The notes beneath the pieces are model-generated. The model was not told the origin of the DNA and searched no databases. It worked only from the letters and a program-made list of their open reading frames with translations. A program made the translations under genes and the position numbers. Source: Larsenimonas rhizosphaerae (GTDB lineage Bacteria > Pseudomonadota > Gammaproteobacteria > Pseudomonadales > Halomonadaceae). Taken from it: a stretch of 64,000 bases of DNA. Positions 1 through 64,000 of this stretch are shown here, in pieces (positions within the stretch are counted from its first letter, which is position 1; every line of letters begins with the position of its first letter). Location: contig NZ_JAMLJK010000001.1 of assembly GCF_023700005.1 (NCBI RefSeq), forward strand, positions 1,079,366-1,143,365. Direction: 5' to 3'.

Positions 1-893
1 GGCATTCTTTGATCGGGCAGCGGTGCCGGCAGTGCACCCACCAGAAAATCGATGAAGTGCCTGATCTTGGGCGATGTGTGCTGATGCCCCGGGTACACTG
101 CCCATACGCCGGTATCCGGATGCCGGTATCTCTTCAGTACACTCACCAGACTGTTCTGGTGTAAATCGTCCATCACGTAATAGTCCGGTAGCTGAGCCAG
201 TCCGAGCCCCTTGCGGGCTGCATCCAGTAGTGCCAGCCCGGAGTTTACTCGCCAGCGCCCATCGATTCGCACTTCACGGCGGCGGCCGTTTTCCTGAAAG
301 ACCCAGCTTCTTCGAGAGCCGGCCAGGCAGTGATGGTGGCGTAGTGCGTCCAGCGTTTCCGGCACACCTTCGCGGGCCAGGTAGTCAGGGCTTGCCACTA
401 CGTATTCCTGCCGGCTGGCAATGCGTCTGGCCATCAGGCTGGAGTCCGCAAGCGTTCCCAGCCGGATGGCCAGATCCACTCCTTCCTCCAGTAGGTTGAT
501 CCGTCGATTGGTGAGGTGGAAGTCCACTTCCAGTTGGGGATGCAATGTCATGAAGTCATTCACCAGCGGTGCAATGAAGCGTTCACCATAATTGGTTGCT
601 GCCGTGACGCGAAGCAGGCCATGAGGAGATTCCGCCAGCGACTGTACGGCATGGGTTGCTTCCTCAAGCTCGCTGATCAGTGGCTGGCACCGCTCAAAGT
701 AAATACGCCCGGCGTCGGTCAGCAGCAGTGTTCTGGTCGTGCGATAGAGAAGCTGTGTCCCAAGCTGTTGCTCCAGCCCGGCGACCAACCGACTGACGTG
801 AGAAACCGATACCTTGAGGGCGAGTGCTGCTGAAGAAAACCGGCCGGTTCTGACAACGGCAATAAAGGCTTCAATACGATCCCAGTGTTGCAT
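1..893 (-). CDS. LysR-family transcriptional regulator (3' end beyond window)
   Basis: The reverse strand is open from an ATG at 893-891 to the left edge, giving about 297 residues. It begins MQHWDRIEAFIAVVRTGRFS and continues with a typical LysR winged helix (SSAALALKVSVSHVSRL, then LEQQLGTQLLYRTTR at about residues 18-54). A substrate-binding domain follows. The visible length is close to that of a complete LysR protein, so only the last few codons are missing. The gene is divergent from frmA with a 165-bp shared intergenic region. A LysR gene beside glutathione-dependent formaldehyde dehydrogenase is common in Proteobacteria, so it probably controls frmA. The inducer is unknown; formaldehyde or its glutathione adduct is a guess from context. 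Confidence 0.88.
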   Translation of the reverse strand, partial: MQHWDRIEAFIAVVRTGRFSSAALALKVSVSHVSRLVAGLEQQLGTQLLYRTTRTLLLTDAGRIYFERCQPLISELEEATHAVQSLAESPHGLLRVTAATNYGERFIAPLVNDFMTLHPQLEVDFHLTNRRINLLEEGVDLAIRLGTLADSSLMARRIASRQEYVVASPDYLAREGVPETLDALRHHHCLAGSRRSWVFQENGRRREVRIDGRWRVNSGLALLDAARKGLGLAQLPDYYVMDDLHQNSLVSVLKRYRHPDTGVWAVYPGHQHTSPKIRHFIDFLVGALPAPLPDQRM

Positions 894-2168
<1,275 letters not shown>

Positions 2169-2184
2169 GCACGTGATCCATCCG

Positions 2185-2207
2185 ACGGGGCCGCTGGCCC
2201 CGTTTTT
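2185..2207 (+). terminator. Intrinsic terminator between frmA and frmB
   Basis: An 8-bp perfect stem ACGGGGCC / GGCCCCGT with loop GCT is followed directly by five T. It sits 17 nt after the frmA stop and ends 22 nt before the frmB ATG. It should reduce frmB transcription relative to frmA, or make frmB depend on readthrough. Confidence 0.8.
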
Positions 2208-2229
2208 GTTACCAGGGAGTGCACGATAA

Positions 2230-3075
2230 ATGTCCGAAACACTGGAATGCATTGAAGAAGTACGCTGCTTTGACGGCTATCAGCGCCGCTATCGCCATCA
2301 TTCGCAGGTGCTTGGCTGTGACATGACCTTTTCGATCTTTCTGCCGCCCGAGCATGATCAAACCCCCAAACCGGTGTTGTGGTGGCTTTCAGGTCTGACC
2401 TGCACTGATCAGAATTTCGTGCAAAAGGCAGGCGCGCAGCGCCAGGCGGCCGAGCTGGGTCTGGTCATTGTGTGCCCCGATACCAGCCCGCGCGGGGTTG
2501 ATGTCCCCGGAGAAGACGAGTCCTACGATCTGGGCACCGGCGCGGGGTTTTATCTCAATGCAACTCAGGCCCCCTGGGCGTCGCATTACCGGATGTATGA
2601 CTACGTGACCCGGGAACTGCCGGAACTGGTACGGCAGGAGTTCAATGTCAACGATAGGGAAGCCATCAGTGGCCATTCCATGGGTGGTCATGGCGCGCTG
2701 GTCTGCGCCCTGCGCGAACCTGGCCGCTACGCTTCGGTATCGGCATTTTCACCTGTTGCCAATCCGGTAAATTGCCCCTGGGGTGAAAAGGCCTTTCAGG
2801 CTTATCTGGGGGATGATCGTCAGGCATGGGCCGAGTACGATACCTGCGAGCTGATCAAGCGCGATGACGCCCGTCAGCCGCTGCTGGTCGAGCAGGGCGA
2901 GGCAGATCAGTTCCTTGAGTCACAACTCAATATTGATCAGCTTGAACGCGTGTGTCAGGAACAGAATCATCCCCTGACCCTGAATCGTCGAGAAGGCTAC
3001 GACCACAGTTACTTCTTCATCGCGACCTACATCAATGTGCATCTTGATTATCATGCACAGCACCTGAACGCATAA
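2230..3075 (+). CDS. frmB: S-formylglutathione hydrolase
   Basis: A 281-residue alpha/beta-hydrolase of the esterase D family that hydrolyses S-formylglutathione to formate and glutathione, the second step of formaldehyde detoxification. The nucleophile elbow is GHSMGGHG with S150. The acid and histidine of the triad lie near residues 226 (GEADQFL) and 259 (GYDHSYFF). The oxyanion-region sequence [13 protein letters not shown] is typical of the family. It lies 61 bp downstream of frmA. The AGGGAG at 2214-2219 is a usable ribosome site. The cytosolic location is inferred from the absence of a signal peptide. Confidence 0.95.
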
Positions 3076-3200
3076 CGTGCCGGTGTGGGCGTATCAAGCG
3101 CCTTCATTGTTGCGGATGCCCGTTACAGCCACTCCGGCCCTGCGCCAGGGGTGGCTGGTTGATATACTCCTGACACGATAAAACAACGAGTCAGGTACCT

Positions 3201-3917
3201 ATGTCAGGGATCAAGGTTGCCATCGCGCTTGTCGTGAAATGGTGCGTCAGGCTACTACTGGGCTTCATGGCCCTGTCGATAGCTGCTGTTATTCTGTTTC
3301 GGTTTGTTCCGCTTCCCCTGTCGATGGTCATGGCCGAGCGCCAGGTCAGCGCCTGGATCAGTCACGAACCCTTTGACCTTCAGTATGAGTGGGCGCCCTA
3401 TAACGAATTGTCGGCCAACGCAAAGCTTGCCGTCATTGCCTCTGAAGACCAGCGTTTTCCCTTCCATCACGGATTTGATACCCGGCAGATCCGCAAGTCC
3501 ATCGATGCCTGGCTATCCGGAGACCCTCTTCGTGGCGCCAGTACCATCAGCCAGCAGACGGCCCGTAACGTTTTCCTGTGGACCGAGCGCAGCTGGTTGA
3601 GAAAGGGGCTGGAAGTCTGGTTTACCGCACTGATCGAAGTGGTCTGGCCCAAGGAGCGTATTCTTGAGGTATATCTCAATGTGGCCGAGTGGGATACGGG
3701 AGTATTTGGACTTGAAGCCGCATCACGACACTACTTCGGGCAGTCCGCTGCGCGACTTACAGTAGTACAGGCATCCCGCCTTGCGGCTGTACTGCCGGCC
3801 CCGCGCGACTGGAGCCCGGTATCGCCCTCGGCTCGAGTGCAGGGTCGGGCACGCTGGATCCGGCAGCAAATGAACCAGCTGGGTGGCACCCTCTATCTGG
3901 AGCGTCTTGACGAATAG
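3201..3917 (+). CDS. mtgA: Monofunctional biosynthetic peptidoglycan transglycosylase
   Basis: A 238-residue GT51-family enzyme that polymerises lipid II glycan strands at the inner membrane. One N-terminal membrane anchor spans about residues 12-35. GT51 motifs are present in order: ASEDQRFPFHHGFD with catalytic E82, GASTISQQTARN, RKGLEVWFTALIE, and PKERILEVYLNVAEWDTG. There is no transpeptidase domain, which separates it from class A PBPs. It has its own start about 125 bp after frmB and appears to be a single gene. Confidence 0.95.
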   Translation: MSGIKVAIALVVKWCVRLLLGFMALSIAAVILFRFVPLPLSMVMAERQVSAWISHEPFDLQYEWAPYNELSANAKLAVIASEDQRFPFHHGFDTRQIRKSIDAWLSGDPLRGASTISQQTARNVFLWTERSWLRKGLEVWFTALIEVVWPKERILEVYLNVAEWDTGVFGLEAASRHYFGQSAARLTVVQASRLAAVLPAPRDWSPVSPSARVQGRARWIRQQMNQLGGTLYLERLDE

Positions 3918-4016
3918 GAGCATGTCCGGGGGATCAGGGCGCAAAACGTCATGCAGCCGTCACGGCCGCGTGGTAAAAAGAAGTATGCGTCGCTGTTGTC
4001 AGTGAAGGAGGTGGAT

Positions 4017-4616
4017 ATGCGTTATCCCATGATTCTTCGTTTACACGCCTCGGGCGTCCCGATCGACTGGCTGACCCTTGAAGAAGCTACCCTGTTGATG
4101 ACACGCCAGGAAGAGGGTGCTGTCGTCTGGACCGATGGCGACAACCGGTACCGGCTTCATGGAGGAACAAACTCCCTGACGGGCTGCCGGTCCTATGTCG
4201 ACATTCCCGAGGTAATCGGCGTGGCCCCACCTGCCGGAGCATTTCTGGCCTTCGAACACACCGGATTCAACCGGGTGTTGTGCAAGTATCGAGAAGGGTT
4301 GCGGTGCGCATATTGCGGGTGTGGTCTAAGCCGGCAAGCCCTGACCATTGATCACATTTATCCTCGCTCACGTGGTGGCGCGCTGACAATGCTCAACGCG
4401 GTGGCAGCCTGCCACGGCTGCAATGCGCTGAAGGCCGACATGACGCCTGAAGAGGCGGGGATGGCGCTATTGCTCAAGCCGTTTATTCCTACCATGGCTG
4501 AAGTGCTGTACATGACTCGGCCCAGCACCATGACTTCTCGCCAGCTCTGGTACCTGAAGCATCAGTTCAGGAATGCCCGATTGAGGGACTATCTTAGTGA
4601 CGCACTGGTGGCCTGA
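4017..4616 (+). CDS. HNH endonuclease family protein
   Basis: A 199-residue protein starting at the ATG preceded by AAGGAGG (4005-4011), rather than at an in-frame ATG 66 bases upstream. The C-terminal half has an HNH fold: zinc-binding CAYCG (C97, C100), LTIDHIYPRSRGG with D112 and H113, then NAVAACHGCNALKADMTPEEAGM with N127, C132 and C135. The N-terminal 90 residues have no motif I recognise. Proteins of this form are widespread single genes in gammaproteobacterial chromosomes with no assigned physiological target. Nothing nearby indicates a restriction or phage role. Confidence 0.85.
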   Translation: MRYPMILRLHASGVPIDWLTLEEATLLMTRQEEGAVVWTDGDNRYRLHGGTNSLTGCRSYVDIPEVIGVAPPAGAFLAFEHTGFNRVLCKYREGLRCAYCGCGLSRQALTIDHIYPRSRGGALTMLNAVAACHGCNALKADMTPEEAGMALLLKPFIPTMAEVLYMTRPSTMTSRQLWYLKHQFRNARLRDYLSDALVA

Positions 4617-4656
4617 ACCCAGTGGCACAGGCATGAATGCGCAGCGTGGCACGTTA

Positions 4657-5268
4657 TCAATACGTCATCAGTCGCGCGGCTCGTTCGGCCAGCAAGGTGC
4701 CATCAAGCCGAATACCGGTAGACAGGTGAATGGTCTGTGCCTTGCCGTTCTTCCATCGTTCGGCCGTTGTGGCATTGAAGCTGTAGAGCGGATCAAGGTC
4801 GTCTCGCCGACTCATCGGCAGCATCATCAACGTCAGGTTATCCAGAATCAGGGGAGAGGGAAGAGTGCCATCCTGATAGCGCAATACCATGTGGTAGGTC
4901 GGACTCCACTGGTCCTTTGCCGCCAGCAGCCTTAGATGGCGATCCTCTACGCCACTGCGCCGTAACAACTGGTATTTGGCCAGAGCAAAATCCTCGCAGT
5001 CCCCTTCACCAGCCTTGATCAACGCGTCAAGGCCGCGCCATTCATCCACCTTGTCCGGCATCTGACGTGCAGCCTGATTGACGACTCGATTGATCAGCAT
5101 CAACCGAGCCTTGATGGGCAGGGCACGAGCCCGGGCAATCAGCGCGGCATCCGTGGTGGTTACAGCCTCGTGGGTCACGTTATCCCAGTAGGTCAGCCTG
5201 ATATCGGCATGGAGTACCGGGCTTGCAAGCAACAGGACACCGACCAGCCAGCCTGAGGACCGTTTCAT
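4657..5268 (-). CDS. Transglutaminase-like cysteine protease (BTLCP / LapG-like), periplasmic
   Basis: The start chosen is the ATG at 5268, preceded by AGGAGA, not the upstream in-frame ATG at 5298. The product is 203 residues with a signal peptide (GWLVGVLLLASPVLHA). The bacterial transglutaminase-like cysteine peptidase triad is visible as C91 (GEGDCEDFALAK), H126 (TYHMVLR) and D143 (ILDNLT). LapG, the best-known member, cuts giant surface adhesins from the outer membrane and is held inactive by the c-di-GMP receptor LapD. No adhesin or LapD gene is in this window, so the LapG role is inference. The downstream side is convergent with the HNH gene. Confidence 0.8.
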   Translation of the reverse strand: MKRSSGWLVGVLLLASPVLHADIRLTYWDNVTHEAVTTTDAALIARARALPIKARLMLINRVVNQAARQMPDKVDEWRGLDALIKAGEGDCEDFALAKYQLLRRSGVEDRHLRLLAAKDQWSPTYHMVLRYQDGTLPSPLILDNLTLMMLPMSRRDDLDPLYSFNATTAERWKNGKAQTIHLSTGIRLDGTLLAERAARLMTY

Positions 5269-5507
5269 GAGCACATCTCCTGTGAAGGCAGATATCAAAG
5301 TGTACCCGGCTGGTTAAATTATGATGATCTGATAACCGCAGAAATTCAGCCGTTTATACCATTGCTGGTTGAAACACTGTCCTGGCAGCACCATATTTAT
5401 CAGGCGGTAGTACTTACGATCTTTTGCAATCAGTAACAGCCATGGCTGGAACTCATCGCCTATTCTGTCGTCCTAGTACTACATCAATGACAGCGATTGG
5501 AGAATTT

Positions 5508-5888
5508 ATGAAACGTACCACGGCATTTTTGACCGCGACTCTGCTGGCTTCCGGCGCGGTAGCTGCTCCGGCATTCGCTGCTGATTCCACTTCCGGTTCC
5601 GACGCGCAGGCCTCTACTGCTGCAAAGCACGCTGACTTTACGGATCAGCAGCTTGAGAACTTTGCCTCTGCTTCCAAGCAGATTGCCGGTATTTCACAGA
5701 AATATACGCAACAGCTGCAGGACGCCAAGGGGCAGGATGCTCAGCAGCAGGTTCGTCAGAAGGCCAATACCGAAATGGTTCAGGCCGTTAAAAGCAATGA
5801 CCTGAAAGTTGAGCAGTTCAACCAGATCGGTCAGGCCGTTCAGAATGATCCGCAATTGATGCAGAAAGTGCAGAAAATGGCGCAGTAA
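5508..5888 (+). CDS. DUF4168 domain exported protein
   Basis: A 126-residue small secreted protein. The start is the ATG at 5508, where a clean signal peptide begins (MKRTTAFLTATLLASGAVAAPAFA), rather than the in-frame start 84 bases upstream. The mature part is polar and helix-forming, rich in Gln, Ala and Lys (KYTQQLQDAKGQDAQQQVRQK) and ends in LMQKVQKMAQ. This matches the DUF4168 family, which has no known function. The gene stands alone with its own terminator. Confidence 0.8.
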   Translation: MKRTTAFLTATLLASGAVAAPAFAADSTSGSDAQASTAAKHADFTDQQLENFASASKQIAGISQKYTQQLQDAKGQDAQQQVRQKANTEMVQAVKSNDLKVEQFNQIGQAVQNDPQLMQKVQKMAQ

Positions 5889-5906
5889 TCTGAAATATCC
5901 TGATGT

Positions 5907-5934
5907 AAAAAAACCGCCTTCGGGCGGTTTTTTT
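5907..5934. terminator. Bidirectional intrinsic terminator
   Basis: The hairpin ACCGCC-TTCG-GGCGGT is flanked by A-rich sequence on the left and T-rich sequence on the right. It can end transcription of the DUF4168 gene on the plus strand and of the AEC transporter gene on the minus strand, which converge here. Confidence 0.9.
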
Positions 5935-5953
5935 GGTTCTGGTGATGTCGCCT

Positions 5954-6838
5954 TTACATCCGGTGCATGAAAAAGCCCAGTAAAAGCGGCATATAGATAA
6001 AGGACAGCAGGGTTGAGCACAGTACCAGACTTGCCACAAATTCCGGCGAGCGCCCTGACTTTTGAGCAAACAGATAGTTATAAACGGCCACCGGCATGCA
6101 CATCATGGCAATCAGGATATAGCGTGCGACCATCGGCAAATCGAGCATGTAGCCTACGCCGGCCGCCAGGCTGCCCGCGATGATTACCCGTGCAATTGAA
6201 AAAAGCATGGCGTTTTTCAGGTTGCTGGCTCGAATGCTGGCCAGTGATACGCCAAGGGTTATCAGCATCATTGGAATGGTAAAACCGGCCAGCAGGTCGA
6301 TGCTGTTCCTGAGCCACAGTGGCAGGGTGATCTCAAAGGCCATCAGCAGCAGGGCGATGATGATGGCATAGATTGTCGGCATTCTGGCCAAGCTCTTCAG
6401 GGGATGCCGGCTGGCGGTAAATCCACCGACGATGAATTGTGCCAGCGATACAACCACGAAAATGGCAATGGCCAGCGGAAACCCGTTGGTATCCTTGAAG
6501 GCATACATCATGACCGGCAGCCCCATATTCCCGGTATTGGGAAACAGGGTCGGGGGCAGAATGACCTGCCAGGCGATCGAAAATACCCGACTGATGATCA
6601 ACGCCACCACGGTGAGTGCGCCCAGCATGATGATCGTGGCACCGGCCATGCGATAAAAGGCGTCAGGATCGACATGTGTGGAGGCCAGCGAGCTGATGAT
6701 CAGGCAGGGGGTGCCAACATTCAGCACGAGCTTGGTGATAAAGCCCGTGGGATAGGGCTGGCCGAGTCGGACCCAGAAAAAACCGACCCCTGCACCGGCA
6801 AAGACCGGCGCCATTACCGCAAGTAGCTGAGCAAACAT
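5954..6838 (-). CDS. AEC-family transporter (auxin efflux carrier-like)
   Basis: A 294-residue inner-membrane protein with roughly ten hydrophobic segments, beginning MFAQLLAVMAPVFAGAGVGF, the usual N-terminus of this family. The internal segments NVGTPCLIISSLAS and the C-terminal PVAVYNYLFAQKSGRSPE fit bacterial AEC permeases, some of which move malonate or other dicarboxylates. The substrate cannot be told from sequence. It is convergent with the DUF4168 gene and monocistronic. Confidence 0.85.
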   Translation of the reverse strand: MFAQLLAVMAPVFAGAGVGFFWVRLGQPYPTGFITKLVLNVGTPCLIISSLASTHVDPDAFYRMAGATIIMLGALTVVALIISRVFSIAWQVILPPTLFPNTGNMGLPVMMYAFKDTNGFPLAIAIFVVVSLAQFIVGGFTASRHPLKSLARMPTIYAIIIALLLMAFEITLPLWLRNSIDLLAGFTIPMMLITLGVSLASIRASNLKNAMLFSIARVIIAGSLAAGVGYMLDLPMVARYILIAMMCMPVAVYNYLFAQKSGRSPEFVASLVLCSTLLSFIYMPLLLGFFMHRM

Positions 6839-6961
6839 GCTGTCATCCTGTCGCGACTTTAGAAACCGGCGTGATGTGGATGAACAGGCCGGTCGATATA
6901 GACTTTAGGGTGACACAAGCGAGGATGTTTTTCAGGCCTGATGCAGGTATTAATTCACCTT

Positions 6962-7429
6962 TTAGCGATGAACAATATCCCCGTGAAAGACTGCCAGCCT
7001 TGCAAGCAGGGTATTTTGAACCGTGAAGGGAATCCCCTCCCTGTCCATGGCCTTGATAAGGTCTTCCACCAGTGCGTTGAAGTCGGCATTACTGATGTGC
7101 TTTCCACGATGAACCCGCCGCATGCTGTCCCCGCTATAGTGACACGGGCCACCTGCAATGACGCATACCATTTCATTGAGCTTCTCTTCCAGCCTGTCGA
7201 TGGGCGCCTCGGCAAACTGGTCAACGATGCGCGGGTCATCGGCAATCACATAGAGGAACGATCGAATCAGTGACTGGATGCCCTCTCTCTGACCGAGCGC
7301 CCTGTAAAGCGTGTCATCCGCCGCGGGCGTGATCGCAAGGCCTGGTGCTGGCGGTTCGTGAGAGGTGCTGGCACACCCTGTAATCAGGGCAAGTATCAGC
7401 ACCATAAGCAGGGGCGTCGTTCGCAGCAT
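6962..7429 (-). CDS. Group I truncated hemoglobin with lipoprotein signal
   Basis: A 155-residue protein. The N-terminus is a lipoprotein signal with lipobox LITGC (C19). From residue 38 on it is a group I truncated globin: LYRALGQREGIQSLIRSFL, then GGPCHYSGDSMRRVHRGKHIS, where H107 occupies the proximal F8 position, then ADFNALVEDLIKAM. Heme binding is inferred from this signature. Truncated globins handle O2 or NO and are usually cytosolic, so a membrane-anchored periplasmic form is less usual. The gene lies 26 bp downstream of the DUF3034 gene on the same strand and may belong to that operon. Confidence 0.88.
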   Translation of the reverse strand: MLRTTPLLMVLILALITGCASTSHEPPAPGLAITPAADDTLYRALGQREGIQSLIRSFLYVIADDPRIVDQFAEAPIDRLEEKLNEMVCVIAGGPCHYSGDSMRRVHRGKHISNADFNALVEDLIKAMDREGIPFTVQNTLLARLAVFHGDIVHR

Positions 7430-7455
7430 GGGCAGCCTCCGTCATCTCTGTCAGG

Positions 7456-8319
7456 TCAAAAGGCGAGTTGTAGTGCCGCATAGACGCCTTGCTGGCGATC
7501 AAGACCGGCAATGCGACCCATGTCGAGCCAGGCCAGCGTGGCGGTAACATGTTTTTGAGGAAACCAGGCCACGAAAAGATCCTTGGCATCATCCTCTGGC
7601 AGACCATTGAGCTGATCCGGCTTCTGACGGTATTCCATGCCAAGGGCCCAGTGTGCATTTGGCATCAATGCCAACGCGCCTTCCCAAACGGCATGATATG
7701 CCTCGTTCTTTGGGCCGCCGAAGCCCAGTAGACCGAGTTGATTGGCGCGGGTGGCGCGAAGGGAGACACTACTCAACAGGTTATAACCGGCGGCAGCTCC
7801 CAGCCAGAGTTTCGAGTGGCTGAGGTAGGCATCAACGCCATGACCCTGCCGAGCGCCAAGCGCGAGGGGCAGTGCATCATCTTCCAGTGTCTTGTACTGT
7901 ACGCCGGCGCTGAACTGGCCGGAACGACTGTACACCAGGTCCCCCCACAGCCGTGCCTTGAGGCCGAAAATATCGAGCTGCAGCGAGTCAAGGCCCAGCG
8001 TATCGAGCGACAGGATCTGTCGCGCAACGCTCAGCTCCAGTCGGTTGTTGATCGTGACAGCGGCGCTCAGCGTATGAAGCTGATAATCATCCAGCCAGGC
8101 GTGGCTCATGCCGACACCCGCCCCCGTTTCGGTATCGCTGGCGGTGCCGGTCAGCACCGCCCAGGGAATCAATCCTCCCCCTGCACTGCCTTCGATGCTG
8201 CCTGCCCCCCCTGTGGCCGTCAGCCGGCTGCCGGCCCGAGCGGGGAGTGCTGCCAGCAGCAGCGCCAGCGCCAGCAACATCAAAACACATGAGTACTTCT
8301 CGCGTACGCTGCGCATCAT
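7456..8319 (-). CDS. DUF3034 family outer-membrane-type protein
   Basis: The start at 8319 overlaps the stop of the upstream GGDEF/EAL gene as ATGA. An upstream in-frame start at 8484 lies inside that gene and is rejected. The 287-residue product has a signal peptide (VLMLLALALLLAALPARA), then Gly-rich sequence and alternating beta-strand segments ending ...GVYAALQLAF with a C-terminal phenylalanine, as in beta-barrels. This matches DUF3034. No activity is known. It forms a conserved trio with the cupredoxin-like and GGDEF/EAL genes upstream. Confidence 0.8.
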   Translation of the reverse strand: MMRSVREKYSCVLMLLALALLLAALPARAGSRLTATGGAGSIEGSAGGGLIPWAVLTGTASDTETGAGVGMSHAWLDDYQLHTLSAAVTINNRLELSVARQILSLDTLGLDSLQLDIFGLKARLWGDLVYSRSGQFSAGVQYKTLEDDALPLALGARQGHGVDAYLSHSKLWLGAAAGYNLLSSVSLRATRANQLGLLGFGGPKNEAYHAVWEGALALMPNAHWALGMEYRQKPDQLNGLPEDDAKDLFVAWFPQKHVTATLAWLDMGRIAGLDRQQGVYAALQLAF

Positions 8320-10709
8320 GTTTCCCTGCGTTGGTAGGTGACCGGGATCGGCGGCGTGACTACCTCCTTGCGGCGCCGAATCTGCTCGTCTGAAAACGAC
8401 TTGGATGAAAAGGCCTGGAACCAGAAAAGCAATTCCTGAGCCTTGAGGGGGCGAGCAAACAGAAACCCCTGGGCCACATCGCAATTCATGGCCTCAAGCA
8501 TCGCAAGGCTCTGCAGGTTTTCGACCCCTTCTGCGGTTACCGACAGCCCCAGGTTGTGGCCCAGATCGATGATCGATCGCACGATCATGACGTCTTCGAA
8601 CTGCGAGTCGAGCTTCAGGATGAAGGACTTGTCGATCTTGAGCTCATCTATCGGCATGTGCCTGAGCTGTGACAGGGAGGAGTAACCGGTACCAAAGTCA
8701 TCAATGGAAATATGCAGTCCCTGTCGGCGCAATTCTTCCAGTATGCGGCGGGCCTCGACGGGGTCTTCCATCAAGGCGCTCTCGGTGATTTCGAGCACCA
8801 GTTGCCGGGAAGACAGGGCGTGTTCGGCAAGGATGGCAGCGATGCGCGCGGGAAGCTGATGATCGGTCAAGTCCTGAGCGGATAGGTTGACCGAGACGCA
8901 AAACACATGATGCTGCTCGTTCCAGCGAGCAATCTGTGCGGCGACCTGATGAAGTACCCAATCGGTCAGCATGGCGATATTGCCGGAATGTTCGGCCAGG
9001 GTAATGAACTCGTCCGGGGGGATAAAACCAAGGGTGTCATGCTCCCACCGCACCAGCGCTTCCAGATGCGTTGCCTTGCCACTGCGAAGATCTATCTTGG
9101 GCTGATACACCATATAAAGGCGATCATTGAGCAGGGCCGTTCGCAGGTCCTGAAGAATGGCCAGTCGTCGCAGGTGCTGCTCATCCATGCCGGTGCTATA
9201 GCTTTTAAGATGGCTGCCGCTGTGCTTGGCATCATTGAGCGCAATATCTGCCCGCCGCAGCAGTACCTCGGCATCCGGCCCGTGGGTCGGGTAGTGGACC
9301 TGGCCCATGGAAATACTGACGTTGATGGGGGAAATATCCTGCAGTACCGGCTGGCTGGCCAGAGCGTCATGCAAATGGCGCAGGTCGGTGGTGTCATGGT
9401 TATAGCCTGGATACAACACCAGGTATTCATCGCCTCCGATCCGATAGGCAAACCCCTGATCGCCGACAGCCTGTCGCAGGCGGGTGCCGATTTCGATCAG
9501 AACCCGATCCCCGTTAACGTGGCCGAAGGTATCGTTGATGCGCTTGAATTCATTGATGCATAACCGGTTCAACGTAAAGGGCATGCCCTTTTCCGTCAGA
9601 GTGGCGAGGCGAGCCTCGGCGGATTGACGGTTGGGGAGGCCCGTCAACAGGTCCTGGCGTGACTGATGCAGCAGCTGGGCTTCTCGCATCGAGAGCTTGT
9701 CCTGCATCATGTGCAGGGTGCTGGCAAGCACCCCCAGGTCGCTCTTGTCATTGGCAGGTGGCCTGGCCTTGATGCGCTCCCCGTCTCCGATACGACGAGC
9801 GACGTCTGTCAGCCGCTTGATGGGTTGGCCCACGGTATTGGCGGTCAGCAGTGACAGCATGGTGGCGCTGACAAGGGTGACGAAGAAGATCACGATCAAG
9901 CGCATGCGCATGGCGAGATAGGGTGCCATCAGTGAACTCGTCGGGTGGCTCAGAACGGCCGTCAGATGGCCATCAGGGCTATCTCCCAGGATGATCTGGC
10001 GGTTGACCGGCCGGGCATTGCCGATGCTGAACAGCGATACAAGGCTGGATGAGGGCGTGTGGTCGAGGTCCAGGCTTTTCTGCTGTTCGGGGGACAGCGT
10101 CGATACCAGTGGTGGCAGGGCTGCCGGTGTGCCTCCCAGCAGGGATATATCCAGTTCGGTAATGGTTTTGATGCGAGACAGCAGGGGAGTATCAAAGGCA
10201 AAGCCCATGCTGACCCAGCCGATGGTATCCGGGGCCTTGACCGGCAGTAAAATGATCACATACGGCATGCCGCCGATAATGGTGACGGTCGAGCCGCGAT
10301 CGTCGTAGTGCGCCTTGCGCCATAGTGACGTGAACGGGAAGACGCCACGAGTCGTCAACTCAGGGCGGGTACTGACCAGAAGCCGGCCATCCAGGCCGTT
10401 CAGCGTCATCAGATCTGCGCCGATCCGTGCGGCGTAGTTGTTCAGGGCGCTTTCAATCGTGGGGTTGTCCTGGCTTGCCACGGCAGAGCGGAACCCGTAA
10501 TCCGAAATCAGCACCTCGGCACTATCAAGCATTTGTTGCCGATGCTGATTGATGGTCTGCTCCATGACGCGCACGGCAATATCCATGTGATCGCTGATCT
10601 GGCGCTGGATATCTCGATGACTGCCATTGAGTACAGCTGCCAGAATGGCCACCTGCGATACCATCAGCAGGACCAGAATGGTCAGCGTCAGCCGGCTGCG
10701 AAAGCTCAC
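8316..10709 (-). CDS. dCache-HAMP-GGDEF-EAL protein (c-di-GMP phosphodiesterase, degenerate GGDEF)
   Basis: A 797-residue inner-membrane sensor: membrane helix at about 8-28, periplasmic double-Cache-like domain at 30-265, second helix at 268-290, HAMP at 291-345, GGDEF at about 350-500, EAL at about 530-775. The EAL residues all look intact (LEALVRW, NLSAQDL, EITESALMED, DDFGTGYSS, KIDKSF, TAEGVEN, QGFLFARP), so phosphodiesterase activity is expected. The GGDEF core reads GGDEY (425-429). The metal-binding Asp normally found before the FK of the FKxIND motif is replaced by Cys (C384, RLCINEFKRIND), so cyclase activity is doubtful and the domain may only bind GTP. It overlaps both neighbours by 4 bp. 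Confidence 0.9.
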   Translation of the reverse strand: MSFRSRLTLTILVLLMVSQVAILAAVLNGSHRDIQRQISDHMDIAVRVMEQTINQHRQQMLDSAEVLISDYGFRSAVASQDNPTIESALNNYAARIGADLMTLNGLDGRLLVSTRPELTTRGVFPFTSLWRKAHYDDRGSTVTIIGGMPYVIILLPVKAPDTIGWVSMGFAFDTPLLSRIKTITELDISLLGGTPAALPPLVSTLSPEQQKSLDLDHTPSSSLVSLFSIGNARPVNRQIILGDSPDGHLTAVLSHPTSSLMAPYLAMRMRLIVIFFVTLVSATMLSLLTANTVGQPIKRLTDVARRIGDGERIKARPPANDKSDLGVLASTLHMMQDKLSMREAQLLHQSRQDLLTGLPNRQSAEARLATLTEKGMPFTLNRLCINEFKRINDTFGHVNGDRVLIEIGTRLRQAVGDQGFAYRIGGDEYLVLYPGYNHDTTDLRHLHDALASQPVLQDISPINVSISMGQVHYPTHGPDAEVLLRRADIALNDAKHSGSHLKSYSTGMDEQHLRRLAILQDLRTALLNDRLYMVYQPKIDLRSGKATHLEALVRWEHDTLGFIPPDEFITLAEHSGNIAMLTDWVLHQVAAQIARWNEQHHVFCVSVNLSAQDLTDHQLPARIAAILAEHALSSRQLVLEITESALMEDPVEARRILEELRRQGLHISIDDFGTGYSSLSQLRHMPIDELKIDKSFILKLDSQFEDVMIVRSIIDLGHNLGLSVTAEGVENLQSLAMLEAMNCDVAQGFLFARPLKAQELLFWFQAFSSKSFSDEQIRRRKEVVTPPIPVTYQRRET

Positions 10710-11443
10710 CTTGATTCGCCTGCCTGATCAAAGGCACGGTTGAACCGCTGCTGGAGCGCTGAAGGCTCGGGCAGGGCGGGCGCGGTGGATGCCAGTGTCA
10801 GGGCTATATCTTCATGCTGGCGGGCGCCTTGTACGACCATGGGCATCGACTGACTGGTCTGCTTGTTGGCAGCCAGTTGTTCATGCCAGAGCGTCAGGGT
10901 GTATTTCCCTTCGGGAAGGTCCGACAGGGTGATCCTGCCCTCCCTGTCGGTCATGGCAAACCAGGGGGCATCCGTTACAACAATGTAGCCTCGCATCTGA
11001 TCATGGATGTTGCAGCCGACGGTCACCAGGCCTGTGTGTTCAAAGGTAACCGGCGGACGAGGTTCGTCCAGATACAGTTTCAATTCAAAGCTGTTGCCTC
11101 GGGCGAAGGAGTACACGTGGTGGCGAATAGTGTCACGATTGGGGAAGTTGACCTTGTCGCCACGTGCAATAACCAGCACCTGAGGCACGAACTGTTGCTG
11201 TTTCTGACTCATGACATAAGTAGTCGGAACGCCCTGCTGGCGGGCAACGGGAGACTCGGGCATCAGGGTCACCACCACCTCCTGCAGAGGGTGACCGCTG
11301 GCACGGTCGGTAACGCGCAGTTCGAGCTCCGACGCATGGGCATTCACCGGCCGGAAAGCCATCAGGATCAGCAGGGCAGCGATCCAGTATCCAGTGAAGC
11401 GAACGGCCGGCGTCAATGTCATGAACATTCTCGAAACGGGCAT
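10706..11443 (-). CDS. Cupredoxin-like periplasmic protein (methylamine-utilization-type)
   Basis: A 245-residue exported protein. After a signal segment (YWIAALLILMAFRPVNAHA) comes a plastocyanin-like domain: PQVLVIARGDKVNFPNRDTIRHHVYS with H108/H109, then LVTVGCNIHDQMRGYI with C144, H147 and M150. These are the four ligands of a type 1 copper site. The later part (DREGRITLSDLPEGKYTLTLWHE) resembles a carboxypeptidase-regulatory-like beta sandwich. Annotated relatives are often called methylamine utilization proteins, but no methylamine genes are near. It is the first gene of a three-gene unit and overlaps the GGDEF/EAL start by 4 bp (ATGA). Confidence 0.8.
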   Translation of the reverse strand: MPVSRMFMTLTPAVRFTGYWIAALLILMAFRPVNAHASELELRVTDRASGHPLQEVVVTLMPESPVARQQGVPTTYVMSQKQQQFVPQVLVIARGDKVNFPNRDTIRHHVYSFARGNSFELKLYLDEPRPPVTFEHTGLVTVGCNIHDQMRGYIVVTDAPWFAMTDREGRITLSDLPEGKYTLTLWHEQLAANKQTSQSMPMVVQGARQHEDIALTLASTAPALPEPSALQQRFNRAFDQAGESR

Positions 11444-11545
11444 TAAAAATATGGCACGCGCAGTAACGCAGCCAGAGCGGTAGCGTTTTAATCGGCGTCG
11501 AGAGGCGTTTCTTTATGTTCCTGCAGGCGGGGTGTGCCCGTGGCG

Positions 11546-12280
11546 TTACTGCCCGGCGGGTATTGCGGCAAAGGTAATAATCTGGTGGTGACAGGGCTGC
11601 CAGTGGCAGATGAGACGGCGGCCTGCCGGCCACTGTCGGGAGAGCGGTTTGAGCAGCTCAAGCGTCAGGGTACGTGCTTTCGCATCCTGTGAGACCAGTC
11701 GAGCATCCATGAAGTAAAAGGGGGTGCCCGTCAGGGGGTAAAGTGCCTTGTAAAGGCTTTCCTTGACGGAAAATACCAGGGTCAGGGCGTGGGCAAAGGC
11801 CTCGGCATCCAGCCCGGCAAGCAACGTCTGTTCCGAAGCGGTCAGAATGGCCGATTGCAGCCGCGCCGCACGGGGAGCGGGGATGATATGTTCGGCATCC
11901 ATCCCCAGCGCCTGCCACTGATCAGCCGGTGCCAGCCAGGCACCGGCGAGATCAGGGCTGTGAGTCAGTGTGCCCACCACCCCTTGTGGCCACAAGGGCC
12001 GCCGGTCCTCTGCATTATCCAGCCGAAAGGGCGTGGCGGGTGAATGTCCCAGCGCCCTGAGGGCCTCGCGCACGCAACAGCGTCCAGCCAGGTATTCCGT
12101 CTGCCGCTTGGGGGCGGCGCGTTTCAAACGCTCGGGCAATGTAATACCGGCATCATCAAAGGAAGTTGCTTCCAGCCGAGACGGATCAAACCGGCACGTA
12201 ACCCAGATGCCCTGATCCGCGAGAGCCGAAGGCAGCAACGAAGGCTCCGGTAGTGACAGGAGGGCATCAGGCAGGTGCAT
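11546..12280 (-). CDS. 4'-phosphopantetheinyl transferase (EntD/Sfp type)
   Basis: A 244-residue enzyme that transfers phosphopantetheine from CoA to a carrier-protein serine. Family motifs are visible: R67 in GRCCVREAL, THS at 106-108, ALGMDAEHI with magnesium-binding D128 and E130, and FSVKESLYKALYP with K173, E174 and K178. It resembles the EntD branch. There is no siderophore or polyketide cluster in the window, so the carrier protein is unknown. Its ATG immediately follows the lpxO stop, so the two are co-transcribed. Confidence 0.9.
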   Translation of the reverse strand: MHLPDALLSLPEPSLLPSALADQGIWVTCRFDPSRLEATSFDDAGITLPERLKRAAPKRQTEYLAGRCCVREALRALGHSPATPFRLDNAEDRRPLWPQGVVGTLTHSPDLAGAWLAPADQWQALGMDAEHIIPAPRAARLQSAILTASEQTLLAGLDAEAFAHALTLVFSVKESLYKALYPLTGTPFYFMDARLVSQDAKARTLTLELLKPLSRQWPAGRRLICHWQPCHHQIITFAAIPAGQ

Positions 12281-13174
12281 TCAGAACAAAATCCAGATAA
12301 TGACACCACCAAACAGTGCCCATTTGACGATGTAATAGAGGGTCTTGTTGCGCTTTTTGAGTTTTTTGCCCTGTTCGCGCACCTTGTAGACGTACTTGAA
12401 GGCACGGTTGATGCCACCGGTGGCATCGGAGTCGTCGTTGGGCGCGGCCGCCGCGGCCATTACATGGCGGCTGAACCAGCGGTTGACTGCTGCTGCCCAG
12501 CGGTACTTCATTGGCCGCTCGATGTCGCAGAACAGGATCAGGCGGTTCTGATCGCTTTTATTCTCGGCATGATGGATGAAGGTTTCATCAAACATCACGG
12601 CTTCGCCATCGCGCCAGCTATAGGTTTGACCGTCGACATTGATCAGGCAGCGATCATCATTGGGCGTGCGAAGGCCCAGATGGTAGCGCAGTGATCCGGC
12701 ATACGGATCGCGGTGTTTCATCAATTTACTGCCGGCAGGCAGCTCGGCAAACATGGCCGCCTTGACGCCCGGGATATTCGAGAGAATCTCGGTGGTGCGA
12801 GGGCATAGCTCTCTGGCCGATGCATGGCTCTCGCCGTACCACTTGAGATAAAACCGCTTCCAGCCCCGTCGGAAAAACGAATTGAAGCCGGCATCATCCT
12901 TTTGTGACGAGCCCTTGATGTGATGTTCGAGCTGCTCTGCTTCATCACGGATGACTTCCCACTCGGCGGTCAGCGCAGCCAGCTCGGGAAAGGTCTCAAG
13001 CCGATGGTAGGGTTGATCAGGCACCCGGGAAAACAGGTACATGAAGGCATTGATCGGCGCCATGAACGATGAATGATCCGATAACTGGCGAAATGGCTTG
13101 TGGCGAACCCGGCCACGAAAATGTACGTAAAGAATACTGGCGACGATGAGCGTCACGATCGTCCACTTGATCAT
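12281..13174 (-). CDS. lpxO: Aspartyl/asparaginyl beta-hydroxylase-family lipid A hydroxylase
   Basis: The start is the ATG at 13174 preceded by AGGA; an upstream in-frame start at 13282 lacks support. The 297-residue product has an N-terminal membrane helix (WTIVTLIVASILYV), a catalytic domain and a C-terminal membrane helix (TLYYIVKWALFGGVIIWILF). The Fe(II) site of the family is visible as H154-x-D156 (KLMKHRDPYAG) and H201/H202 (ETFIHHAENKSDQNRLILF). LpxO adds a 2-hydroxyl to a lipid A acyl chain using 2-oxoglutarate and O2. The membrane-anchored form supports LpxO over soluble relatives. It is in an operon with the phosphopantetheinyl transferase. Confidence 0.85.
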   Translation of the reverse strand: MIKWTIVTLIVASILYVHFRGRVRHKPFRQLSDHSSFMAPINAFMYLFSRVPDQPYHRLETFPELAALTAEWEVIRDEAEQLEHHIKGSSQKDDAGFNSFFRRGWKRFYLKWYGESHASARELCPRTTEILSNIPGVKAAMFAELPAGSKLMKHRDPYAGSLRYHLGLRTPNDDRCLINVDGQTYSWRDGEAVMFDETFIHHAENKSDQNRLILFCDIERPMKYRWAAAVNRWFSRHVMAAAAAPNDDSDATGGINRAFKYVYKVREQGKKLKKRNKTLYYIVKWALFGGVIIWILF

Positions 13175-13354
13175 GAAAATTCCTGAATTGGCCTCGGTTG
13201 AACAGGGTAATGACGCCGGATGGCAAGCGGATTGTCGCATGCCAGCCCCGGCCATTCCATGGATGACATGGTATGTTAGCAAACTAATGGCTTGAAATGT
13301 GGCGCAGGACGCCTAGGCTGTAGTGCACATGAATACGATCAAGGAGCTGATCAC

Positions 13355-14155
13355 ATGATTCCAGCCATTGGATTTGGCACGTTCCGCATGAAGGATGAAG
13401 ATGCCTACAACGCCGTGCGTTCCGCACTCGAGGTAGGCTATCGGCATATCGACACGGCAGCCTTCTATGACAACGAAGCAGCCGTGGGCCGCGCCCTGAA
13501 GGATTCCGATATTCCGCGTGAAAAGCTGTTCGTGACCACCAAGGTATGGCACGACCGGTTGAGCGAAGGTGAAGTGACCGCATCGATCAAGGAAAGCCTT
13601 GAAAAGCTCGGGCTGGATTATCTTGATCTGGTGCTGATTCACTGGCCATCACCCAATGATGAGGTGCCGATGGAAAGCTACATCGGCGAGCTTGATCAGG
13701 CACGGGAAGATGGCCTGACACGTCATATCGGTGTATCCAATTTCACCGTGGCACATCTTGAGAAAATGTTGACCCTGCCCGGCGGCAGAAATGTCATTAC
13801 CAATCAGATTGAAGTACATCCGTTTCTTGCCAATAGAAAGGTTGCAGATTTCTGTGAGGAGAAGGGCATCAAGGTAACGGCTTACATGCCATTGGCAGTT
13901 GGCAAGGTCATGGATGATGACACCCTGAAGGATATTGCCGAGAAACATGATGCCACACCGGCTGACATTGCCCTGGCCTGGGTTTCCCAGCGCGATATCG
14001 CCGTGATTCCGTCATCGACTAATCCGAAGCACCAGAAGAGCAACCTGGACGCGATCAGGATCTCGCTGACAGCTGATGACATGACCCGGATCGACGAGCT
14101 TGACCGCGCCGAGCGCATTGCCAGCCCGGATTTCGCCCCGGCCTGGGATGAGTGA
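13355..14155 (+). CDS. dkgB: Aldo/keto reductase, 2,5-diketogluconate reductase B type
   Basis: The start is the ATG at 13355 with AAGGAG upstream (13341-13346). The 266-residue NADPH-dependent reductase shows the catalytic tetrad in order: D and Y in HIDTAAFYDNE, K in VTTKVWHDRL, H in LVLIHWPSP. The signature GVSNFTVAHLEKML and the C-terminal IPSSTNPKHQKSNL fit the DkgB/YafB group. Substrates of this group include 2,5-diketo-D-gluconate and methylglyoxal, and the natural one here is not known. It is divergent from lpxO and has its own terminator. Confidence 0.88.
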   Translation: MIPAIGFGTFRMKDEDAYNAVRSALEVGYRHIDTAAFYDNEAAVGRALKDSDIPREKLFVTTKVWHDRLSEGEVTASIKESLEKLGLDYLDLVLIHWPSPNDEVPMESYIGELDQAREDGLTRHIGVSNFTVAHLEKMLTLPGGRNVITNQIEVHPFLANRKVADFCEEKGIKVTAYMPLAVGKVMDDDTLKDIAEKHDATPADIALAWVSQRDIAVIPSSTNPKHQKSNLDAIRISLTADDMTRIDELDRAERIASPDFAPAWDE

Positions 14156-14173
14156 ACACCAGTAGCCTGATAC

Positions 14174-14212
14174 AAAACGCCCCGGCCATTCTGCATGGCC
14201 GGGGCGTTTTTT
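14174..14212. terminator. Bidirectional intrinsic terminator after dkgB
   Basis: A stem of about 14 bp (ACGCCCCGGCCAT / ATGGCCGGGGCGT) with a short loop, A-rich on the left and six T on the right. It serves dkgB on the plus strand and probably the YceI-like gene on the minus strand. Confidence 0.92.
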
Positions 14213-14243
14213 CATGTCCTGCTACCGCAATGAGGCGCCAGGT

Positions 14244-14825
14244 TTATTGCTGAACCAGCGTCGCATCCAGTGACAGGGGAACGGTATCGCCCAGCTTGCG
14301 GTACCCCAGCAGGCTCACCACTGTCTGCGCATTTGGTTCCTGCATCACGGCCTGTGTATCGATTGGCACCGGTGACGTGGTTTGAACATGAAACCTGTTG
14401 GCGCCTGTGCGAGTGATTGTCAGCGCCACATGATCAGTTTGGGTATAGCGCTGATCTTCCTGTGACAGGGCAATGGTGTGCTGTGCCGATTGCCCGATGT
14501 TCAGCGAGTTCAGCCATGCGGTATCGACCTGAGTTGCCACCGTGGCAAGCCGCTTTTTACCAATATCGGAAAGCCAGGGCGGCAAGGTCCCCAGGTTCTG
14601 AACCACATCCAGTTGTTTAAGGGTAATGGGAATAACCAGCTCGCCACTGTCACTGATGCTGCCTTCAAGATTCGACAGACGATGTGTATGCACCTGGCTT
14701 CCCTGATCGGTGATATCCGTTATCCTTGCCGTTGCCTGGCTATCCTCGGGAACAAATTGCCACGCAGCCTGCGCCTGGCCCGCCAATAACAGCAGCAGAC
14801 CACAACCCAATGATTTGATGTACAT
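14244..14825 (-). CDS. YceI-like periplasmic protein
   Basis: The start is the ATG at 14825 with GGAG six bases upstream. The 193-residue product has a signal peptide (SLGCGLLLLLAGQAQA) and a mature part beginning AWQFVPEDSQATARITDI. The alternating beta-strand pattern with a central LEGSISDSGELVIPITLKQLDV and a final LGDTVPLSLDATLVQQ fits a lipocalin-like YceI fold that may bind isoprenoids. Similarity is moderate and no ligand is known. It is a single gene next to a tRNA. Confidence 0.65.
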   Translation of the reverse strand: MYIKSLGCGLLLLLAGQAQAAWQFVPEDSQATARITDITDQGSQVHTHRLSNLEGSISDSGELVIPITLKQLDVVQNLGTLPPWLSDIGKKRLATVATQVDTAWLNSLNIGQSAQHTIALSQEDQRYTQTDHVALTITRTGANRFHVQTTSPVPIDTQAVMQEPNAQTVVSLLGYRKLGDTVPLSLDATLVQQ

Positions 14826-14901
14826 AAAAACTCCGGATATTGATGTTCCTGAAGGGTAGTCTCTCAGACAACGATTGGTTATGATACGCATCCTTTCTGA
14901 A

Positions 14902-14978
<77 letters not shown>

Positions 14979-15582
14979 ATAAAATAAATACGTTACAGCC
15001 AATCCTGTTTGTCCTGAAATACGCTTTCTATATTTGGGAAGCATGGCGAAAAACGTTTCTATTTTGATTTCTCCCCAGTAGTTCGGGTTCCCTCAACACC
15101 TCTTTCGGTGCAGTGATTGCCATGGCCAAGCCGTGAATACCGCTCTTTGCATTTCTGGCATCTTCTCGGCAGTTCTGTGTGGTTTTTGAATAGTTGTCGG
15201 ATCCGCCGAGTAATGCCATTCGTGCTGGCGGCTCAGCTTCCTCTCTAGTATCGCTCCCTATGGGATCACTTACTGTTTAAAGCATATAAGCTGTAGGTGC
15301 CCTCGTATCTCAAGTTGCTGTCAGGGCTACAAAGCTACGGAAAGTTCCTTGGCAGGTTTAAAACGATATCGATGAATTTGCTAATTGAATAATTACTCCT
15401 ATTGTCAGAGGCATGTTACACCCGCTTTGATCTTGTTTCGTCAGTTAAGTGCCCGAGCTTGGCCAGCTTGAGCTGGGCCAATGCTTAAATATCTGGGTTT
15501 GTAGTAGAGCCTGCCAAACATGGCCGCCAGTCATGATCATGGTGAGCTTCAGGGACGGCAATATTTTGTCATGGAGGAAAAG
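14979..15582. other. Non-coding left flank of the island
   Basis: About 600 bp between the tRNA and mcrB. It is AT-richer than the surroundings and has no ORF I can support. A 63-codon minus-strand frame at 15028-15219 matches nothing I recognise. I found no integrase fragment and no copy of the tRNA 3' end elsewhere in the window. The region ends with the mcrB ribosome site GGAGG at 15573-15577. Confidence 0.5.
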
Positions 15583-17376
15583 ATGCCCCTATCGGACGAT
15601 TTCGATGAGCTATGGCGCTCTTTTGAGGGCGTGTCGCGTTTGAAGAGTGCTCTTCGGGATGAGGCGCAGCAGTACTTGTTTGATCGACTGGTCAGTGCAA
15701 CTCACCATCAGGGGTGGGACTGGTGGACCGTGAAGTCGGCTCACGAAGGTCCCGTTCGTGTCGGGCGGAATAACGATCTGGAGAATGGGACAGCGTCCGT
15801 ACTGGCAAATGTTGATGCGCGGGATGATCAGCTTCTGATAAAGCTGAACAAACGCGTCTCGGAAGCTGATGAAAGCTGGCAGCCGCTGGACGAGGCATTG
15901 GTAACTCGCTTTGAAAGCGAAGAGTTTGCGGCAGCTTTTCGGAATGAGCAGCAGGTGGGACGCTCAGGGCGCTGGCCAGCAGATTATTGTCGCTATAAGG
16001 AATTTCCTGCAATGTCTGATCGTCACTTGTCTCTCAATCAAATTCTTTTCGGGCCTCCCGGTACTGGAAAAACTCATGGCACTGTCAACGCCGCGCTTGA
16101 AATTCTGGATGCCGACTATCTGGAAGCACATCAAGGTGATCGAGCGGCGCTAAAATTACGCTTTGACGAATTGGCAGAGCGGGGACAGGTATCTTTTGTG
16201 ACCTTTCATCAAAGCTTTAGCTACGAGGATTTTGTCGAAGGTCTGCGTGCTACCCAAGTAGAAGGGCAGCTTCAATATGATGTCGAGCCCGGCTTGTTTA
16301 AAAGGCTATGTGACCGCGCCAGCTCTGGACGTTCCGAAACGAACGACCCTTTTGATCAAGCGTTAAAACGTTTACAGGAAAAAGCCGCCGCAAATGATGG
16401 GCAGCTAAAAATGCAGACTATTCAGGGCAACCCCTTTGACGCCACCTATTTTGGGGGAGAAACATTAAAGGCTTTTCCTCAAAGCTCTCAGTCAACTGGA
16501 AAGGGGCATCGTGCCAATTTAAAGCTGGTTCGTCAGTATTACGAAACAGGCGACAAAGGTGATATCTATAACGCGTCTTACGTCAAGGGTGTGCTTCTAT
16601 ATTTGGAGGAAGAGTGTGGGCTACCGCCTTACCAAGCCCCATCAGCTGATCCGGCCAAGCGGGAAAAATTTGTCCTGATTATTGATGAGATCAACCGCGG
16701 TAACGTCTCGCGCATATTTGGCGAGCTGATTTCTCTGATTGAAGGAGGCAAGCGTGCGGAAGCCAACGAGGCGCTTTCAGTCATTTTGCCTTACTCAAAA
16801 GAGCACTTTAGCGTACCCGGTAACGTCTACCTGATCGGCACCATGAATACTGCTGACCGCTCACTGGCGGGGCTGGATATCGCTTTACGGCGCCGCTTTG
16901 TGTTCCGTGAAATGCCGCCGCGTCCGGAGCTTCTGGATCAGGTCGTCGTAGGAGGTATCAACATCGGTGAACTGCTCCGTATTCTGAATCAGCGAATCGA
17001 AGTGCTGCTGGATCGGGAGCACTGTCTGGGCCATGCGTATTTTATGCCACTGGAGAAAGAGCCTGAGCTTTCGCGACTGGCACTGATCTTTCGTCATCAG
17101 ATATTGCCTCTGCTGCAGGAATATTTTTTTGAAGACTGGCAACGCATTCAATGGGTGTTGAATGATCACCGCAAGAAGGCCGCAGACCGCTTTGTGTATC
17201 AACCTCGTCAGAATGTGCACGGGCTATTCGGTGAGTCAGTGAGTCTGCCGGCACACCACCTGCCCTGGCGCCTAAATGACGACGCGTTCGAGCGTCTTAC
17301 AGCTTACGCCAGCATTATTCATGGTGCGGGGATAGCGACCGGGCAGGATCCTGTTTCTGAGGCTGATGTAACGTGA
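15583..17376 (+). CDS. mcrB: McrB-like AAA+ GTPase of a type IV (modification-dependent) restriction system
   Basis: The start at 15583 is preceded by GGAGGAAAAG; upstream in-frame ATGs at 15520 and 15571 lack this. The 597-residue protein has an N-terminal recognition region of about 140 residues unlike any I recognise, then the AAA+ core: Walker A GPPGTGKT (157-164), Walker B LIIDEINRG (from 365), and the McrB signature GTMNTADRSLAGLDIALRRRF. The N-terminus normally reads the modified base and the motor translocates DNA using GTP. The target modification cannot be predicted. The stop overlaps the mcrC start as GTGA. Confidence 0.9.
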   Translation: MPLSDDFDELWRSFEGVSRLKSALRDEAQQYLFDRLVSATHHQGWDWWTVKSAHEGPVRVGRNNDLENGTASVLANVDARDDQLLIKLNKRVSEADESWQPLDEALVTRFESEEFAAAFRNEQQVGRSGRWPADYCRYKEFPAMSDRHLSLNQILFGPPGTGKTHGTVNAALEILDADYLEAHQGDRAALKLRFDELAERGQVSFVTFHQSFSYEDFVEGLRATQVEGQLQYDVEPGLFKRLCDRASSGRSETNDPFDQALKRLQEKAAANDGQLKMQTIQGNPFDATYFGGETLKAFPQSSQSTGKGHRANLKLVRQYYETGDKGDIYNASYVKGVLLYLEEECGLPPYQAPSADPAKREKFVLIIDEINRGNVSRIFGELISLIEGGKRAEANEALSVILPYSKEHFSVPGNVYLIGTMNTADRSLAGLDIALRRRFVFREMPPRPELLDQVVVGGINIGELLRILNQRIEVLLDREHCLGHAYFMPLEKEPELSRLALIFRHQILPLLQEYFFEDWQRIQWVLNDHRKKAADRFVYQPRQNVHGLFGESVSLPAHHLPWRLNDDAFERLTAYASIIHGAGIATGQDPVSEADVT

Positions 17377-18665
17377 CAACACGGATCACGGTAAGGGAAT
17401 ATGCCCGGCTGACAACAGAGCCAATAGATAATCCCGGTCTGGATCGTGCCCATGTCTCGGTCACGGTGTTTGACTGGCTTTGCCAGCTTAATGAGTCCTT
17501 CGGGCGGGGCGGTGCCAGTCTGATTCAGGTAGAGGGTCGACGCTGGCTACGGCTCGACAACTATGTCGGCGTACTGGAAGCGCCGTGCGGTACCTGTCTT
17601 GAAATCCTGCCAAAGCACTTTGAATCCACGGATGACATTGCACAAGGCCGTCGGCTTTTGCGACGGATGATTCAGGCAGCGCTTGACCTGCCAACGCGTG
17701 AAGTAGGCACTGCTGCGCTTGAGCTGTTTGATGCGCCTCTTTCTGAATGGGTCATGCGACAGTTTCTTGAAGCACTGGAGCATGTCGTCAAACGGGGAGT
17801 GCGTTTTGATTACCGACGTGTCGAAGAGGAGCAACCGTTTCTACGTGGCCAGCTTGATGTGGTGGGACAGATGCGACAGCCACCTGGGAAACAGCATCAT
17901 TTCCGGATACGTCACGACCTCTTTGGGCCGAACCGGCCGGAAAATCGCCTGCTCAAACTCGCACTGGAACGGGTATGCAAATCGACTCAGGTAAGCAGTA
18001 GCTGGCGGCTGGCCCATGAGTTGCGAGGTATGCTTTCCGAAGTGCCGGCCAGCCATGACCCGCGGCAGGACTTTAGAGCATGGCGTACCGATCGCCTGAT
18101 GGCACATTACCAGGCAGTGCGCCCGTGGTGCCAGCTCATGCTCGACCAGACCATGCCGATCGCAGTTGCCGGACAGCAGTACGGCATGAGCCTTCTTTTC
18201 CCCATGGAGCAGTTGTTCGAACAGTACGTCGCTCGTTATCTGGAGCGGACAAAATCATCCGATACTCGATTGAAAATGCAGGCAGCCAGTGCCTGGCTCT
18301 GCCGGCATGAAGGAGGAAATTTCTTCCAGTTGCGTCCTGATCTTCTATTAAGCCAGGGCAACCGCTGCTGGGTGCTGGATACGAAGTGGAAACGTCTAAA
18401 TGCTGAGTCTCGGAATCGAAACTATGGCCTTTCCCAAGCCGATTTCTATCAGCTTTTTGCCTATGGCCACAAATACCTGAAAGGACAGGGTGACGTAGTG
18501 CTGATCTATCCTGCCCACACGGTATTTAACGAACCGCTTGAAGTGTTTGAGTTTTCACCACAAATGAAACTGTGGGTGTTGCCCTTTGATCTGGAACGGA
18601 ATTGCCTGATTGGTGCTGAGACAGCAGGGCTGCCTGTATCGAACCGTAGGCAGTTTCCGCATTGA
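17373..18665 (+). CDS. mcrC: McrC-like PD-(D/E)XK nuclease subunit
   Basis: A GTG start overlapping the mcrB stop by 4 bp, so translation is coupled. The 430-residue product has the DUF2357-like N-terminal half (LEAPCGTCLEILPKHF, then DYRRVEEEQPFLRGQLD) that engages the McrB ring, and a C-terminal nuclease core with LLFPMEQLFEQYV, D323 in LRPDLLL and D336/K338 in VLDTKWK. All expected catalytic residues are present, so the pair looks functional. Downstream it converges with a broken helicase gene. Confidence 0.9.
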   Translation: MTTRITVREYARLTTEPIDNPGLDRAHVSVTVFDWLCQLNESFGRGGASLIQVEGRRWLRLDNYVGVLEAPCGTCLEILPKHFESTDDIAQGRRLLRRMIQAALDLPTREVGTAALELFDAPLSEWVMRQFLEALEHVVKRGVRFDYRRVEEEQPFLRGQLDVVGQMRQPPGKQHHFRIRHDLFGPNRPENRLLKLALERVCKSTQVSSSWRLAHELRGMLSEVPASHDPRQDFRAWRTDRLMAHYQAVRPWCQLMLDQTMPIAVAGQQYGMSLLFPMEQLFEQYVARYLERTKSSDTRLKMQAASAWLCRHEGGNFFQLRPDLLLSQGNRCWVLDTKWKRLNAESRNRNYGLSQADFYQLFAYGHKYLKGQGDVVLIYPAHTVFNEPLEVFEFSPQMKLWVLPFDLERNCLIGAETAGLPVSNRRQFPH

Positions 18666-18730
18666 GAAACAATTCTTGCGCAGCTGCCGACTGTCTCGTT
18701 CGAAATAACCATTAACTGAGTGACTGTTTT

Positions 18731-19321
18731 TCAAGCCCATCCCTTCTGCATGATGGTTTCGAAATCTCGCTGAGACAATACACTAGAGCAATCTCGCCAG
18801 TCCTTGTCATCGGGTCGAAGCGTGGCGTTGTAGCGAATATCGAAACCGGTTTCTTTCTTTTGCGCTTCAATGTACTGATCCATCAGCTCACCCAGTTCCT
18901 CGATCTGATCGATCAATTCGTCTTTGATGTTGTCCGGCAGTGAACCAAAAAGGTCGAACTTGTCGCGCATGCGCTCCGAGAGACGCTCATAAACCTTTTC
19001 ATCAACGGTTTCCTGATTGACCAGGTTAAGCATATCAACACGATCACGGCTCTGGCCGTATCGCTTGATGCGATCGATACGCTGATCAAGCTTGGTTGGG
19101 TTCCACAGCGGGTCAACGTTGATGAGTGTGCCTGGAGTCTGAAGGTTAAGCCCTTCACAGGCGGCATCGGTGGCCACCATCAGTCGGATTTTACGCTCGG
19201 CTACTCGTTGCTTGAGGTCTGCGCGGTTGGCATGACTGCTTTCGCCATGGCAATAAAGACGACTTTTGCCAGCGCCGTGAGCATAAAGAGCAAAGTGGCG
19301 ATCACAGGGGGCATGAGGCGC
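18731..19321 (-). pseudogene. C-terminal remnant of an SF2/SNF2-type helicase
   Basis: The frame is open from just after a TGA at 19324-19322 to the stop at 18731 (196 codons) with no good start. Coding similarity begins near FALYAHGAGKSRLYCHGES and continues through helicase motif V (MVATDAACEGLNLQ) and motif VI (NPTKLDQRIDRIKRYGQSRD) to a natural-looking end. Walker A and B and the whole N-terminal part are missing, so this is a truncated relic. Helicases with this end are often part of restriction or PLD-nuclease defence operons. It is convergent with mcrC and stops 80 bp from a tRNA. Confidence 0.85.
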
Positions 19322-19400
19322 TCAAGCAGTGAAGGAATCGCTACTCTGCCACAGGGAGTAGGCAAGGCAAAAAGGACTGGCTGAAATAATTTCCGGGTTC

Positions 19401-19473
19401 GCCGGTATAGCTCAGCTGGCAGAGCAAGGCATTCGTAATGCGTAGATCGGTGGTTCGAGTCCACTTACCGGTA
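19401..19473 (+). tRNA. tRNA-Thr (CGU), non-canonical 3' end
   Basis: A cloverleaf can be folded: acceptor GCCGGTA / TACCGGT (first pair G-U), D arm GCTCAGCTGGCAGAGC, anticodon stem-loop AGGCA-TTCGTAA-TGCGT with anticodon CGU and one G-G mismatch, T arm GGTGG-TTCGAGT-CCACT, discriminator A. The next bases are TCC instead of CCA. The CAU tRNA in this window does encode CCA, so the end here looks altered. It may be functional after CCA addition, or a degenerate copy at an island border. Confidence 0.8.
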
Positions 19474-19486
19474 TCCGCAGGATTTT

Positions 19487-19519
19487 AAAGGCCCGGCGCA
19501 TATGCGCCGGGCTTTTTTT
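19487..19519 (+). terminator. Intrinsic terminator after tRNA-Thr
   Basis: The 22-base perfect inverted repeat 19491-19512 (GCCCGGCGCAT and its complement) is followed by seven T. It ends the tRNA transcript. The minus strand side, with only three T, would serve weakly for the convergent membrane-protein gene. Confidence 0.9.
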
Positions 19520-19528
19520 GATGAGTAA

Positions 19529-20266
19529 TTAGCCAGACTTTAAATCATTGAACTTGATCACCTGGTTTCGGTTTTCAAGACCTTGCATTACCAGTTTAAC
19601 TGATGGGATGTGATCGATGTCGTTCTGAGTTGACTGAAAAACAAGAGTAACCTGTGTGGGAAGCCCCTTGGCAAGTTCAATGCCGTAAGTTCTGCGGCTT
19701 TCCTTATTGCCAATAAATATTTTTTCGAGATCAAGTGACCCGCCATTAGGCTCGAAAAAAGTAGTGTGAGAGCTGAATCCTATCTTTCTATCGCCATTGG
19801 TACTGGTGAGCTCAAGCGTGCAGGATGGTGTCTGCGCGATGATATTACAGTTGACCAGACGGACGCGTAACGCATCGATCATTTCCACTCGGGCGCCAGT
19901 AAACATTGGCGTGTTGTTTTCAATAATGTCCTGTTTTGCAAAGCCCATGGAAGGTTTTGCATATTCCTTGCCAAGAACAAAAAAGGAAAGTGCAAGCGAT
20001 AGAGCGAGAATAATGCCAACAGTGCTTTTCACAAGGCGAGGCATCTTGCGAGTGATGAAAGCTATAAAAAAGGCGCTCATAAGGAAAAAAGCAGCGCAAA
20101 AATAGATAAACCCTTCCCAGCTGATAAACCCCCAGTTCAGGGTGGAAGGGTCGGGAAACATATATGTGATAATAGCCCAGCAGGCACTGAGCACAGCGCC
20201 CATTGCAGTTATAAGTTTAGAAGGGAGTCTTGAGTTTTTTTGTTGAGCGCTGCTCTCGGTATTCAT
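19529..20266 (-). CDS. Hypothetical membrane protein
   Basis: A 245-residue product from the ATG at 20266; an in-frame start at 20317 adds 17 residues without better support. There are three hydrophobic segments in the first 110 residues (ITAMGAVLSACWAIITYMF, FIYFCAAFFLMSAFFIAFI, STVGIILALSLALSFFVLG), then a polar domain of about 130 residues with two Cys (VNCNIIAQTPSC). I recognise no family. Codon use is AT-richer than the flanking metabolic genes, in keeping with an acquired island gene. It is alone on its strand. Confidence 0.6.
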   Translation of the reverse strand: MNTESSAQQKNSRLPSKLITAMGAVLSACWAIITYMFPDPSTLNWGFISWEGFIYFCAAFFLMSAFFIAFITRKMPRLVKSTVGIILALSLALSFFVLGKEYAKPSMGFAKQDIIENNTPMFTGARVEMIDALRVRLVNCNIIAQTPSCTLELTSTNGDRKIGFSSHTTFFEPNGGSLDLEKIFIGNKESRRTYGIELAKGLPTQVTLVFQSTQNDIDHIPSVKLVMQGLENRNQVIKFNDLKSG

Positions 20267-20548
20267 TCTTGGCCGTTCACTTTGGTTTGTGTTGAAGTCA
20301 GGCCAACCATACCCCATTAGTTTTTTAGAATGAATGAAGCTGAATAAATTTTATATGGATGCCGCTTCCGTGAATGCGTGGCGAACAATTTTTAATCAGC
20401 GGCCATACCTGGCATGGAACGGCGCACGACTGTTTATTCAGCCCATCCTTGCGCCACCTCACCAACCGCGCTATTCACGCCCGTATGTCTCGCCCCATCA
20501 CGCCTGCACGCCGTGGCCAGTTGGATCACCACGTTTTCTGATGGGCCT

Positions 20549-20888
20549 TTAAAGAGCTGTATCCGACAGCCGGTGCTGCCCGTCGCGGTCGCTCGCGCCG
20601 TGGGCAATATGAACGTTCACGCCTCGGTCGAGGGCGTTCGCCAGCAAGTACAGAATTGATCGTTTACGACCCGATCGGACAGCCAGCCGGAGACGATCAC
20701 CAGCTCCTTTCTGACGATCTGCAGGGGTGGGTCAGCTCCTCATGATGGCCACGGAGGCGCACCAGGGCATTGCTGGTGGCTTTCCTGCTGAGGTTTACTT
20801 TCTTTAGTCCTCCAGCCCGAAAACCCTGAACGGGAGCTGCTGCCGCTTTTGGCGCGGCATTGTTCCGGGCCTTTGGTGCGCCTTGCAC
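20549..20888 (-). pseudogene. Frameshifted relic resembling a phospholipase D-type domain
   Basis: No single frame is long here, but three successive minus-strand frames join into coding-like sequence. The first (20888-20697) ends ...NALVRLRGHHEELTHP. A second from 20723 reads LQIVRKELVIVSGWLSDRVV. A third from 20656 to a stop at 20551-20549 reads ILYLLANALDRGVNVHIAHG. The pattern of a hydrophobic strand, SGW, and A.. RGV.V.I..G is like PLD-superfamily proteins that accompany helicases in defence operons. At least two frameshifts and no HKD motif left make it a dead fragment. The family call is from pattern only. 20267-20548 holds nothing I recognise. Confidence 0.5.
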
Positions 20889-20891
20889 GGG

Positions 20892-22406
20892 TCAGTGTTC
20901 CTGATGTGTTGAATATTCTCTGAGCAGATAGACCACCACTATGGAAAGTGCTGCAAGCAGTGCCGCCGCCGTCATCAGCAGGATGGAATGGCTGGATGAA
21001 AAGGCCGCCTTGCCTGCTTCGATCAGCGCCCTGGCCTGAGGCTCGGCGAGGTCACGCGCGACCACATGGGTATCACCGATGGAGCGTGCGGCGTGTCTGG
21101 CCTGGGAGGGCGTCATGTCGAGCGCCAGGACAATGGTATGGCTGTACACGCTGGACAGAAACACACCGAACAGCGTGATGCCCAGACCGCTGCCGAGTTC
21201 GTAGGCCGTGGCTTCCATCGAACCCGCCGCGCCGCCCTTGCTGGCGTCTACCGAACTCATGATGGCGATGGACGAGGCCGTCAGGCCGATGCTGAGGGTC
21301 AGCCCGAGAAGCGCCAGCAGCAGCGGCACCGTCAGCCCGGGGTGATGGAAATCGGACAGGGCCAGGCCTGCCAGCGCGGCGGCGGCAATCACCAGTGACA
21401 GGCTGGCGACCGCGTGCAGGCCGCACAGATGGGAGAGGTGGCCGGCGACCGGGCCGCCCAGCGCTGCCGCGGCCATGATCGGGATCATGAAAATGCCGGC
21501 CTGCAGGGGCGTTTTGTCCATGACGTATTGCAGCTCCTGGGCCAGCGTCAGCTCGACGCCGGCCAGTGCGCCACTCGCGACCACGGCCATGATGATGCCG
21601 GCCAGTATGGCCGGGCGCGAAAAAAGGGAGAGATCGAGCAGGGGCTGCGGGGCGCGTAACTGCAAACGCACGAAGGCCAGCAGCAGGACAAGGCCGGACA
21701 GCGCCACTGATATCGCCATGTACAGCGGCTGTGTCGCGCCGAAAGCCGCCTTGATGCCGTAGACCAGCGAGAGCATGCCGGCGATCAGCAGTACCGCCTG
21801 CCAGGGCGCCCATTGACCCGATGTCGTCTCCTCGGTGCGTGGCAGCAAAAGATAGACCAGCGGCATGACGACCAGCATGATCGGCACGTTGATCAGAAAG
21901 GCCGACCCCCACCAGAAATGCTCCAGCAGGGCACCGCCGATGAGCGGCCCCAGCGCGGCGCCGGCCGCCCCTGTCGCGCCCCAGAGCCCCAGCGCCATGG
22001 CGCGCTCCCTTTCGTCTTCGAAGGTGCGCCGAATGATGCCCAGCACGCACGGCATGATCATCGAGCCCCCCAGCGCGAGCAGCGCGCGGGCGGCGATCAG
22101 CAGGGCGGGGGTCGGTGCAAGGGCGGCCAGTAGCGACGCAGTCCCGAAGATGCCCAGCCCCGTCAGCAGAAGCCGCCGATGACCGATGCGATCGGCGAGT
22201 GTTCCCATGGGGACCAGCAGTCCCGCCATCAACAGGGGGTAAATGTCGATGATCCACAGTACCTCGTTGGCGGAGGCACTCAGCGCCAAGGTCAGTGATG
22301 GCACGGCGATGTGCAGGATGGTCATGTCGATGACCACCGGCAAAAAGGCCAGCATGACGGCGAGTAGCATCAGCCAGCGACGCGGAATAACGAAAAACAT
22401 GGACAT
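20892..22406 (-). CDS. DHA2-type MFS drug transporter (SmvA-like)
   Basis: About 504 residues and 14 predicted membrane helices, as in QacA/SmvA proton-driven efflux pumps. The N-terminus RRWLMLLAVMLAFLPVVIDMTILHIAVP, the following NEVLWIIDIYPL, and the motif-A segment GTLADRIGHRRLLL are close to SmvA, which exports biguanides, methyl viologen and quaternary ammonium compounds. The start at 22406 follows AGGAG; an ATG two codons on is equally possible. It lies 39 bp after the RND pump gene and is probably the last gene of that operon. Confidence 0.85.
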   Translation of the reverse strand: MSMFFVIPRRWLMLLAVMLAFLPVVIDMTILHIAVPSLTLALSASANEVLWIIDIYPLLMAGLLVPMGTLADRIGHRRLLLTGLGIFGTASLLAALAPTPALLIAARALLALGGSMIMPCVLGIIRRTFEDERERAMALGLWGATGAAGAALGPLIGGALLEHFWWGSAFLINVPIMLVVMPLVYLLLPRTEETTSGQWAPWQAVLLIAGMLSLVYGIKAAFGATQPLYMAISVALSGLVLLLAFVRLQLRAPQPLLDLSLFSRPAILAGIIMAVVASGALAGVELTLAQELQYVMDKTPLQAGIFMIPIMAAAALGGPVAGHLSHLCGLHAVASLSLVIAAAALAGLALSDFHHPGLTVPLLLALLGLTLSIGLTASSIAIMSSVDASKGGAAGSMEATAYELGSGLGITLFGVFLSSVYSHTIVLALDMTPSQARHAARSIGDTHVVARDLAEPQARALIEAGKAAFSSSHSILLMTAAALLAALSIVVVYLLREYSTHQEH

Positions 22407-22445
22407 CAGCTCCTGGCCGGTATCGGGGGGCACATGTTGCCGTGC

Positions 22446-25400
22446 CTAGGGTCGACGACGTTCATTGCGGCGAGCGCGCCATGCCACCAGGCGCTGCTGC
22501 ACCCCGATCACGAAGACGAAGAAAGCCGGCACAAAGAATATCGCCAATAACGTACCGCTGATCATGCCGCCGAACACACCGGTGCCGATGGCGTGCTGGG
22601 TCTCGGCGCTGGCACCGGAGGCCAGCATCAGCGGCACCACGCCGAGGGTGAAGGCCAGCGAGGTCATCAGGATTGGCCGCAGGCGCAGGCGCGCCGCGGT
22701 CACCGCCGCGTCGATCAGCGGTCGCCCTTCAGCGTGCAGCTGCCGGGCAAACTCGATGATCAGAATGGCGTTTTTCGCCGACAGGCCGATGAGGGTAATC
22801 ATTCCTACCTTGAAAAACACGTCATTGGGCATGCCGCGCAGCATCACCGCGGCGACGGCGCCAAGCAGGCCAAGCGGCACCACCAGCATGACCGACAGCG
22901 GGATCGACCAGCTCTCGTAAAGCGCGGCCAGCACCAGAAATACCACCAGTGCCGAGAGCAGCATCAGCCGCGGCGCCTGCGCCGCTGACTGGCGCTCCTG
23001 CAGTGACTGTCCGGTCCAGGCCACGGCGAAACCCTGCGGCAGCTGCGCCGCGAGGTGCTCCATTTCGGCCATCGCCGCACCGCTGGAAACACCCGCCGCC
23101 GCCCCGCCGGTAATACGCACGGCGGAATAGCCCTGGAAACGCATCATCTGTTGCGGCGACTCGCCCCACACCGGCGTCACCACCTCGCGCAGCGCCACCA
23201 TGCCGCCACTGGCATTGCGCACGCGCAGGCCGAGCACGTCGTCCAGCTGCATGCGCGCCGTGGCGTCGGCCTGCAGGATGACCTGCTGCATGCGCCCGGC
23301 ATTGGGAAAGTCGTTGACGTACAGCGAGCCCATGGCCGCCGACAGGGTGTTGCTGACAACACCGAAGGAGAGACCCATGGCCTCGGCCTTCTGCCGGTCG
23401 ATCTCCAGACGGATGCTCTCGCCGGGGGGCAGGCCATCGGGGTAGACATCGCTGACCACCTTGCTCTTTGATGCCAGTGCCAGCAGTTGTGCCTGGGCGG
23501 CCAGCAGTGCGTCCTCGCCCCGGTTGGCGCGATCCTGCAGGAACAGGGTGAAGCCGGAGGAGGTGCCCAGCTCGTCGATGGCCGGCGGCATCAGGCTCAT
23601 CACCGTGCCTTCGACATTGTCCGCCATGGCCTGCTGCGCCAGCGCCGCTTCTTCGGCGGCGGTGGCACCTTGGCGCTGGTCCCAGTCCTTGAGCATGGTG
23701 AAGGCCATGGCCGCGTTGGGGCCGGAACCGGCAAAGCTGAAGCCCAGCACCACCAGATTGGCGTCCAGCGCCGGGCGCGAGGCCACATGCGTCTCGAAAC
23801 GCTTGACCATGTCCAGCGTGCGTTCGCTGGTGGCGCCGGTGGGCAACTGGATGGAGGTCATGAAGTAGCCCTGGTCCTCCTCGGGCAGGAAGGAGGAGGG
23901 GAGCTGTCGGGCGCCGACGACCAATACCGCGCATAGCACGGCAAACACCAGCATCATCCGCCCACTGCGCCCGACCAGGCGCATCACCCGCGCCCCATAA
24001 CGTGCCGTGAGGTGCTCAAAGCCACGGTTGAAGGCGCCGAAGACGCCGCGTCTGGCATGGTGATCCGCGCTTACCGGACGCAGCAGCGTGGCGCACAGCG
24101 CGGGCGTCAGACTCAGCGCGAGGAAGGCCGAGAACAGGATCGACACCGCCATCGACAGGGTGAACTGCTGGTAGATTACCCCTACCGAGCCGCTGCCGAA
24201 GGCCATGGGGATGAACACGGCGGTCAGCACCAGGGTGATGCCGATGATCGCTCCGGTGATTTCCCGCATTGCCTGCAGGGTCGCGGCTTTCGGCGACAGC
24301 CCTTGCGTCACCATCAACCGCTCGACGTTTTCCACCACCACGATGGCATCATCGACGATGATGCCGATGGCCAGCACCATGCCGAACATGGTCAGTGTGT
24401 TGATCGAGAAGCCTGCCAGCAGCATCACCGCGAAGGTGCCGAGCAGGGCGATGGGCGCGACGATGGCGGGAATCAGCGTGTAGCGCAGGTTCTGCAGGAA
24501 CAGCAGCATCACCAGAAACACCAGCGCCATGGCCTCGAACAGGGTGTAGATCACCTTCTCGATGGAGACCTTGACGAAGGGCGCGGTGTCGAACGGCACC
24601 GAGTAGGTCATGCCTGTCGGCAGGCTCGGCGCCAGTTCGGCCAGCCGCGCCCGTACGCTTGACGCGGTGCGCACTGCATTGGCTCCGGGAGAGAGCTGGA
24701 TCGCGGCACTGGTGGCCGCCACGCCGTTCTCCCGATTGGAAAAGGCGTAGGACTGGGCGCCCAGCTCGATCCGCGCCACGTCGCCCAGCACCACCCTGGC
24801 GCCGTCGGTCTCGGCCCGTAGCACGATGGCGGCGAATTGCGCCGGCGTGCTCAGTTGTCCCTGCACGGTCAGCGGGATGGTCAGGCGCTGGCCCGGCACG
24901 GTGGGCTCGTCTCCGACCCGGCCGGGGGCGATCTGAGCGTTCTGCTGTTCGATGGCCTGGGCCAGGTCATTCATGGTGAGCCCATAGGCGGTCAGCTTGT
25001 TCGGATCGACCCAGACCCGCATGGCCTGTTCGGCACCGAACATCTGTATACGCCCGACACCCTCGATACGACGCAATTCCTGAACGATGTTACGAGCGAA
25101 ATAGTCATTCAGCTCGATCTCATCAAACTGTCCGGTGGGGGAGGTCATGCCCACCATCATCAGAAAACCCGAGGCGGCAGACTCCACCTGCAGGCCGTTC
25201 TGCCGCACGGCCTGGGGCAGACGCGGCTCGACCGCCTTGATGCGGTTCTGCACGTCCACCTGGGCCAGTTCGGCATCGGTGCCCGGCTTGAAGGTGGCGG
25301 TGATCTGCGCGGTGCCCGAGGTATCCACCGAGGATTCGAAATACAGCAGGTTCTTCACCCCGGAAAGCTCGCGCTCGATCAGGCTTACCACCGAGTCATT

Positions 25401-25571
25401 GAGGGTCTGCGGGGTGGCCCCCGGATAGGTGGCGTAGAGGGTTACCGAGGGCGGCGCCACCGACGGATAGCGGGCGATGGGCAGCTTCGGAATGGCGATG
25501 ACGCCGACCAGCACGATGAACAGTGCAATGACCCACGCAAAGACCGGGCGGTTGATGAAAAACTGCGGCAT
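22446..25571 (-). CDS. RND multidrug efflux permease (AcrB/MexB/AdeB type)
   Basis: 1041 residues from the ATG at 25571 (GGAGA upstream), beginning MPQFFINRPVFAWVIALFIV, the standard HAE1-family start. An in-frame start at 25658 would overlap the adaptor gene and is rejected. Twelve membrane helices and two large periplasmic loops are expected. The proton-relay aspartate pair is in GIIVDDAIVVVENVER. It pumps drugs from the periplasm and outer leaflet through a trimer with the adaptor encoded just upstream. No outer-membrane channel gene is in the operon, so a channel encoded elsewhere is presumably used. Confidence 0.95.
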   Translation of the reverse strand: MPQFFINRPVFAWVIALFIVLVGVIAIPKLPIARYPSVAPPSVTLYATYPGATPQTLNDSVVSLIERELSGVKNLLYFESSVDTSGTAQITATFKPGTDAELAQVDVQNRIKAVEPRLPQAVRQNGLQVESAASGFLMMVGMTSPTGQFDEIELNDYFARNIVQELRRIEGVGRIQMFGAEQAMRVWVDPNKLTAYGLTMNDLAQAIEQQNAQIAPGRVGDEPTVPGQRLTIPLTVQGQLSTPAQFAAIVLRAETDGARVVLGDVARIELGAQSYAFSNRENGVAATSAAIQLSPGANAVRTASSVRARLAELAPSLPTGMTYSVPFDTAPFVKVSIEKVIYTLFEAMALVFLVMLLFLQNLRYTLIPAIVAPIALLGTFAVMLLAGFSINTLTMFGMVLAIGIIVDDAIVVVENVERLMVTQGLSPKAATLQAMREITGAIIGITLVLTAVFIPMAFGSGSVGVIYQQFTLSMAVSILFSAFLALSLTPALCATLLRPVSADHHARRGVFGAFNRGFEHLTARYGARVMRLVGRSGRMMLVFAVLCAVLVVGARQLPSSFLPEEDQGYFMTSIQLPTGATSERTLDMVKRFETHVASRPALDANLVVLGFSFAGSGPNAAMAFTMLKDWDQRQGATAAEEAALAQQAMADNVEGTVMSLMPPAIDELGTSSGFTLFLQDRANRGEDALLAAQAQLLALASKSKVVSDVYPDGLPPGESIRLEIDRQKAEAMGLSFGVVSNTLSAAMGSLYVNDFPNAGRMQQVILQADATARMQLDDVLGLRVRNASGGMVALREVVTPVWGESPQQMMRFQGYSAVRITGGAAAGVSSGAAMAEMEHLAAQLPQGFAVAWTGQSLQERQSAAQAPRLMLLSALVVFLVLAALYESWSIPLSVMLVVPLGLLGAVAAVMLRGMPNDVFFKVGMITLIGLSAKNAILIIEFARQLHAEGRPLIDAAVTAARLRLRPILMTSLAFTLGVVPLMLASGASAETQHAIGTGVFGGMISGTLLAIFFVPAFFVFVIGVQQRLVAWRARRNERRRP

Positions 25572-25587
25572 GAGATTGTCTCCGAAC

Positions 25588-26748
25588 TCAGCGCGCGACG
25601 GCGCTGAGCGGTTCATCGCTGGCGGCGGGCTGCCACGGACGTGTGGCGACTCGGGCATCAGGGCTCAAACGCTCGATCCCTTCGATCACCACCTGTTGCC
25701 CGGCGCTGAGGCCGGACACCACCCGATAACGGCGTTCGACCAGTTCACCGAGTTCGACGGGCACCGGGTGTACCTTCTTCTGAGCATCCACCACCCACAC
25801 GCTGGCCTGGCCCGCTGTGCGGGTCACCGCCTGCTGCGGCACGCTCAGCGCCGCGGGGTAGTGCGCCCGGGGAACCCGCGCCTGTACGTACAGGCCGGGC
25901 AGCAGACGATGCTGCGGATTGTCCACCAGCACACGCAGCAGCACGTCACCGGTACCGGTGTCGACCTGAATGCCGGAAAACAGCATGCGCCCGTGCATGT
26001 CCAGAGGCGTGCCGTTGCTGCCAAGGATCTCCACGTCGAGCACCGGGGATGCCGAGCCGGCCTGCTGGCGTAGAGTGTCCAGCCGTGAGGCCGATTGGCG
26101 CACGTCGACGTATACCTGATCGATCTGCTGAATGCGGGCTAAAGGCGTGGCATCGGTGGGCGATACCAGCGCCCCCTCGTTGACCAGGGTCTGGTCGATG
26201 CGACCGCTAATGGGCGCCTCGACACTGGCGAACTGCAGGTCGAGCCTGCGTCGCGCCAGCGTTGCTCTGGCCTGAGCTACATCGGCGGCGGCCTGGTCGC
26301 GCAGAGAGGCCGCATCGTCGTATGTCTGGCGGCTGACCGCGTCGGTACGCCTCAGCGCATCCATTCGGCCCGCCTTGACCTGCGTCTGGGCCAGGGTGGC
26401 TCTGGTTCGCTGTAACGCGGCAGCGGCAATATCAACCTCGGCCTTGAAGGTGGCGGGATTGATCTGGAACAGCGTCCTGCCTTCCTCGATATGGCTGCCT
26501 TCCTCGAACAGGCGCTGCTGCACGATACCGGTAACCTGAGCGCGCACCTCGGCAGTACGCACTGCCGATACTCGTCCGGGAAGGTCCTGGGTGACTGAAA
26601 GCCCGGTGGCCTCCAGTGTCATCACCGATACCGGAAAGGGGGATAACGTGTCGCTTCCGGTATTGTCTGGCGAAGAATCGCACCCTGCCAGCCACGGCAC
26701 GGCAAGCCCTGCAAGCAGAATGCTCCACAGATGTTGTTTGATGCACAT
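25588..26748 (-). CDS. RND efflux periplasmic adaptor lipoprotein (AdeA-like)
   Basis: 386 residues with a lipobox LAGC (C22) after a hydrophobic signal. The membrane-fusion order is visible: first lipoyl half (GIVQQRLFEEGSHIEEGRTLFQI), a helical hairpin (LQRTRATLAQTQVKAGR to DDAASLRDQAAADVAQARATLARR), second lipoyl half (VEAPISGRIDQTLVNEGALV), then beta-barrel and membrane-proximal parts. It bridges the RND pump and an outer-membrane channel. First gene of the operon, 16 bp before the pump gene, divergent from a two-component system. Confidence 0.93.
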   Translation of the reverse strand: MCIKQHLWSILLAGLAVPWLAGCDSSPDNTGSDTLSPFPVSVMTLEATGLSVTQDLPGRVSAVRTAEVRAQVTGIVQQRLFEEGSHIEEGRTLFQINPATFKAEVDIAAAALQRTRATLAQTQVKAGRMDALRRTDAVSRQTYDDAASLRDQAAADVAQARATLARRRLDLQFASVEAPISGRIDQTLVNEGALVSPTDATPLARIQQIDQVYVDVRQSASRLDTLRQQAGSASPVLDVEILGSNGTPLDMHGRMLFSGIQVDTGTGDVLLRVLVDNPQHRLLPGLYVQARVPRAHYPAALSVPQQAVTRTAGQASVWVVDAQKKVHPVPVELGELVERRYRVVSGLSAGQQVVIEGIERLSPDARVATRPWQPAASDEPLSAVAR

Positions 26749-26903
26749 GCCACTCTCATCTCACGTGAGGGGTCATCGCCTTGGGCGATAACCGAATGAT
26801 CGCAGTGCAGTGTGGCGGGCGGACATTGCGAATGATTCGAGGCTTTATGGAGAAAGGATGGAGGGTGCGATAAAGTTGAACACCCCCTTTATCGAGCCTG
26901 CCC
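26749..26903. promoter_or_regulatory. Divergent promoter of the efflux and two-component operons
   Basis: A 155-bp region between the adaptor gene and the response regulator. In AdeRS/AdeAB systems the regulator binds the equivalent intercistronic region. I see the partial repeat TTTATGG / TTTATCG (26843-26890 area) but cannot define an operator. Confidence 0.45.
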
Positions 26904-27629
26904 ATGTCCGAACGCATCAGCCATGCGCCTCCTGCTTCGGCACTGATACTGATCGCCGAGGACGAAGAGGAAATCGCCGATATTCTCAGGGCCTATCTAC
27001 AACGCAGCGGGCTGCGTACCCGGCACGCCGCCGATGGTGAGGCTGTGCTGGCCATGCATCAGTCGCTCAAGCCGGATCTGCTGCTGCTTGATGTACAGAT
27101 GCCGCGTATTGATGGCTGGAAGGTACTCAGTGAAATCCGTTCCCGCGGCGATACCCCCGTGATCATGCTGACTGCGCTCGATCAGGACATCGACAAGCTG
27201 ATGGGGTTGCGGCTGGGCGCGGATGACTACGTGGTCAAGCCCTTCAATCCGGCCGAAGTGGTAGCGCGGGTTCAAGCCGTGCTGCGGCGTACCCTGATGA
27301 GTGATTCATCCGCCTCTCGAATACTGCGCGTCGGCCTGTTCCAGATTGATCTGGAAAGCCACGAGGCCAGTATTCGCGATGGTGACAGTCAGCAGATGCT
27401 GGATCTGACCCTGACGGAGTTCAGGTTGCTCGCCTGTCTGATGCGTGCCCCCAGGCGGGTGTTCAGTCGCGCAGAGCTGCTTGTGCAGTGCCTTCCCGAG
27501 GGGGATACGCAGGAGCGCACGGTGGACAGTCACGTCAGCAAACTGCGCAGGAAACTCGATGCCCTTGGCATTCATGGCATTCCGGCCAGCGTGTGGGGCG
27601 TGGGTTACCGTTTCGGCAGCGACTCATGA
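26904..27629 (+). CDS. OmpR-family response regulator (AdeR-like)
   Basis: 241 residues. The receiver domain has the acidic pocket AEDEEE (D20, E21), phospho-acceptor D63 (LLLLDVQMPRIDGW) and the lysine in VVKPFNPAEV. A winged-helix output domain follows (LTEFRLLACLMRAPRRVFSRAELL, then RTVDSHVSKLRRKL). The segment VIMLTALDQDIDKLMGLRLGADDYVVKPFNP is strikingly like AdeR of Acinetobacter, and so is the arrangement: divergent from the adaptor-pump operon. It probably activates the efflux operon. Its stop overlaps the kinase start as ATGA. Confidence 0.92.
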   Translation: MSERISHAPPASALILIAEDEEEIADILRAYLQRSGLRTRHAADGEAVLAMHQSLKPDLLLLDVQMPRIDGWKVLSEIRSRGDTPVIMLTALDQDIDKLMGLRLGADDYVVKPFNPAEVVARVQAVLRRTLMSDSSASRILRVGLFQIDLESHEASIRDGDSQQMLDLTLTEFRLLACLMRAPRRVFSRAELLVQCLPEGDTQERTVDSHVSKLRRKLDALGIHGIPASVWGVGYRFGSDS

Positions 27630-28705
27630 AGCGTGCGGCGGGGCTGCGTCGTCAGATTATCCAGTCCCTGGCTGTGATGGCGCTGGGCATCATATTCATC
27701 TCCGTGTTTGGCTCCTACGTGTTCTATGCCGTCGCCACAACCTATCTGCCGGGAAGTATTTCCAATAGCTGGATACCGTCCCGGGTCGAGCTGGCATGGA
27801 TCGTCTGCACCGCGCTGGCGGCACTTGGCATGGCAGTATTCGTGGCCATCCGTTTATCGCGACGCCTGCTTACCCCGCTGAACTCGGTAGCATACAGCCT
27901 GCGTGAAGTGGCTCAGGGCAGGCTGACGGCTCGGGCTCACATGGACGAGCGCTCCATGGGCGAAACAGCGCAGCTGGTACGCGATTTCAATACCATGGCT
28001 GAACGGCTGCAGAGCATGACTCGGGAACGCGAGTTCTGGAATGCGGCCATCGCCCATGAGCTGCGCACGCCAGTCACCATCCTGCGTGGTCGCCTGCAGG
28101 GCCTGTCAGAAGGGGTATTTACACCCAGTACCGAGCTGTTCGATGGCCTGCTGCGACAAGTGGAGGGTCTCAATCGGCTGATCGAGGATCTGCGAGTATT
28201 GAGCCTCAATGACAGCGGTCACCTGGAGTTGCAACCGGTCGAAGTAGATCTGGCTCGGGAGATTGGCAGTGTTCTGCAGGCCTTCGCTGAGCCGCTGGCG
28301 GCAAGGGGATTTCATTTGCGCCGTGACTTCGAGGCGGGCCTGAAGGTGACGTGTGACCCGGTAAGGATGCGTCAGGCACTGATGGCATTACTGGAAAATA
28401 CACTGCAGCATGCCGAGCCGGGCGAGCTACACGTGCGCCTCTATCGCTCGGGTGATCATTGCCATATGGCCGTCGAGGATGCCGGCCCCGGCATCGACAT
28501 GACGCAGGTCCAGGATCTATTCGAGGCCTTTCGTCGTGGCGACCCCTCCCGTTCACGCAAGAGCGGGGGGAGTGGGCTGGGGCTTGCTGTAGTCAGGGCC
28601 ATTGCAACGGCACATGGTGGCAAGGCGACCTGGCAGCCTTCTGCGAGAGGGGGCAGCGCGTTTGCCATTACCTTGCCGCTTGCCTCCTTCGACTCACAGG
28701 CATGA
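27626..28705 (+). CDS. Sensor histidine kinase (AdeS-like)
   Basis: 359 residues starting in the ATGA overlap with the regulator gene. Two membrane helices (about 14-36 and 54-77) flank a very short periplasmic loop. HAMP follows, then the H-box AIAHELRTPVTILRGRL with H144, an N-box (LMALLENTLQHAEPGE), and G boxes (DAGPGID, SGGSGLGLAVV). With so small a loop it probably senses the membrane. It should phosphorylate the adjacent regulator. Confidence 0.92.
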   Translation: MKRAAGLRRQIIQSLAVMALGIIFISVFGSYVFYAVATTYLPGSISNSWIPSRVELAWIVCTALAALGMAVFVAIRLSRRLLTPLNSVAYSLREVAQGRLTARAHMDERSMGETAQLVRDFNTMAERLQSMTREREFWNAAIAHELRTPVTILRGRLQGLSEGVFTPSTELFDGLLRQVEGLNRLIEDLRVLSLNDSGHLELQPVEVDLAREIGSVLQAFAEPLAARGFHLRRDFEAGLKVTCDPVRMRQALMALLENTLQHAEPGELHVRLYRSGDHCHMAVEDAGPGIDMTQVQDLFEAFRRGDPSRSRKSGGSGLGLAVVRAIATAHGGKATWQPSARGGSAFAITLPLASFDSQA

Positions 28706-28797
28706 GTCAGCGGCTCTACCGATCGTTTCGTTTAACGAAAGGTGGAGCGTGGGGTGCTCTGGCAAACGGCAGTCCCACCCTCCATGTGCCAATACCC

Positions 28798-29733
28798 TCA
28801 GCGCCCCCAGCCGGAAGCCATGGGATGACCGGCGACGGGCAGTTCGGCGCGCAGGATAGTGCCGGAATCCGATTCGGTGATGTATAACGTGCGGTTTTCC
28901 GGCCCGCCGAAGGCGCAGTTGGTGGTTCCCAGCCCCCTGGGTGACTTGACCACCGCGATGGGTACGCCAAGCGCGTCATGTACCCACACCAGCCCCATGC
29001 CGGTCTGGCAGACCACAACGCCGTTATCCTGTGTCAGTGCCAGACCATCCGGTCCAGCACGGCCACCGGAAAACTGCAGGAAAAGCCCGGCCTTCACCAC
29101 CCGCTGACTGGGCGACAGCGGCAGCCGCCATACCGCGTTGGCACGCGTTACCGCGACGTAGAGCGTATGGCCACTGGTATCGAGCACCAGCCCGTTGGGG
29201 CTCGGCACACGGTCGATCAAACACTCGAGCCGGCCATCGTCGGGTGTCCAGCGGTAGACACGCCCACTGGGGTCATGAAGCCCGGTCTGTCCCTGGTCGG
29301 TGAAATAGATCGCGCCGTCCGGGCCGATATGCAGGTCATTACAGCCCTTGAAGCCTTCCGAGTCGGCATCGCCCAGCACCGTACTGATGCTGCCGGTTGC
29401 CGGATCGAGTTGCAGGATGCCGTTCTTGAAATCGGCGATGAAGATGCGGCCCTTCGCATCGATCTTGAGGCCGTTGGGCTGACCGTCGTATTCGGCGATC
29501 TGTTCAACGTCGCCTTGTGGTGAGGCGCGAAGTATCCGGCCGAAGGGAATGTCGACGAACCATAGATGCCCGTCCAGATCAAAGGAGGGGCCCTCGATGA
29601 AGCTGTCGACAGCCGCGCCTCGGCGATTCTTGGTTGCCCAGTCAGAAGGCGTACCGGGGCGCCGCAGCGCCTCCGGCAGGGTCGTGAAGACCTCGGCCTC
29701 GATCAGGGTCGGGTCTGGATGGGGAAAGGCCAC
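28798..29733 (-). CDS. SMP-30/gluconolactonase-family lactonase
   Basis: 311 residues forming a six-bladed propeller. The family metal ligands can be placed: E in FIEGPSFDLDGHLWF, N in GCNDLHIGPDGAIYF, and N/D in SPNGLVLDTSG. Members hydrolyse sugar lactones, including xylono- and gluconolactone. It begins with GTG, with GGAGG inside the last codons of the TRAP large permease gene; only 3 nt separate the two. This ties it to whatever the TRAP system imports. It is also the only obvious candidate in this window for the xylonolactonase missing from the xylose cluster, though it is 17 kb away. Confidence 0.85.
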   Translation of the reverse strand: MAFPHPDPTLIEAEVFTTLPEALRRPGTPSDWATKNRRGAAVDSFIEGPSFDLDGHLWFVDIPFGRILRASPQGDVEQIAEYDGQPNGLKIDAKGRIFIADFKNGILQLDPATGSISTVLGDADSEGFKGCNDLHIGPDGAIYFTDQGQTGLHDPSGRVYRWTPDDGRLECLIDRVPSPNGLVLDTSGHTLYVAVTRANAVWRLPLSPSQRVVKAGLFLQFSGGRAGPDGLALTQDNGVVVCQTGMGLVWVHDALGVPIAVVKSPRGLGTTNCAFGGPENRTLYITESDSGTILRAELPVAGHPMASGWGR

Positions 29734-29736
29734 GGG

Positions 29737-31032
29737 TCAACCTCCGGAAGTCAGTTGGGGAAGCCACAGCGCGATGTCGGGCATCGCAATGAGCAGCACG
29801 AGAAACGCCAGAATGATGGCGAAGAAGGGCAGCACGCCCATGACCACGTCTTCGACTCTGGTTTCCGCATCGGAGCTGGCCACCACGAACAGGATGACGC
29901 CGAGCGGCGGGGTCAGCTGGCCCAGCTCGACCAGGATGACCACGAACACGCCAAACCAGACCGGATCGACGCCCATTGCCATCAGGGTCGGGAAAATGAC
30001 CGGGACGATGATCGCGATCATGCCAAGGCCTTCCATGAAGCAGCCAAGAATGGCAAACACCACCACGAGAATCAGAAGCAGCGAAAACTGCGACAGACCT
30101 GCCTCGGCAACGCGGTCGACCAGTGCTTCGCCGACGCCGGACAGCGCCGTGGCGTAGGCAAACAGCATCGAAATGAACACGATGAACAGCACGTTGCCGC
30201 TCATGGTCAGCGTGCGCGACAGTGCCGACTTGAGCATTGTGATATTGAGTCGGCGATACAGTGCCGAGATGGCCACGGCACCGACCACGCCCAGCGCACC
30301 CGCCTCGGTCGGGGTGGCGATGCCGGCGTAGATGCTGCCCAGAATGAACACGATCAGGATCGTAAAGGGCAGCACGTCCGCGGCGGCGCGCAGGTAATCG
30401 GTAAACGTGCGTTGCTGGGTATCTTTGGGAACCAGCGAAGGTTTCGCCAGCGCACGCGCGATGATGAAGAGGCTGTAGCAGGCACCGAGCAGAATACCGG
30501 GCACCAGACCGGCGGCGAACAGCTGGGCGATGGAGGTTTCGGTAAAGGTGGCGTAGATGATCATGGTGATCGACGGCGGTATCAAAATGCCCAGTGTGCC
30601 GCCGGCCGCCAGTGAGCCTGCCACGAATCGGCGGTCATAGCCGCGTGCCGACAGGGCCGGCAATGCCACGGTCGACATCGCCGCCGCGGTTGGCGCACTG
30701 CCGCCGGCGACGGCGGCAAATACGCCGCTACCCACGATGTTGGTATGCAGCAACCCGCCTGGCAGGCGGCGCATGAAGGGGGCGATACCGTTATAGAGTC
30801 GCGCACTGAGCCCGCTGGCCAGCAGGATCTCCGCCATCAGAATGAACAGCGGAATCGCAGCCAGCGTGAAGCTGTTGGCGGCTCCCCAGCTGACCAGCCC
30901 GAGAGCCTTCCAGCCAGCGACGCCCTTGATCAGCCACAGGTAGGCCAGCGCTGCCGCGCCGACGGCGAATTGAACCCACAGCCCGCCAACAATCAACACC
31001 AGTAATACGCCAAAGGCGATCAGGGCATCCAT
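29737..31032 (-). CDS. dctM: TRAP transporter large permease (DctM)
   Basis: 431 residues with about 12 hydrophobic helices and typical DctM sequences (LAAGGTLGILIPPSITMIIYA, GVVGAVAISALYRRL, GLGMIAIIVPVIFP). It is the Na+-driven channel subunit for organic-acid uptake. The ATG at 31032 shares its first base with the dctQ stop (TGATG); a TTG one codon earlier is in frame but not needed. It is followed 3 nt later by the SMP-30 lactonase gene. Confidence 0.93.
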   Translation of the reverse strand: MDALIAFGVLLVLIVGGLWVQFAVGAAALAYLWLIKGVAGWKALGLVSWGAANSFTLAAIPLFILMAEILLASGLSARLYNGIAPFMRRLPGGLLHTNIVGSGVFAAVAGGSAPTAAAMSTVALPALSARGYDRRFVAGSLAAGGTLGILIPPSITMIIYATFTETSIAQLFAAGLVPGILLGACYSLFIIARALAKPSLVPKDTQQRTFTDYLRAAADVLPFTILIVFILGSIYAGIATPTEAGALGVVGAVAISALYRRLNITMLKSALSRTLTMSGNVLFIVFISMLFAYATALSGVGEALVDRVAEAGLSQFSLLLILVVVFAILGCFMEGLGMIAIIVPVIFPTLMAMGVDPVWFGVFVVILVELGQLTPPLGVILFVVASSDAETRVEDVVMGVLPFFAIILAFLVLLIAMPDIALWLPQLTSGG

Positions 31033-31556
31033 CAATCAGTTCCTCCATGACGCAGGGTGATGATCGCGCGCTCGATGATGAAGATCGCGGTAAAGGTCAG
31101 TCCCAGCGGAATCAGTAGCTGAGGCATCCATAACGGCGTCATCAAAAATGTCGGCGCGACATTGCCGCGTGACCAGGAGCTCAGAACCAGTTGCAGGGTG
31201 TACCAGATCAGCACGCCGCAGACGGCAAGCGACAGGGCCATATAAAGCAGGTTCAGGCTCTTTTTAAGAGCCTGAGGCAGGGCATCAAAGATGAAACCGA
31301 CCTGAAACAGACTGTTTTTCCGAACGGCCAGGCTGGCGCCGAACAGGGTCAGGCCCACGACGAGGTACCCTGCCAGCTCTTCGACGACGCGCAGTGAATG
31401 GTTGAAGAAAAAGCGCGAGACGATTTCGGCGCTGACGATCAATACCAGTACCACCAGTGCCAGTCCCGCGATAAACCGCACGCCGGCGGCGATCATGTCG
31501 AACAGGGAGCCGGCAGATGCCGGCTCGTTGACCTGATGGGGGGATGTATCACTCAT
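31032..31556 (-). CDS. dctQ: TRAP transporter small permease (DctQ)
   Basis: 174 residues with four membrane helices, of which VVEELAGYLVVGLTLFGASLAVRKNSLFQVGF carries the usual DctQ pattern. It pairs with DctM in the membrane. The ATG follows GGAG, 14 bp after the dctP stop. Its own stop is coupled to dctM. Confidence 0.9.
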   Translation of the reverse strand: MSDTSPHQVNEPASAGSLFDMIAAGVRFIAGLALVVLVLIVSAEIVSRFFFNHSLRVVEELAGYLVVGLTLFGASLAVRKNSLFQVGFIFDALPQALKKSLNLLYMALSLAVCGVLIWYTLQLVLSSWSRGNVAPTFLMTPLWMPQLLIPLGLTFTAIFIIERAIITLRHGGTD

Positions 31557-31570
31557 GAAGGGCTCCGGAA

Positions 31571-32557
31571 TTACTTGCCAAGGGCGTTCAGAACCGCCTC
31601 TAGCGCTTTTTCATGCTCCGGTCCCGCCTGTTTGGCCCACTCGCGCCACCACGGCGCCATCTTTTCCTGGGCGCGTTTGATGTCAGCCGGGTCGGCATCG
31701 ACAATCGTCATGCCGGCGTCTGCCTGTTTCTGTTCCTGTGTCTTCTCATCGACGAGGAAGTCCTGAGTGATCTGGGCTGTTTCCTCACTCACGATACGAT
31801 CGAGTGTCTGGCGCGTGCTGTTCTTGAGGCCTTCATACGCAGAGGTATTGGCGATAATGGCACTGTTGGCGTAGTTGACCGGCAGACGGTAGTTGTAGGG
31901 CAGGAATTCGTGCCAGTTCTTGGCACCGCCCGCACTGGCTGTCAGTACGCCATCAATGACGCCACGCTCCAGCGCCGTCGGTACTTCCGAGCCTGAGAGC
32001 GTGATCGGTGAACCACCGAAGGCCTCGACGAATTCACCCTGTTCAGGCGAGGTGACGCGCACCTTGTGATCCTTGAGGTCGTCCAGTGAGTCCATTTTGA
32101 AGGTGGTAAAGATGACCTGCTGCGGGTAGCGATAGCTGCCCAGATAGGTCACGCCCTGATCCGCGAACCCTTTCTTGAGATACGGTTCCATCACCGCGTA
32201 GGCCTTGTTCCACTCTTCATCGTTGTTGATCAAAAGGGGCAGGTTGAGAATGCGCGCGATGGGGACGTTGCCCGAAAAGAACAGGTCCGCGGCGAAGTCG
32301 ACAATGCCATCGCCGGTGGCCTGGGTGATATCGCTGGAGGAGATTTGCAGTGTCTTGCCCAGGTGAAGCGTGATCGACAGGTCATCGTCCGTTTCCTTCT
32401 CGACCCGGTCGGCAATTCGTTTCATGCCCTGAACGGCAGCGGTCGTGGACACGGAGGAATAGGTATACCCCGTCCAGTTATCGGCCATGACATTACCGGC
32501 CATTGATGTGCTTAGAACAACCAATCCGGATAGCAGGGTATTCTTGATTTTTTTCAT
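31571..32557 (-). CDS. dctP: TRAP transporter substrate-binding protein (DctP)
   Basis: 328 residues from the ATG at 32557 with AGAGGA upstream. The signal peptide is NTLLSGLVVLSTSMAGNVMA. DctP features include the substrate-contacting arginine in LKDHKVRVTSPEQGEF and the following ALERGVIDGVLTASAGG. The substrate is an unknown organic acid; the adjacent lactonase suggests a sugar acid or its lactone. First gene of the operon dctP-dctQ-dctM-lactonase. Confidence 0.92.
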   Translation of the reverse strand: MKKIKNTLLSGLVVLSTSMAGNVMADNWTGYTYSSVSTTAAVQGMKRIADRVEKETDDDLSITLHLGKTLQISSSDITQATGDGIVDFAADLFFSGNVPIARILNLPLLINNDEEWNKAYAVMEPYLKKGFADQGVTYLGSYRYPQQVIFTTFKMDSLDDLKDHKVRVTSPEQGEFVEAFGGSPITLSGSEVPTALERGVIDGVLTASAGGAKNWHEFLPYNYRLPVNYANSAIIANTSAYEGLKNSTRQTLDRIVSEETAQITQDFLVDEKTQEQKQADAGMTIVDADPADIKRAQEKMAPWWREWAKQAGPEHEKALEAVLNALGK

Positions 32558-32919
32558 CGGGACGTCCTCTCTCAAGGGTGATGGCTCGTTTTTATTAAAA
32601 TGATATTTGTGCCTTTTGAAACAGGGGAGTGATTTACATCACCCCTTGTCAAAAGGGGGTATTTATATTCATGGGTAAATCGTGAATAAACACCGCACGC
32701 TTTTGGGTGTTGAGTGAACATGAAAACGAGGAATTGCTAAAGCGTGTTTTTCTGCATTGAATATGCAGGAAAACTTTATGCCTGATCTTTGAAATAAATG
32801 TTTTGTCGATGAGACCTTGGTCGCCTTTAACGATAAATAATAAAAGAGGGCAATAATTAAATAATCGGAGTGATATACGTCAGTATGTATAAAAGCTGAA
32901 TCAGCGAATCCCGCAGAAT
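32558..32919 (-). promoter_or_regulatory. AT-rich upstream region of the TRAP operon
   Basis: About 360 bp without a gene, much more AT-rich than its neighbours. It must contain the dctP promoter. There are several A/T runs (ATAAATAATAAAAGAG at 32832-32847) but I cannot assign a single promoter or operator. Confidence 0.4.
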
Positions 32920-32948
32920 GATCGACCTCATGGACAATGAGGTCGATC
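32920..32948 (-). terminator. Hairpin at the end of the first TTT operon
   Basis: An 11-bp perfect stem (GATCGACCTCA / TGAGGTCGATC) with a 7-base loop, 39 bp after the amidohydrolase stop. No strong T-run follows, so it may protect the 3' end or act as a weak terminator. Confidence 0.6.
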
Positions 32949-32986
32949 GTGATGGCTGGTGTGAAAGGCAGGGTCAGGGGGAGGGG

Positions 32987-33799
32987 TCAGAACCGATAAA
33001 GCCGTTCAGGATTGTCTCTCAGACAGGCCTGGCGCTGTGGCGAGGACAGGGCGCGCTCGAGAAACTCGATCATGTCGAGGGAGCCGGGGATCGGCGACGG
33101 CGTCATGACATGGGGCCAGTCACTTCCCCAGAGGCAACACTCGCGGTAGCGCTCGGCCAGGTGCCGAGTCAGCTCGATGAGGTCGTCATAGCGCCCCGGG
33201 TGCTGGCTGACACGGGTGGGGGCAAGTTTGATCCAGACGCGCCCGGTGTCGAGCAGGCGGCAAAGGCGGGTCAGTTCATCGGAATGGCCGGGGGTCACGT
33301 GCCCGAAATGATCCAGGACGATTGTTTGCCCTTCCGGGAGCGTCGGTAACAGTGCCGCCAAAACGTCGTAGCGCTCGGGTTCCGTATTGAGTTCGACATG
33401 CCAGTCCAGTGCTGCGGCGCGAGCAGCAAGCTCCGGCAGGCGCGCCAGGTCGTGCTGGCCCAGCCGGGTGCGGTCCTGAATGCGGATGCCACGTACGCCA
33501 GCTTCGCGCATCGCCTCGAGCCCTGAGGTGTGCTCATCGATCATGACCACGCCACGCAACTCAAGCGGCGAGGTGGGGAGCCGCGCCTGACGAAGCGTCT
33601 CGAGCAGATAGTGGTTGTCGGTGCCATCGATGGAAGCCTGTATCAGCACGGCGCGCCGGATGTCCGAGACCGCGGCTTCCTCCATGAAATGGCCGATGTC
33701 CTTGCGAGGGGGCTGGTAGGTCGCCTTGGTGTACTCGCGGTCACGGTCGAAGACGTGGATATGGCAGTCACAGGCGGGCGACATTGAGGTGTGTGTCAT
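32987..33799 (-). CDS. Amidohydrolase-2 family hydrolase (PDC-lactonase / sugar-lactonase-like)
   Basis: The start chosen at 33799 follows GGAGA and overlaps the tctA stop as ATGA; an earlier in-frame start at 33856 lies within tctA. 270 residues with a TIM-barrel metal site: CDCHIHVFD (HxH), VLDHFGHVTPG, and LWGSDWPHV with the conserved Asp. This is the COG3618 group, which contains 2-pyrone-4,6-dicarboxylate lactonase (LigI) and rhamnono-/fucono-lactonases. The true substrate is not known. No LigJ or ring-cleavage dioxygenase is present in the window. Confidence 0.85.
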   Translation of the reverse strand: MTHTSMSPACDCHIHVFDRDREYTKATYQPPRKDIGHFMEEAAVSDIRRAVLIQASIDGTDNHYLLETLRQARLPTSPLELRGVVMIDEHTSGLEAMREAGVRGIRIQDRTRLGQHDLARLPELAARAAALDWHVELNTEPERYDVLAALLPTLPEGQTIVLDHFGHVTPGHSDELTRLCRLLDTGRVWIKLAPTRVSQHPGRYDDLIELTRHLAERYRECCLWGSDWPHVMTPSPIPGSLDMIEFLERALSSPQRQACLRDNPERLYRF

Positions 33800-35301
33800 G
33801 ATGCATCTCCCTGGTGCGTATGGCGATAGCGCCTGATGATTACACCCAGAACGCACAGCAGCGTGACGGCCAACAGTCCCATGGCGATCGGTGACTGCAG
33901 GAAGATATCAGCGCTTCCGGCACTGGTCAGCAGCGCCTGGCGCAGGCTCTGCTCAAGCGGTGGCCCGAGGATCAGCCCGATCAGCAGGGGCGGCAGCGGA
34001 AAACCGGCTCGCCGCAGCACGAAGCCAATCCCCCCGGCACCCAGCATCACGGCGACATCGAAAAGACTGTTGTTGACCGAATAGGCACCAAATATCGCCA
34101 GAATCGCAATGACCGGGAACAGATGGCGAGGGCGGATTTTAATGATGTGAACGGCGCCACGAAACATGGCCAGCCCGAACACCACACAGGGAATGGACAG
34201 CAGTATCAGTGCCTCGAAGATCGCATAGACCTCAACACCGTGCTGCTGGAAGAGGAACGGCCCCGGCGTCAGCCCCTGCAGCATGAACGCTCCCAGGATG
34301 ACGGCGGTAACGGCGTCGCCGGGAATGCCGAGTGAGAGCATGGGCACCAGCGCGCCACCGGTTACCGCATTGTTGGCGGCCTCCGGGGCGGCCACGCCCT
34401 CCGGTTCTCCCTTGCCGAAGCGGGCCGGATCGCGTGAACGGGAGCGGGCCAGGTTGTAGCTGACGAAGGCGGGCACCGTTGAGCCGATCCCCGGCAGGAT
34501 ACCCACCAGGGTGCCGATGATGGAGGACACCATTAGCGTGGCGCGCATCTTCCACAGGGTCAGCCACCCGACCGGGCGATTCGAGGTGCCACTGCCCGAG
34601 ACCGGGCCGATGTCCGTGTCCGGTGCCGTCTTCTGCTTGCCGGCAAAGGCCTGCAGCAGTACTTCGGACATCGCGAACAGGCCGATCAGCACCGGAATCA
34701 GCGCCAGGCCGTCTTCGGCCGCAAAGCTGCCAAAGGTGAAGCGCGGCAGCCCCTCGATGGGATCGAGTCCGATAATGCCGGCGGCGACGCCGATCAGTGC
34801 CATCAGGGCAGCATCAAGAATCGATCCCCCCCCGAACAGCACGATGATGATCAGCGCAAACGTCATCAACGCCGCCATCTGTGCAGGGCCGAAATCGAGC
34901 GCCAGCGAGGCCAGCGGCTGGGCCAGCACGATCAGCACCAGACAGCTGAAAATGTTGCCGAACACACTGGCATAGAGCGCGATGCGCAGTGCTTCCCCGG
35001 CACGGCCCTGCCGTGCCATGGGATGGCCATCCAGCGCCGTGGCTGCCGAAGACGGCGTGCCGGGAACGTTGAGCAGGATGGCGGAAATCGATCCACCAAA
35101 GATCGCCCCCTGATACACCCCCAGAAGCAGGATAAGAGAGGGAATGGGGGACATGGTAAAGGTCACCGGGATCAGCAGGGCAATGGCCAGTGTCGGGCCC
35201 AGACCGGGAATTGCGCCGATGACAATGCCGACGGCCACCCCCACCAGGGCGGCAATCAGCACCCAGACATCGAGCAGGGCATGGAAGGCATCAAGAAGCA
35301 T
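33796..35301 (-). CDS. tctA: TTT-family large permease (TctA)
   Basis: 501 residues with about 12 helices and the characteristic Gly-rich start (VGIVIGAIPGLGPTLAIALLIPVTF), then the repeat-like second half (GILPGIGSTVPAFVSYNLARS, followed by GEPEGVAAPEAANNAV). It is the channel subunit of a periplasmic-binding-protein-dependent carboxylate importer. It ends in a 4-bp overlap with an amidohydrolase gene and starts 48 bp after tctB. Confidence 0.93.
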   Translation of the reverse strand: MLLDAFHALLDVWVLIAALVGVAVGIVIGAIPGLGPTLAIALLIPVTFTMSPIPSLILLLGVYQGAIFGGSISAILLNVPGTPSSAATALDGHPMARQGRAGEALRIALYASVFGNIFSCLVLIVLAQPLASLALDFGPAQMAALMTFALIIIVLFGGGSILDAALMALIGVAAGIIGLDPIEGLPRFTFGSFAAEDGLALIPVLIGLFAMSEVLLQAFAGKQKTAPDTDIGPVSGSGTSNRPVGWLTLWKMRATLMVSSIIGTLVGILPGIGSTVPAFVSYNLARSRSRDPARFGKGEPEGVAAPEAANNAVTGGALVPMLSLGIPGDAVTAVILGAFMLQGLTPGPFLFQQHGVEVYAIFEALILLSIPCVVFGLAMFRGAVHIIKIRPRHLFPVIAILAIFGAYSVNNSLFDVAVMLGAGGIGFVLRRAGFPLPPLLIGLILGPPLEQSLRQALLTSAGSADIFLQSPIAMGLLAVTLLCVLGVIIRRYRHTHQGDAS

Positions 35302-35349
35302 GTGAAGTATCTCCTGGGAAATCTCGGACGCGAAAACGTGGTGACAGGC

Positions 35350-35826
35350 TCAGGGCAGGGGCAGGTTGAGAAGATGTCGTCCAGCCCAGAAAATGGCGAT
35401 GGTGACGATCAGCGGCAAGGCCACATTGAACAGCCAGTGACGCTCGCCCAGCAGCCAGGCCAGCACGATACCGATCGTGGCCACGGTAATGATGAAGCCC
35501 AGCATCGGCATGGTTGCCAGGGCCACGGCCATCAGCATCATGACGAAAAGCACGCGGATCCAGCTGACAGCCGGGCCGATGGCGGTCTCGGCCGTTCGGC
35601 GATGGCGCCACAGTCGAAGCACGGCTCCCAGGGCCAGTAGCCATAGCACCAGCCTGGGGAAGAAGCGTGCATCCGGGCCCGGGTCGCCAAAGTCAAACAC
35701 CGTCACCTGATCGTGGAGGGTCAAAAGTCCGATGGCTGCGACGAGCAGGATGCCGAGGCAGGTGCAACCTTGCAGGCCAAATCGAGGCATGCGGCGGTGG
35801 GAGGATGTGTTCGTGTCGATGCTCAT
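35350..35826 (-). CDS. tctB: TTT-family small permease (TctB)
   Basis: 158 residues with four hydrophobic segments. The motif FDFGDPGPDARFFPRLV is the usual TctB pattern after the first helix. It overlaps the upstream tctC by 4 bp (ATGA). Confidence 0.88.
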   Translation of the reverse strand: MSIDTNTSSHRRMPRFGLQGCTCLGILLVAAIGLLTLHDQVTVFDFGDPGPDARFFPRLVLWLLALGAVLRLWRHRRTAETAIGPAVSWIRVLFVMMLMAVALATMPMLGFIITVATIGIVLAWLLGERHWLFNVALPLIVTIAIFWAGRHLLNLPLP

Positions 35827-36776
35827 CGCTTCAGGGTCTCGGCCAGATGATGATACGCCACCAGGTTCTTGCCGATGACGGCCTCGACTTCGTCACCTGG
35901 CAGTAGCCTCACGGGTTGGTTGAGTTTTTTCATGACGGCGGCAAATTCCGGTGAAGAGGCGGCCTGGCTGAATGCGGCGCGCAGTGTCTCGGCGCGCTTG
36001 GCGCTCACGCCATGGGGCACCATCAGGGCCACGATGGAGGGAAATTGAATGTCGTATCCTGACTGCTCAAGCGTGGGCACTTCCGGGAAATCCGGGTCAG
36101 GCTGGTCATCGAGCACGGCAAGCAGCCGTAGCTGGTCACTTTTAACCAGATCGCGGTAGGCAGGCACCAGCGCGATATCGACATGGTGGCCAAGCAGTGC
36201 CGCGGTTGCACCGGCGGCACCGTCAAACGGAACGTGCTGAAGCCTTGCATCGGTGTCGCGTCCCAGCTGAGTAAACGCCAGGCGCGCACCACTCAGGGCG
36301 CCGGCCGTGGCATAGGTGAGACGGGAGCCATCGCGGGCAGCATCAAGCAGTTCCGTCAGGGTGTGATAGGGGCTATCGGCATTGACCAGAACACCATGCC
36401 AGGGCCCGGGATAATTCAGGATCGGCGTAAAATCCTTGAGCGTGTCATAGCCCGTATCACGCAGTGCCGGCGCGACAAAGGAGGGAGAGGAGGTGGTCGC
36501 AATCAGGGTATAACCGTCCGGCGCGGCGCGGGATACCGTGCGCATGGCGTTCACGCCACCACCACCAGGGCGGTTTTCGATGACGACCGGTTGGCCAAGC
36601 AGCGGCTCTGCCAGTCTGGCGAGCTGCCTGGCTGAAATGTCGGTGGTCCCTCCCGCACCATAGGGAACAATCAGGGTAATGGGACGAGCAGGATAGTCAC
36701 TCGCCCAGGCCGGAGAGGCCAGCATGATCAGCAGGGTGCTGAGTAAATAAAGCCAACGGTTTCGAGGTGAACGCAT
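35823..36776 (-). CDS. tctC: TTT-family substrate-binding protein (TctC / Bug)
   Basis: 317 residues from the ATG at 36776 (GGGAG upstream); the in-frame start at 36884 is rejected. Signal peptide WLYLLSTLLIMLASPAWA, then the Bug-family ligand loop RPITLIVPYGAGGTTDISARQLA and VIENRPGGGGVNAMRTV. Bug proteins bind carboxylates such as citrate or aromatic acids. Opens the operon tctC-tctB-tctA-amidohydrolase. Confidence 0.92.
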   Translation of the reverse strand: MRSPRNRWLYLLSTLLIMLASPAWASDYPARPITLIVPYGAGGTTDISARQLARLAEPLLGQPVVIENRPGGGGVNAMRTVSRAAPDGYTLIATTSSPSFVAPALRDTGYDTLKDFTPILNYPGPWHGVLVNADSPYHTLTELLDAARDGSRLTYATAGALSGARLAFTQLGRDTDARLQHVPFDGAAGATAALLGHHVDIALVPAYRDLVKSDQLRLLAVLDDQPDPDFPEVPTLEQSGYDIQFPSIVALMVPHGVSAKRAETLRAAFSQAASSPEFAAVMKKLNQPVRLLPGDEVEAVIGKNLVAYHHLAETLKR

Positions 36777-37020
36777 CGAAACTCTCCCGATGAAGATAAA
36801 TAAAAAAGAGATGCCGAATGGTGAATACATTGACGGAGTGATGATTAAAGCCTTGCCTCGACATGAGTCGTACTGATGTGCCATGACTTTTCATCGTCAT
36901 GTCGGGCCGTTAATGCTACGCCGCTCGGGTGGTTTTAATTATTAAACCTTTGTCTACTTTTGGCGTTTTTCTTCTTTATTATTAATGGCTTGGAGAATTT
37001 TTACCTGAGTTGAAGGCGCA
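36777..37020 (-). promoter_or_regulatory. Promoter region of the first TTT operon
   Basis: About 245 AT-rich bases between tctC and the RraA terminator. No operator could be picked out. Confidence 0.4.
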
Positions 37021-37058
37021 AAAGGGACGCCGGGTAATTGAATATCCGGCGTCCCTTT
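37021..37058 (-). terminator. Intrinsic terminator after the RraA-like gene
   Basis: A 13-bp perfect stem (AAAGGGACGCCGG / CCGGCGTCCCTTT) with a 12-base loop. On the minus strand it ends in four T. It separates the dehydrogenase-RraA unit from the TTT operon downstream. Confidence 0.85.
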
Positions 37059-37114
37059 CATAAATCCGGGGGTAGGGGATTTATTGTTTTACGTTCAGCT
37101 GTAAAACAGTGTGC

Positions 37115-37789
37115 CTAGTTCATTTCGCACCCTGTGGCCTTGAGTGCGGCGCTCACCCAGCTCCGATCGTTCTCACCGGCGTGAATTGCAGCCATTTGCT
37201 TCTCTTCAGCCGCCTGTTTGGCCTGAGCGGCCTCAAGCACGGTCTCTGCATCGTCATAGGGAACGCAAAGCATGCCGTCACTGTCACCGATGATCAGATC
37301 GCCCGGCTCGATGACCATGCCATTCAGGCTGATCGGGGTATTGATTTCGCCCGGACCATTCTTGTAGGGACCGCGATGGGTAACCCCGGCTGCAAAGGTA
37401 GGCAGGTTGGTTTCGCGAAAGCCATCAAGATCGCGTATCGCACCGTTGAGAACAAAGCCGACCACGCCCTTTTTGACCGCATAGGCGAGCATCAACTCGC
37501 CCATCAGGGCGTTGGTGGTGTCACCGCCCGCGTCGCAGACAATGACGTCACCGGGCTGGGCCATGTCGATGGCCTGGTGCAGCATCAGGTTGTCACCCGG
37601 ACGAGTACGCACGGTCAGGGCCACGCCTGCCATTGAGCCCTCGCGGTGCATGGGACGAAGGTCGCTGCCACCGGCAAAGACGCGGGACATGCTGTCACTG
37701 ACCACTGCAACAGGAAGTGCAGCAAAGGCTTCGACGGTGGATGCGTTGACCTGGCGCTGGCGTTTGAGAACTCGGTTGCCGATGGGCAT
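37115..37789 (-). CDS. RraA-family protein (HMG/CHA aldolase-like)
   Basis: 224 residues of the fold shared by RraA and 4-hydroxy-4-methyl-2-oxoglutarate / 4-carboxy-4-hydroxy-2-oxoadipate aldolases. The aldolase metal and substrate motif is visible: GEL, then exactly 20 residues after the Glu, the pair RD in GAIRDLDGF. GPYKNGPGEIN and PGDLIIGDSDGMLCVP follow. The intact G-E-X20-R-D favours an enzyme acting on a branched oxo-acid rather than an RNase E regulator. 57 bp downstream of the dehydrogenase gene, same operon. Confidence 0.85.
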   Translation of the reverse strand: MPIGNRVLKRQRQVNASTVEAFAALPVAVVSDSMSRVFAGGSDLRPMHREGSMAGVALTVRTRPGDNLMLHQAIDMAQPGDVIVCDAGGDTTNALMGELMLAYAVKKGVVGFVLNGAIRDLDGFRETNLPTFAAGVTHRGPYKNGPGEINTPISLNGMVIEPGDLIIGDSDGMLCVPYDDAETVLEAAQAKQAAEEKQMAAIHAGENDRSWVSAALKATGCEMN

Positions 37790-37846
37790 GGTATTACTCC
37801 ATTGAGATGGCCTGAATCTCTGGCCGATATGTCATGAAAAACAGGA

Positions 37847-38839
37847 TCAGGAACAGGTGGTTTCCGGCAGGGTATTGACCATGCGTGCCGGTGGCAGCGC
37901 TGTGCCGGCAATGAGGTCGACAATGCCACTGACCGCCAGAACACCCACGCGTGTACCTGCTTCTTCGGTCACCCCTGCGATGTGCGGTGTCAGGATGACC
38001 CGCTCGGAGCGAGCGAGCGGATTGATGCCTTCCGGCGGCTCGCACTCGAAGGTATCCAGTCCGGCACCGGCAATGTGGCCACTCTCGAGCGCAGCCAGCA
38101 GAGCCTGCTCGTCGATCAGTCCGCCGCGGGAGGTGTTGATGACGTAGCTGTCATTCGGCATCAGGGCCAGTGTTCTGGCATCAAGCAGATGTGCGTTCGC
38201 TTCAGTCAGGGGGCAGTGCAGGCTGACGATGTCGGATCGGGCCAGCAGCGTATCGATGTCATCGATGAACTCGGCACCAAGGGAGCGAATGGCTTCCGGT
38301 GAGGCGTAAGGGTCGTAGACGGCAACATCCAGCCCCAGCCCCTGGACGATTCTGACCACGGCGGCGGCGATGGCACCACCGCCGACCAGGCCCAGGCGCA
38401 TGCCGGATAATTCCCGCCCGAGAAAGTCGGCCTTTTCCCAGTGGCCCTGTCGCATGCCGGCATCCAGCGGCAGCAGACGCTTGACCGTGGCAAACATCAA
38501 TGCGACAGCGTGCTCTGCCACCGAGACCGCATTGCCACCGGCAGCGCGAATGACCTGAACGCCATGATGCGTGGCTGCATCAACATCAATGTTGTCCACG
38601 CCGGCGCCATGCTTGGAAATCACCTTGAGTGACCGGCCGGCTGCAACCGCTTCAGCTCCGAATCGCCCCATGCGTGACACGATGCCTACCGGGTCGTGAC
38701 GGTTGATGTGTTCAACGAGCACCTCCGACGAAGGGTAGGCCGGCGTGTGGTGTACGGCGTAGCCCGCGGCTTCGGCATATTGACGTGCTTCTTCAGCCAG
38801 GTGAGGGCCGGTTACAAGAATGGTGGGGCGGTTCTCCAA
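37847..38839 (-). CDS. D-isomer-specific 2-hydroxyacid dehydrogenase family protein
   Basis: 330 residues. The catalytic Arg, Glu and His are in INTSRGGLIDE, GLDTFECEPPEG and LTPHIAGVTEEAG. The nucleotide-binding loop reads GLVGGGAIA where most relatives have GxGxxG; the last Gly is Ala. NAD(P)H reduces a 2-oxo-acid or the reverse. The substrate is probably an intermediate of the acid pathway served by the neighbouring transporters. Divergent from a LysR gene that likely controls it. Confidence 0.88.
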   Translation of the reverse strand: MENRPTILVTGPHLAEEARQYAEAAGYAVHHTPAYPSSEVLVEHINRHDPVGIVSRMGRFGAEAVAAGRSLKVISKHGAGVDNIDVDAATHHGVQVIRAAGGNAVSVAEHAVALMFATVKRLLPLDAGMRQGHWEKADFLGRELSGMRLGLVGGGAIAAAVVRIVQGLGLDVAVYDPYASPEAIRSLGAEFIDDIDTLLARSDIVSLHCPLTEANAHLLDARTLALMPNDSYVINTSRGGLIDEQALLAALESGHIAGAGLDTFECEPPEGINPLARSERVILTPHIAGVTEEAGTRVGVLAVSGIVDLIAGTALPPARMVNTLPETTCS

Positions 38840-38985
38840 GGTCTCTCTCCATTGATTGTCAGTGGCAGCACACGTGGTGCCAGGTGTCGTTCCTGGGCGG
38901 TTGCCGATTAGAATACAGGTAGTTTTTCTTTATAAAAGCGACTAATATTTTACGTTAAGTGAAGAAAGTCTTAATGGGTAAAAGC

Positions 38986-39867
38986 ATGGACACACGTCAG
39001 CTACGCACGCTAATTGCGATCTCCGAATACGGTACCTTTGCCCGTGCTGCCCGCGAGGTCTGCCTGACGCCTTCGGCCGTCAGCCAGCAGATGCTTGCGC
39101 TGGAGCAGGAACTGGAGGCCTCGCTGTTCAATCGGCAGACGCGTCCGCCAAGTCTCACTCTTCATGGGCTGCAACTTCTTGAAACCGCCCGAAAGGTTCT
39201 GGGACTGGTCGAGGAAACCCGGATTTCCCTGAAGGGCAGCAACGTGTCAAGTTCGCTCAGCATTGGCTCGGTTCGCACCAGTACCATCGCTTTGCTGCCA
39301 CGTGCGATCGTGGCGCTGCGCGAAATATTTCCAGAACTGCATGTGGACCTTCGTGTCGGGATGTCCTCGGCCCTTCTCAGTGATGTCAACGCCGGCCGCC
39401 TGGATCTGGCGGTCGTGGCCGAGCATGCCGGGGTCTCGCGAAACCTTTCCTGGTCCCCGTTCCTGCGTGAGCCGCTGGTCTTCATAGCGCCTCCCGGCAC
39501 ACCGGTAAGACCGGTGCGGGAGTTGCTGGAAACCCTTCCTTTCGTGCACTTTGCAAGCGATGTCCCTCTGGCGGCGCTGATCAACAATGAGCTGACCCAT
39601 CAGGAAGTCAGAACCAGGCACATTGCCGAGATCGACACCATCCCGGCGATCGTCGAGTGTGTCGCGGCGGGGCTGGGGGCATCGGTCGTGCCTGATATTG
39701 CAGTGCGTGAAAATGGCCGTGACATGCTCAAGCTGCCGTTCGGCCGCCCTCAGATCTATCGTCAGATTGGAACGGTACGTCATGCCAACTCGGCCAAGTC
39801 CGAGCTTCTTATGGCCATGCACAACAAGCTGGCAGAGCTTTCCGGCGAATTCGGCGTGTTCATGTGA
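38986..39867 (+). CDS. LysR-family transcriptional regulator
   Basis: 293 residues from the ATG at 38986 (MDTRQLRTLIAISEYGTFAR); starts at 38959 (GTG) and 38974 are also in frame but add a non-conserved tail. HTH: AAREVCLTPSAVSQQMLALEQEL and SLFNRQTRPPSLT. The co-inducer domain follows with no unusual feature. It is divergent from the dehydrogenase-RraA operon and converges with the second TTT operon, so it may control one or both. Confidence 0.9.
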   Translation: MDTRQLRTLIAISEYGTFARAAREVCLTPSAVSQQMLALEQELEASLFNRQTRPPSLTLHGLQLLETARKVLGLVEETRISLKGSNVSSSLSIGSVRTSTIALLPRAIVALREIFPELHVDLRVGMSSALLSDVNAGRLDLAVVAEHAGVSRNLSWSPFLREPLVFIAPPGTPVRPVRELLETLPFVHFASDVPLAALINNELTHQEVRTRHIAEIDTIPAIVECVAAGLGASVVPDIAVRENGRDMLKLPFGRPQIYRQIGTVRHANSAKSELLMAMHNKLAELSGEFGVFM

Positions 39868-39896
39868 TCCAGCGCTGACAGGCCGCTTTCTGCCCC

Positions 39897-40874
39897 TCAT
39901 TTCCATGGATGGCTTTCCCACAGTTTTCTGGCGACGTCGGACTGGGCGTCGTTCAGCTGGCGATAGTCATCTCCGGTGATGATGTCCAGCGTATTGCCCT
40001 GAGCCGCCAGCTCATCGCGCAGCTTTTTGTTGTCGGCCAGCGCCTTGAAGGCCGTCACCAGTCGAGTTTTGACCTTCTCCGGGAGCCCGTGAGGCGCCAC
40101 GAAGCCGCGATAGGAGCCCATTTCGACGTCATAGCCCTGTTCCTTCGCCGTAGGCACGTCAGGCGCGAAGGAGGAGCGCTTGTCATCAAGAACAGCCAGT
40201 ACGCGCAGTTCGTCTTCAAAACCGATGGTCTGGCTCAGGGCCATGGTACCGGCGGCGACGTGGCCGCCGAGCAGGGCGGTGCGTGCCATCGAGGCGCCGC
40301 TGAAGGGGAACAGGTTGAATTCGGTATCTGCCGCTGCGGCCAGCAGCAGGGCACTGAAGTGGTCATTGCCCCCCAGTGATGCCAGGGCCATGCCCACGCT
40401 GCCCGGTTTTTCCTTCGCCGCCTGAATCAGTTCCTTCAGACTGTGATAGGGAGAGGTCTGACTGACGACCAGGGTGTTGGGGTCGTGTACCACGTTGGCG
40501 AGATAGTCAAAGCTGTTGGCGTCGTAGGCCGCCTTGCGGTCGTAGGTCAGTGCCATGGCGGCCGGCAGATTGAAGGTGCCCAGGGTATAGCCATCTGCCT
40601 TGGCCCTGGCCACGCTCGTAAACCCGATCTGGCCGCCGGCACCGGGCTGGTTCTTGATCACCACACGGGCATCATTTCCCAGTTCCTGCTCCAGATATTT
40701 TCCCACCACACGGGCAAGCACGTCGGTGCCCCCGCCGGCGGAGTAGCCGACAATCACTTCGATGGGCTTGCTGTCGGGGTAGTCGGCGAAGGCGGGTGTG
40801 TTGAGTGCGGCCATTGCCTGCGCTGATACGGCAATGGCTGAAATGACCAGTGTTTTCCGAAGCGTTTTGAACAT
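39897..40874 (-). CDS. tctC: TTT-family substrate-binding protein (second copy in the operon)
   Basis: 325 residues with a signal peptide ending NTPAFA and the Bug loop IEVIVGYSAGGGTDVLARVVG. It is clearly paralogous to the binding protein at 44122-45078: both have YLANVV-DPN, SLGG-DHF, PFSG and the end PWK. It is the last gene of the operon tctC-tctB-tctA-amidohydrolase-tctC. Two binding proteins may let one permease take two related acids. Confidence 0.92.
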   Translation of the reverse strand: MFKTLRKTLVISAIAVSAQAMAALNTPAFADYPDSKPIEVIVGYSAGGGTDVLARVVGKYLEQELGNDARVVIKNQPGAGGQIGFTSVARAKADGYTLGTFNLPAAMALTYDRKAAYDANSFDYLANVVHDPNTLVVSQTSPYHSLKELIQAAKEKPGSVGMALASLGGNDHFSALLLAAAADTEFNLFPFSGASMARTALLGGHVAAGTMALSQTIGFEDELRVLAVLDDKRSSFAPDVPTAKEQGYDVEMGSYRGFVAPHGLPEKVKTRLVTAFKALADNKKLRDELAAQGNTLDIITGDDYRQLNDAQSDVARKLWESHPWK

Positions 40875-40934
40875 GTCCTGATCCCTCGTTGTTATTCGTA
40901 TCGTGGTGTTATTCGCATTGAGGTCGTGCCACTG

Positions 40935-41963
40935 TCATGACGACGCCTGGGGTGTCACCCATCCGTCGAAGGCCACGCCATAGGTGCTGGCAGCCGTCTT
41001 CCAGAACAGCTGATCCCGGTCGTTCTGGCTCAGCGCGCGAGTCAGTCGCTTGTAGGCATTCCAGAGTGCGACATAGGAGAACATTCCCTTGTCCACGGGG
41101 AAGTTGCTCTCAAACATGCAGCGCGCCGGACCAAAGGCCTCGAGGCAGGTCTCGAACCAGGGTGCCCAGTCTCTTGCCAGACGTTCGGAGTCCGGGGGCG
41201 CGGGGTGGTGGTGGTAGTCATTGCCGAAAACGGCAAGCCCGAATCCGCCGATCTTGAGGCGCGTGTTGGGCAGGGCAGCGAGTTTCTCGAGGCCTGCGCG
41301 CCAGGCGGCAAAATCAGCCGGTGTTCGTTCACGAAATGGCCCGACGCCGAGTGGACCGCCGCAGTGATTGATGACCACCGTCAGCTCCGGCAGCAGGCGA
41401 GCGAGCGTTTCGACTTCATGCAGCTGTGTCTGGTAGGCCCAGATGTCCAGGGCCAGTCCGGCCCGGGCGACTTCAGCGGCGCCTTGGTGAAATTCCTTTG
41501 AGCGCAGCAGACCATCCGGGGCCGGCCTCGGGTTGGAGCGCACCGCCGGGTCGGGGTGATAGGCCGTGGTATTGCGAATGCCACATACGTGATTCGGGGC
41601 CAGATCCAGCAGGCCATCGAGGGTGTCGCGTACCGCGCTGCCCTGCATGAGGTCGGCAAAGGCAACGATGCCGACCGGATGATTCGGGGCCTGAGCGCTC
41701 CACTCGAGGATCGTTTCGACCTCGCCCAGCGGGTAGAGCGCCTCGGGCCCCGAGCGGCGATATCCGGTGCGACACTGCACGTAGATACTGGCGCGCACGT
41801 CATGGCCGCAGCTCACATCGGCGATGAAGTCCTCGGTGCGATAGCGACTCTCTTCGCGATCCCACAGATGATGGTGCGCGTCCAGAATCGGCTGGGCCGG
41901 GTCCAGCACCGACTCATCAGTCAGTGCCAGCCATGCTTCCCGGATCGAGGCATGAGGTGTCAT
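40935..41963 (-). CDS. Amidohydrolase-2 family hydrolase
   Basis: 342 residues from an ATG sharing its A with the tctA stop (TGATG). Metal residues: LDAHHHLWD (HxH) and VINHCGGPLG. The final acidic position reads MFESNFPVDKG instead of GSDWP, a variant found in a COG3618 subgroup. It is longer than the homologue at 32987-33799. Likely a lactone or amide hydrolase for the imported compound; substrate unknown. Confidence 0.85.
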   Translation of the reverse strand: MTPHASIREAWLALTDESVLDPAQPILDAHHHLWDREESRYRTEDFIADVSCGHDVRASIYVQCRTGYRRSGPEALYPLGEVETILEWSAQAPNHPVGIVAFADLMQGSAVRDTLDGLLDLAPNHVCGIRNTTAYHPDPAVRSNPRPAPDGLLRSKEFHQGAAEVARAGLALDIWAYQTQLHEVETLARLLPELTVVINHCGGPLGVGPFRERTPADFAAWRAGLEKLAALPNTRLKIGGFGLAVFGNDYHHHPAPPDSERLARDWAPWFETCLEAFGPARCMFESNFPVDKGMFSYVALWNAYKRLTRALSQNDRDQLFWKTAASTYGVAFDGWVTPQASS

Positions 41964-43471
41964 CACTCGGCGACTCGTTTGGCCTTGCGCGCACGCATCA
42001 GCCGTGAGAAGAGCGGTGACAGTATCACCAGCAGGATCATGCCGATCAGCACCTTGGCCGTCGGGCTGGAGGCCAGAATGTCCCAGTTACCGCCACCGAT
42101 GCGCAGTGCAAGACGCAGGTTCTGTTCGGCAAATCCTCCCAGAATCAGCCCCAGTACAACCGGTGGCAGCGGGAACTTCAGCTTGTCCATGAAATAGCCG
42201 ATCAGGCCAAAGCCGAGCATCAGATAGACATCGAACATGCGGCCATTGATCGAGTACACGCCGATGAACACCAGGGAGATGATGATGGCGCCCAGCAGCG
42301 GTCGTGGCAGGCGCAGCACCTGTGCAAAGCTGTTGGTGGCCAGCGCTCCCCCGAGGAAGATCAGCAGGATGGCGGCAAACAGGAACTGCCACATGAAGCC
42401 AAAGACGATTTCAGGGTTGTCACGGAACAGCATGGGGCCGGGCTGCAGGCCGTGGATCAACAGTCCACCGAGCATGACGGCAGCAACCGCCGTGCCGGGA
42501 ATGCCCAGCGTCAGCGCCGGGATCAGTGCGGCGGCAGTATCGGCATTGTTGGAGGTTTCCGAGGCAGCAACGCCTTCCGGTTCGCCCTTGCCCCAGTCAT
42601 CCGGGTTTTTGGAGGCTCGGCGGGCTTCGTTATAACTGAGAAACGCTGCCATGGAGCCGCCGGCGCCAGGCAGGATGCCGACAAACACGCCGATGATTGA
42701 AGAGCGTACCCAGGTCTTCCAGTACTTCAGCATGCCGGGGATGGCCTTCCAGATGCTGGTGGTATTGAGTCGGCCGGTATTTTCGGTGTCGAAATCGCGG
42801 ATTTCCTCAAGCAGGCCGATGGCCGGTGGCAGTGCATAGAGCCCGACCAGCAGCACGACGATATTGATGCCGTCGAGCAGCTCCAGGTGCCCAAAGGTGT
42901 AGCGCTCGGCGCCGGTAATGGTGTCGGCACCGACGAGGGAGACAAAGACACCAAAGGCTGCGCTGATCAGCCCCTTGATCACATCACCGCCGAGCAGGAA
43001 AACGATGGCCGACATGCCGAATACCGCCACCCAGAAAATCTCGGTCGGACCGAAAAGCAGCGTGACCTTGGCCAGCGGAGGAGCCAGCAGCATCAGGACC
43101 AGCGCCGAGACGATACCCCCCAGTGCAGAAGAGACCACGGCGACCTGAAGTGCATAGCCACCACGGCCCTGCTGAGCCATCGGGTAACCATCGAAGCTGG
43201 TGGCGACGGCGGCAGGCGTTCCGGGAATGCGCAGCAGCACAGCGGGGATTGAACCGCCGTACATGGCCCCGTTGTAGATACCGGCCATCATGCCAAGGGC
43301 GACCAGCGGATCCATGCCGAAGGTAAAGGGAATCAGCACCGAAATGGCCATGGTGGCGCTGAGGCCGGGCAGGGCGCCTACGCAGATACCGGCAACAACG
43401 CCGACAATGACCGCCAGGAGATTGCCCATGGACAATACGGACGGTAGTGCATCAATAAGATTGCCGTACAT
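41963..43471 (-). CDS. tctA: TTT-family large permease (TctA)
   Basis: 502 residues with the family start (GICVGALPGLSATMAISVLIPFTFGMDP) and the second-half signature GILPGAGGSMAAFLSYNEARR, then GEPEGVAASETSNNAD. Same architecture as the copy at 33796-35301 but clearly diverged. It starts 12 bp after tctB and its stop overlaps the amidohydrolase start. Confidence 0.93.
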   Translation of the reverse strand: MYGNLIDALPSVLSMGNLLAVIVGVVAGICVGALPGLSATMAISVLIPFTFGMDPLVALGMMAGIYNGAMYGGSIPAVLLRIPGTPAAVATSFDGYPMAQQGRGGYALQVAVVSSALGGIVSALVLMLLAPPLAKVTLLFGPTEIFWVAVFGMSAIVFLLGGDVIKGLISAAFGVFVSLVGADTITGAERYTFGHLELLDGINIVVLLVGLYALPPAIGLLEEIRDFDTENTGRLNTTSIWKAIPGMLKYWKTWVRSSIIGVFVGILPGAGGSMAAFLSYNEARRASKNPDDWGKGEPEGVAASETSNNADTAAALIPALTLGIPGTAVAAVMLGGLLIHGLQPGPMLFRDNPEIVFGFMWQFLFAAILLIFLGGALATNSFAQVLRLPRPLLGAIIISLVFIGVYSINGRMFDVYLMLGFGLIGYFMDKLKFPLPPVVLGLILGGFAEQNLRLALRIGGGNWDILASSPTAKVLIGMILLVILSPLFSRLMRARKAKRVAE

Positions 43472-43483
43472 GAGATATCCTCG

Positions 43484-43963
43484 TTAGCGCAGGAAGAATT
43501 CGGTGGGCAGTTCCTGCCCCATCAGCAACACGAAGATGATCGCGATGCCGCCTGTAAAAATCAGATCGGCAAGCAGTACGCCCTTCAGGCTTCGGTACCC
43601 GAAGCACCAGGCCACCACCGGAATCATGACAGCCGTTGCGGTGTAAAAGCCCAGCAGGGCGACGGCGGCGACATAGATCGCAATGGATGCCACGATGCCG
43701 AAAAAGCGTTTGGCATCATCGAAGACCTTGATGGGCGCCACGGTCTGGCGCCGACGGCGCAGTACACAGCGTCCGATCAGCAGGACGCCAAGCAGGATAA
43801 GCGCCGAGAGCATGGTGACCGGCAACAGTGCTGTCATGCCGGGCATATCCGAGGTGCGCGTCAGAAGTACGCCTGCGCCGAGCACGATGACCGTACCGGC
43901 GATCAAATCCGGATCGATGCCGCGAGAGGACTCGCTGGCCGTGTTAGTGGGTTCACTGGTCAT
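43484..43963 (-). CDS. tctB: TTT-family small permease (TctB)
   Basis: 159 residues, four hydrophobic helices (LIAGTVIVLGAGVLL, LLPVTMLSALILLGVLLIG, FGIVASIAIYVAAVALLGFYTATAVMIPVVAW, GVLLADLIFTGGIAIIFVLL). Sequence motifs are weak, so the call rests on size, topology and position between tctC and tctA. Confidence 0.82.
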   Translation of the reverse strand: MTSEPTNTASESSRGIDPDLIAGTVIVLGAGVLLTRTSDMPGMTALLPVTMLSALILLGVLLIGRCVLRRRRQTVAPIKVFDDAKRFFGIVASIAIYVAAVALLGFYTATAVMIPVVAWCFGYRSLKGVLLADLIFTGGIAIIFVLLMGQELPTEFFLR

Positions 43964-44121
43964 GGGATATGTCTCATGAAGTCGCGTTGGAGCCAGTCAC
44001 GACAGGCCGGCAATGACGAGTCGGTCATGCCGGTTGAACCACCACGCGGTCATTGGGAAATGGCATGGTGGTTCCGTCGTGAAGGTCATGTGTCAGAAAA
44101 ACCGGGATAACGAGCGCAGGC

Positions 44122-45078
44122 TTACTTCCAGGGAGTGGTTTCCCAGATGCGTTTTGCCAGTTCCAGCTGCTCGGCGTTGAGGGTCTTGAAGTCATCGCCC
44201 AGAGCCAGTTCTGTCGGGTTGCCGGACCGGCGCATGGCCTGCTGGAAATCAGGGTCGTCGTAGGTTTTCTGGAAGGCGTCGAGCAGTTTGGCCCTGACGT
44301 TTTCAGGCAGATTGGCCGGCGCCACGAAGCCGCGAAGCGCCCCGTTGACCAGATCGAATCCCTGCTCCTTGAAGGTAGGGATGTCTTCCGCCATGGAAGA
44401 GCGCTTCTCGGAGGCGATGCCCAGTACGTTCAGCTCATCGCGGAAGGCCACGACTTCGGAGATGTTGATGATGCCCATGGTGACGTGGCCGCCCATCAGC
44501 GCGCTGCGGGCCGGAGCTGAACCGGAGAAGGGCACGACGGTATAGTCGGCCTTGGTGACATCGGTGAGCTTTTGCAGGAAGAAATGGTCATCGCCGCCCA
44601 GGCTCGACATGGCGACCGTTACCGCACCGGGACGCTTTTTGGCCGCTTCGACCAGCTTGTCCATGGTGTCGATGTCACTGTTTTTGGGAGTAACGATGAC
44701 ATTGGGGTCGTTCACGACGTTGGCCAGGTAGGTAAAGCTGTCGGCATTGTAATCGGCATTGCGATCAAGCGTTCTGGCCATGGTGCCCGGCAGGTTATAG
44801 GTGCCGATCTTGTAGCCATCGGGTTTGGCTTCGGCGACCGCTGTAACGCCAATCTGACCACTGGCGCCCGGCATGTTCTTGACCACTACCGAGACATCAT
44901 TACCCAGGTACTTCTCCAGAAAGGGAGCCGTGGTCCGGGCCATGACATCGGTGCCACCGCCGGCGGCAAAGCCGACAATCAGGTCGATGCGTTTTTCGGG
45001 ATAGTCCGCCAGTGCAGCCGTGGACATGCCGCTCGACAGAACCAGCGCTGCGGCAATGGCAATTGATTTAAAACCCAT
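44122..45078 (-). CDS. tctC: TTT-family substrate-binding protein (TctC / Bug)
   Basis: 318 residues; signal peptide ends TAALA, then IDLIVGFAAGGGTDVMARTTA and VVVKNMPGASGQIGVTAV. First gene of the second TTT operon, with AAGGGG upstream. It is followed by a 158-bp gap before tctB, longer than usual. Paralogue of the protein at 39897-40874. Confidence 0.92.
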   Translation of the reverse strand: MGFKSIAIAAALVLSSGMSTAALADYPEKRIDLIVGFAAGGGTDVMARTTAPFLEKYLGNDVSVVVKNMPGASGQIGVTAVAEAKPDGYKIGTYNLPGTMARTLDRNADYNADSFTYLANVVNDPNVIVTPKNSDIDTMDKLVEAAKKRPGAVTVAMSSLGGDDHFFLQKLTDVTKADYTVVPFSGSAPARSALMGGHVTMGIINISEVVAFRDELNVLGIASEKRSSMAEDIPTFKEQGFDLVNGALRGFVAPANLPENVRAKLLDAFQKTYDDPDFQQAMRRSGNPTELALGDDFKTLNAEQLELAKRIWETTPWK

Positions 45079-45552
45079 GGTGGTGCCCCTTGAGACATGA
45101 AATGTTCTGCAAAGTTAAGGGCACAGTAAAACTGCATTACAGCGAATAATTTTTCTCGCCTTGACCAGTTTTTTTTCATTGGGCGCTTTAACGCCAATAA
45201 TTTATACCTTGGTCTTAAAAAAAGTGGTTTTACTTAAACTATGAAAACAAGAGTGTCAATGAGACTAATGAATCCCGGTTCTGATATATCCGTAGTTACA
45301 TTGGAAGCATGGCCGTATTTTAAAAAAATAGAGTCATGGACGACATGTCAGGGCGCGGAATAACACGGTTATTTATATGTTCTGACGTTCCACGTACACA
45401 TTTAAAACGGGTATGTAAAAAAAGCGCCGAACGTGACGGCACATGATCGTGGCGGGACCTGTGTATCAGGGAGAGCTTGATTTACAGCTAACCGATGAAC
45501 CACCCCCGATCGGCGGATGGGCGCGTAATCTGTCACGGTGGGTCCTCGGCTA
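45079..45552. promoter_or_regulatory. Intergenic region upstream of the second TTT operon
   Basis: About 470 AT-rich bases holding the tctC promoter. I see no gene. An imperfect inverted repeat ATTGGGCG / CGCCAAT lies at 45178-45198. Confidence 0.4.
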
Positions 45553-45581
45553 CTGCCCGACATGTGCCACCTGTCGGGCAG
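45553..45581 (-). terminator. Hairpin after xylX
   Basis: A 10-bp perfect stem (CTGCCCGACA / TGTCGGGCAG) with a 9-base loop, beginning 7 bp after the xylX stop. There is no T-run, so it may be a 3'-protecting hairpin or a factor-dependent end. Confidence 0.55.
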
Positions 45582-45588
45582 GTATCGA

Positions 45589-46749
45589 TCAGCGGTGCCG
45601 GGCCTGGTGTGCATGCCACTGACGTATGCCGAAGGTCCAGGGGGGGAGCCGGTCCGAGCGGTCCACGCGATTGACCAGTGCGCCCAGGGCTGGGGTGGCG
45701 ATGGTGACGAGGTCACCCACGTGATGCGTAAAGCCTTGTCCCTCGCCATCACGATCCAGAATGGGAGAGAACATGGTGCCGAGAAACAGCATGAAACCAT
45801 CCGGGTACTGGTGATGTGGGCCCACGGTCTGGCGGACAAGATCCAGTGGATCACGGCTGATCTGGCGCATGTCGCTTGAGTCATCAAGCACGAAACTGTC
45901 ATCGGCGCCTTCGATACGCAGTGAAACCCGTGCCTGGCGTACCGTATCGAGGGTGAAGTGTTCATCGAAGAGACGAATGAAGGGGCCGATGGCACTGGAG
46001 GCGTTGTTGTCCTTGGCCTTGCCCAGCAGCAGGGCGCTGCGTCCCTCGATGTCACGCAGGTTGACGTCATTACCCAGCGTCGCGCCTCGTGGCTGACCGG
46101 TAGCATCGACGGCCAGTACGATCTCGGGTTCGGGGTTGTTCCATCGTGATGACGGGTGCAGGCCTACGCTACTGCCAAAGCCCACTGACGAGAAGGGTTG
46201 TGCCTTGGTGAAAACCTCGGCATCCGGCCCGATGCCGACTTCCATGTACTGAGACCAGACGCCCCGTTGCTGCAGTTCTGCCTTGAGCGCCAGCGCCTCA
46301 TCGGAGCCTGGAACCATCTGCGACAGGTCGCTGCCGATTACGGTCTGCAGCTCCTGGCGCAACGCGGTGGCATGAGCAGCGTCACCGGCTGCCTGCTCCT
46401 CGATGACTCTTTCCATCAGGCTGACGGCAAAGGTTACGCCGCAGGCCTTGATGGCCTGTACATCGCAGGGAGCCAGCAGATAGGGCGCGTGCGGGGAGGA
46501 TGACAGCGAGTTTTCCAGCAGTGATTCGATCGAGCCCAGTGACTCGCCCTCGGCCCGGGCAACCACGGCGGTGGCATCATCCCGGTCCAGCAAATCGGCC
46601 ATACAGGCGCAGGTGGACGTGATGTCGATGACCTCGCCGTTTCGAATCACCACGATGGCAGGCCCCGACTGGTCAGGCGTTTCGCGCCATACCCGCCCGG
46701 CCAGCAGTGCGCTTTCCAGGTCTTCGGGAAGAAAGGTTGTAGTATGCAA
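45589..46749 (-). CDS. xylX: 2-keto-3-deoxy-D-xylonate dehydratase (FAH family)
   Basis: 386 residues if translated from the TTG at 46749, which has CGAGG eight bases upstream and gives the family length; an in-frame ATG at 46884 would add 45 basic residues read from a hairpin region. The sequence is very close to Caulobacter XylX as I know it: LKACGVTFAVSLMERVIEE-like segment, LWSQYMEVGIGPDAEVFTK-like segment, RWNNPEPEIVL, GNDVNLRDIEGRSALLLGKA and KDNNASSAIGPF. XylX dehydrates 2-keto-3-deoxy-xylonate to 2-oxoglutarate semialdehyde in the Weimberg pathway. An L-arabonate equivalent is possible. Confidence 0.88.
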   Translation of the reverse strand: MHTTTFLPEDLESALLAGRVWRETPDQSGPAIVVIRNGEVIDITSTCACMADLLDRDDATAVVARAEGESLGSIESLLENSLSSSPHAPYLLAPCDVQAIKACGVTFAVSLMERVIEEQAAGDAAHATALRQELQTVIGSDLSQMVPGSDEALALKAELQQRGVWSQYMEVGIGPDAEVFTKAQPFSSVGFGSSVGLHPSSRWNNPEPEIVLAVDATGQPRGATLGNDVNLRDIEGRSALLLGKAKDNNASSAIGPFIRLFDEHFTLDTVRQARVSLRIEGADDSFVLDDSSDMRQISRDPLDLVRQTVGPHHQYPDGFMLFLGTMFSPILDRDGEGQGFTHHVGDLVTIATPALGALVNRVDRSDRLPPWTFGIRQWHAHQARHR

Positions 46750-46798
46750 AAGGATTACCTCGACGGTTTGTCGCGCGAGATGCGTTGGTGTGTATCTG

Positions 46799-46839
46799 CG
46801 AGGCTGCCTGCGGTACCCCAGCGTACGCAGGCAGCCTCG
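46799..46839 (-). other. Strong hairpin in the xylX leader
   Basis: A 14-bp perfect stem (CGAGGCTGCCTGCG / CGCAGGCAGCCTCG) with a 13-base loop, about 50 bp upstream of the TTG start. It has no T-run. It may be the end of the ROK transcript, an attenuator or a mRNA-stability element. Confidence 0.6.
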
Positions 46840-46940
46840 AACAGACCGGTTTTTCATAGTGAAAGACCGGGGAAGTAAGTTCAATCTGTTTACTTATTCG
46901 GCTGCGCCAACTTTAGTCTACGTGGCGCCTCGCAGGGTAT

Positions 46941-46975
46941 CGGGCGTGATCATGCGGCTGCGCTGATCACGCCCG
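46941..46975 (-). terminator. Hairpin directly after the ROK regulator gene
   Basis: A 12-bp perfect stem (CGGGCGTGATCA / TGATCACGCCCG) with an 11-base loop starts 3 bp after the stop codon. No T-run follows. Confidence 0.6.
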
Positions 46976-46978
46976 AGT

Positions 46979-48199
46979 TCAGGACGAACCGTGGGTGGCC
47001 TGTGGCAGGGCCTGATCATGGATGGCTCTGGCCAGCACCTGGGCAGCTGCGCCCCGGGCAGCCACGAAGGTACTGTCTTCAATGACGCGTAATGAAACGC
47101 GCTGTGCGGTTCCCAGCAGGCGGTGCTGATGGGCTTCAAAATAGGTGAGGGCGGGGTCAAGAAAGAGGGGCCCCAGCCGCGTCAATGAACCGCCCAGAAC
47201 AATTTCAGCAGGGTTCTGGGTGTGATGCAGGTTCAGAAGCAGCATGCCCAGTGCCTCTCCGGCGCGGCGAAGGGTGTGCACTACCATCGGTTCCTGCAGG
47301 CGAGGTGTCAGCCTGTTGATCAGGTCATCCTTCTCGTCAATGCCCAGGGTGGCACGGATCGACCAGCCGCTGACAAGGGTTTCTGCACACCCCCGGTTAC
47401 CGCAATGACAATAAAGTCCGCCCGGCTGCAGAACGGTATGGCCGATTTCTCCGGCCAGCCCCTGAACGCCTCGCGTGAGCAGTGGCAGGTGCCTGCCCTC
47501 CGCCAGACCACTGCCGATCCCGGTGCCGGCGCTTACGTAAAGCAGGGACTCCGGGATCGCGCCGGTTCGGAAATAAAGCTCGCCAAAGGCCGCGGCCTTG
47601 GCTTCATTGTCCATCAGCCAGACGCCTGTGGCCTCAGGCAGGTGCGGGCGCAGTAACTCCATGAAGCGCACATCATGCCAGCCGAGGTTGGGCGCTCGCC
47701 GCAGCACGGCTTCATCGGTGGCAATGGTGCCTGGCAGGGCCACGCCGATTCCCAGACTGTCCCTGTGCTGCAGGGACGTGCGGTGCGTGAACTGCCGCAA
47801 TAGCTCACCCAGCGACGCGGCTGTGGTGTCGGGTGTCGTACAGGGGAAGGGTTCATGCTGTGTTTCAAGCACCTGGCCGGAGGGGGCACAGGCCACGAGC
47901 CGCAACCCGTGTACGCCCACTTCGGCACCCAGCAGGTAGTAGTGGTCATCGTTCAGGTGCAGGGCGCGCCCCGGCCGGCCACCACTGCTTTTCTGCAGCT
48001 CTCCTTCCTTCAGCCATCCCTGGTTCAGCAACGACTGAACGGCTGTGCCTACCGTGGCCTTGGTCAATTGTGCCTGGGTAGCAATATCGGCGCGCGTTAC
48101 TCCCGGTGCGCGCCGTACTGTCTCGAGGATGGCGCTTAAGTTCAGCCGCTTGAGAAAGTTGAGATCGCCCGCCTTTTGATTCTGGTAACTGCCTGGCAT
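46979..48199 (-). CDS. ROK-family transcriptional regulator (XylR/NagC type)
   Basis: 406 residues: an N-terminal winged helix (GVTRADIATQAQLTKATVGTAVQSLL) followed by a ROK sugar-binding domain with the zinc motif CHCGNRGCAET and the GTGIGSGLAEG loop. ROK repressors release DNA on binding a sugar or sugar acid. Placed between xylX and the divergent xylB, it is the probable regulator of the xylose genes. The weak Shine-Dalgarno (GAGGG at -17) suggests low expression. Confidence 0.9.
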   Translation of the reverse strand: MPGSYQNQKAGDLNFLKRLNLSAILETVRRAPGVTRADIATQAQLTKATVGTAVQSLLNQGWLKEGELQKSSGGRPGRALHLNDDHYYLLGAEVGVHGLRLVACAPSGQVLETQHEPFPCTTPDTTAASLGELLRQFTHRTSLQHRDSLGIGVALPGTIATDEAVLRRAPNLGWHDVRFMELLRPHLPEATGVWLMDNEAKAAAFGELYFRTGAIPESLLYVSAGTGIGSGLAEGRHLPLLTRGVQGLAGEIGHTVLQPGGLYCHCGNRGCAETLVSGWSIRATLGIDEKDDLINRLTPRLQEPMVVHTLRRAGEALGMLLLNLHHTQNPAEIVLGGSLTRLGPLFLDPALTYFEAHQHRLLGTAQRVSLRVIEDSTFVAARGAAAQVLARAIHDQALPQATHGSS

Positions 48200-48509
48200 G
48201 AATAAAGTGAACCCTCTACGGCCTGTTCCGGTGGCTGAACGTGAATCTTATACAGTTTCATGACGAAATTCCCTGCCTGGTGCCTGCACTGAAGAGGCAG
48301 TATTCGGCAGGTGTGTCGTGATGTATCACCTGTCTGATTACGTTAACCCTATGTCGTATGGTTGTCCTGACATCATGAATTGATAATCGCCACTTAGTAA
48401 CAAGACTATACCAAGTGGCCCGTACCCGATGGTGGCGTTGAGCATCTCCCCATGGTGGAAGGGTTCCTGCATACCAGTGCTTTCTCTTTCATGGATGGTG
48501 GAGTGACTT
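48200..48509. promoter_or_regulatory. Divergent ROK-xylB control region with a candidate operator
   Basis: This 310-bp spacer holds both promoters. The inverted repeat GCCACTT (48389-48395) and AAGTGGC (48413-48419), separated by 17 bases containing AGTAACAAGACTAT, is the best operator candidate for the ROK repressor. It lies about 90 bp upstream of xylB. Confidence 0.5.
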
Positions 48510-49247
48510 ATGGGTACAGCAATCTATCCCGGTCTTGCAGATAAACGTGTCGTGATTACCGGCGGCGGTTCCGGCATTGGTGCCGGCCTGGTCGAAGCCT
48601 TCGTCGAGCAGCAGGCCGAGGTTCACTTTCTGGACATCTGTGAAGATGAGTCCCGAGCGCTGGTCGAACGGCTGGCGGGCCATGCGACCTTCCATTTGTG
48701 TGACCTTACTGACCTTCACGCCCTGGTGGAAACGTTCAGGCACATCGGTGCGGTTGATGTGCTGATCAATAATGCTGCAAACGATGACCGTCATACCCTG
48801 GGGGACATTACGCCGGATTACTGGGATGAGCGGGTCGCGGTGAATCTGCGTCATGTGATGTTTTCCATGCAGGCAGTGGCTCCAGGCATGAAAACACGCG
48901 GCGGCGGAGCCATCGTCAACCTGGGCTCGATCAGCTGGCATCTTGGCCAGGAGCATCTGGCCATCTATGAAACGGCCAAGGCAGGCATTGAGGGCATGAC
49001 GCGTGCCATGGCCCGTGAGTTGGGCGAGGACGGCATTCGCGTGAACTGTGTCATTCCGGGCAACGTGAAAACGCCTCGCCAGTCCAGATGGTACAGCCCT
49101 GAAGATGAGCAGAAGATCATCGATGAGCAGAAGCTCAAGGTCCGCATTCATCCCCACCATGTCGCCAGCATGGTGACCTTTCTGGCCTCTGACGCTGCGG
49201 CTGCCTGTACTGCCCACAATTACTGGGTCGACGCCGGCTGGCTTTGA
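48510..49247 (+). CDS. xylB: D-xylose 1-dehydrogenase (NAD+), short-chain dehydrogenase
   Basis: 245 residues. SDR motifs: TGGGSGIG at 17-24, NNAAND at 87-92, catalytic S140/S142 (NLGSISWH), Y153 and K157 (YETAKAG). The whole sequence follows Caulobacter XylB closely as I know it (IYPGLADKRVVITGGG, YWDERVAVNLRHV, VNCVIPGNVKTPRQ, the end NYWVDAGW). It oxidises D-xylose to xylonolactone, the entry to the Weimberg pathway. L-arabinose is sometimes also a substrate. First gene of xylB-symporter-xylD. Confidence 0.92.
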   Translation: MGTAIYPGLADKRVVITGGGSGIGAGLVEAFVEQQAEVHFLDICEDESRALVERLAGHATFHLCDLTDLHALVETFRHIGAVDVLINNAANDDRHTLGDITPDYWDERVAVNLRHVMFSMQAVAPGMKTRGGGAIVNLGSISWHLGQEHLAIYETAKAGIEGMTRAMARELGEDGIRVNCVIPGNVKTPRQSRWYSPEDEQKIIDEQKLKVRIHPHHVASMVTFLASDAAAACTAHNYWVDAGWL

Positions 49248-49305
49248 ATCATCTCACCGCATCACGCGTTCCATACGATAACGACACGTTTTCCGGAGCA
49301 ATACC

Positions 49306-50712
49306 ATGACAAGTGACATGACACGCAAGCGTGGCCTGTACGTATTCGGTATTTCCTGTATTGCCGCCATTGGCGGGTTCCTGTTCGGGTTTGACAGTGG
49401 GGTTATCAACGGTACGGTCGATGGGCTTCAAAGTGCCTTCGGCTCCGACAGCGTCGGTACGGGCTTCAATGTTGCCTCGATGCTGCTGGGGTGCGCCGTA
49501 GGGGCCTTTTTTGCCGGTCGGATGGCGGATCGTCTTGGTCGCAGGACACTATTGATCATTGCGGCGGTCTTCTTTCTTGTCAGCGCCTGGGGGTCCGGCA
49601 TTGCCGGTGGGTCACTGGCGTTTGTGATGTATCGCGTACTGGGCGGAATGGCTGTTGGCGCTGCCAGCGTGATTGCTCCTGCCTATATCAGTGAGGTGGC
49701 TCCCGCGGCTTACCGCGGGCGGCTGGCAACGATTCAACAGGTTGCGATCGTGCTGGGACTGTTCGTGGCCTTTCTGAGTAACTACACCCTGGCCAACATG
49801 GCCGGTTCATCGGTGGCTGCGCTGTGGTTCGGGTTTGCCACATGGCGCTGGATGTTCTGGATTGAAGTCTTTCCGGCGGCGGTGTTTCTGATCGCGCTGA
49901 TGTTCATTCCGGAGAGCCCGCGTTACCTGATGAGTGCCGGCAAGATCGACAGGGCGCGCGGAGTGCTGGGCAAGCTGCTGTCGGATGAAGAGGTCAATAC
50001 CAAGCTTTCCGAGATCGAGGGATCGCTGGCCAGCGATCATCAGCCGGGCCTGCGTGATGTCATCAATAAAGCGACGGGCAAGGTGCATGGCATCGTGTGG
50101 GTGGGGATCGGTCTGGCTGTCTTCCAGCAGCTGGTGGGCATCAACGTGGTGTTTTACTACGGCGCGGTCCTGTGGCAGTCCGTTGGGTTTTCCGAAAACG
50201 ATGCGCTGCTGATCAATGTGATTTCAGGCGGGGTAAGCCTGGGCGCGCTGGTCATTGCCATTACCTCCATTGATCGTATTGGCCGCAAACCACTGCTGTG
50301 GATCGGCTCATCGGGCATGGCACTGACGCTGATGGCCATGGCCTACGCCTTTTCGACCGCGAGCATGGTCGATGGCTCCCTGCATCTGTCCGATGGGATG
50401 GGCATTGTTGCACTGCTGGCCGCCAACGCGTACGTGCTCTTTTTCAATGTGTCCTGGGGGCCGGTCATGTGGGTCATGCTGGGGGAGATGTTTCCAAATC
50501 AGATGCGTGGGTCGGGGCTTGCCATCTCCGGTCTGTTCCAGTGGCTTGCCAACTTTGCGATCACCATCAGTTTTCCGATCATGCTGGCAGCCATCGGGCT
50601 GGCGGGTGCCTATAGCATTTATGCCTTCTTCGCCGTGGTCTCGATCTTCTTTGTCGTAAGGTTTGTCAGGGAAACCCGTGGCAAGGAGCTCGAAGCCATG
50701 TCCTACGAATAG
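49306..50712 (+). CDS. Sugar/H+ symporter (XylE/GalP/AraE-like MFS)
   Basis: 468 residues with 12 helices. Sugar-porter motifs: FGFDSGVINGT, GRMADRLGRRT, PESPRYLM, QQLVGINVVFYYGAVLW and DRIGRKPLLWIG. It imports a monosaccharide with a proton. Its position between xylB and xylD points to xylose. GGAG precedes the ATG. Confidence 0.93.
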   Translation: MTSDMTRKRGLYVFGISCIAAIGGFLFGFDSGVINGTVDGLQSAFGSDSVGTGFNVASMLLGCAVGAFFAGRMADRLGRRTLLIIAAVFFLVSAWGSGIAGGSLAFVMYRVLGGMAVGAASVIAPAYISEVAPAAYRGRLATIQQVAIVLGLFVAFLSNYTLANMAGSSVAALWFGFATWRWMFWIEVFPAAVFLIALMFIPESPRYLMSAGKIDRARGVLGKLLSDEEVNTKLSEIEGSLASDHQPGLRDVINKATGKVHGIVWVGIGLAVFQQLVGINVVFYYGAVLWQSVGFSENDALLINVISGGVSLGALVIAITSIDRIGRKPLLWIGSSGMALTLMAMAYAFSTASMVDGSLHLSDGMGIVALLAANAYVLFFNVSWGPVMWVMLGEMFPNQMRGSGLAISGLFQWLANFAITISFPIMLAAIGLAGAYSIYAFFAVVSIFFVVRFVRETRGKELEAMSYE

Positions 50713-50858
50713 GGCTTGTACCGGCGCATCTGTCTTGAGGGACAGGTGCGACGTTTCCTGATTTCAGGCCAGTCCGGCAGACAGGGAAGTCTTGCCGGAA
50801 TCACCCGGGGCCTGTTGATACATCACACCATTCCCGATTTTTCCGCCAGGGGTTACAT
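50713..50858 (+). other. Spacer with hairpin between symporter and xylD
   Basis: A stem CCGGCA-GAC / GTCT-TGCCGG at about 50774-50798 (one bulge) lies between the two genes. It could tune xylD expression relative to upstream genes. Confidence 0.4.
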
Positions 50859-52664
50859 ATGCGCAATTCAGAACACAGGATCACTCCGGACCAGCTGCGT
50901 TCACGGTGGTGGTTCGATAACCCCGAGCATCCGGGCACTACAGCGCTGTGTATCGAGCGGTACATGAACTATGGCATCACCCTGGAAGAACTGACCAGTG
51001 GCCGGCCCATCATCGGCATCTGCCAGTCGGGCTCGGATCTGACGCCATGCAATCGCCATCACATCGAGCTGGTGAAGCGGGTGAAGGAGGGGATCCGTGC
51101 TGCCGGTGGCGTGCCCTTCGAGTTTCCATTGCATCCGATTCATGAAAATGCCCGCCGTCCGACGGCAGCGCTCGATCGCAACCTGGCGTACCTGGGGCTG
51201 GTCGAAGTGCTTCATGGTTACCCGCTGGATGGGGTCGTGCTGACCACCGGATGTGACAAGACCACCCCTGCCAGCCTGATGGCCGCCGCGACGGTCAATA
51301 TCCCGGCGATCGTGCTTTCCGGCGGGCCGATGCTCAATGGCTGGCATGGCAACGAACGGGTGGGGTCCGGTACGGTGGTGTGGGAAATGCGCAAGCGCCT
51401 CGCGGCCGGCGATATTGATTACGCCGAATTTCTGTCGCGGATTACCGATTCCGCCCCTTCGGTAGGCCACTGCAATACCATGGGTACTGCCTCCACCATG
51501 AACTCCATGGCCGAGGCGCTGGGCATGAGCCTGCCTGGTTCGGCCATGATCCCCGCACCTTACAAGGAGCGGGCGATGGTGGCTTATGACACCGGTACAC
51601 GGATCGTTGACATGGTGTGGGAGGATCTGCGGCCCAGCGATATTCTCACCCGTAACGCCTTTGAAAATGCCATTTGCGTGTGTTCGGCGATCGGGGGGTC
51701 GAGCAATGCACCGATTCACATCAATGCCATTGCCCGGCATACGGGGGTCGCGCTGACCAATGATGACTGGCAGTCAGTCGGCCACGATATCCCCCTGCTG
51801 GCCAATATCATGCCTGCCGGGGCCTACCTCGGTGAAGAGTTTTACCGGGCCGGCGGGGTGCCTGCCATCCTGCATGAGTTGCTGGCTGCCGGTCGACTTC
51901 ACGGTGAGTCTCTGACCGTCAATGGGAGGACGCTGGCAGCCAATATCCTTGGGCGTGAGACGCGGGATCCGGAAGTGATCCGTCGGTACGATAATCCCCT
52001 GGTGGACCGTGCCGGCTTCCTGAACCTCAAGGGCAATCTGTTTGATTCCGCCCTGATGAAAACCAGCGTGATTTCCGCGGGCTTTCGTCAGCGGTTTCTG
52101 AGCGACCCCGATGATCCGAATGCCTTTGAAGGCCCGGTGGCGGTCTTCGATGGCTCCGAGGATTATCATGCGCGTATTGATGATCCCCGGCTGGATATTG
52201 ATGATCGGACAATTCTTGTCATGCGCGGTGCCGGCCCGATAGGGCACCCCGGTGGCGCCGAGGTTGTGAACATGCAGCCCCCTGAAGCATTGATCAGGCG
52301 CGGCATCGAAGCGCTGCCCTGTATTGGTGACGGGCGCCAGTCAGGGACGTCCGGCTCGCCATCGATTCTCAATGCCTCTCCGGAAGCCGCCGCAGGCGGC
52401 GGGCTGTCGTTGCTCGAAGATGGTGATCGGCTGCGCGTCGATCTCGATCGGGGAGAGGTCATGCTGCTTGTTGATGATGCGGAACTGGTGGCTCGGCGGG
52501 GGCGCCTTGAACAGCAGGGCGGGTATCGTTATCCGGCCCATCAGACGCCCTGGCAGGAAATTCAGCGCACTCTGGTCGAGCCCCTGGATCAGGGCATGAC
52601 CCTGAAAGGCGCCACCGAGTATCAGGATGTCGCGCGCCAGAGTCCGCCCCGGGATAATCACTGA
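50859..52664 (+). CDS. xylD: D-xylonate dehydratase (IlvD/Edd family)
   Basis: 601 residues. The three Fe-S cysteines of the family are C64 ([11 protein letters not shown]), C132 ([10 protein letters not shown]) and C205 ([12 protein letters not shown]). Full-length resemblance to Caulobacter XylD includes [41 protein letters not shown] and the end with NH. It dehydrates D-xylonate to 2-keto-3-deoxy-xylonate, the substrate of XylX. Related enzymes accept L-arabonate or D-gluconate. Confidence 0.93.
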
Positions 52665-52999
52665 TCACCGATGAGTCGGGCGGGTACTGCTGATGCCGGC
52701 CCGACGGCTCTTCTTCTGGTTCTGACGCCGGCGAGCTCGGCGGCCTCTACTATCTCTCTCAGGCGTCCCTGGCGTTCAAGTGACCGTTTCCACGGGCGCA
52801 CATCGTCGAGCGGGCCGAGCATCATCGGTTCCATGTGGCCGTAGATGGTGGCTGATGGTGCTGTATCCGATTATATCAAGATGTTTTTTTATAGCCCGGG
52901 GCGCTGTCATGGGACGAGTGATGATCGATCAGCCGTTGGTGCCTGGCGAGTGTTTGGAAGACTCGGGACGGTGCATGTCCTCCCCGGAGACGCCTGCTT
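52665..52999. other. Convergent intergenic region with a hairpin
   Basis: 335 bp between xylD and the LacI gene. The hairpin GTCGGGC / GCCCGAC at about 52675-52694, followed by CTCTTCTTCT, is the probable xylD terminator. I see no supported gene in the rest. Confidence 0.5.
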
Positions 53000-54004
53000 T
53001 CATGAATGCCTCACTGATGAAGCCCTTGGTATCAGGCTGGGCATGGCTAGCCGGATACAGTCGGCTCCCTGTGGTCTCTCGCCCAGCAGCAATTCGATAG
53101 CCTGGTGGGCGACATAATCCAGGGGGATGTGAACCGATGTCAGCGCCACAGGCAGACGACTCGCCAGTGGTATGTCGTTGTAACCGACCAGCGAGAGCGA
53201 TGAGCCAATGCTGATGTCGAGGCGATGTGCGGCAGCCATTACCCCGATGGCCAGGTTGTCATTAACTGCAAAAAGTGCCGAGGGGCGCTGCTGCTGAGAG
53301 AGGATCTGGTATCCCGCCGTTTCGCCGGCCTCTATCCCGAAACCTGACTCCATGACCCAGTCTTCATGTACCGAAACGCCGGCTTCCTGCATGGCGCGAC
53401 GATAGCCTTCCTGACGGTCCCTGGCACTGGAGGTAAAGCCTGGTCCTGCAACCAGCCCGATGTCGCGGTGGCCGAGATCGAGCAGGTGACGAGTGGCGAG
53501 ATACCCCCCCTGGATGTCGTTACCCAATGAAGAGGGGCTGATGCCGTCGGTTCGCAACACCAGCGCGTGTGGCACCCCCTGGTCGCGCAAGCGTGAGGGT
53601 AATTGATCATCGAGCCGGCTGGTCGCCAGAATCAAGCCGTCCACGCGCCTGTTCAGGAGTGATTCGGCGGCCAGGCGTTCGCTTTCCGGGTCGTCGCCGC
53701 TGGTCGCCACGATGGCGAAGTAATGGCGCTCCATGGCGGCGCGTGCGATTGCTTCATAAATGAGTGCCATCACCGTGTCACTCAGTCTCGGCACCAGAAC
53801 GCCGATGGTGCCGGTACCTCCACGCCGCAGGCTGGAGGCGAGTATGTCCCGTTTATAACCCAGCTCTTTGGCGGCCTCCCGGACCCGCTGTGCAGCGCGG
53901 CTTCTGGATGGCGGAAGGCGCTCGTCCAGTACTCGAGAGACGGTTGATGTACTCACGCCAGCCGCCCTGGCCACGTCATGCATGGTTATCGGTTTGTCAT
54001 TCAT
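53000..54004 (-). CDS. LacI-family transcriptional regulator
   Basis: 334 residues from the ATG at 54004 (MNDKPITMHDVARAAGVSTS); an ATG at 54037 is in frame but precedes the conserved start. HTH TMHDVARAAGVSTSTVSRVLDE and the hinge region LGYKRDILASSLRRG are followed by a periplasmic-binding-like domain (SRLPVALTSVHIPLDYVAHQA). Divergent from the lyase-transporter-porin operon, which it probably represses. Confidence 0.92.
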   Translation of the reverse strand: MNDKPITMHDVARAAGVSTSTVSRVLDERLPPSRSRAAQRVREAAKELGYKRDILASSLRRGGTGTIGVLVPRLSDTVMALIYEAIARAAMERHYFAIVATSGDDPESERLAAESLLNRRVDGLILATSRLDDQLPSRLRDQGVPHALVLRTDGISPSSLGNDIQGGYLATRHLLDLGHRDIGLVAGPGFTSSARDRQEGYRRAMQEAGVSVHEDWVMESGFGIEAGETAGYQILSQQQRPSALFAVNDNLAIGVMAAAHRLDISIGSSLSLVGYNDIPLASRLPVALTSVHIPLDYVAHQAIELLLGERPQGADCIRLAMPSLIPRASSVRHS

Positions 54005-54220
54005 TGATGTGGTGATCCATGACGGAAGGAATATCAAACATTCCTTGAAGTTGAAGTCTTTCGTGCCTGCGCGCTAACGGCACTCCACACGATTCTAGCG
54101 ATTCACACGCCATCTTATAAGCGCGAGACCGGCAATTCGGTCATGGGGAGGCTATCGGCGCTTCCTGCAGCGTAATTGAATCCTGAGACCATTGTCGTAT
54201 TTGAACGGTCGGGTATTGAT

Positions 54221-54253
54221 GGAACGATGTGCAAACGTTCCCAGTAACGTTAC
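54221..54253. promoter_or_regulatory. Candidate LacI-type operators
   Basis: Two palindromes lie just upstream of the lyase gene: GGAACG (54221-54226) with CGTTCC (54236-54241), and the perfect 10-mer GTAACGTTAC (54244-54253). The second has the central CG typical of LacI-family operators. Both are within 60 bp of the ATG, fitting repression. Confidence 0.55.
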
Positions 54254-54280
54254 CAAAACCCGAAAAGAAGAGGAATCACC

Positions 54281-55198
54281 ATGTCACTCGATCTCAGAGG
54301 TCTTACGCCTGCACCGGTCACTCCCTTCACCCGCGATGGTGAAATCGACTATGACGGCATCAAGAAGGTTGGCGCCTGGCTGGGCGGTATCGATGGTGTC
54401 AAGGGGCTGGTCGTGTTGGGCCATGCCGGTGAAGGCACCTTCCTCACGTCCGACGAGCAGACACGTGTCATCGAGGCTTATGTCGAGGCGGTCAAGGGGG
54501 AGGTACCGATCATCGCGGGCATCACTGGCGAAGGCGATCATGTGGCTTCCGAGGAGACCAGGCGAGCGGTCAAGGCGGGGGCCACGGCGGGGCTTGTCTA
54601 TCCCTCTCATGGGTGGCTGCGTTTCGGGTATCAGGACGGGGCACCGCAGGAGCGCTATCGACGCATCCATGAAGAGAGCGGCATGCCGCTGATCCTGTTC
54701 CAGTACCCGGACAACACCAAGGCAACCTACAACCTGCAGACCCAGCTCGATATTGCGGCCCAGCCGGGGGTCTTCGCGATGAAGAACGGCGTGCGCAACA
54801 TGAAGCGCTGGGACACGGAAATTCCGGTGATCCGTGAGCAGAACCCCGATCTGCAGATCCTGACCTGCCACGATGAGTACCTGCTTCACACCATGTTCGA
54901 TGTCGATGGGGCGCTGGTCGGCTACGGCGGTATCGCTCCCGAGCCGCTGATCGAGCTGATCAAGGCCGGTAAGGCGAAGGATTATGCCAGAGCGCGTGAG
55001 CTTCACGATCGCCTGATGCCGGTGACCAAAAGCGTCTATCACCGTGGTTCGCACATGGAAGGCACGGTGGCGCTGAAGTGGGCGCTGGTGGCACGCGGTG
55101 TGCTTGAGCACGCGACGGTGCGGACACCGCTGCGCCCGCTCGCCGAAGGAGCCGACAGGCAGATCGCTGATGCCATGCGTCAAGCGGGACTCGTTTAA
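54281..55198 (+). CDS. DapA/NAL-family lyase (dehydratase or aldolase of a 2-keto-acid)
   Basis: 305 residues of the dihydrodipicolinate synthase / N-acetylneuraminate lyase superfamily. The Schiff-base lysine is K168 (FAMKNGVRN), the tyrosine Y142 (LILFQYPDNT), and the pyruvate-binding loop HAGEGTFLTS. It is not biosynthetic DapA by context: a LacI regulator, transporter and porin surround it. Relatives act on 2-keto-3-deoxy sugar acids or 5-keto-4-deoxyglucarate. The exact substrate cannot be assigned. Confidence 0.85.
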   Translation: MSLDLRGLTPAPVTPFTRDGEIDYDGIKKVGAWLGGIDGVKGLVVLGHAGEGTFLTSDEQTRVIEAYVEAVKGEVPIIAGITGEGDHVASEETRRAVKAGATAGLVYPSHGWLRFGYQDGAPQERYRRIHEESGMPLILFQYPDNTKATYNLQTQLDIAAQPGVFAMKNGVRNMKRWDTEIPVIREQNPDLQILTCHDEYLLHTMFDVDGALVGYGGIAPEPLIELIKAGKAKDYARARELHDRLMPVTKSVYHRGSHMEGTVALKWALVARGVLEHATVRTPLRPLAEGADRQIADAMRQAGLV

Positions 55199-55207
55199 TC
55201 GTCTCTG

Positions 55208-55230
55208 GCCGGCCTCGCTTCGAGGCCGGC
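55208..55230 (+). other. Hairpin between lyase and transporter genes
   Basis: A 10-bp perfect stem (GCCGGCCTCG / CGAGGCCGGC) with loop CTT, ten bases after the lyase stop and without T-run. A likely mRNA-processing or stability element inside the operon. Confidence 0.6.
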
Positions 55231-55316
55231 TGCCTCGGTGATGCCGTCAAATATCACCGTCTCGCCAGATTCATCCATTCCATCATTCCTACAACAAGAG
55301 CTATCAGGAGCGTGTG

Positions 55317-56585
55317 ATGAACTCTCATACCGAGCGGGACCGCGACTCGCTGTCCTCATCGACCTCGGGCCGGCCCGGGTTGTCTCTATCCTTGCCGCAA
55401 ATGCTGGCCCTCATGGGACCGGCTTTCGTGGCAGGTGCCTGGCGATTTGGCCCCGGCGCGCTGACATCTGCCGTCCAGGCCGGTAGCCAATATGGCTATG
55501 TACTGCTCTGGGTTATTCTCGTCTCGGCGATTCTCATGTTCGTCTTCAATGACATGGCGGTCCGTCTGGGGCTGGCATCGGGCGACTCGGTCGTCGCAGT
55601 GACCAAGCAAAAGCTTGGACGTCCGGTCGGCGTGATGGCGGGGTTCGGTGTCTTTGCGATCACCTTGATGTTTGCCGTCGGCAACGCGGTCGGGTCGGGC
55701 CTTGCACTAAGTCTGCTGCTGGGTGGTTCGGTCGTCGGCTGGACACTGGCTTGTACTGTCGCTGTTGGGCTTCTTATTGCCATGCGCAATACCTATAAGG
55801 CAATGGAGCGGTTGCTGGTGGCACTGATCGGGCTGATGTCGGTCGGTTTCCTGGCATCGACGATCTTGAGCGACCCTGACTGGGCAGCAGCGGCCAAGGG
55901 GCTGATACCGCAGATGCCCGCTGAGGCTGGCGTGCTGTTGATTGCTCTCATTGGAACGAATTTCTCGATAAATTCGGCGTTCTATACAGGTTATGCCATT
56001 CACGAGCGGCAATTAAAGCGCGAGCAATATCGTGCCATTACGTTGATGGATACCTTGCCGGGCAATATGGCGACAGCTTTCATGGCCATGCTGATCATTA
56101 TCGTGGCGTCGGCCGTGCTCAACTCCACTGGTACCGTGGTAACCACGTTTCCACAGTTGGCAAGCGTGCTTGAGCCGCTCGCGGGACGGCTGGGTTCCAT
56201 CCTGTTCGGCCTGGGTTTTTTTGCGGCGGCTTTCTCGTCGATGGCGGCCAACGCGTCGGCCGGTGGAACACTGCTGGCGGATGCCCTGGGCTGGGACAGT
56301 AGCCTTTCGACCTGGCGCGTCAAACTCCTGGTCTACGGTGTTCTGGCCTGGGGCGCGGTGGTGACCGTGATCTCCGAGGGATCGCCCATCGAGTTGATCA
56401 TCGTGGCCCAGGCGTTGACCGTTCTGGTCGCGCCCTTCCTCGGCATCATCCTTTTCCTGTTGACGCAACGTCGTGACGTGATGGGAGACCTCAAGAACGG
56501 CCCATGGCAGACCGGGTTTGCGATTCTGGGACTGATTGCCATCTTCGCCATCTCATTCCGGCTGATTTTCAGGCTTCTGGGCTGA
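55317..56585 (+). CDS. Nramp-related transporter lacking the metal-binding residues
   Basis: 422 residues and about 11 helices in the Nramp (MntH) fold. ATG at 55317 with AGGAG upstream; a GTG one codon earlier is in frame. In metal-transporting members helix 1 carries DPGN; here the same place reads GPGA (residues 45-48). Helix 6 normally has the Met-Pro-His motif; here it reads TNFSINSAFY (214-223). Without the Asp, Asn and Met ligands, Mn2+/Fe2+ transport is unlikely despite the usual database name. The neighbourhood suggests an organic acid substrate. Confidence 0.82.
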   Translation: MNSHTERDRDSLSSSTSGRPGLSLSLPQMLALMGPAFVAGAWRFGPGALTSAVQAGSQYGYVLLWVILVSAILMFVFNDMAVRLGLASGDSVVAVTKQKLGRPVGVMAGFGVFAITLMFAVGNAVGSGLALSLLLGGSVVGWTLACTVAVGLLIAMRNTYKAMERLLVALIGLMSVGFLASTILSDPDWAAAAKGLIPQMPAEAGVLLIALIGTNFSINSAFYTGYAIHERQLKREQYRAITLMDTLPGNMATAFMAMLIIIVASAVLNSTGTVVTTFPQLASVLEPLAGRLGSILFGLGFFAAAFSSMAANASAGGTLLADALGWDSSLSTWRVKLLVYGVLAWGAVVTVISEGSPIELIIVAQALTVLVAPFLGIILFLLTQRRDVMGDLKNGPWQTGFAILGLIAIFAISFRLIFRLLG

Positions 56586-56652
56586 GCCGAACGGCGATTC
56601 CAACTTCCAATTCCTCACTTTCCAATTCTAATAACAGTTATGGAGTTCCGAG

Positions 56653-57864
56653 ATGCAACCACGCATTTCACGCCACCGCTCGCCCCTCATTCTGGGTGCC
56701 CTCATGCTGTCATCAAGCGTGCCGGCGCTCGCTATCGACTTCGATGTGCAGAACACCAAGGTGTCGGTCTACGGATATGCCAAGCTCGATATCATGTATG
56801 ACATTGGCAATGTGAAGTCTGGCAACAGCGATGGGCTGGGCGACAGCGTCAATTTCGGCAAGATCGCGGTGGATGGCCAGCCGAGCACGGATGGACATTC
56901 GAACCTGAGCGCGGGTGAATCCAGGATCGGTGTCCGCACCACTACGCCCACCGCAAAAGGGGATCTGGTCACCAATATCGAAGGGGATTTCTTTTTCGGT
57001 GATTTCCGTTTGCGTCAGGCCTACGGTGCCTGGAATGGGCTCCTGGCCGGCCAGACCTGGAGTAATTTTCATACGTTCATCAGCACGACGCCAACATTGG
57101 ACTTTACCGGGCCCGCCGGGCGCGATGCATTTCTACGCCAGGCCCAGCTGCGTTACTCGTTCGGGAACTTCCATATAGCGTTGGAGGACCCCGGTGGCGT
57201 CATGTCGGGGGACTCCTTCGATGGAGGGTATAGCGCCTCCAATGGTGCGAAATCCATTGCCGGTACCGACGTCGACCGCAAGGATGGCCTACCTGACCTC
57301 ACTCTGCGTTATGAGTCCAGCGCCGGTCCGGCGAAATGGTCCATGGCGGCCCTGCTACGCGAAGTGGCCTTCGATTCCGGAGGGGAGGAGGACTCTACGC
57401 TGGGTTGGGGGCTCTTCGTGGCGGGAAGCTACGCCATCACACCATCTACCACGATCCGTGGTCAGCTGACGGGCGGCAAGGGCATCGGTGCGTATATGAA
57501 GGTCAACCCTGCTCCGGCGGCCTACCGGGTAGGCAATCACCTTGAAACAATTACTGCCTGGGGAGGCTCGCTCGGCATCAGTCAGGACGTCGGGCCCGGC
57601 ACCTTCAGCGTCTCCTATTCCCGTGTCGAAGCGGACTGGGACAAGGCAAGGCGCGATGGCGTGTCGTTGGTCGATACCGATAATGCCGGTGGATTCGTCG
57701 ATGCCTACGATAAGGTGCATGAGCTGATCCACGTCAATTACCTTTGGAGCCCTATCGAGCGTGTTACCTACGGGATCGAGCTGGCGCATGCCATGCGTGA
57801 AACCGTGGACCAACGCGATGGACGTGTCGATCGAATTCAGGGAAGTGTCATTTATGAATTTTGA
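56653..57864 (+). CDS. DcaP-type outer-membrane porin
   Basis: 403 residues with signal peptide LGALMLSSSVPALA, then KVSVYGYAKLDIMYDIG, RIGVRTTT, GQTWSNFHTF and FLRQAQLRYSFGN, typical of DcaP-like trimeric porins, and a C-terminal Phe (GSVIYEF). DcaP porins take up dicarboxylates and other negatively charged solutes. Last gene of the LacI-controlled unit, followed by a terminator. Confidence 0.85.
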   Translation: MQPRISRHRSPLILGALMLSSSVPALAIDFDVQNTKVSVYGYAKLDIMYDIGNVKSGNSDGLGDSVNFGKIAVDGQPSTDGHSNLSAGESRIGVRTTTPTAKGDLVTNIEGDFFFGDFRLRQAYGAWNGLLAGQTWSNFHTFISTTPTLDFTGPAGRDAFLRQAQLRYSFGNFHIALEDPGGVMSGDSFDGGYSASNGAKSIAGTDVDRKDGLPDLTLRYESSAGPAKWSMAALLREVAFDSGGEEDSTLGWGLFVAGSYAITPSTTIRGQLTGGKGIGAYMKVNPAPAAYRVGNHLETITAWGGSLGISQDVGPGTFSVSYSRVEADWDKARRDGVSLVDTDNAGGFVDAYDKVHELIHVNYLWSPIERVTYGIELAHAMRETVDQRDGRVDRIQGSVIYEF

Positions 57865-57907
57865 TCACGCCTCATAAATCAACGTCTCTTTCTGACATCT
57901 CTCGATC

Positions 57908-57950
57908 ACGGTGGACCCGGCTGACCCGGCTGGGCTCACCGTCGTTTTTT
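57908..57950 (+). terminator. Intrinsic terminator of the porin operon
   Basis: Imperfect long hairpin built from CGGTG...CACCG outside and CCCGGC...GCTGGG inside, then TCG and six T. Confidence 0.75.
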
Positions 57951-58189
57951 ACCTCCGCTGTCCATGTTCTTCCTTCAAGACCGTGCTGATGTCTTGTCAT
58001 GGCCCTGTGTTGTGTCACCTGCAGCAGATTCGTCGGGCGACCTTAGACCTTTTCGTGCTCGAAAAATACGGTAAGTGGTGCTGGAATAGCCGAGCTGGGC
58101 GGCCATGAGCCAAACAGGGTGCTACAACAGTGACTGGGCTGTGCAGGCTGTGGGTAGTTCGATGCAACAATCATCCGAACGGATATTCC
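57951..58189. other. Intergenic region before the YcaD-like gene
   Basis: Roughly 240 bp with no gene, RNA or clear promoter that I can support. Confidence 0.4.
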
Positions 58190-59485
58190 ATGGTTAAAAT
58201 GTTGGCTCAGGTCTGGGCGCTGCTGCTTGGTATCGTGCTTATCATGCTGGGCAACGGCATGCACTTTACGCTGATCGGGTTGCGGGGTGGCATTGAGGGG
58301 TTTTCGTCGGCGGAGCTGGCCGTTGTTACCTCGGGATATTTCATGGGGTTTCTGTCGGGGGCCCGGTTCACGCCACTGCTGATTCGACGGGTAGGCCACG
58401 TCCGCGTATTCGCCGCGCTGGGCAGTTTCATGTCAGCAGGATTGATTTCATTTCCCCTTCTAACCGATCCCTGGGCCTGGACATTACTTCGCGTGCTGGT
58501 GGGGTTTTGCATGTCCGGTATTTACGTGGTGGCTGAAAGCTGGTTGAACGATGCATCAACCAACGATACCCGGGGCAAGGTGTTATCGGCTTACATGATT
58601 GCCCAGACGCTGGGCATCATCGGCGCACAGGGGCTGTTATCCCTGGGAGATGCGGCCACGTCCGTGCTGTTCATCGGGGCCTCTATTTTGGTGTCGATTT
58701 CCTTTGCCCCCATTCTTCTGTCGGTGTCACCGGTGCCGGCTGTCAATGTTGCGCCGCCCATGCCACTGAAAAGGCTGCTGGCGGGATCGCCCCTCGGAAC
58801 GGTGGGCATCTTTCTTCTGGGCAGCATTTATGCCACCCAGGCGGGGATGGGGGCCGTGTTTGGCTCTCAGATCGGCCTGACGGCAGCGCAGATTGCGCTG
58901 TTTGTGGCGATGCTCTTTGCCGGAGCGCTGGTGCTTCAGTACCCCATCGGCTGGCTGTCCGATCGAATGGACCGGCGCAGGTTGATCTTTGGTGCTTCCG
59001 GGGTGGGAACCGTATCCTGCGTGCTGGCATGGCTCGTCGGTCATGACCTTTGGGCCTTGATGGCGGCGGCCTTCCTTGCCGGAGGTGTAACCACGCCACT
59101 TTATGCCCTGTTTCTGGCCTATACCAACGATGCGTTATCGCCCGAGGATATGCCGGCGGCGTCGGGTGGGCTGGTATTTACCTTTGGGCTGGGCGCCATT
59201 ATCGGCCCACTGGTCACTGGGTGGGCGATGGAAGGGTATGGACCCTTTGCCTTCTGGCCGGTGCTGGGGGCGACCTTCCTGGTCGTTACCCTTTATGCAC
59301 TGTACTGCATGACCCAGCGTGCGCCGGCATCTGCGCATGACCCGGAAAGCTACCTTGGGGTCGTGCCCACGGCGTCTCCCGTGGCGGTAGAAGCTGCTGG
59401 CCTCTGGGCTGTTGAACATGCCGAAGCGGAACATGCCGAGGCAGCGTACGCACAGCAGGCCGGCTCCGATGACATCAAGCCGTAG
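58190..59485 (+). CDS. YcaD-like MFS transporter
   Basis: 431 residues from the ATG at 58190; an earlier in-frame ATG at 58130 is outside the conserved region. Twelve helices with the YcaD-type sequences GYFMGFLSGARFTPLLIRRVGHVR, VAESWLNDASTNDTRGKVLSAYMIAQTLG and YPIGWLSDRMDRRR. The C-terminal 50 residues form a polar tail with repeated EHAEAEHAEAAYA. Function of the family is unknown. Confidence 0.83.
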   Translation: MVKMLAQVWALLLGIVLIMLGNGMHFTLIGLRGGIEGFSSAELAVVTSGYFMGFLSGARFTPLLIRRVGHVRVFAALGSFMSAGLISFPLLTDPWAWTLLRVLVGFCMSGIYVVAESWLNDASTNDTRGKVLSAYMIAQTLGIIGAQGLLSLGDAATSVLFIGASILVSISFAPILLSVSPVPAVNVAPPMPLKRLLAGSPLGTVGIFLLGSIYATQAGMGAVFGSQIGLTAAQIALFVAMLFAGALVLQYPIGWLSDRMDRRRLIFGASGVGTVSCVLAWLVGHDLWALMAAAFLAGGVTTPLYALFLAYTNDALSPEDMPAASGGLVFTFGLGAIIGPLVTGWAMEGYGPFAFWPVLGATFLVVTLYALYCMTQRAPASAHDPESYLGVVPTASPVAVEAAGLWAVEHAEAEHAEAAYAQQAGSDDIKP

Positions 59486-59585
59486 TTATCGGTATATGAC
59501 CTGGGAGTGTCTGAGCGGGTAGTAGCGTGACGCCTGTTATCACGTGGCGGTAATCCATATGCCACATCTGCCATGGAGAGTAGGT

Positions 59586-59894
59586 GTGCATTTGTTCAGG
59601 GTTCAGGAGTTTTCCTCCGACTCCGCTTCTTCCAGACCGCTGCCCATTACACCGGACGCGCCGCCCCCCGATATACCTGACCCACCCCCGCCGGAGGTGG
59701 ATCCAGGGCGGCCACCCGAGCATGAGCCGATAGCTCCACCTGAGGTGCCGCCCGATACGGTGCCGCGTCCTCGGCCTGGCATATCCCCGGAGATCGAGCC
59801 GGACCAGCCACCTGAAGTTCAACCGGATGCGCCGGCCGAAATACCACCGGGCGCGCCTGCTGAGGTGCCTGATAATATACCGCCCGGGCGTTGA
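59586..59894 (+). CDS. Proline-rich small protein
   Basis: The most likely start is GTG at 59586, after GGAGAG; GTG at 59544 and ATG at 59559 are in frame too. About 102 residues, of which the last 75 consist of irregular Pro/Glu/Asp/Ala units (PDAPPPDIPDPPPPEVDP, APAEIPPGAPAEVPDN). No membrane segment or signal peptide. The composition predicts an extended, disordered chain. Similar short PPE-P repeats occur in Pseudomonas and Halomonas genomes without known function. Confidence 0.6.
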   Translation: MHLFRVQEFSSDSASSRPLPITPDAPPPDIPDPPPPEVDPGRPPEHEPIAPPEVPPDTVPRPRPGISPEIEPDQPPEVQPDAPAEIPPGAPAEVPDNIPPGR

Positions 59895-59905
59895 TGATGC
59901 ATGGC

Positions 59906-60421
59906 TCAGCCCAGCGCCGCCGGGTTTAACAGCCATACGGCTGCATTGAGCGCTGTTGCCAGGGTAACCCATGCCAGGTAGGGCAGTAACAGCAGGCTGG
60001 CCGGTTTATCGATACGCCAGAATGTTATCAGCGTGGCTAGAATCAATGCCCAGAGAAGACTGACATCTACCAGGGCCCACAGCCCCTTGAACCAGGCAAA
60101 AAACAGCCAGCTCCACAGGCCGTTGACGGCCAGCTGAAGCAGATAAAGACTCAAGGGGCGCTTTTGTACCGAGAATCCTCCCTTGCGCCATACACGCCAG
60201 GCAGCAATGGCCATCAGGGTATAGAGCGTTGTCCACATGGGGCCGAACAGCCAGCCGGGGGGAGCCCAGGCTGGTTGCTGCAGTGTGGTGTATACGTCAC
60301 GAGCATCAATCGATGCCCAGGCGCCAAGGCTGATGACCAGCACACTGAGTGCCAGCCATCCGATCAGGCCGACAACCTGTCGTGTGCGTGTAAAGGTACT
60401 GCGGGAGGAGGAAGAGGTCAT
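59906..60421 (-). CDS. tspO: TspO/MBR family protein
   Basis: 171 residues from the ATG at 60421 (AAGAGA upstream). Five helices. The tetrapyrrole/sterol-binding signature is present: LQQPAWAPPGWLFGPMWTTLY, VNGLWSWLFFAWF and LPYLAWVTLATALNAAVW. TspO proteins bind porphyrins and modulate stress or pigment responses at the membrane. Convergent with the proline-rich gene. Confidence 0.93.
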   Translation of the reverse strand: MTSSSSRSTFTRTRQVVGLIGWLALSVLVISLGAWASIDARDVYTTLQQPAWAPPGWLFGPMWTTLYTLMAIAAWRVWRKGGFSVQKRPLSLYLLQLAVNGLWSWLFFAWFKGLWALVDVSLLWALILATLITFWRIDKPASLLLLPYLAWVTLATALNAAVWLLNPAALG

Positions 60422-60463
60422 GAAGGCTTCTCTTGAAAGGTCCATGGTGATGACTTGTCTCAA

Positions 60464-60670
60464 GCCATTCTAGCCGATAGGGCTTTTATTCCAGCGAATC
60501 TGGAAATATTGAAATCGATATGATGCCTACGTGAGAGGGGATGGCGATGACTGCGGTGGGTAGAGCCGTTCAATAGCCAACAGTGCACCGAGTATTCATG
60601 AAGAATACTGAAGGGATATACCCCGGCTTCTGTTTCGCCTGCTTGCGGGGTTTACATGTCAGGGACATGA
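60464..60670. other. Intergenic region between tspO and the YjfB-like gene
   Basis: About 210 bp; an imperfect stem ACCCCG / CGGGGT lies at 60619-60651 area. No gene seen. Confidence 0.35.
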
Positions 60671-60695
60671 AAATGCCACCCCTGAAGGTGGCATT
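60671..60695 (-). terminator. Intrinsic terminator of the YjfB-like gene
   Basis: A 9-bp perfect stem (AATGCCACC / GGTGGCATT) with loop CCTGAA, ending in T-rich sequence on the minus strand, 18 bp after the stop. Confidence 0.8.
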
Positions 60696-60712
60696 CTGTA
60701 ACGTCATTACGC

Positions 60713-60916
60713 TCAGGCGTAGGTATTGATCTGTGTGCCAAGGCTGCCGGAGGTGGCCAGTTCTGCAGTCGGTTTAACCGAATCCATCAACTGATTGACG
60801 CTGGCGGCCTGTGTATCCAGCACTTCATTTAACAGACCTGCCTGTGCTTCCTGCATGGCATTGGCCTGTTGAAGAGCGGACGACATGCTGACCATGGCAT
60901 TTATGGATGCATCCAT
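60713..60916 (-). CDS. YjfB-family small protein (putative motility)
   Basis: 67 residues: MDASINAMVSMSSALQQANA, a helical Gln/Ala-rich stretch and an end GSLGTQINTYA. This matches the YjfB family pattern (short helical protein with an N-terminal MD and a conserved LG-x-x-I-N end), annotated as putative motility proteins. TTAACA... and an AGGTAA ribosome-site-like sequence precede the ATG. No flagellar gene is nearby. Confidence 0.72.
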   Translation of the reverse strand: MDASINAMVSMSSALQQANAMQEAQAGLLNEVLDTQAASVNQLMDSVKPTAELATSGSLGTQINTYA

Positions 60917-61254
60917 GAATTTACCTCACTGCGTTAACACGTGAATTAAGGTACTTCACCTCTTCTATCGGCCGGTTTGAAGGCATCTTGGGCGTGGTTT
61001 CATGATATGAACACATCATTTTGGTGTTTTCTGCAGTCTTGCAGAAGTTTGCCAGGGGATCGTGGGTATTGATAAAGCCAGACAATGGTGCCGATTGTTG
61101 CTTTTTGTGAGAGCGGCTGTTGTAGGCGAGAGCGGATGCGATTAAAGTTGTGTTCAGGTTACAAAAAGAATCAATTCATTACTAATGAATGCTAAAGTTT
61201 CAGGCGGTGCCTCCGAGGGGCTGGTTCCTGCAGCAAACACCCGGGAGTACATAT
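60917..61254. other. Intergenic region upstream of the small membrane protein
   Basis: About 340 bp, AT-rich. It contains the divergent promoters of the two small-protein genes. The short palindrome CTGCAGTCTTGCAG at 61031-61044 is the only structure I see. Confidence 0.35.
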
Positions 61255-61479
61255 ATGAGCAGGATTTTTTTGTCCTTTACGATTTATGAAGCGCTGCTGA
61301 TCGTTCCTTTTCTGATGCTGACCATGTGGCTGCTTTTATGGTTATTCAGAGGGCCTCTCGATATGACGATGTCCAATGCAGAGCATGATGAAGAGCTGGA
61401 TACCTTTCAGCCTCGTCCCTGGATTCGATTGCCGCGCTTTCGTCGCGAAAAGGATGACAACAAGAACATGGGGCTCTGA
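61255..61479 (+). CDS. Small single-helix membrane protein
   Basis: 74 residues from the ATG at 61255 with CGGGAG upstream; an in-frame start at 61189 is less likely. One long hydrophobic helix (EALLIVPFLMLTMWLLLWLF) is followed by an acidic then basic cytoplasmic tail (EHDEELDTFQPRPWIRLPRFRREKDD). No family recognised. The good ribosome site, membrane helix and charged tail make it a plausible gene. Confidence 0.6.
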   Translation: MSRIFLSFTIYEALLIVPFLMLTMWLLLWLFRGPLDMTMSNAEHDEELDTFQPRPWIRLPRFRREKDDNKNMGL

Positions 61480-61530
61480 TGCCTGCGTGATTCAATCCGC
61501 AAGTGCGACTACTTGGCACGTGCTTATACG

Positions 61531-61575
61531 GCAGAAACAGGAAGCCCGGCTATATGCCGGGCTTCCTGTTTCTGC
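61531..61575 (+). terminator. Long perfect hairpin after the small membrane protein gene
   Basis: A 20-bp stem without mismatch (61531-61550 with 61556-61575, core GGAAGCCCGGC) and a 5-base loop TATAT. It begins 52 bp after the stop. No T-run follows on either strand, so it may be a terminator, a stability element or a small structured RNA. Confidence 0.7.
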
Positions 61576-62512
61576 GTTGAAGGTCAGGGAAGGTCGTCAG
61601 GAGATATGCCAAGTGAATTGCACAGGGCTTTTTCAACAGCATGCTTGAACCGTGTCACAAGAAGATAAAGATGGCTCATCCGTTCGCCCCTGATGGCAAT
61701 AGCGTTTCTTGACTCACCTTTATTGCTGATGAGTGCAATTGATTAGTAGGGCTATTGTCTAATACCTGGGCGGGTTTCTAAACGATAATAACGCGGAATT
61801 AATTGCTTTTATTAGTTTTTTTGTATTAGTTCCTGAGGTCCATGTGGGAGTACGTTACATCGCCAAAATAAAGTTTGTACTGCGGGCTCTGTCGGGAAGC
61901 AGATAGGGCACGAGTAAAAAAACCGCCGGCCATTTTACCGGTCGCGACGGTTTTTGATAAAACCGGTCCATCCTGCGGCAGATCAGGCATCCTCCCTGTT
62001 TCTTCTGGTGTTATGCCTTCCTGGCGGGTCCCCGCCCCGCCTGCCTTTATTGAGCCGGCAACTTCAATGTGGCACATGCTGGATATTTGAAAAGTGATAA
62101 GGCGGGTTCTGCGAATGTAAGCTGCGCTGGGACACTTGGGGCCCCTGATCCCTTTGGATGATGAGGAAAATCTCATCTATACGAGTGCCAGAGCGTGAAT
62201 GTTGCCAAAAGTTACAAAAAAGTGCCTGAAAAGCAGAATGAGATTTTGACGGTAGGGGGCGTGGGAACTATATCCACTATATAAGATTCTGTTTAAAACG
62301 ATGCAGAGTCCTTTCCCTGAAGCAGGTAATCAGGTGTCGGTGGTGCAGGATGCACGCCGAGCAGGGACGTTTTGTGTCATGGCAAGGATGCCGGAGCACG
62401 CAATGAACGTCTAAAGCTGACATGCCGTCAAGGCAACGTATGTGTCCGCCTCCCTCCGTGGCCTGACTCGGCATGATATGCGGTACCATCGCCCTTAACG
62501 CGAGGTAAGCTC
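61576..62512. other. Long non-coding stretch upstream of glgA
   Basis: About 940 bp with no gene I can support. It holds an A/T-flanked hairpin at about 61915-61957 (AAAAACCG / CGGTTTTT outside, CCGG / CCGG inside) that looks like a bidirectional terminator and may mark the end of an unseen small RNA. A short stem GATGAG / CTCATC is at about 62159-62176. Frames at 61826-62176 and 62277-62489 (both minus) resemble nothing and the first reads through the hairpin. The glgA promoter must be at the right end. Confidence 0.5.
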
Positions 62513-64000
62513 ATGTCTAATCCAGCAGCCGTCGAGTCTTCCCGGCCGTCAGTCATTCCGCCCTTGCCCTCCGCTGCAATGCGAACACCCAGTGGGCTTT
62601 ACTCCGTTCCGCTTGAACCTGGCAAACCCATTCTCTTTGTTACCTCCGAACTGGCTGATTTTGTCAAGGTTGGCGGGCTTGGTGATGTATCAGCCGCGCT
62701 GCCACGGGCATTGCTGCGCTATTACGACATGCGTGTCCTGATGCCGGCTTACAGGGAGGTTGTCGAAAGCCTGTGGCCCATCGAGATTGTTGCACACCTG
62801 CCGGGACTTGCCGAGATTCCGGCCTGCGACCTTGGTCGGGTTTATCTCCCGGAGGGTCTGATTGTCTATGTGCTGGTATGTCCGGAACTTTTTGAACGTC
62901 CCGGCAGCCCGTACCTGGACGAGCACGGACGGGAATGGCCGGATAATCATATCCGGTTTGCTCGCTTGTCCCTGGCTGCGGCACAAATGACGAGTCTTGA
63001 GGGTGATGTATTCAGTGACAACGGTTGGCACCCGGAGCTTTTGCATCTGAATGACTGGCAAACCGGTCTGACGCCTGCCTACCTGCGCTGGGAAGGTGAT
63101 GAAACGCCGTGCGTCTATACCATTCACAATCTGGCCTATCAGGGCGTTTACGGTGTCGATCGGCTGGCATCGCTGGGCATTCCCGAGCATGCCTTTACCG
63201 AGGAAGGGCTGTCCTTTTATAACCAGCTCTCCTTCATGAAGGCAGGGATCGTTTACAGTGACCACATCACGACGGTCAGTGAAACCTACGCTCGGGAGAT
63301 AACGACGCCCGAATTTGGCTGTGGCCTGGAAGGGTTGCTGTCTTCCTGCGCCGAGCAGGGCCGATTGAGCGGGATAACCAATGGCATTGATGACAGCTGG
63401 GATCCAAAGACGGATGCCTATCTGGCCTGTGCCTTTGCGACCAACGACTGGGCCGGCAAGCGCGTCAATACCGAGCACGTTCGTCGCATGTTCCGTCTTG
63501 CGGTCAGCCATGGGCCGCTATTTGCGGTCGTGTCGCGGCTGGTACACCAGAAGGGGCTGGACATGACGATTGCTGCTGCCGAATCGATCGTGCGTGCCGG
63601 TGGTCAGCTGGTGGTCATTGGTTGTGGTGAACCGGCCATCGAGGAGGCCCTGCGTAATCTCGAGGCACGTTTCCCGGGCGCCATCGGAGTTTATATCGGT
63701 TTCAGCGAGCGTGAGGCCCGCTGCATCTTTGCCGGCAGCGACTTCCTGTTGATGCCGTCCCGGTTTGAGCCCTGCGGGTTATCGCAGATGTACGCCCAGC
63801 GCTTCGGCTCCCTGCCGGTAGCGCACCGTACCGGTGGACTGGCCGACACCATCGAAGATGGGGTAACCGGCTTTTTGTTCAATGAACTGCATCAATCGGA
63901 TTTTCAGCATGCCATTGACCGGGCCTTCCGGGTGTATGGCTGTACTGAACTGTTCTATGCCATGCGGCGTGCGGCCATGGCGATCTACTATCAGTGGCGG
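62513..64000 (+). CDS. glgA: Glycogen synthase (ADP-glucose), 3' end beyond window
   Basis: The ATG at 62513 is preceded by GAGGT. 496 codons are visible and the frame is open at the edge. It is a GT5-family synthase: the ADP-glucose-binding KVGGLGDV begins at K52, and the later HLNDWQTGL, CVYTIHNLAYQGVYG, ITNGIDDSWDP and PSRFEPCGLSQMYAQRFG motifs are all present. The N-terminus carries about 38 residues before the conserved start (ILFVTSELADF), a feature also seen in Pseudomonas-type GlgA. It builds alpha-1,4-glucan for glycogen. Other glg genes may follow outside the window. Confidence 0.95.
   Translation, partial: MSNPAAVESSRPSVIPPLPSAAMRTPSGLYSVPLEPGKPILFVTSELADFVKVGGLGDVSAALPRALLRYYDMRVLMPAYREVVESLWPIEIVAHLPGLAEIPACDLGRVYLPEGLIVYVLVCPELFERPGSPYLDEHGREWPDNHIRFARLSLAAAQMTSLEGDVFSDNGWHPELLHLNDWQTGLTPAYLRWEGDETPCVYTIHNLAYQGVYGVDRLASLGIPEHAFTEEGLSFYNQLSFMKAGIVYSDHITTVSETYAREITTPEFGCGLEGLLSSCAEQGRLSGITNGIDDSWDPKTDAYLACAFATNDWAGKRVNTEHVRRMFRLAVSHGPLFAVVSRLVHQKGLDMTIAAAESIVRAGGQLVVIGCGEPAIEEALRNLEARFPGAIGVYIGFSEREARCIFAGSDFLLMPSRFEPCGLSQMYAQRFGSLPVAHRTGGLADTIEDGVTGFLFNELHQSDFQHAIDRAFRVYGCTELFYAMRRAAMAIYYQWR

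Follow-up and report, generated by a model that had tools for sequence, protein, structure and literature searches.

A predicted organic-acid importer of the Nramp-related group in a lyase-porin cassette of Larsenimonas rhizosphaerae

Within a 64,000-nucleotide stretch of the Larsenimonas rhizosphaerae genome, here referred to as the window, a membrane protein of the Nramp family with all four metal ligands replaced is encoded together with a DapA-superfamily lyase, a DcaP-family porin and a LacI-family regulator. From sequence comparisons we consider it likely that this carrier is an inner-membrane importer of an organic acid that the adjacent lyase cleaves or dehydrates; the acid would probably be sugar-acid-like or a 2-oxo/hydroxy carboxylate. 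We favor acid import because of the ligand loss, the conservation of the cassette, its common regulator and operator, and the exchange of the carrier for others at the same place. The features concerned are as follows.

53000-54037, minus strand: divergent LacI-family regulator (PF00356, PF13377)
54234-54251, plus strand: predicted LacI operator AACGTTCCCAGTAACGTT, 29 bp before dapA
54281-55198, plus strand: DapA/N-acetylneuraminate-lyase superfamily enzyme (PF00701, 118.9 bits)
55317-56585, plus strand: Nramp-related membrane carrier (P0001), 422 aa, with GPGA in TM1 and SIN in TM6 (PF01566)
55449-55460, plus strand: codons of residues 45-48 (GPGA), the site of the canonical DPGN by alignment
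55965-55973, plus strand: codons of residues 217-219 (SIN), the site of the canonical MPH by alignment
56653-57864, plus strand: DcaP-family outer-membrane porin (PF19577, 75.5 bits)

The carrier and its metal-site residues

The carrier, for whose reading frame (55317-56585) an alternative GTG start is possible at 55314, spans nearly the full Pfam Nramp profile (PF01566; 248.5 bits versus a cut-off of 29.8). It falls under the cut-offs of the NCBIfam MntH model (156.3 bits; cut-off, 430) and of the TIGR01197 metal-ion model (60.7 bits; cut-off, 272.5). A separate canonical MntH is encoded in the same genome (contig 1, 580037-581083) and reaches 566.2 bits with the MntH model (cut-off, 430) and 378.2 bits with TIGR01197; in our tree, the canonical MntH set forms a separate group (100/99), with the carrier outside it. 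With 116.2 bits, the carrier is over the looser cut-off (50) of NF037982, "Nramp family divalent metal transporter," and thus fits the usual database name. This model is also passed by motif-less proteins from hydantoinase- and heparinase-linked haloarchaeal loci and therefore does not separate the canonical from the motif-less groups. A third Nramp match in the genome was set aside: at 22 bits it is below the cut-off, and it overlaps a 556-aa open reading frame that, by eye, resembles a sodium/solute symporter.

A 30-sequence MAFFT alignment, with residues numbered as in E. coli MntH, revealed substitutions of all four metal ligands (D34 to G45, N37 to A48, M209 to S217, and H211 to N219), of proton-path residues (E112 to N123, D109 to A120, and H216 to T224) and of the TM7 asparagine (N250 to A257). 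The metal-site glutamine is retained (Q353, corresponding to Q365 in the carrier). A sequence-only reading of this DNA had noted GPGA in place of DPGN and the replacement of Met-Pro-His, and the alignment bears out both (GPGA and SIN). The carrier is hence over the PF01566 cut-off and devoid of the TM1 and TM6 metal motifs and the proton-pathway residues, as are the proteins termed Nramp related. The hydrophobic stretches comprising residues 104 to 122 (TM3) and 204 to 222 (TM6) are free of charged residues, and that of TM1 contains no acid and one arginine (Arg43), which is a glutamine in two Neorhizobium-type relatives (L047 and L095, described below).

In TM1, phmmer comparisons with solved Nramps agree with the MAFFT register. 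The register of TM6 is less sure: MAFFT and the phmmer alignment to 10ky leave it ungapped, but hhalign and some of the phmmer comparisons with DraNramp introduce gaps. The ungapped version is anchored by intermediates such as IGTTVVPYNLFLHS. The same reading had asked whether the ligands might be present in shifted positions. According to the alignment they are not, and since the whole carrier contains only two histidines (residues 4 and 229), a His ligand has not simply moved to another position. The AF2 model, built for the carrier from 10 sequences, has a mean pLDDT of 34.7, and no argument rests on it; viral contigs scanned for a deeper alignment contained no relative.

The best solved match of the carrier is 10ky (E value of 5.9e-30), which is probably BfraNramp. 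Both 10ky and MntH/DraNramp share whole-length homology with the carrier, at about 25% identity in the profile alignment, but they hold the four metal ligands, all of which are replaced here. We regard it as unlikely that the carrier is still a divalent-cation transporter, moving Mg2+ as NRMT does or Mn2+ as claimed for YcsG and so supplying a metal to the pathway. Its Pfam membership and its NF037982 score would be in line with such a role, but the aligned site offers no acidic or sulfur ligand, and the genome has its own MntH. Furthermore, 7qia, which we take to be EleNRMT, keeps the TM1 Asp (NDAGG) and the TM3 Glu (SEF), whereas the carrier has G45 and N123. NRMT and NRAT carriers were described previously (PMC10115441), and according to the available text of that report, the NRMT/NrmT Mg2+ carriers resemble our protein in having lost the Met and the proton pathway. 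A further report (PMC13060092) deals with the role of the Met position in specificity.

The cassette, its lyase and its regulator

That the carrier gene lies between a DapA-family lyase and a DcaP-type porin, with a LacI regulator present, had been proposed before and is now confirmed by Pfam matches; one solved relative of the porin was found, the DcaP-like protein 6eus (E value of 1.8e-6). The genes are separated by 118 bp (lyase-Nramp) and 67 bp (Nramp-porin). No terminator-like sites were found between the cassette genes; the three that were detected (3.3 expected by chance) are all located inside the Nramp and porin genes. A GC-rich hairpin lacking a T run was seen by eye in the lyase-Nramp gap, and a search of the cassette region for promoter-like sites found none. 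The cassette genes are likely to form a single transcript. Next to one of the other cassettes (L033) there is a dehydratase gene whose product is 33% identical to the dehydratase of the window.

Two other regions of the window are of note. Upstream of the cassette and separate from it, positions 45589 to 52664 hold a D-xylose cluster with its own ROK regulator and, by eye, an FAH-like protein; it encodes a D-xylose 1-dehydrogenase (421 bits; cut-off, 400), a sugar-porter MFS protein and an IlvD/EDD dehydratase and looks like an oxidative (Weimberg-type) pathway. Between positions 35823 and 45078, several tripartite-tricarboxylate-type binding proteins and a TctA-like permease, with reading frames assigned by eye, surround amidohydrolase- and dehydrogenase-like genes, forming another organic-acid uptake region.

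The Schiff-base lysine of the lyase, Lys168, is retained in all 14 orthologues aligned. In alignments to solved DHDPS, the catalytic Tyr of those enzymes is matched by Phe140 and their GTTGE by GHAGE. Five histidines (residues 48, 110, 197, 254, and 258) are invariant in the 14 orthologues and make a metal-dependent lyase conceivable, which would suit a cation carrier; the retained lysine is of the class I type and speaks against one. AF2 predicted, from four sequences, a low-confidence barrel (59.1; pTM of 0.65), and the 50 Foldseek matches shown for it are N-acetylneuraminate lyases and DHDPS alike, so that the model does not name the reaction. Members of the DapA superfamily act on 2-oxo acids, such as N-acetylneuraminate and 2-keto-3-deoxy sugar acids, and our guess of a sugar-acid-like substrate derives from this. 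Since the lyase is the single enzyme in the halomonad cassette, its products should feed central metabolism directly. Among the literature matches listed, PMC9162365 included, the accessible text named no substrate for the lyase.

A conserved AACGnT...AACGnT site was recognized in aligned regions before 12 lyase genes. The corresponding pattern, AWCGWTYSCVNNAACGWT, has one match in the window (54234-54251) and none in 100 shuffles. In nine genomes it was found 12 times, in eight of them (the reversed pattern, once), and in 8 of the 9 the predicted operator is located 26 to 69 bp before the lyase gene. The remaining matches comprise one before a divergent MFS gene (G1081) and three elsewhere; genome G834 has no exact match. 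The pattern was defined partly from four of these nine genomes, and the site precedes the lyase gene in four of the other five. In the 19 non-halomonad loci with a LacI protein, it is encoded next to the lyase and is 55 to 68% identical to that of the window; this holds for loci with Nramp, MFS, DcuA/B and TRAP carriers alike. In 5 of 33 lyase loci, those of Burkholderia, Acinetobacter, Microvirga, Cupriavidus, and Azoarcus, a LysR gene takes the place of lacI. The common LacI protein and operator thus indicate that, where LacI is present, cassettes of the Nramp type and of the MFS/Dcu type share a single type of regulon.

Distribution of the cassette and exchange of its carrier

Among 275 genomes of the family, the Nramp protein (E value of ≤1e-40) was found in nine and the lyase (E value of ≤1e-80) in the same nine. 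The gene order LacI/lyase/Nramp/porin recurs in loci L029 to L033 and L025, which span Aidingimonas, Vreelandella, Halomonas, Salinicola and one further genome; for L032 and L033, it was established by direct tblastn. One copy is broken (L034, genome G781), and that of genome G645 is split, with a contig end (L035/L104) stopping inside the Nramp gene and the remainder lying with the porin gene on L027, where a transposase-like gene is found beside the Nramp gene. In a close-clade scan of GTDB species genomes, 11 relatives were recovered, 7 in halomonads and 4 remote ones (25 to 27% identity). The lyase was matched in 78 plasmid records, in 52 of them at 60 to 80% identity; 9 of these 78 records and 9 of the 31 with an Nramp match were inspected. 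Two other families, by likeness to named records probably rhizobial and enterobacterial, have it in 4 of 199 and 7 of 198 genomes. A lyase-plus-Nramp query from L102 matched 14 of 5,426 E. coli genomes, among the matches listed through the lyase part only. Two E. coli loci (L114 and L115), annotated by family names, contain a LacI/DapA-lyase/FAH/DcuA-B cassette, beside which MFS and carbohydrate-porin genes lie in divergent orientation.

While the orthologous lyases are 64 to 78% identical, the slot that the carrier gene occupies in the window holds different proteins in different genomes. An MFS gene is found there in Burkholderia, Acinetobacter, Klebsiella, Agrobacterium, Cupriavidus, and Azoarcus, and MFS genes are also found beside the lyase gene in Rahnella, Neorhizobium sp. 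EC2-8, and two further genomes; the best model for the six MFS proteins scanned was the aromatic-acid/H+ symporter, with 213 to 240 bits and thus below its 419-bit cut-off. Other lyase loci have DcuA/DcuB-type or TRAP carriers in the slot (the Klebsiella Dcu protein belongs to PF03605 and the L097 permease to PF06808, TRAP DctM). On a Neorhizobium petrolearium plasmid (L047), an Nramp protein 54% identical to that of the window is encoded beside an orthologous lyase and LacI, and genome G834 (L095) has an Nramp 87% identical to the L047 copy; the two are 52 to 55% identical to the carrier of the window. In two genomes (2 of 20 in the genus), a more distant Nramp (26 to 27% identity), also with GPGA, is located directly beside the lyase. 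Two loci (L101 and L103) have a lyase orthologue and no adjacent carrier, and in Microvirga (L052) a gene for a hypothetical protein and hydantoinase/oxoprolinase genes come next.

The lyase tree comprised 33 rows, from which L034, L027, and L104 were left out and in which L035 stands for G645. Carriers were labeled by hand; L052 was assigned to TTT although hydantoinase-type genes come first, and L101 and L103 were labeled "other." The rows include 10 with the main Nramp type (8 halomonad rows, L047, and L095), 2 with the distant type, 10 with MFS, 6 with DcuA/B-type, 1 with TRAP, and 1 with TTT carriers, in addition to 2 carrier-less loci and 1 outgroup. The lyases of L047 and L095 fall into a cluster with lyases from loci that have MFS or TRAP carriers (100/100), and the halomonad lyases form another (99/100). 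The Nramps of these two loci, in contrast, are sisters of the halomonad Nramps (100/99); it follows that carriers were exchanged. The best lyase tree contains three changes between Nramp and other carriers, two of which are forced by supported branches for the main Nramp type. An AU test did not reject a single clade for all lyase-linked Nramps (P = 0.248), so that the distant Nramp may form one clade with the others rather than mark a second, independent recruitment.

We regard carrier exchange in orthologous cassettes as the strongest sequence-based evidence that the protein may import an acid. The MFS, DcuA/DcuB, and TRAP carriers are of families unrelated to Nramp, but they occupy the same slot beside an orthologous lyase, often with an orthologous LacI and operator. 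That orthologous lyases, many of them with an orthologous LacI, make use of such carriers also speaks against a cation transporter. A role as a mere passenger, with the Nramp gene traveling with the cassette without a function there, appears very improbable. It might account for the patchy distribution (9 of 275 family genomes), for the broken L034 copy and for the transposase-like gene beside L027, but not readily for copies that are 82 to 91% identical to that of the window in unlike flanks, for two very different Nramps in the slot or for the three carrier changes at the slot, two of them forced for the main type. We also think it quite unlikely that the protein transports an organic acid other than as an importer of the lyase's substrate, for instance, as a product exporter or a substrate/product antiporter. 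The sequence does not reveal which way the carrier works, and DcuA/DcuB-type carriers, which are found in the same slot in other genomes, can act as exchangers; in the halomonad cassettes drawn, however, the Nramp protein is the only inner-membrane carrier, and an importer is needed.

Assuming import, the DcaP porin would admit the acid through the outer membrane and the Nramp-related carrier would take it across the inner membrane by the rocking-bundle mechanism of the LeuT fold. The acid would bind where TM1 and TM6 are broken, at the site that accommodates Mn2+ in canonical Nramps, and would subsequently be converted by the lyase; an inducer, either the acid or a product, would free LacI from the operator before dapA. 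We counted the following against acid import: the NF037982 score, the Mn2+ import reported for YcsG together with the ligand loss in its Bacillus badius relative (see below), the retained Q365, the five LysR loci, the possibility of one clade for all lyase-linked Nramps, the carrier-less L101 and L103, the neighbors of Microvirga L052, the lack of an exact operator in G834, the hairpin in the gap and the absence of a promoter-like site. Of the earlier proposal, the organic-acid carrier is strongly supported by the conservation of the cassette, the operator and the replacement by MFS, DcuA/B, and TRAP proteins; a link to the xylose genes upstream falls away, as the cassette has its own LacI and recurs without these genes in the loci drawn.

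Nramp-related proteins in other contexts

A published tree gives Nramp-related proteins without the TM1 and TM6 motifs a more basal position than the metal-transporting Nramps, to which they are paraphyletic (PMC12873925), and an outgroup within PF01566 is described in PMC9606685 and PMC10606218. As far as the available texts of PMC12873925, PMC9606685, and PMC4072509 go, this outgroup resembles our carrier in belonging to PF01566 and in lacking DPGN, MPH and the proton-pathway residues. Few substrates are named for it in these texts, whereas for the carrier described here a class is indicated by the conserved cassette and the carrier exchange; furthermore, the TM3 Glu, called ancestral in the outgroup papers, is an Asn in our protein. 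Motif loss thus already defines a known group, and the carrier is not unprecedented. The sequence-only reading had called it Nramp derived; given the published tree (PMC12873925), it is more likely that the metal carriers, and not the motif-less proteins, are the derived ones. It had also considered the substrate class unusual for the fold, but PxpT of Corynebacterium glutamicum is reported as a likely 5-oxoproline carrier, needed for growth on this compound, without metal transport being excluded (PMC13274462). Nramp proteins in sugar-acid operons did not feature in the accessible text of any of the literature matches listed.

YcsG of Bacillus subtilis, which is tied to 5-oxoprolinase genes, was reported to raise cellular Mn2+ and argued to be an importer (PMC10448178), and this favors a cation carrier. 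Like our protein, PxpT and YcsG are PF01566 proteins whose genes are reported to belong to an operon for organic-acid catabolism with its own repressor. In Bacillus badius, a motif-less relative resembling YcsG is encoded beside pxpA; it also has GPG in TM1 and lacks the ligands. It differs in its motifs (GPGF and GGY versus GPGA and SIN) and lies far from our carrier in the tree, on a very long separate branch (5.76) whose placement is weak (65/24). Searching 14 lyase loci by tblastn with E. coli PxpA, PxpB, and PxpC gave no match, while all three were found in the B. badius control. Because YcsG reportedly raises Mn2+ and the B. badius relative is also without ligands, ligand loss does not exclude metal transport. 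The YcsG report, as far as its text was available, is the best argument against over-reading ligand loss, and our case rests more on the cassette and the exchange.

Nramp trees of 30 and 26 rows unite the window clade with L047/L095, the distant Nramp found beside the lyase and two haloarchaeal Nramps in one group (98/98 and 99/97), although long branches were flagged and the deeper joins are therefore unsure. In all 10 rows of this group, the TM1 Asp is replaced by Gly and the TM6 Met by Ser. The sister haloarchaeal type occurs in eight plasmid records, of which four were inspected; genes for Gfo/Idh/MocA oxidoreductases are near in all four, and three have heparinase-like or FAH genes: two contain FAH-family genes, and the third contains a heparinase-like gene together with a sulfatase-like one. 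The proximity of these relatives to sugar-type oxidoreductases and the PxpT precedent, as reported, support acid import.

The branch with GPG-x in TM1 and Ser at the Met position was found in halomonads, a Neorhizobium, enterobacteria-like genomes and haloarchaea. We lean, with some reserve, toward the view that it consists of importers of sugar acids or organic anions that are interchangeable in one regulon type with MFS, DcuA/B, and TRAP carriers. If this holds true, the Nramp site would serve small solutes in general, with metal transport as one specialization. In the records inspected, relatives are annotated as "Nramp family divalent metal transporter"; on the comparisons made here, "divalent metal transporter" is very probably the wrong label for the carrier of the window. 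With one porin, one carrier, one enzyme and one repressor, the halomonad cassette should lend itself to identification of the substrate through a simple screen for growth or binding. Mg2+ carriers were reported in PMC4072509, the available text of which restates the idea of the outgroup as a possible link between carriers of nonmetal substrates and metal carriers; the identity of the substrate would put this idea to the test.

Motif-less relatives are also encoded beside hydantoinase/oxoprolinase genes in Halocatena and Haloarcula, at L057 (5007-10554) and L058 (5001-9829), where the haloarchaeal Nramp-related genes (GPGT and VGY) adjoin genes for hydantoinase/oxoprolinase A and B. By analogy with PxpT, it is possible that the L057 and L058 proteins are carriers of hydantoin- or oxoproline-like compounds. 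No such neighbor was recognized for the motif-less relatives of L063, L066 to L070, and Pseudoalteromonas L059. Finally, a further motif-less type (GPGS and PPN) is present in two genomes of the window's own family (L064, 5967-7331; L065, 5936-7252), where it adjoins genes that, by eye, resemble those of cobalamin biosynthesis.
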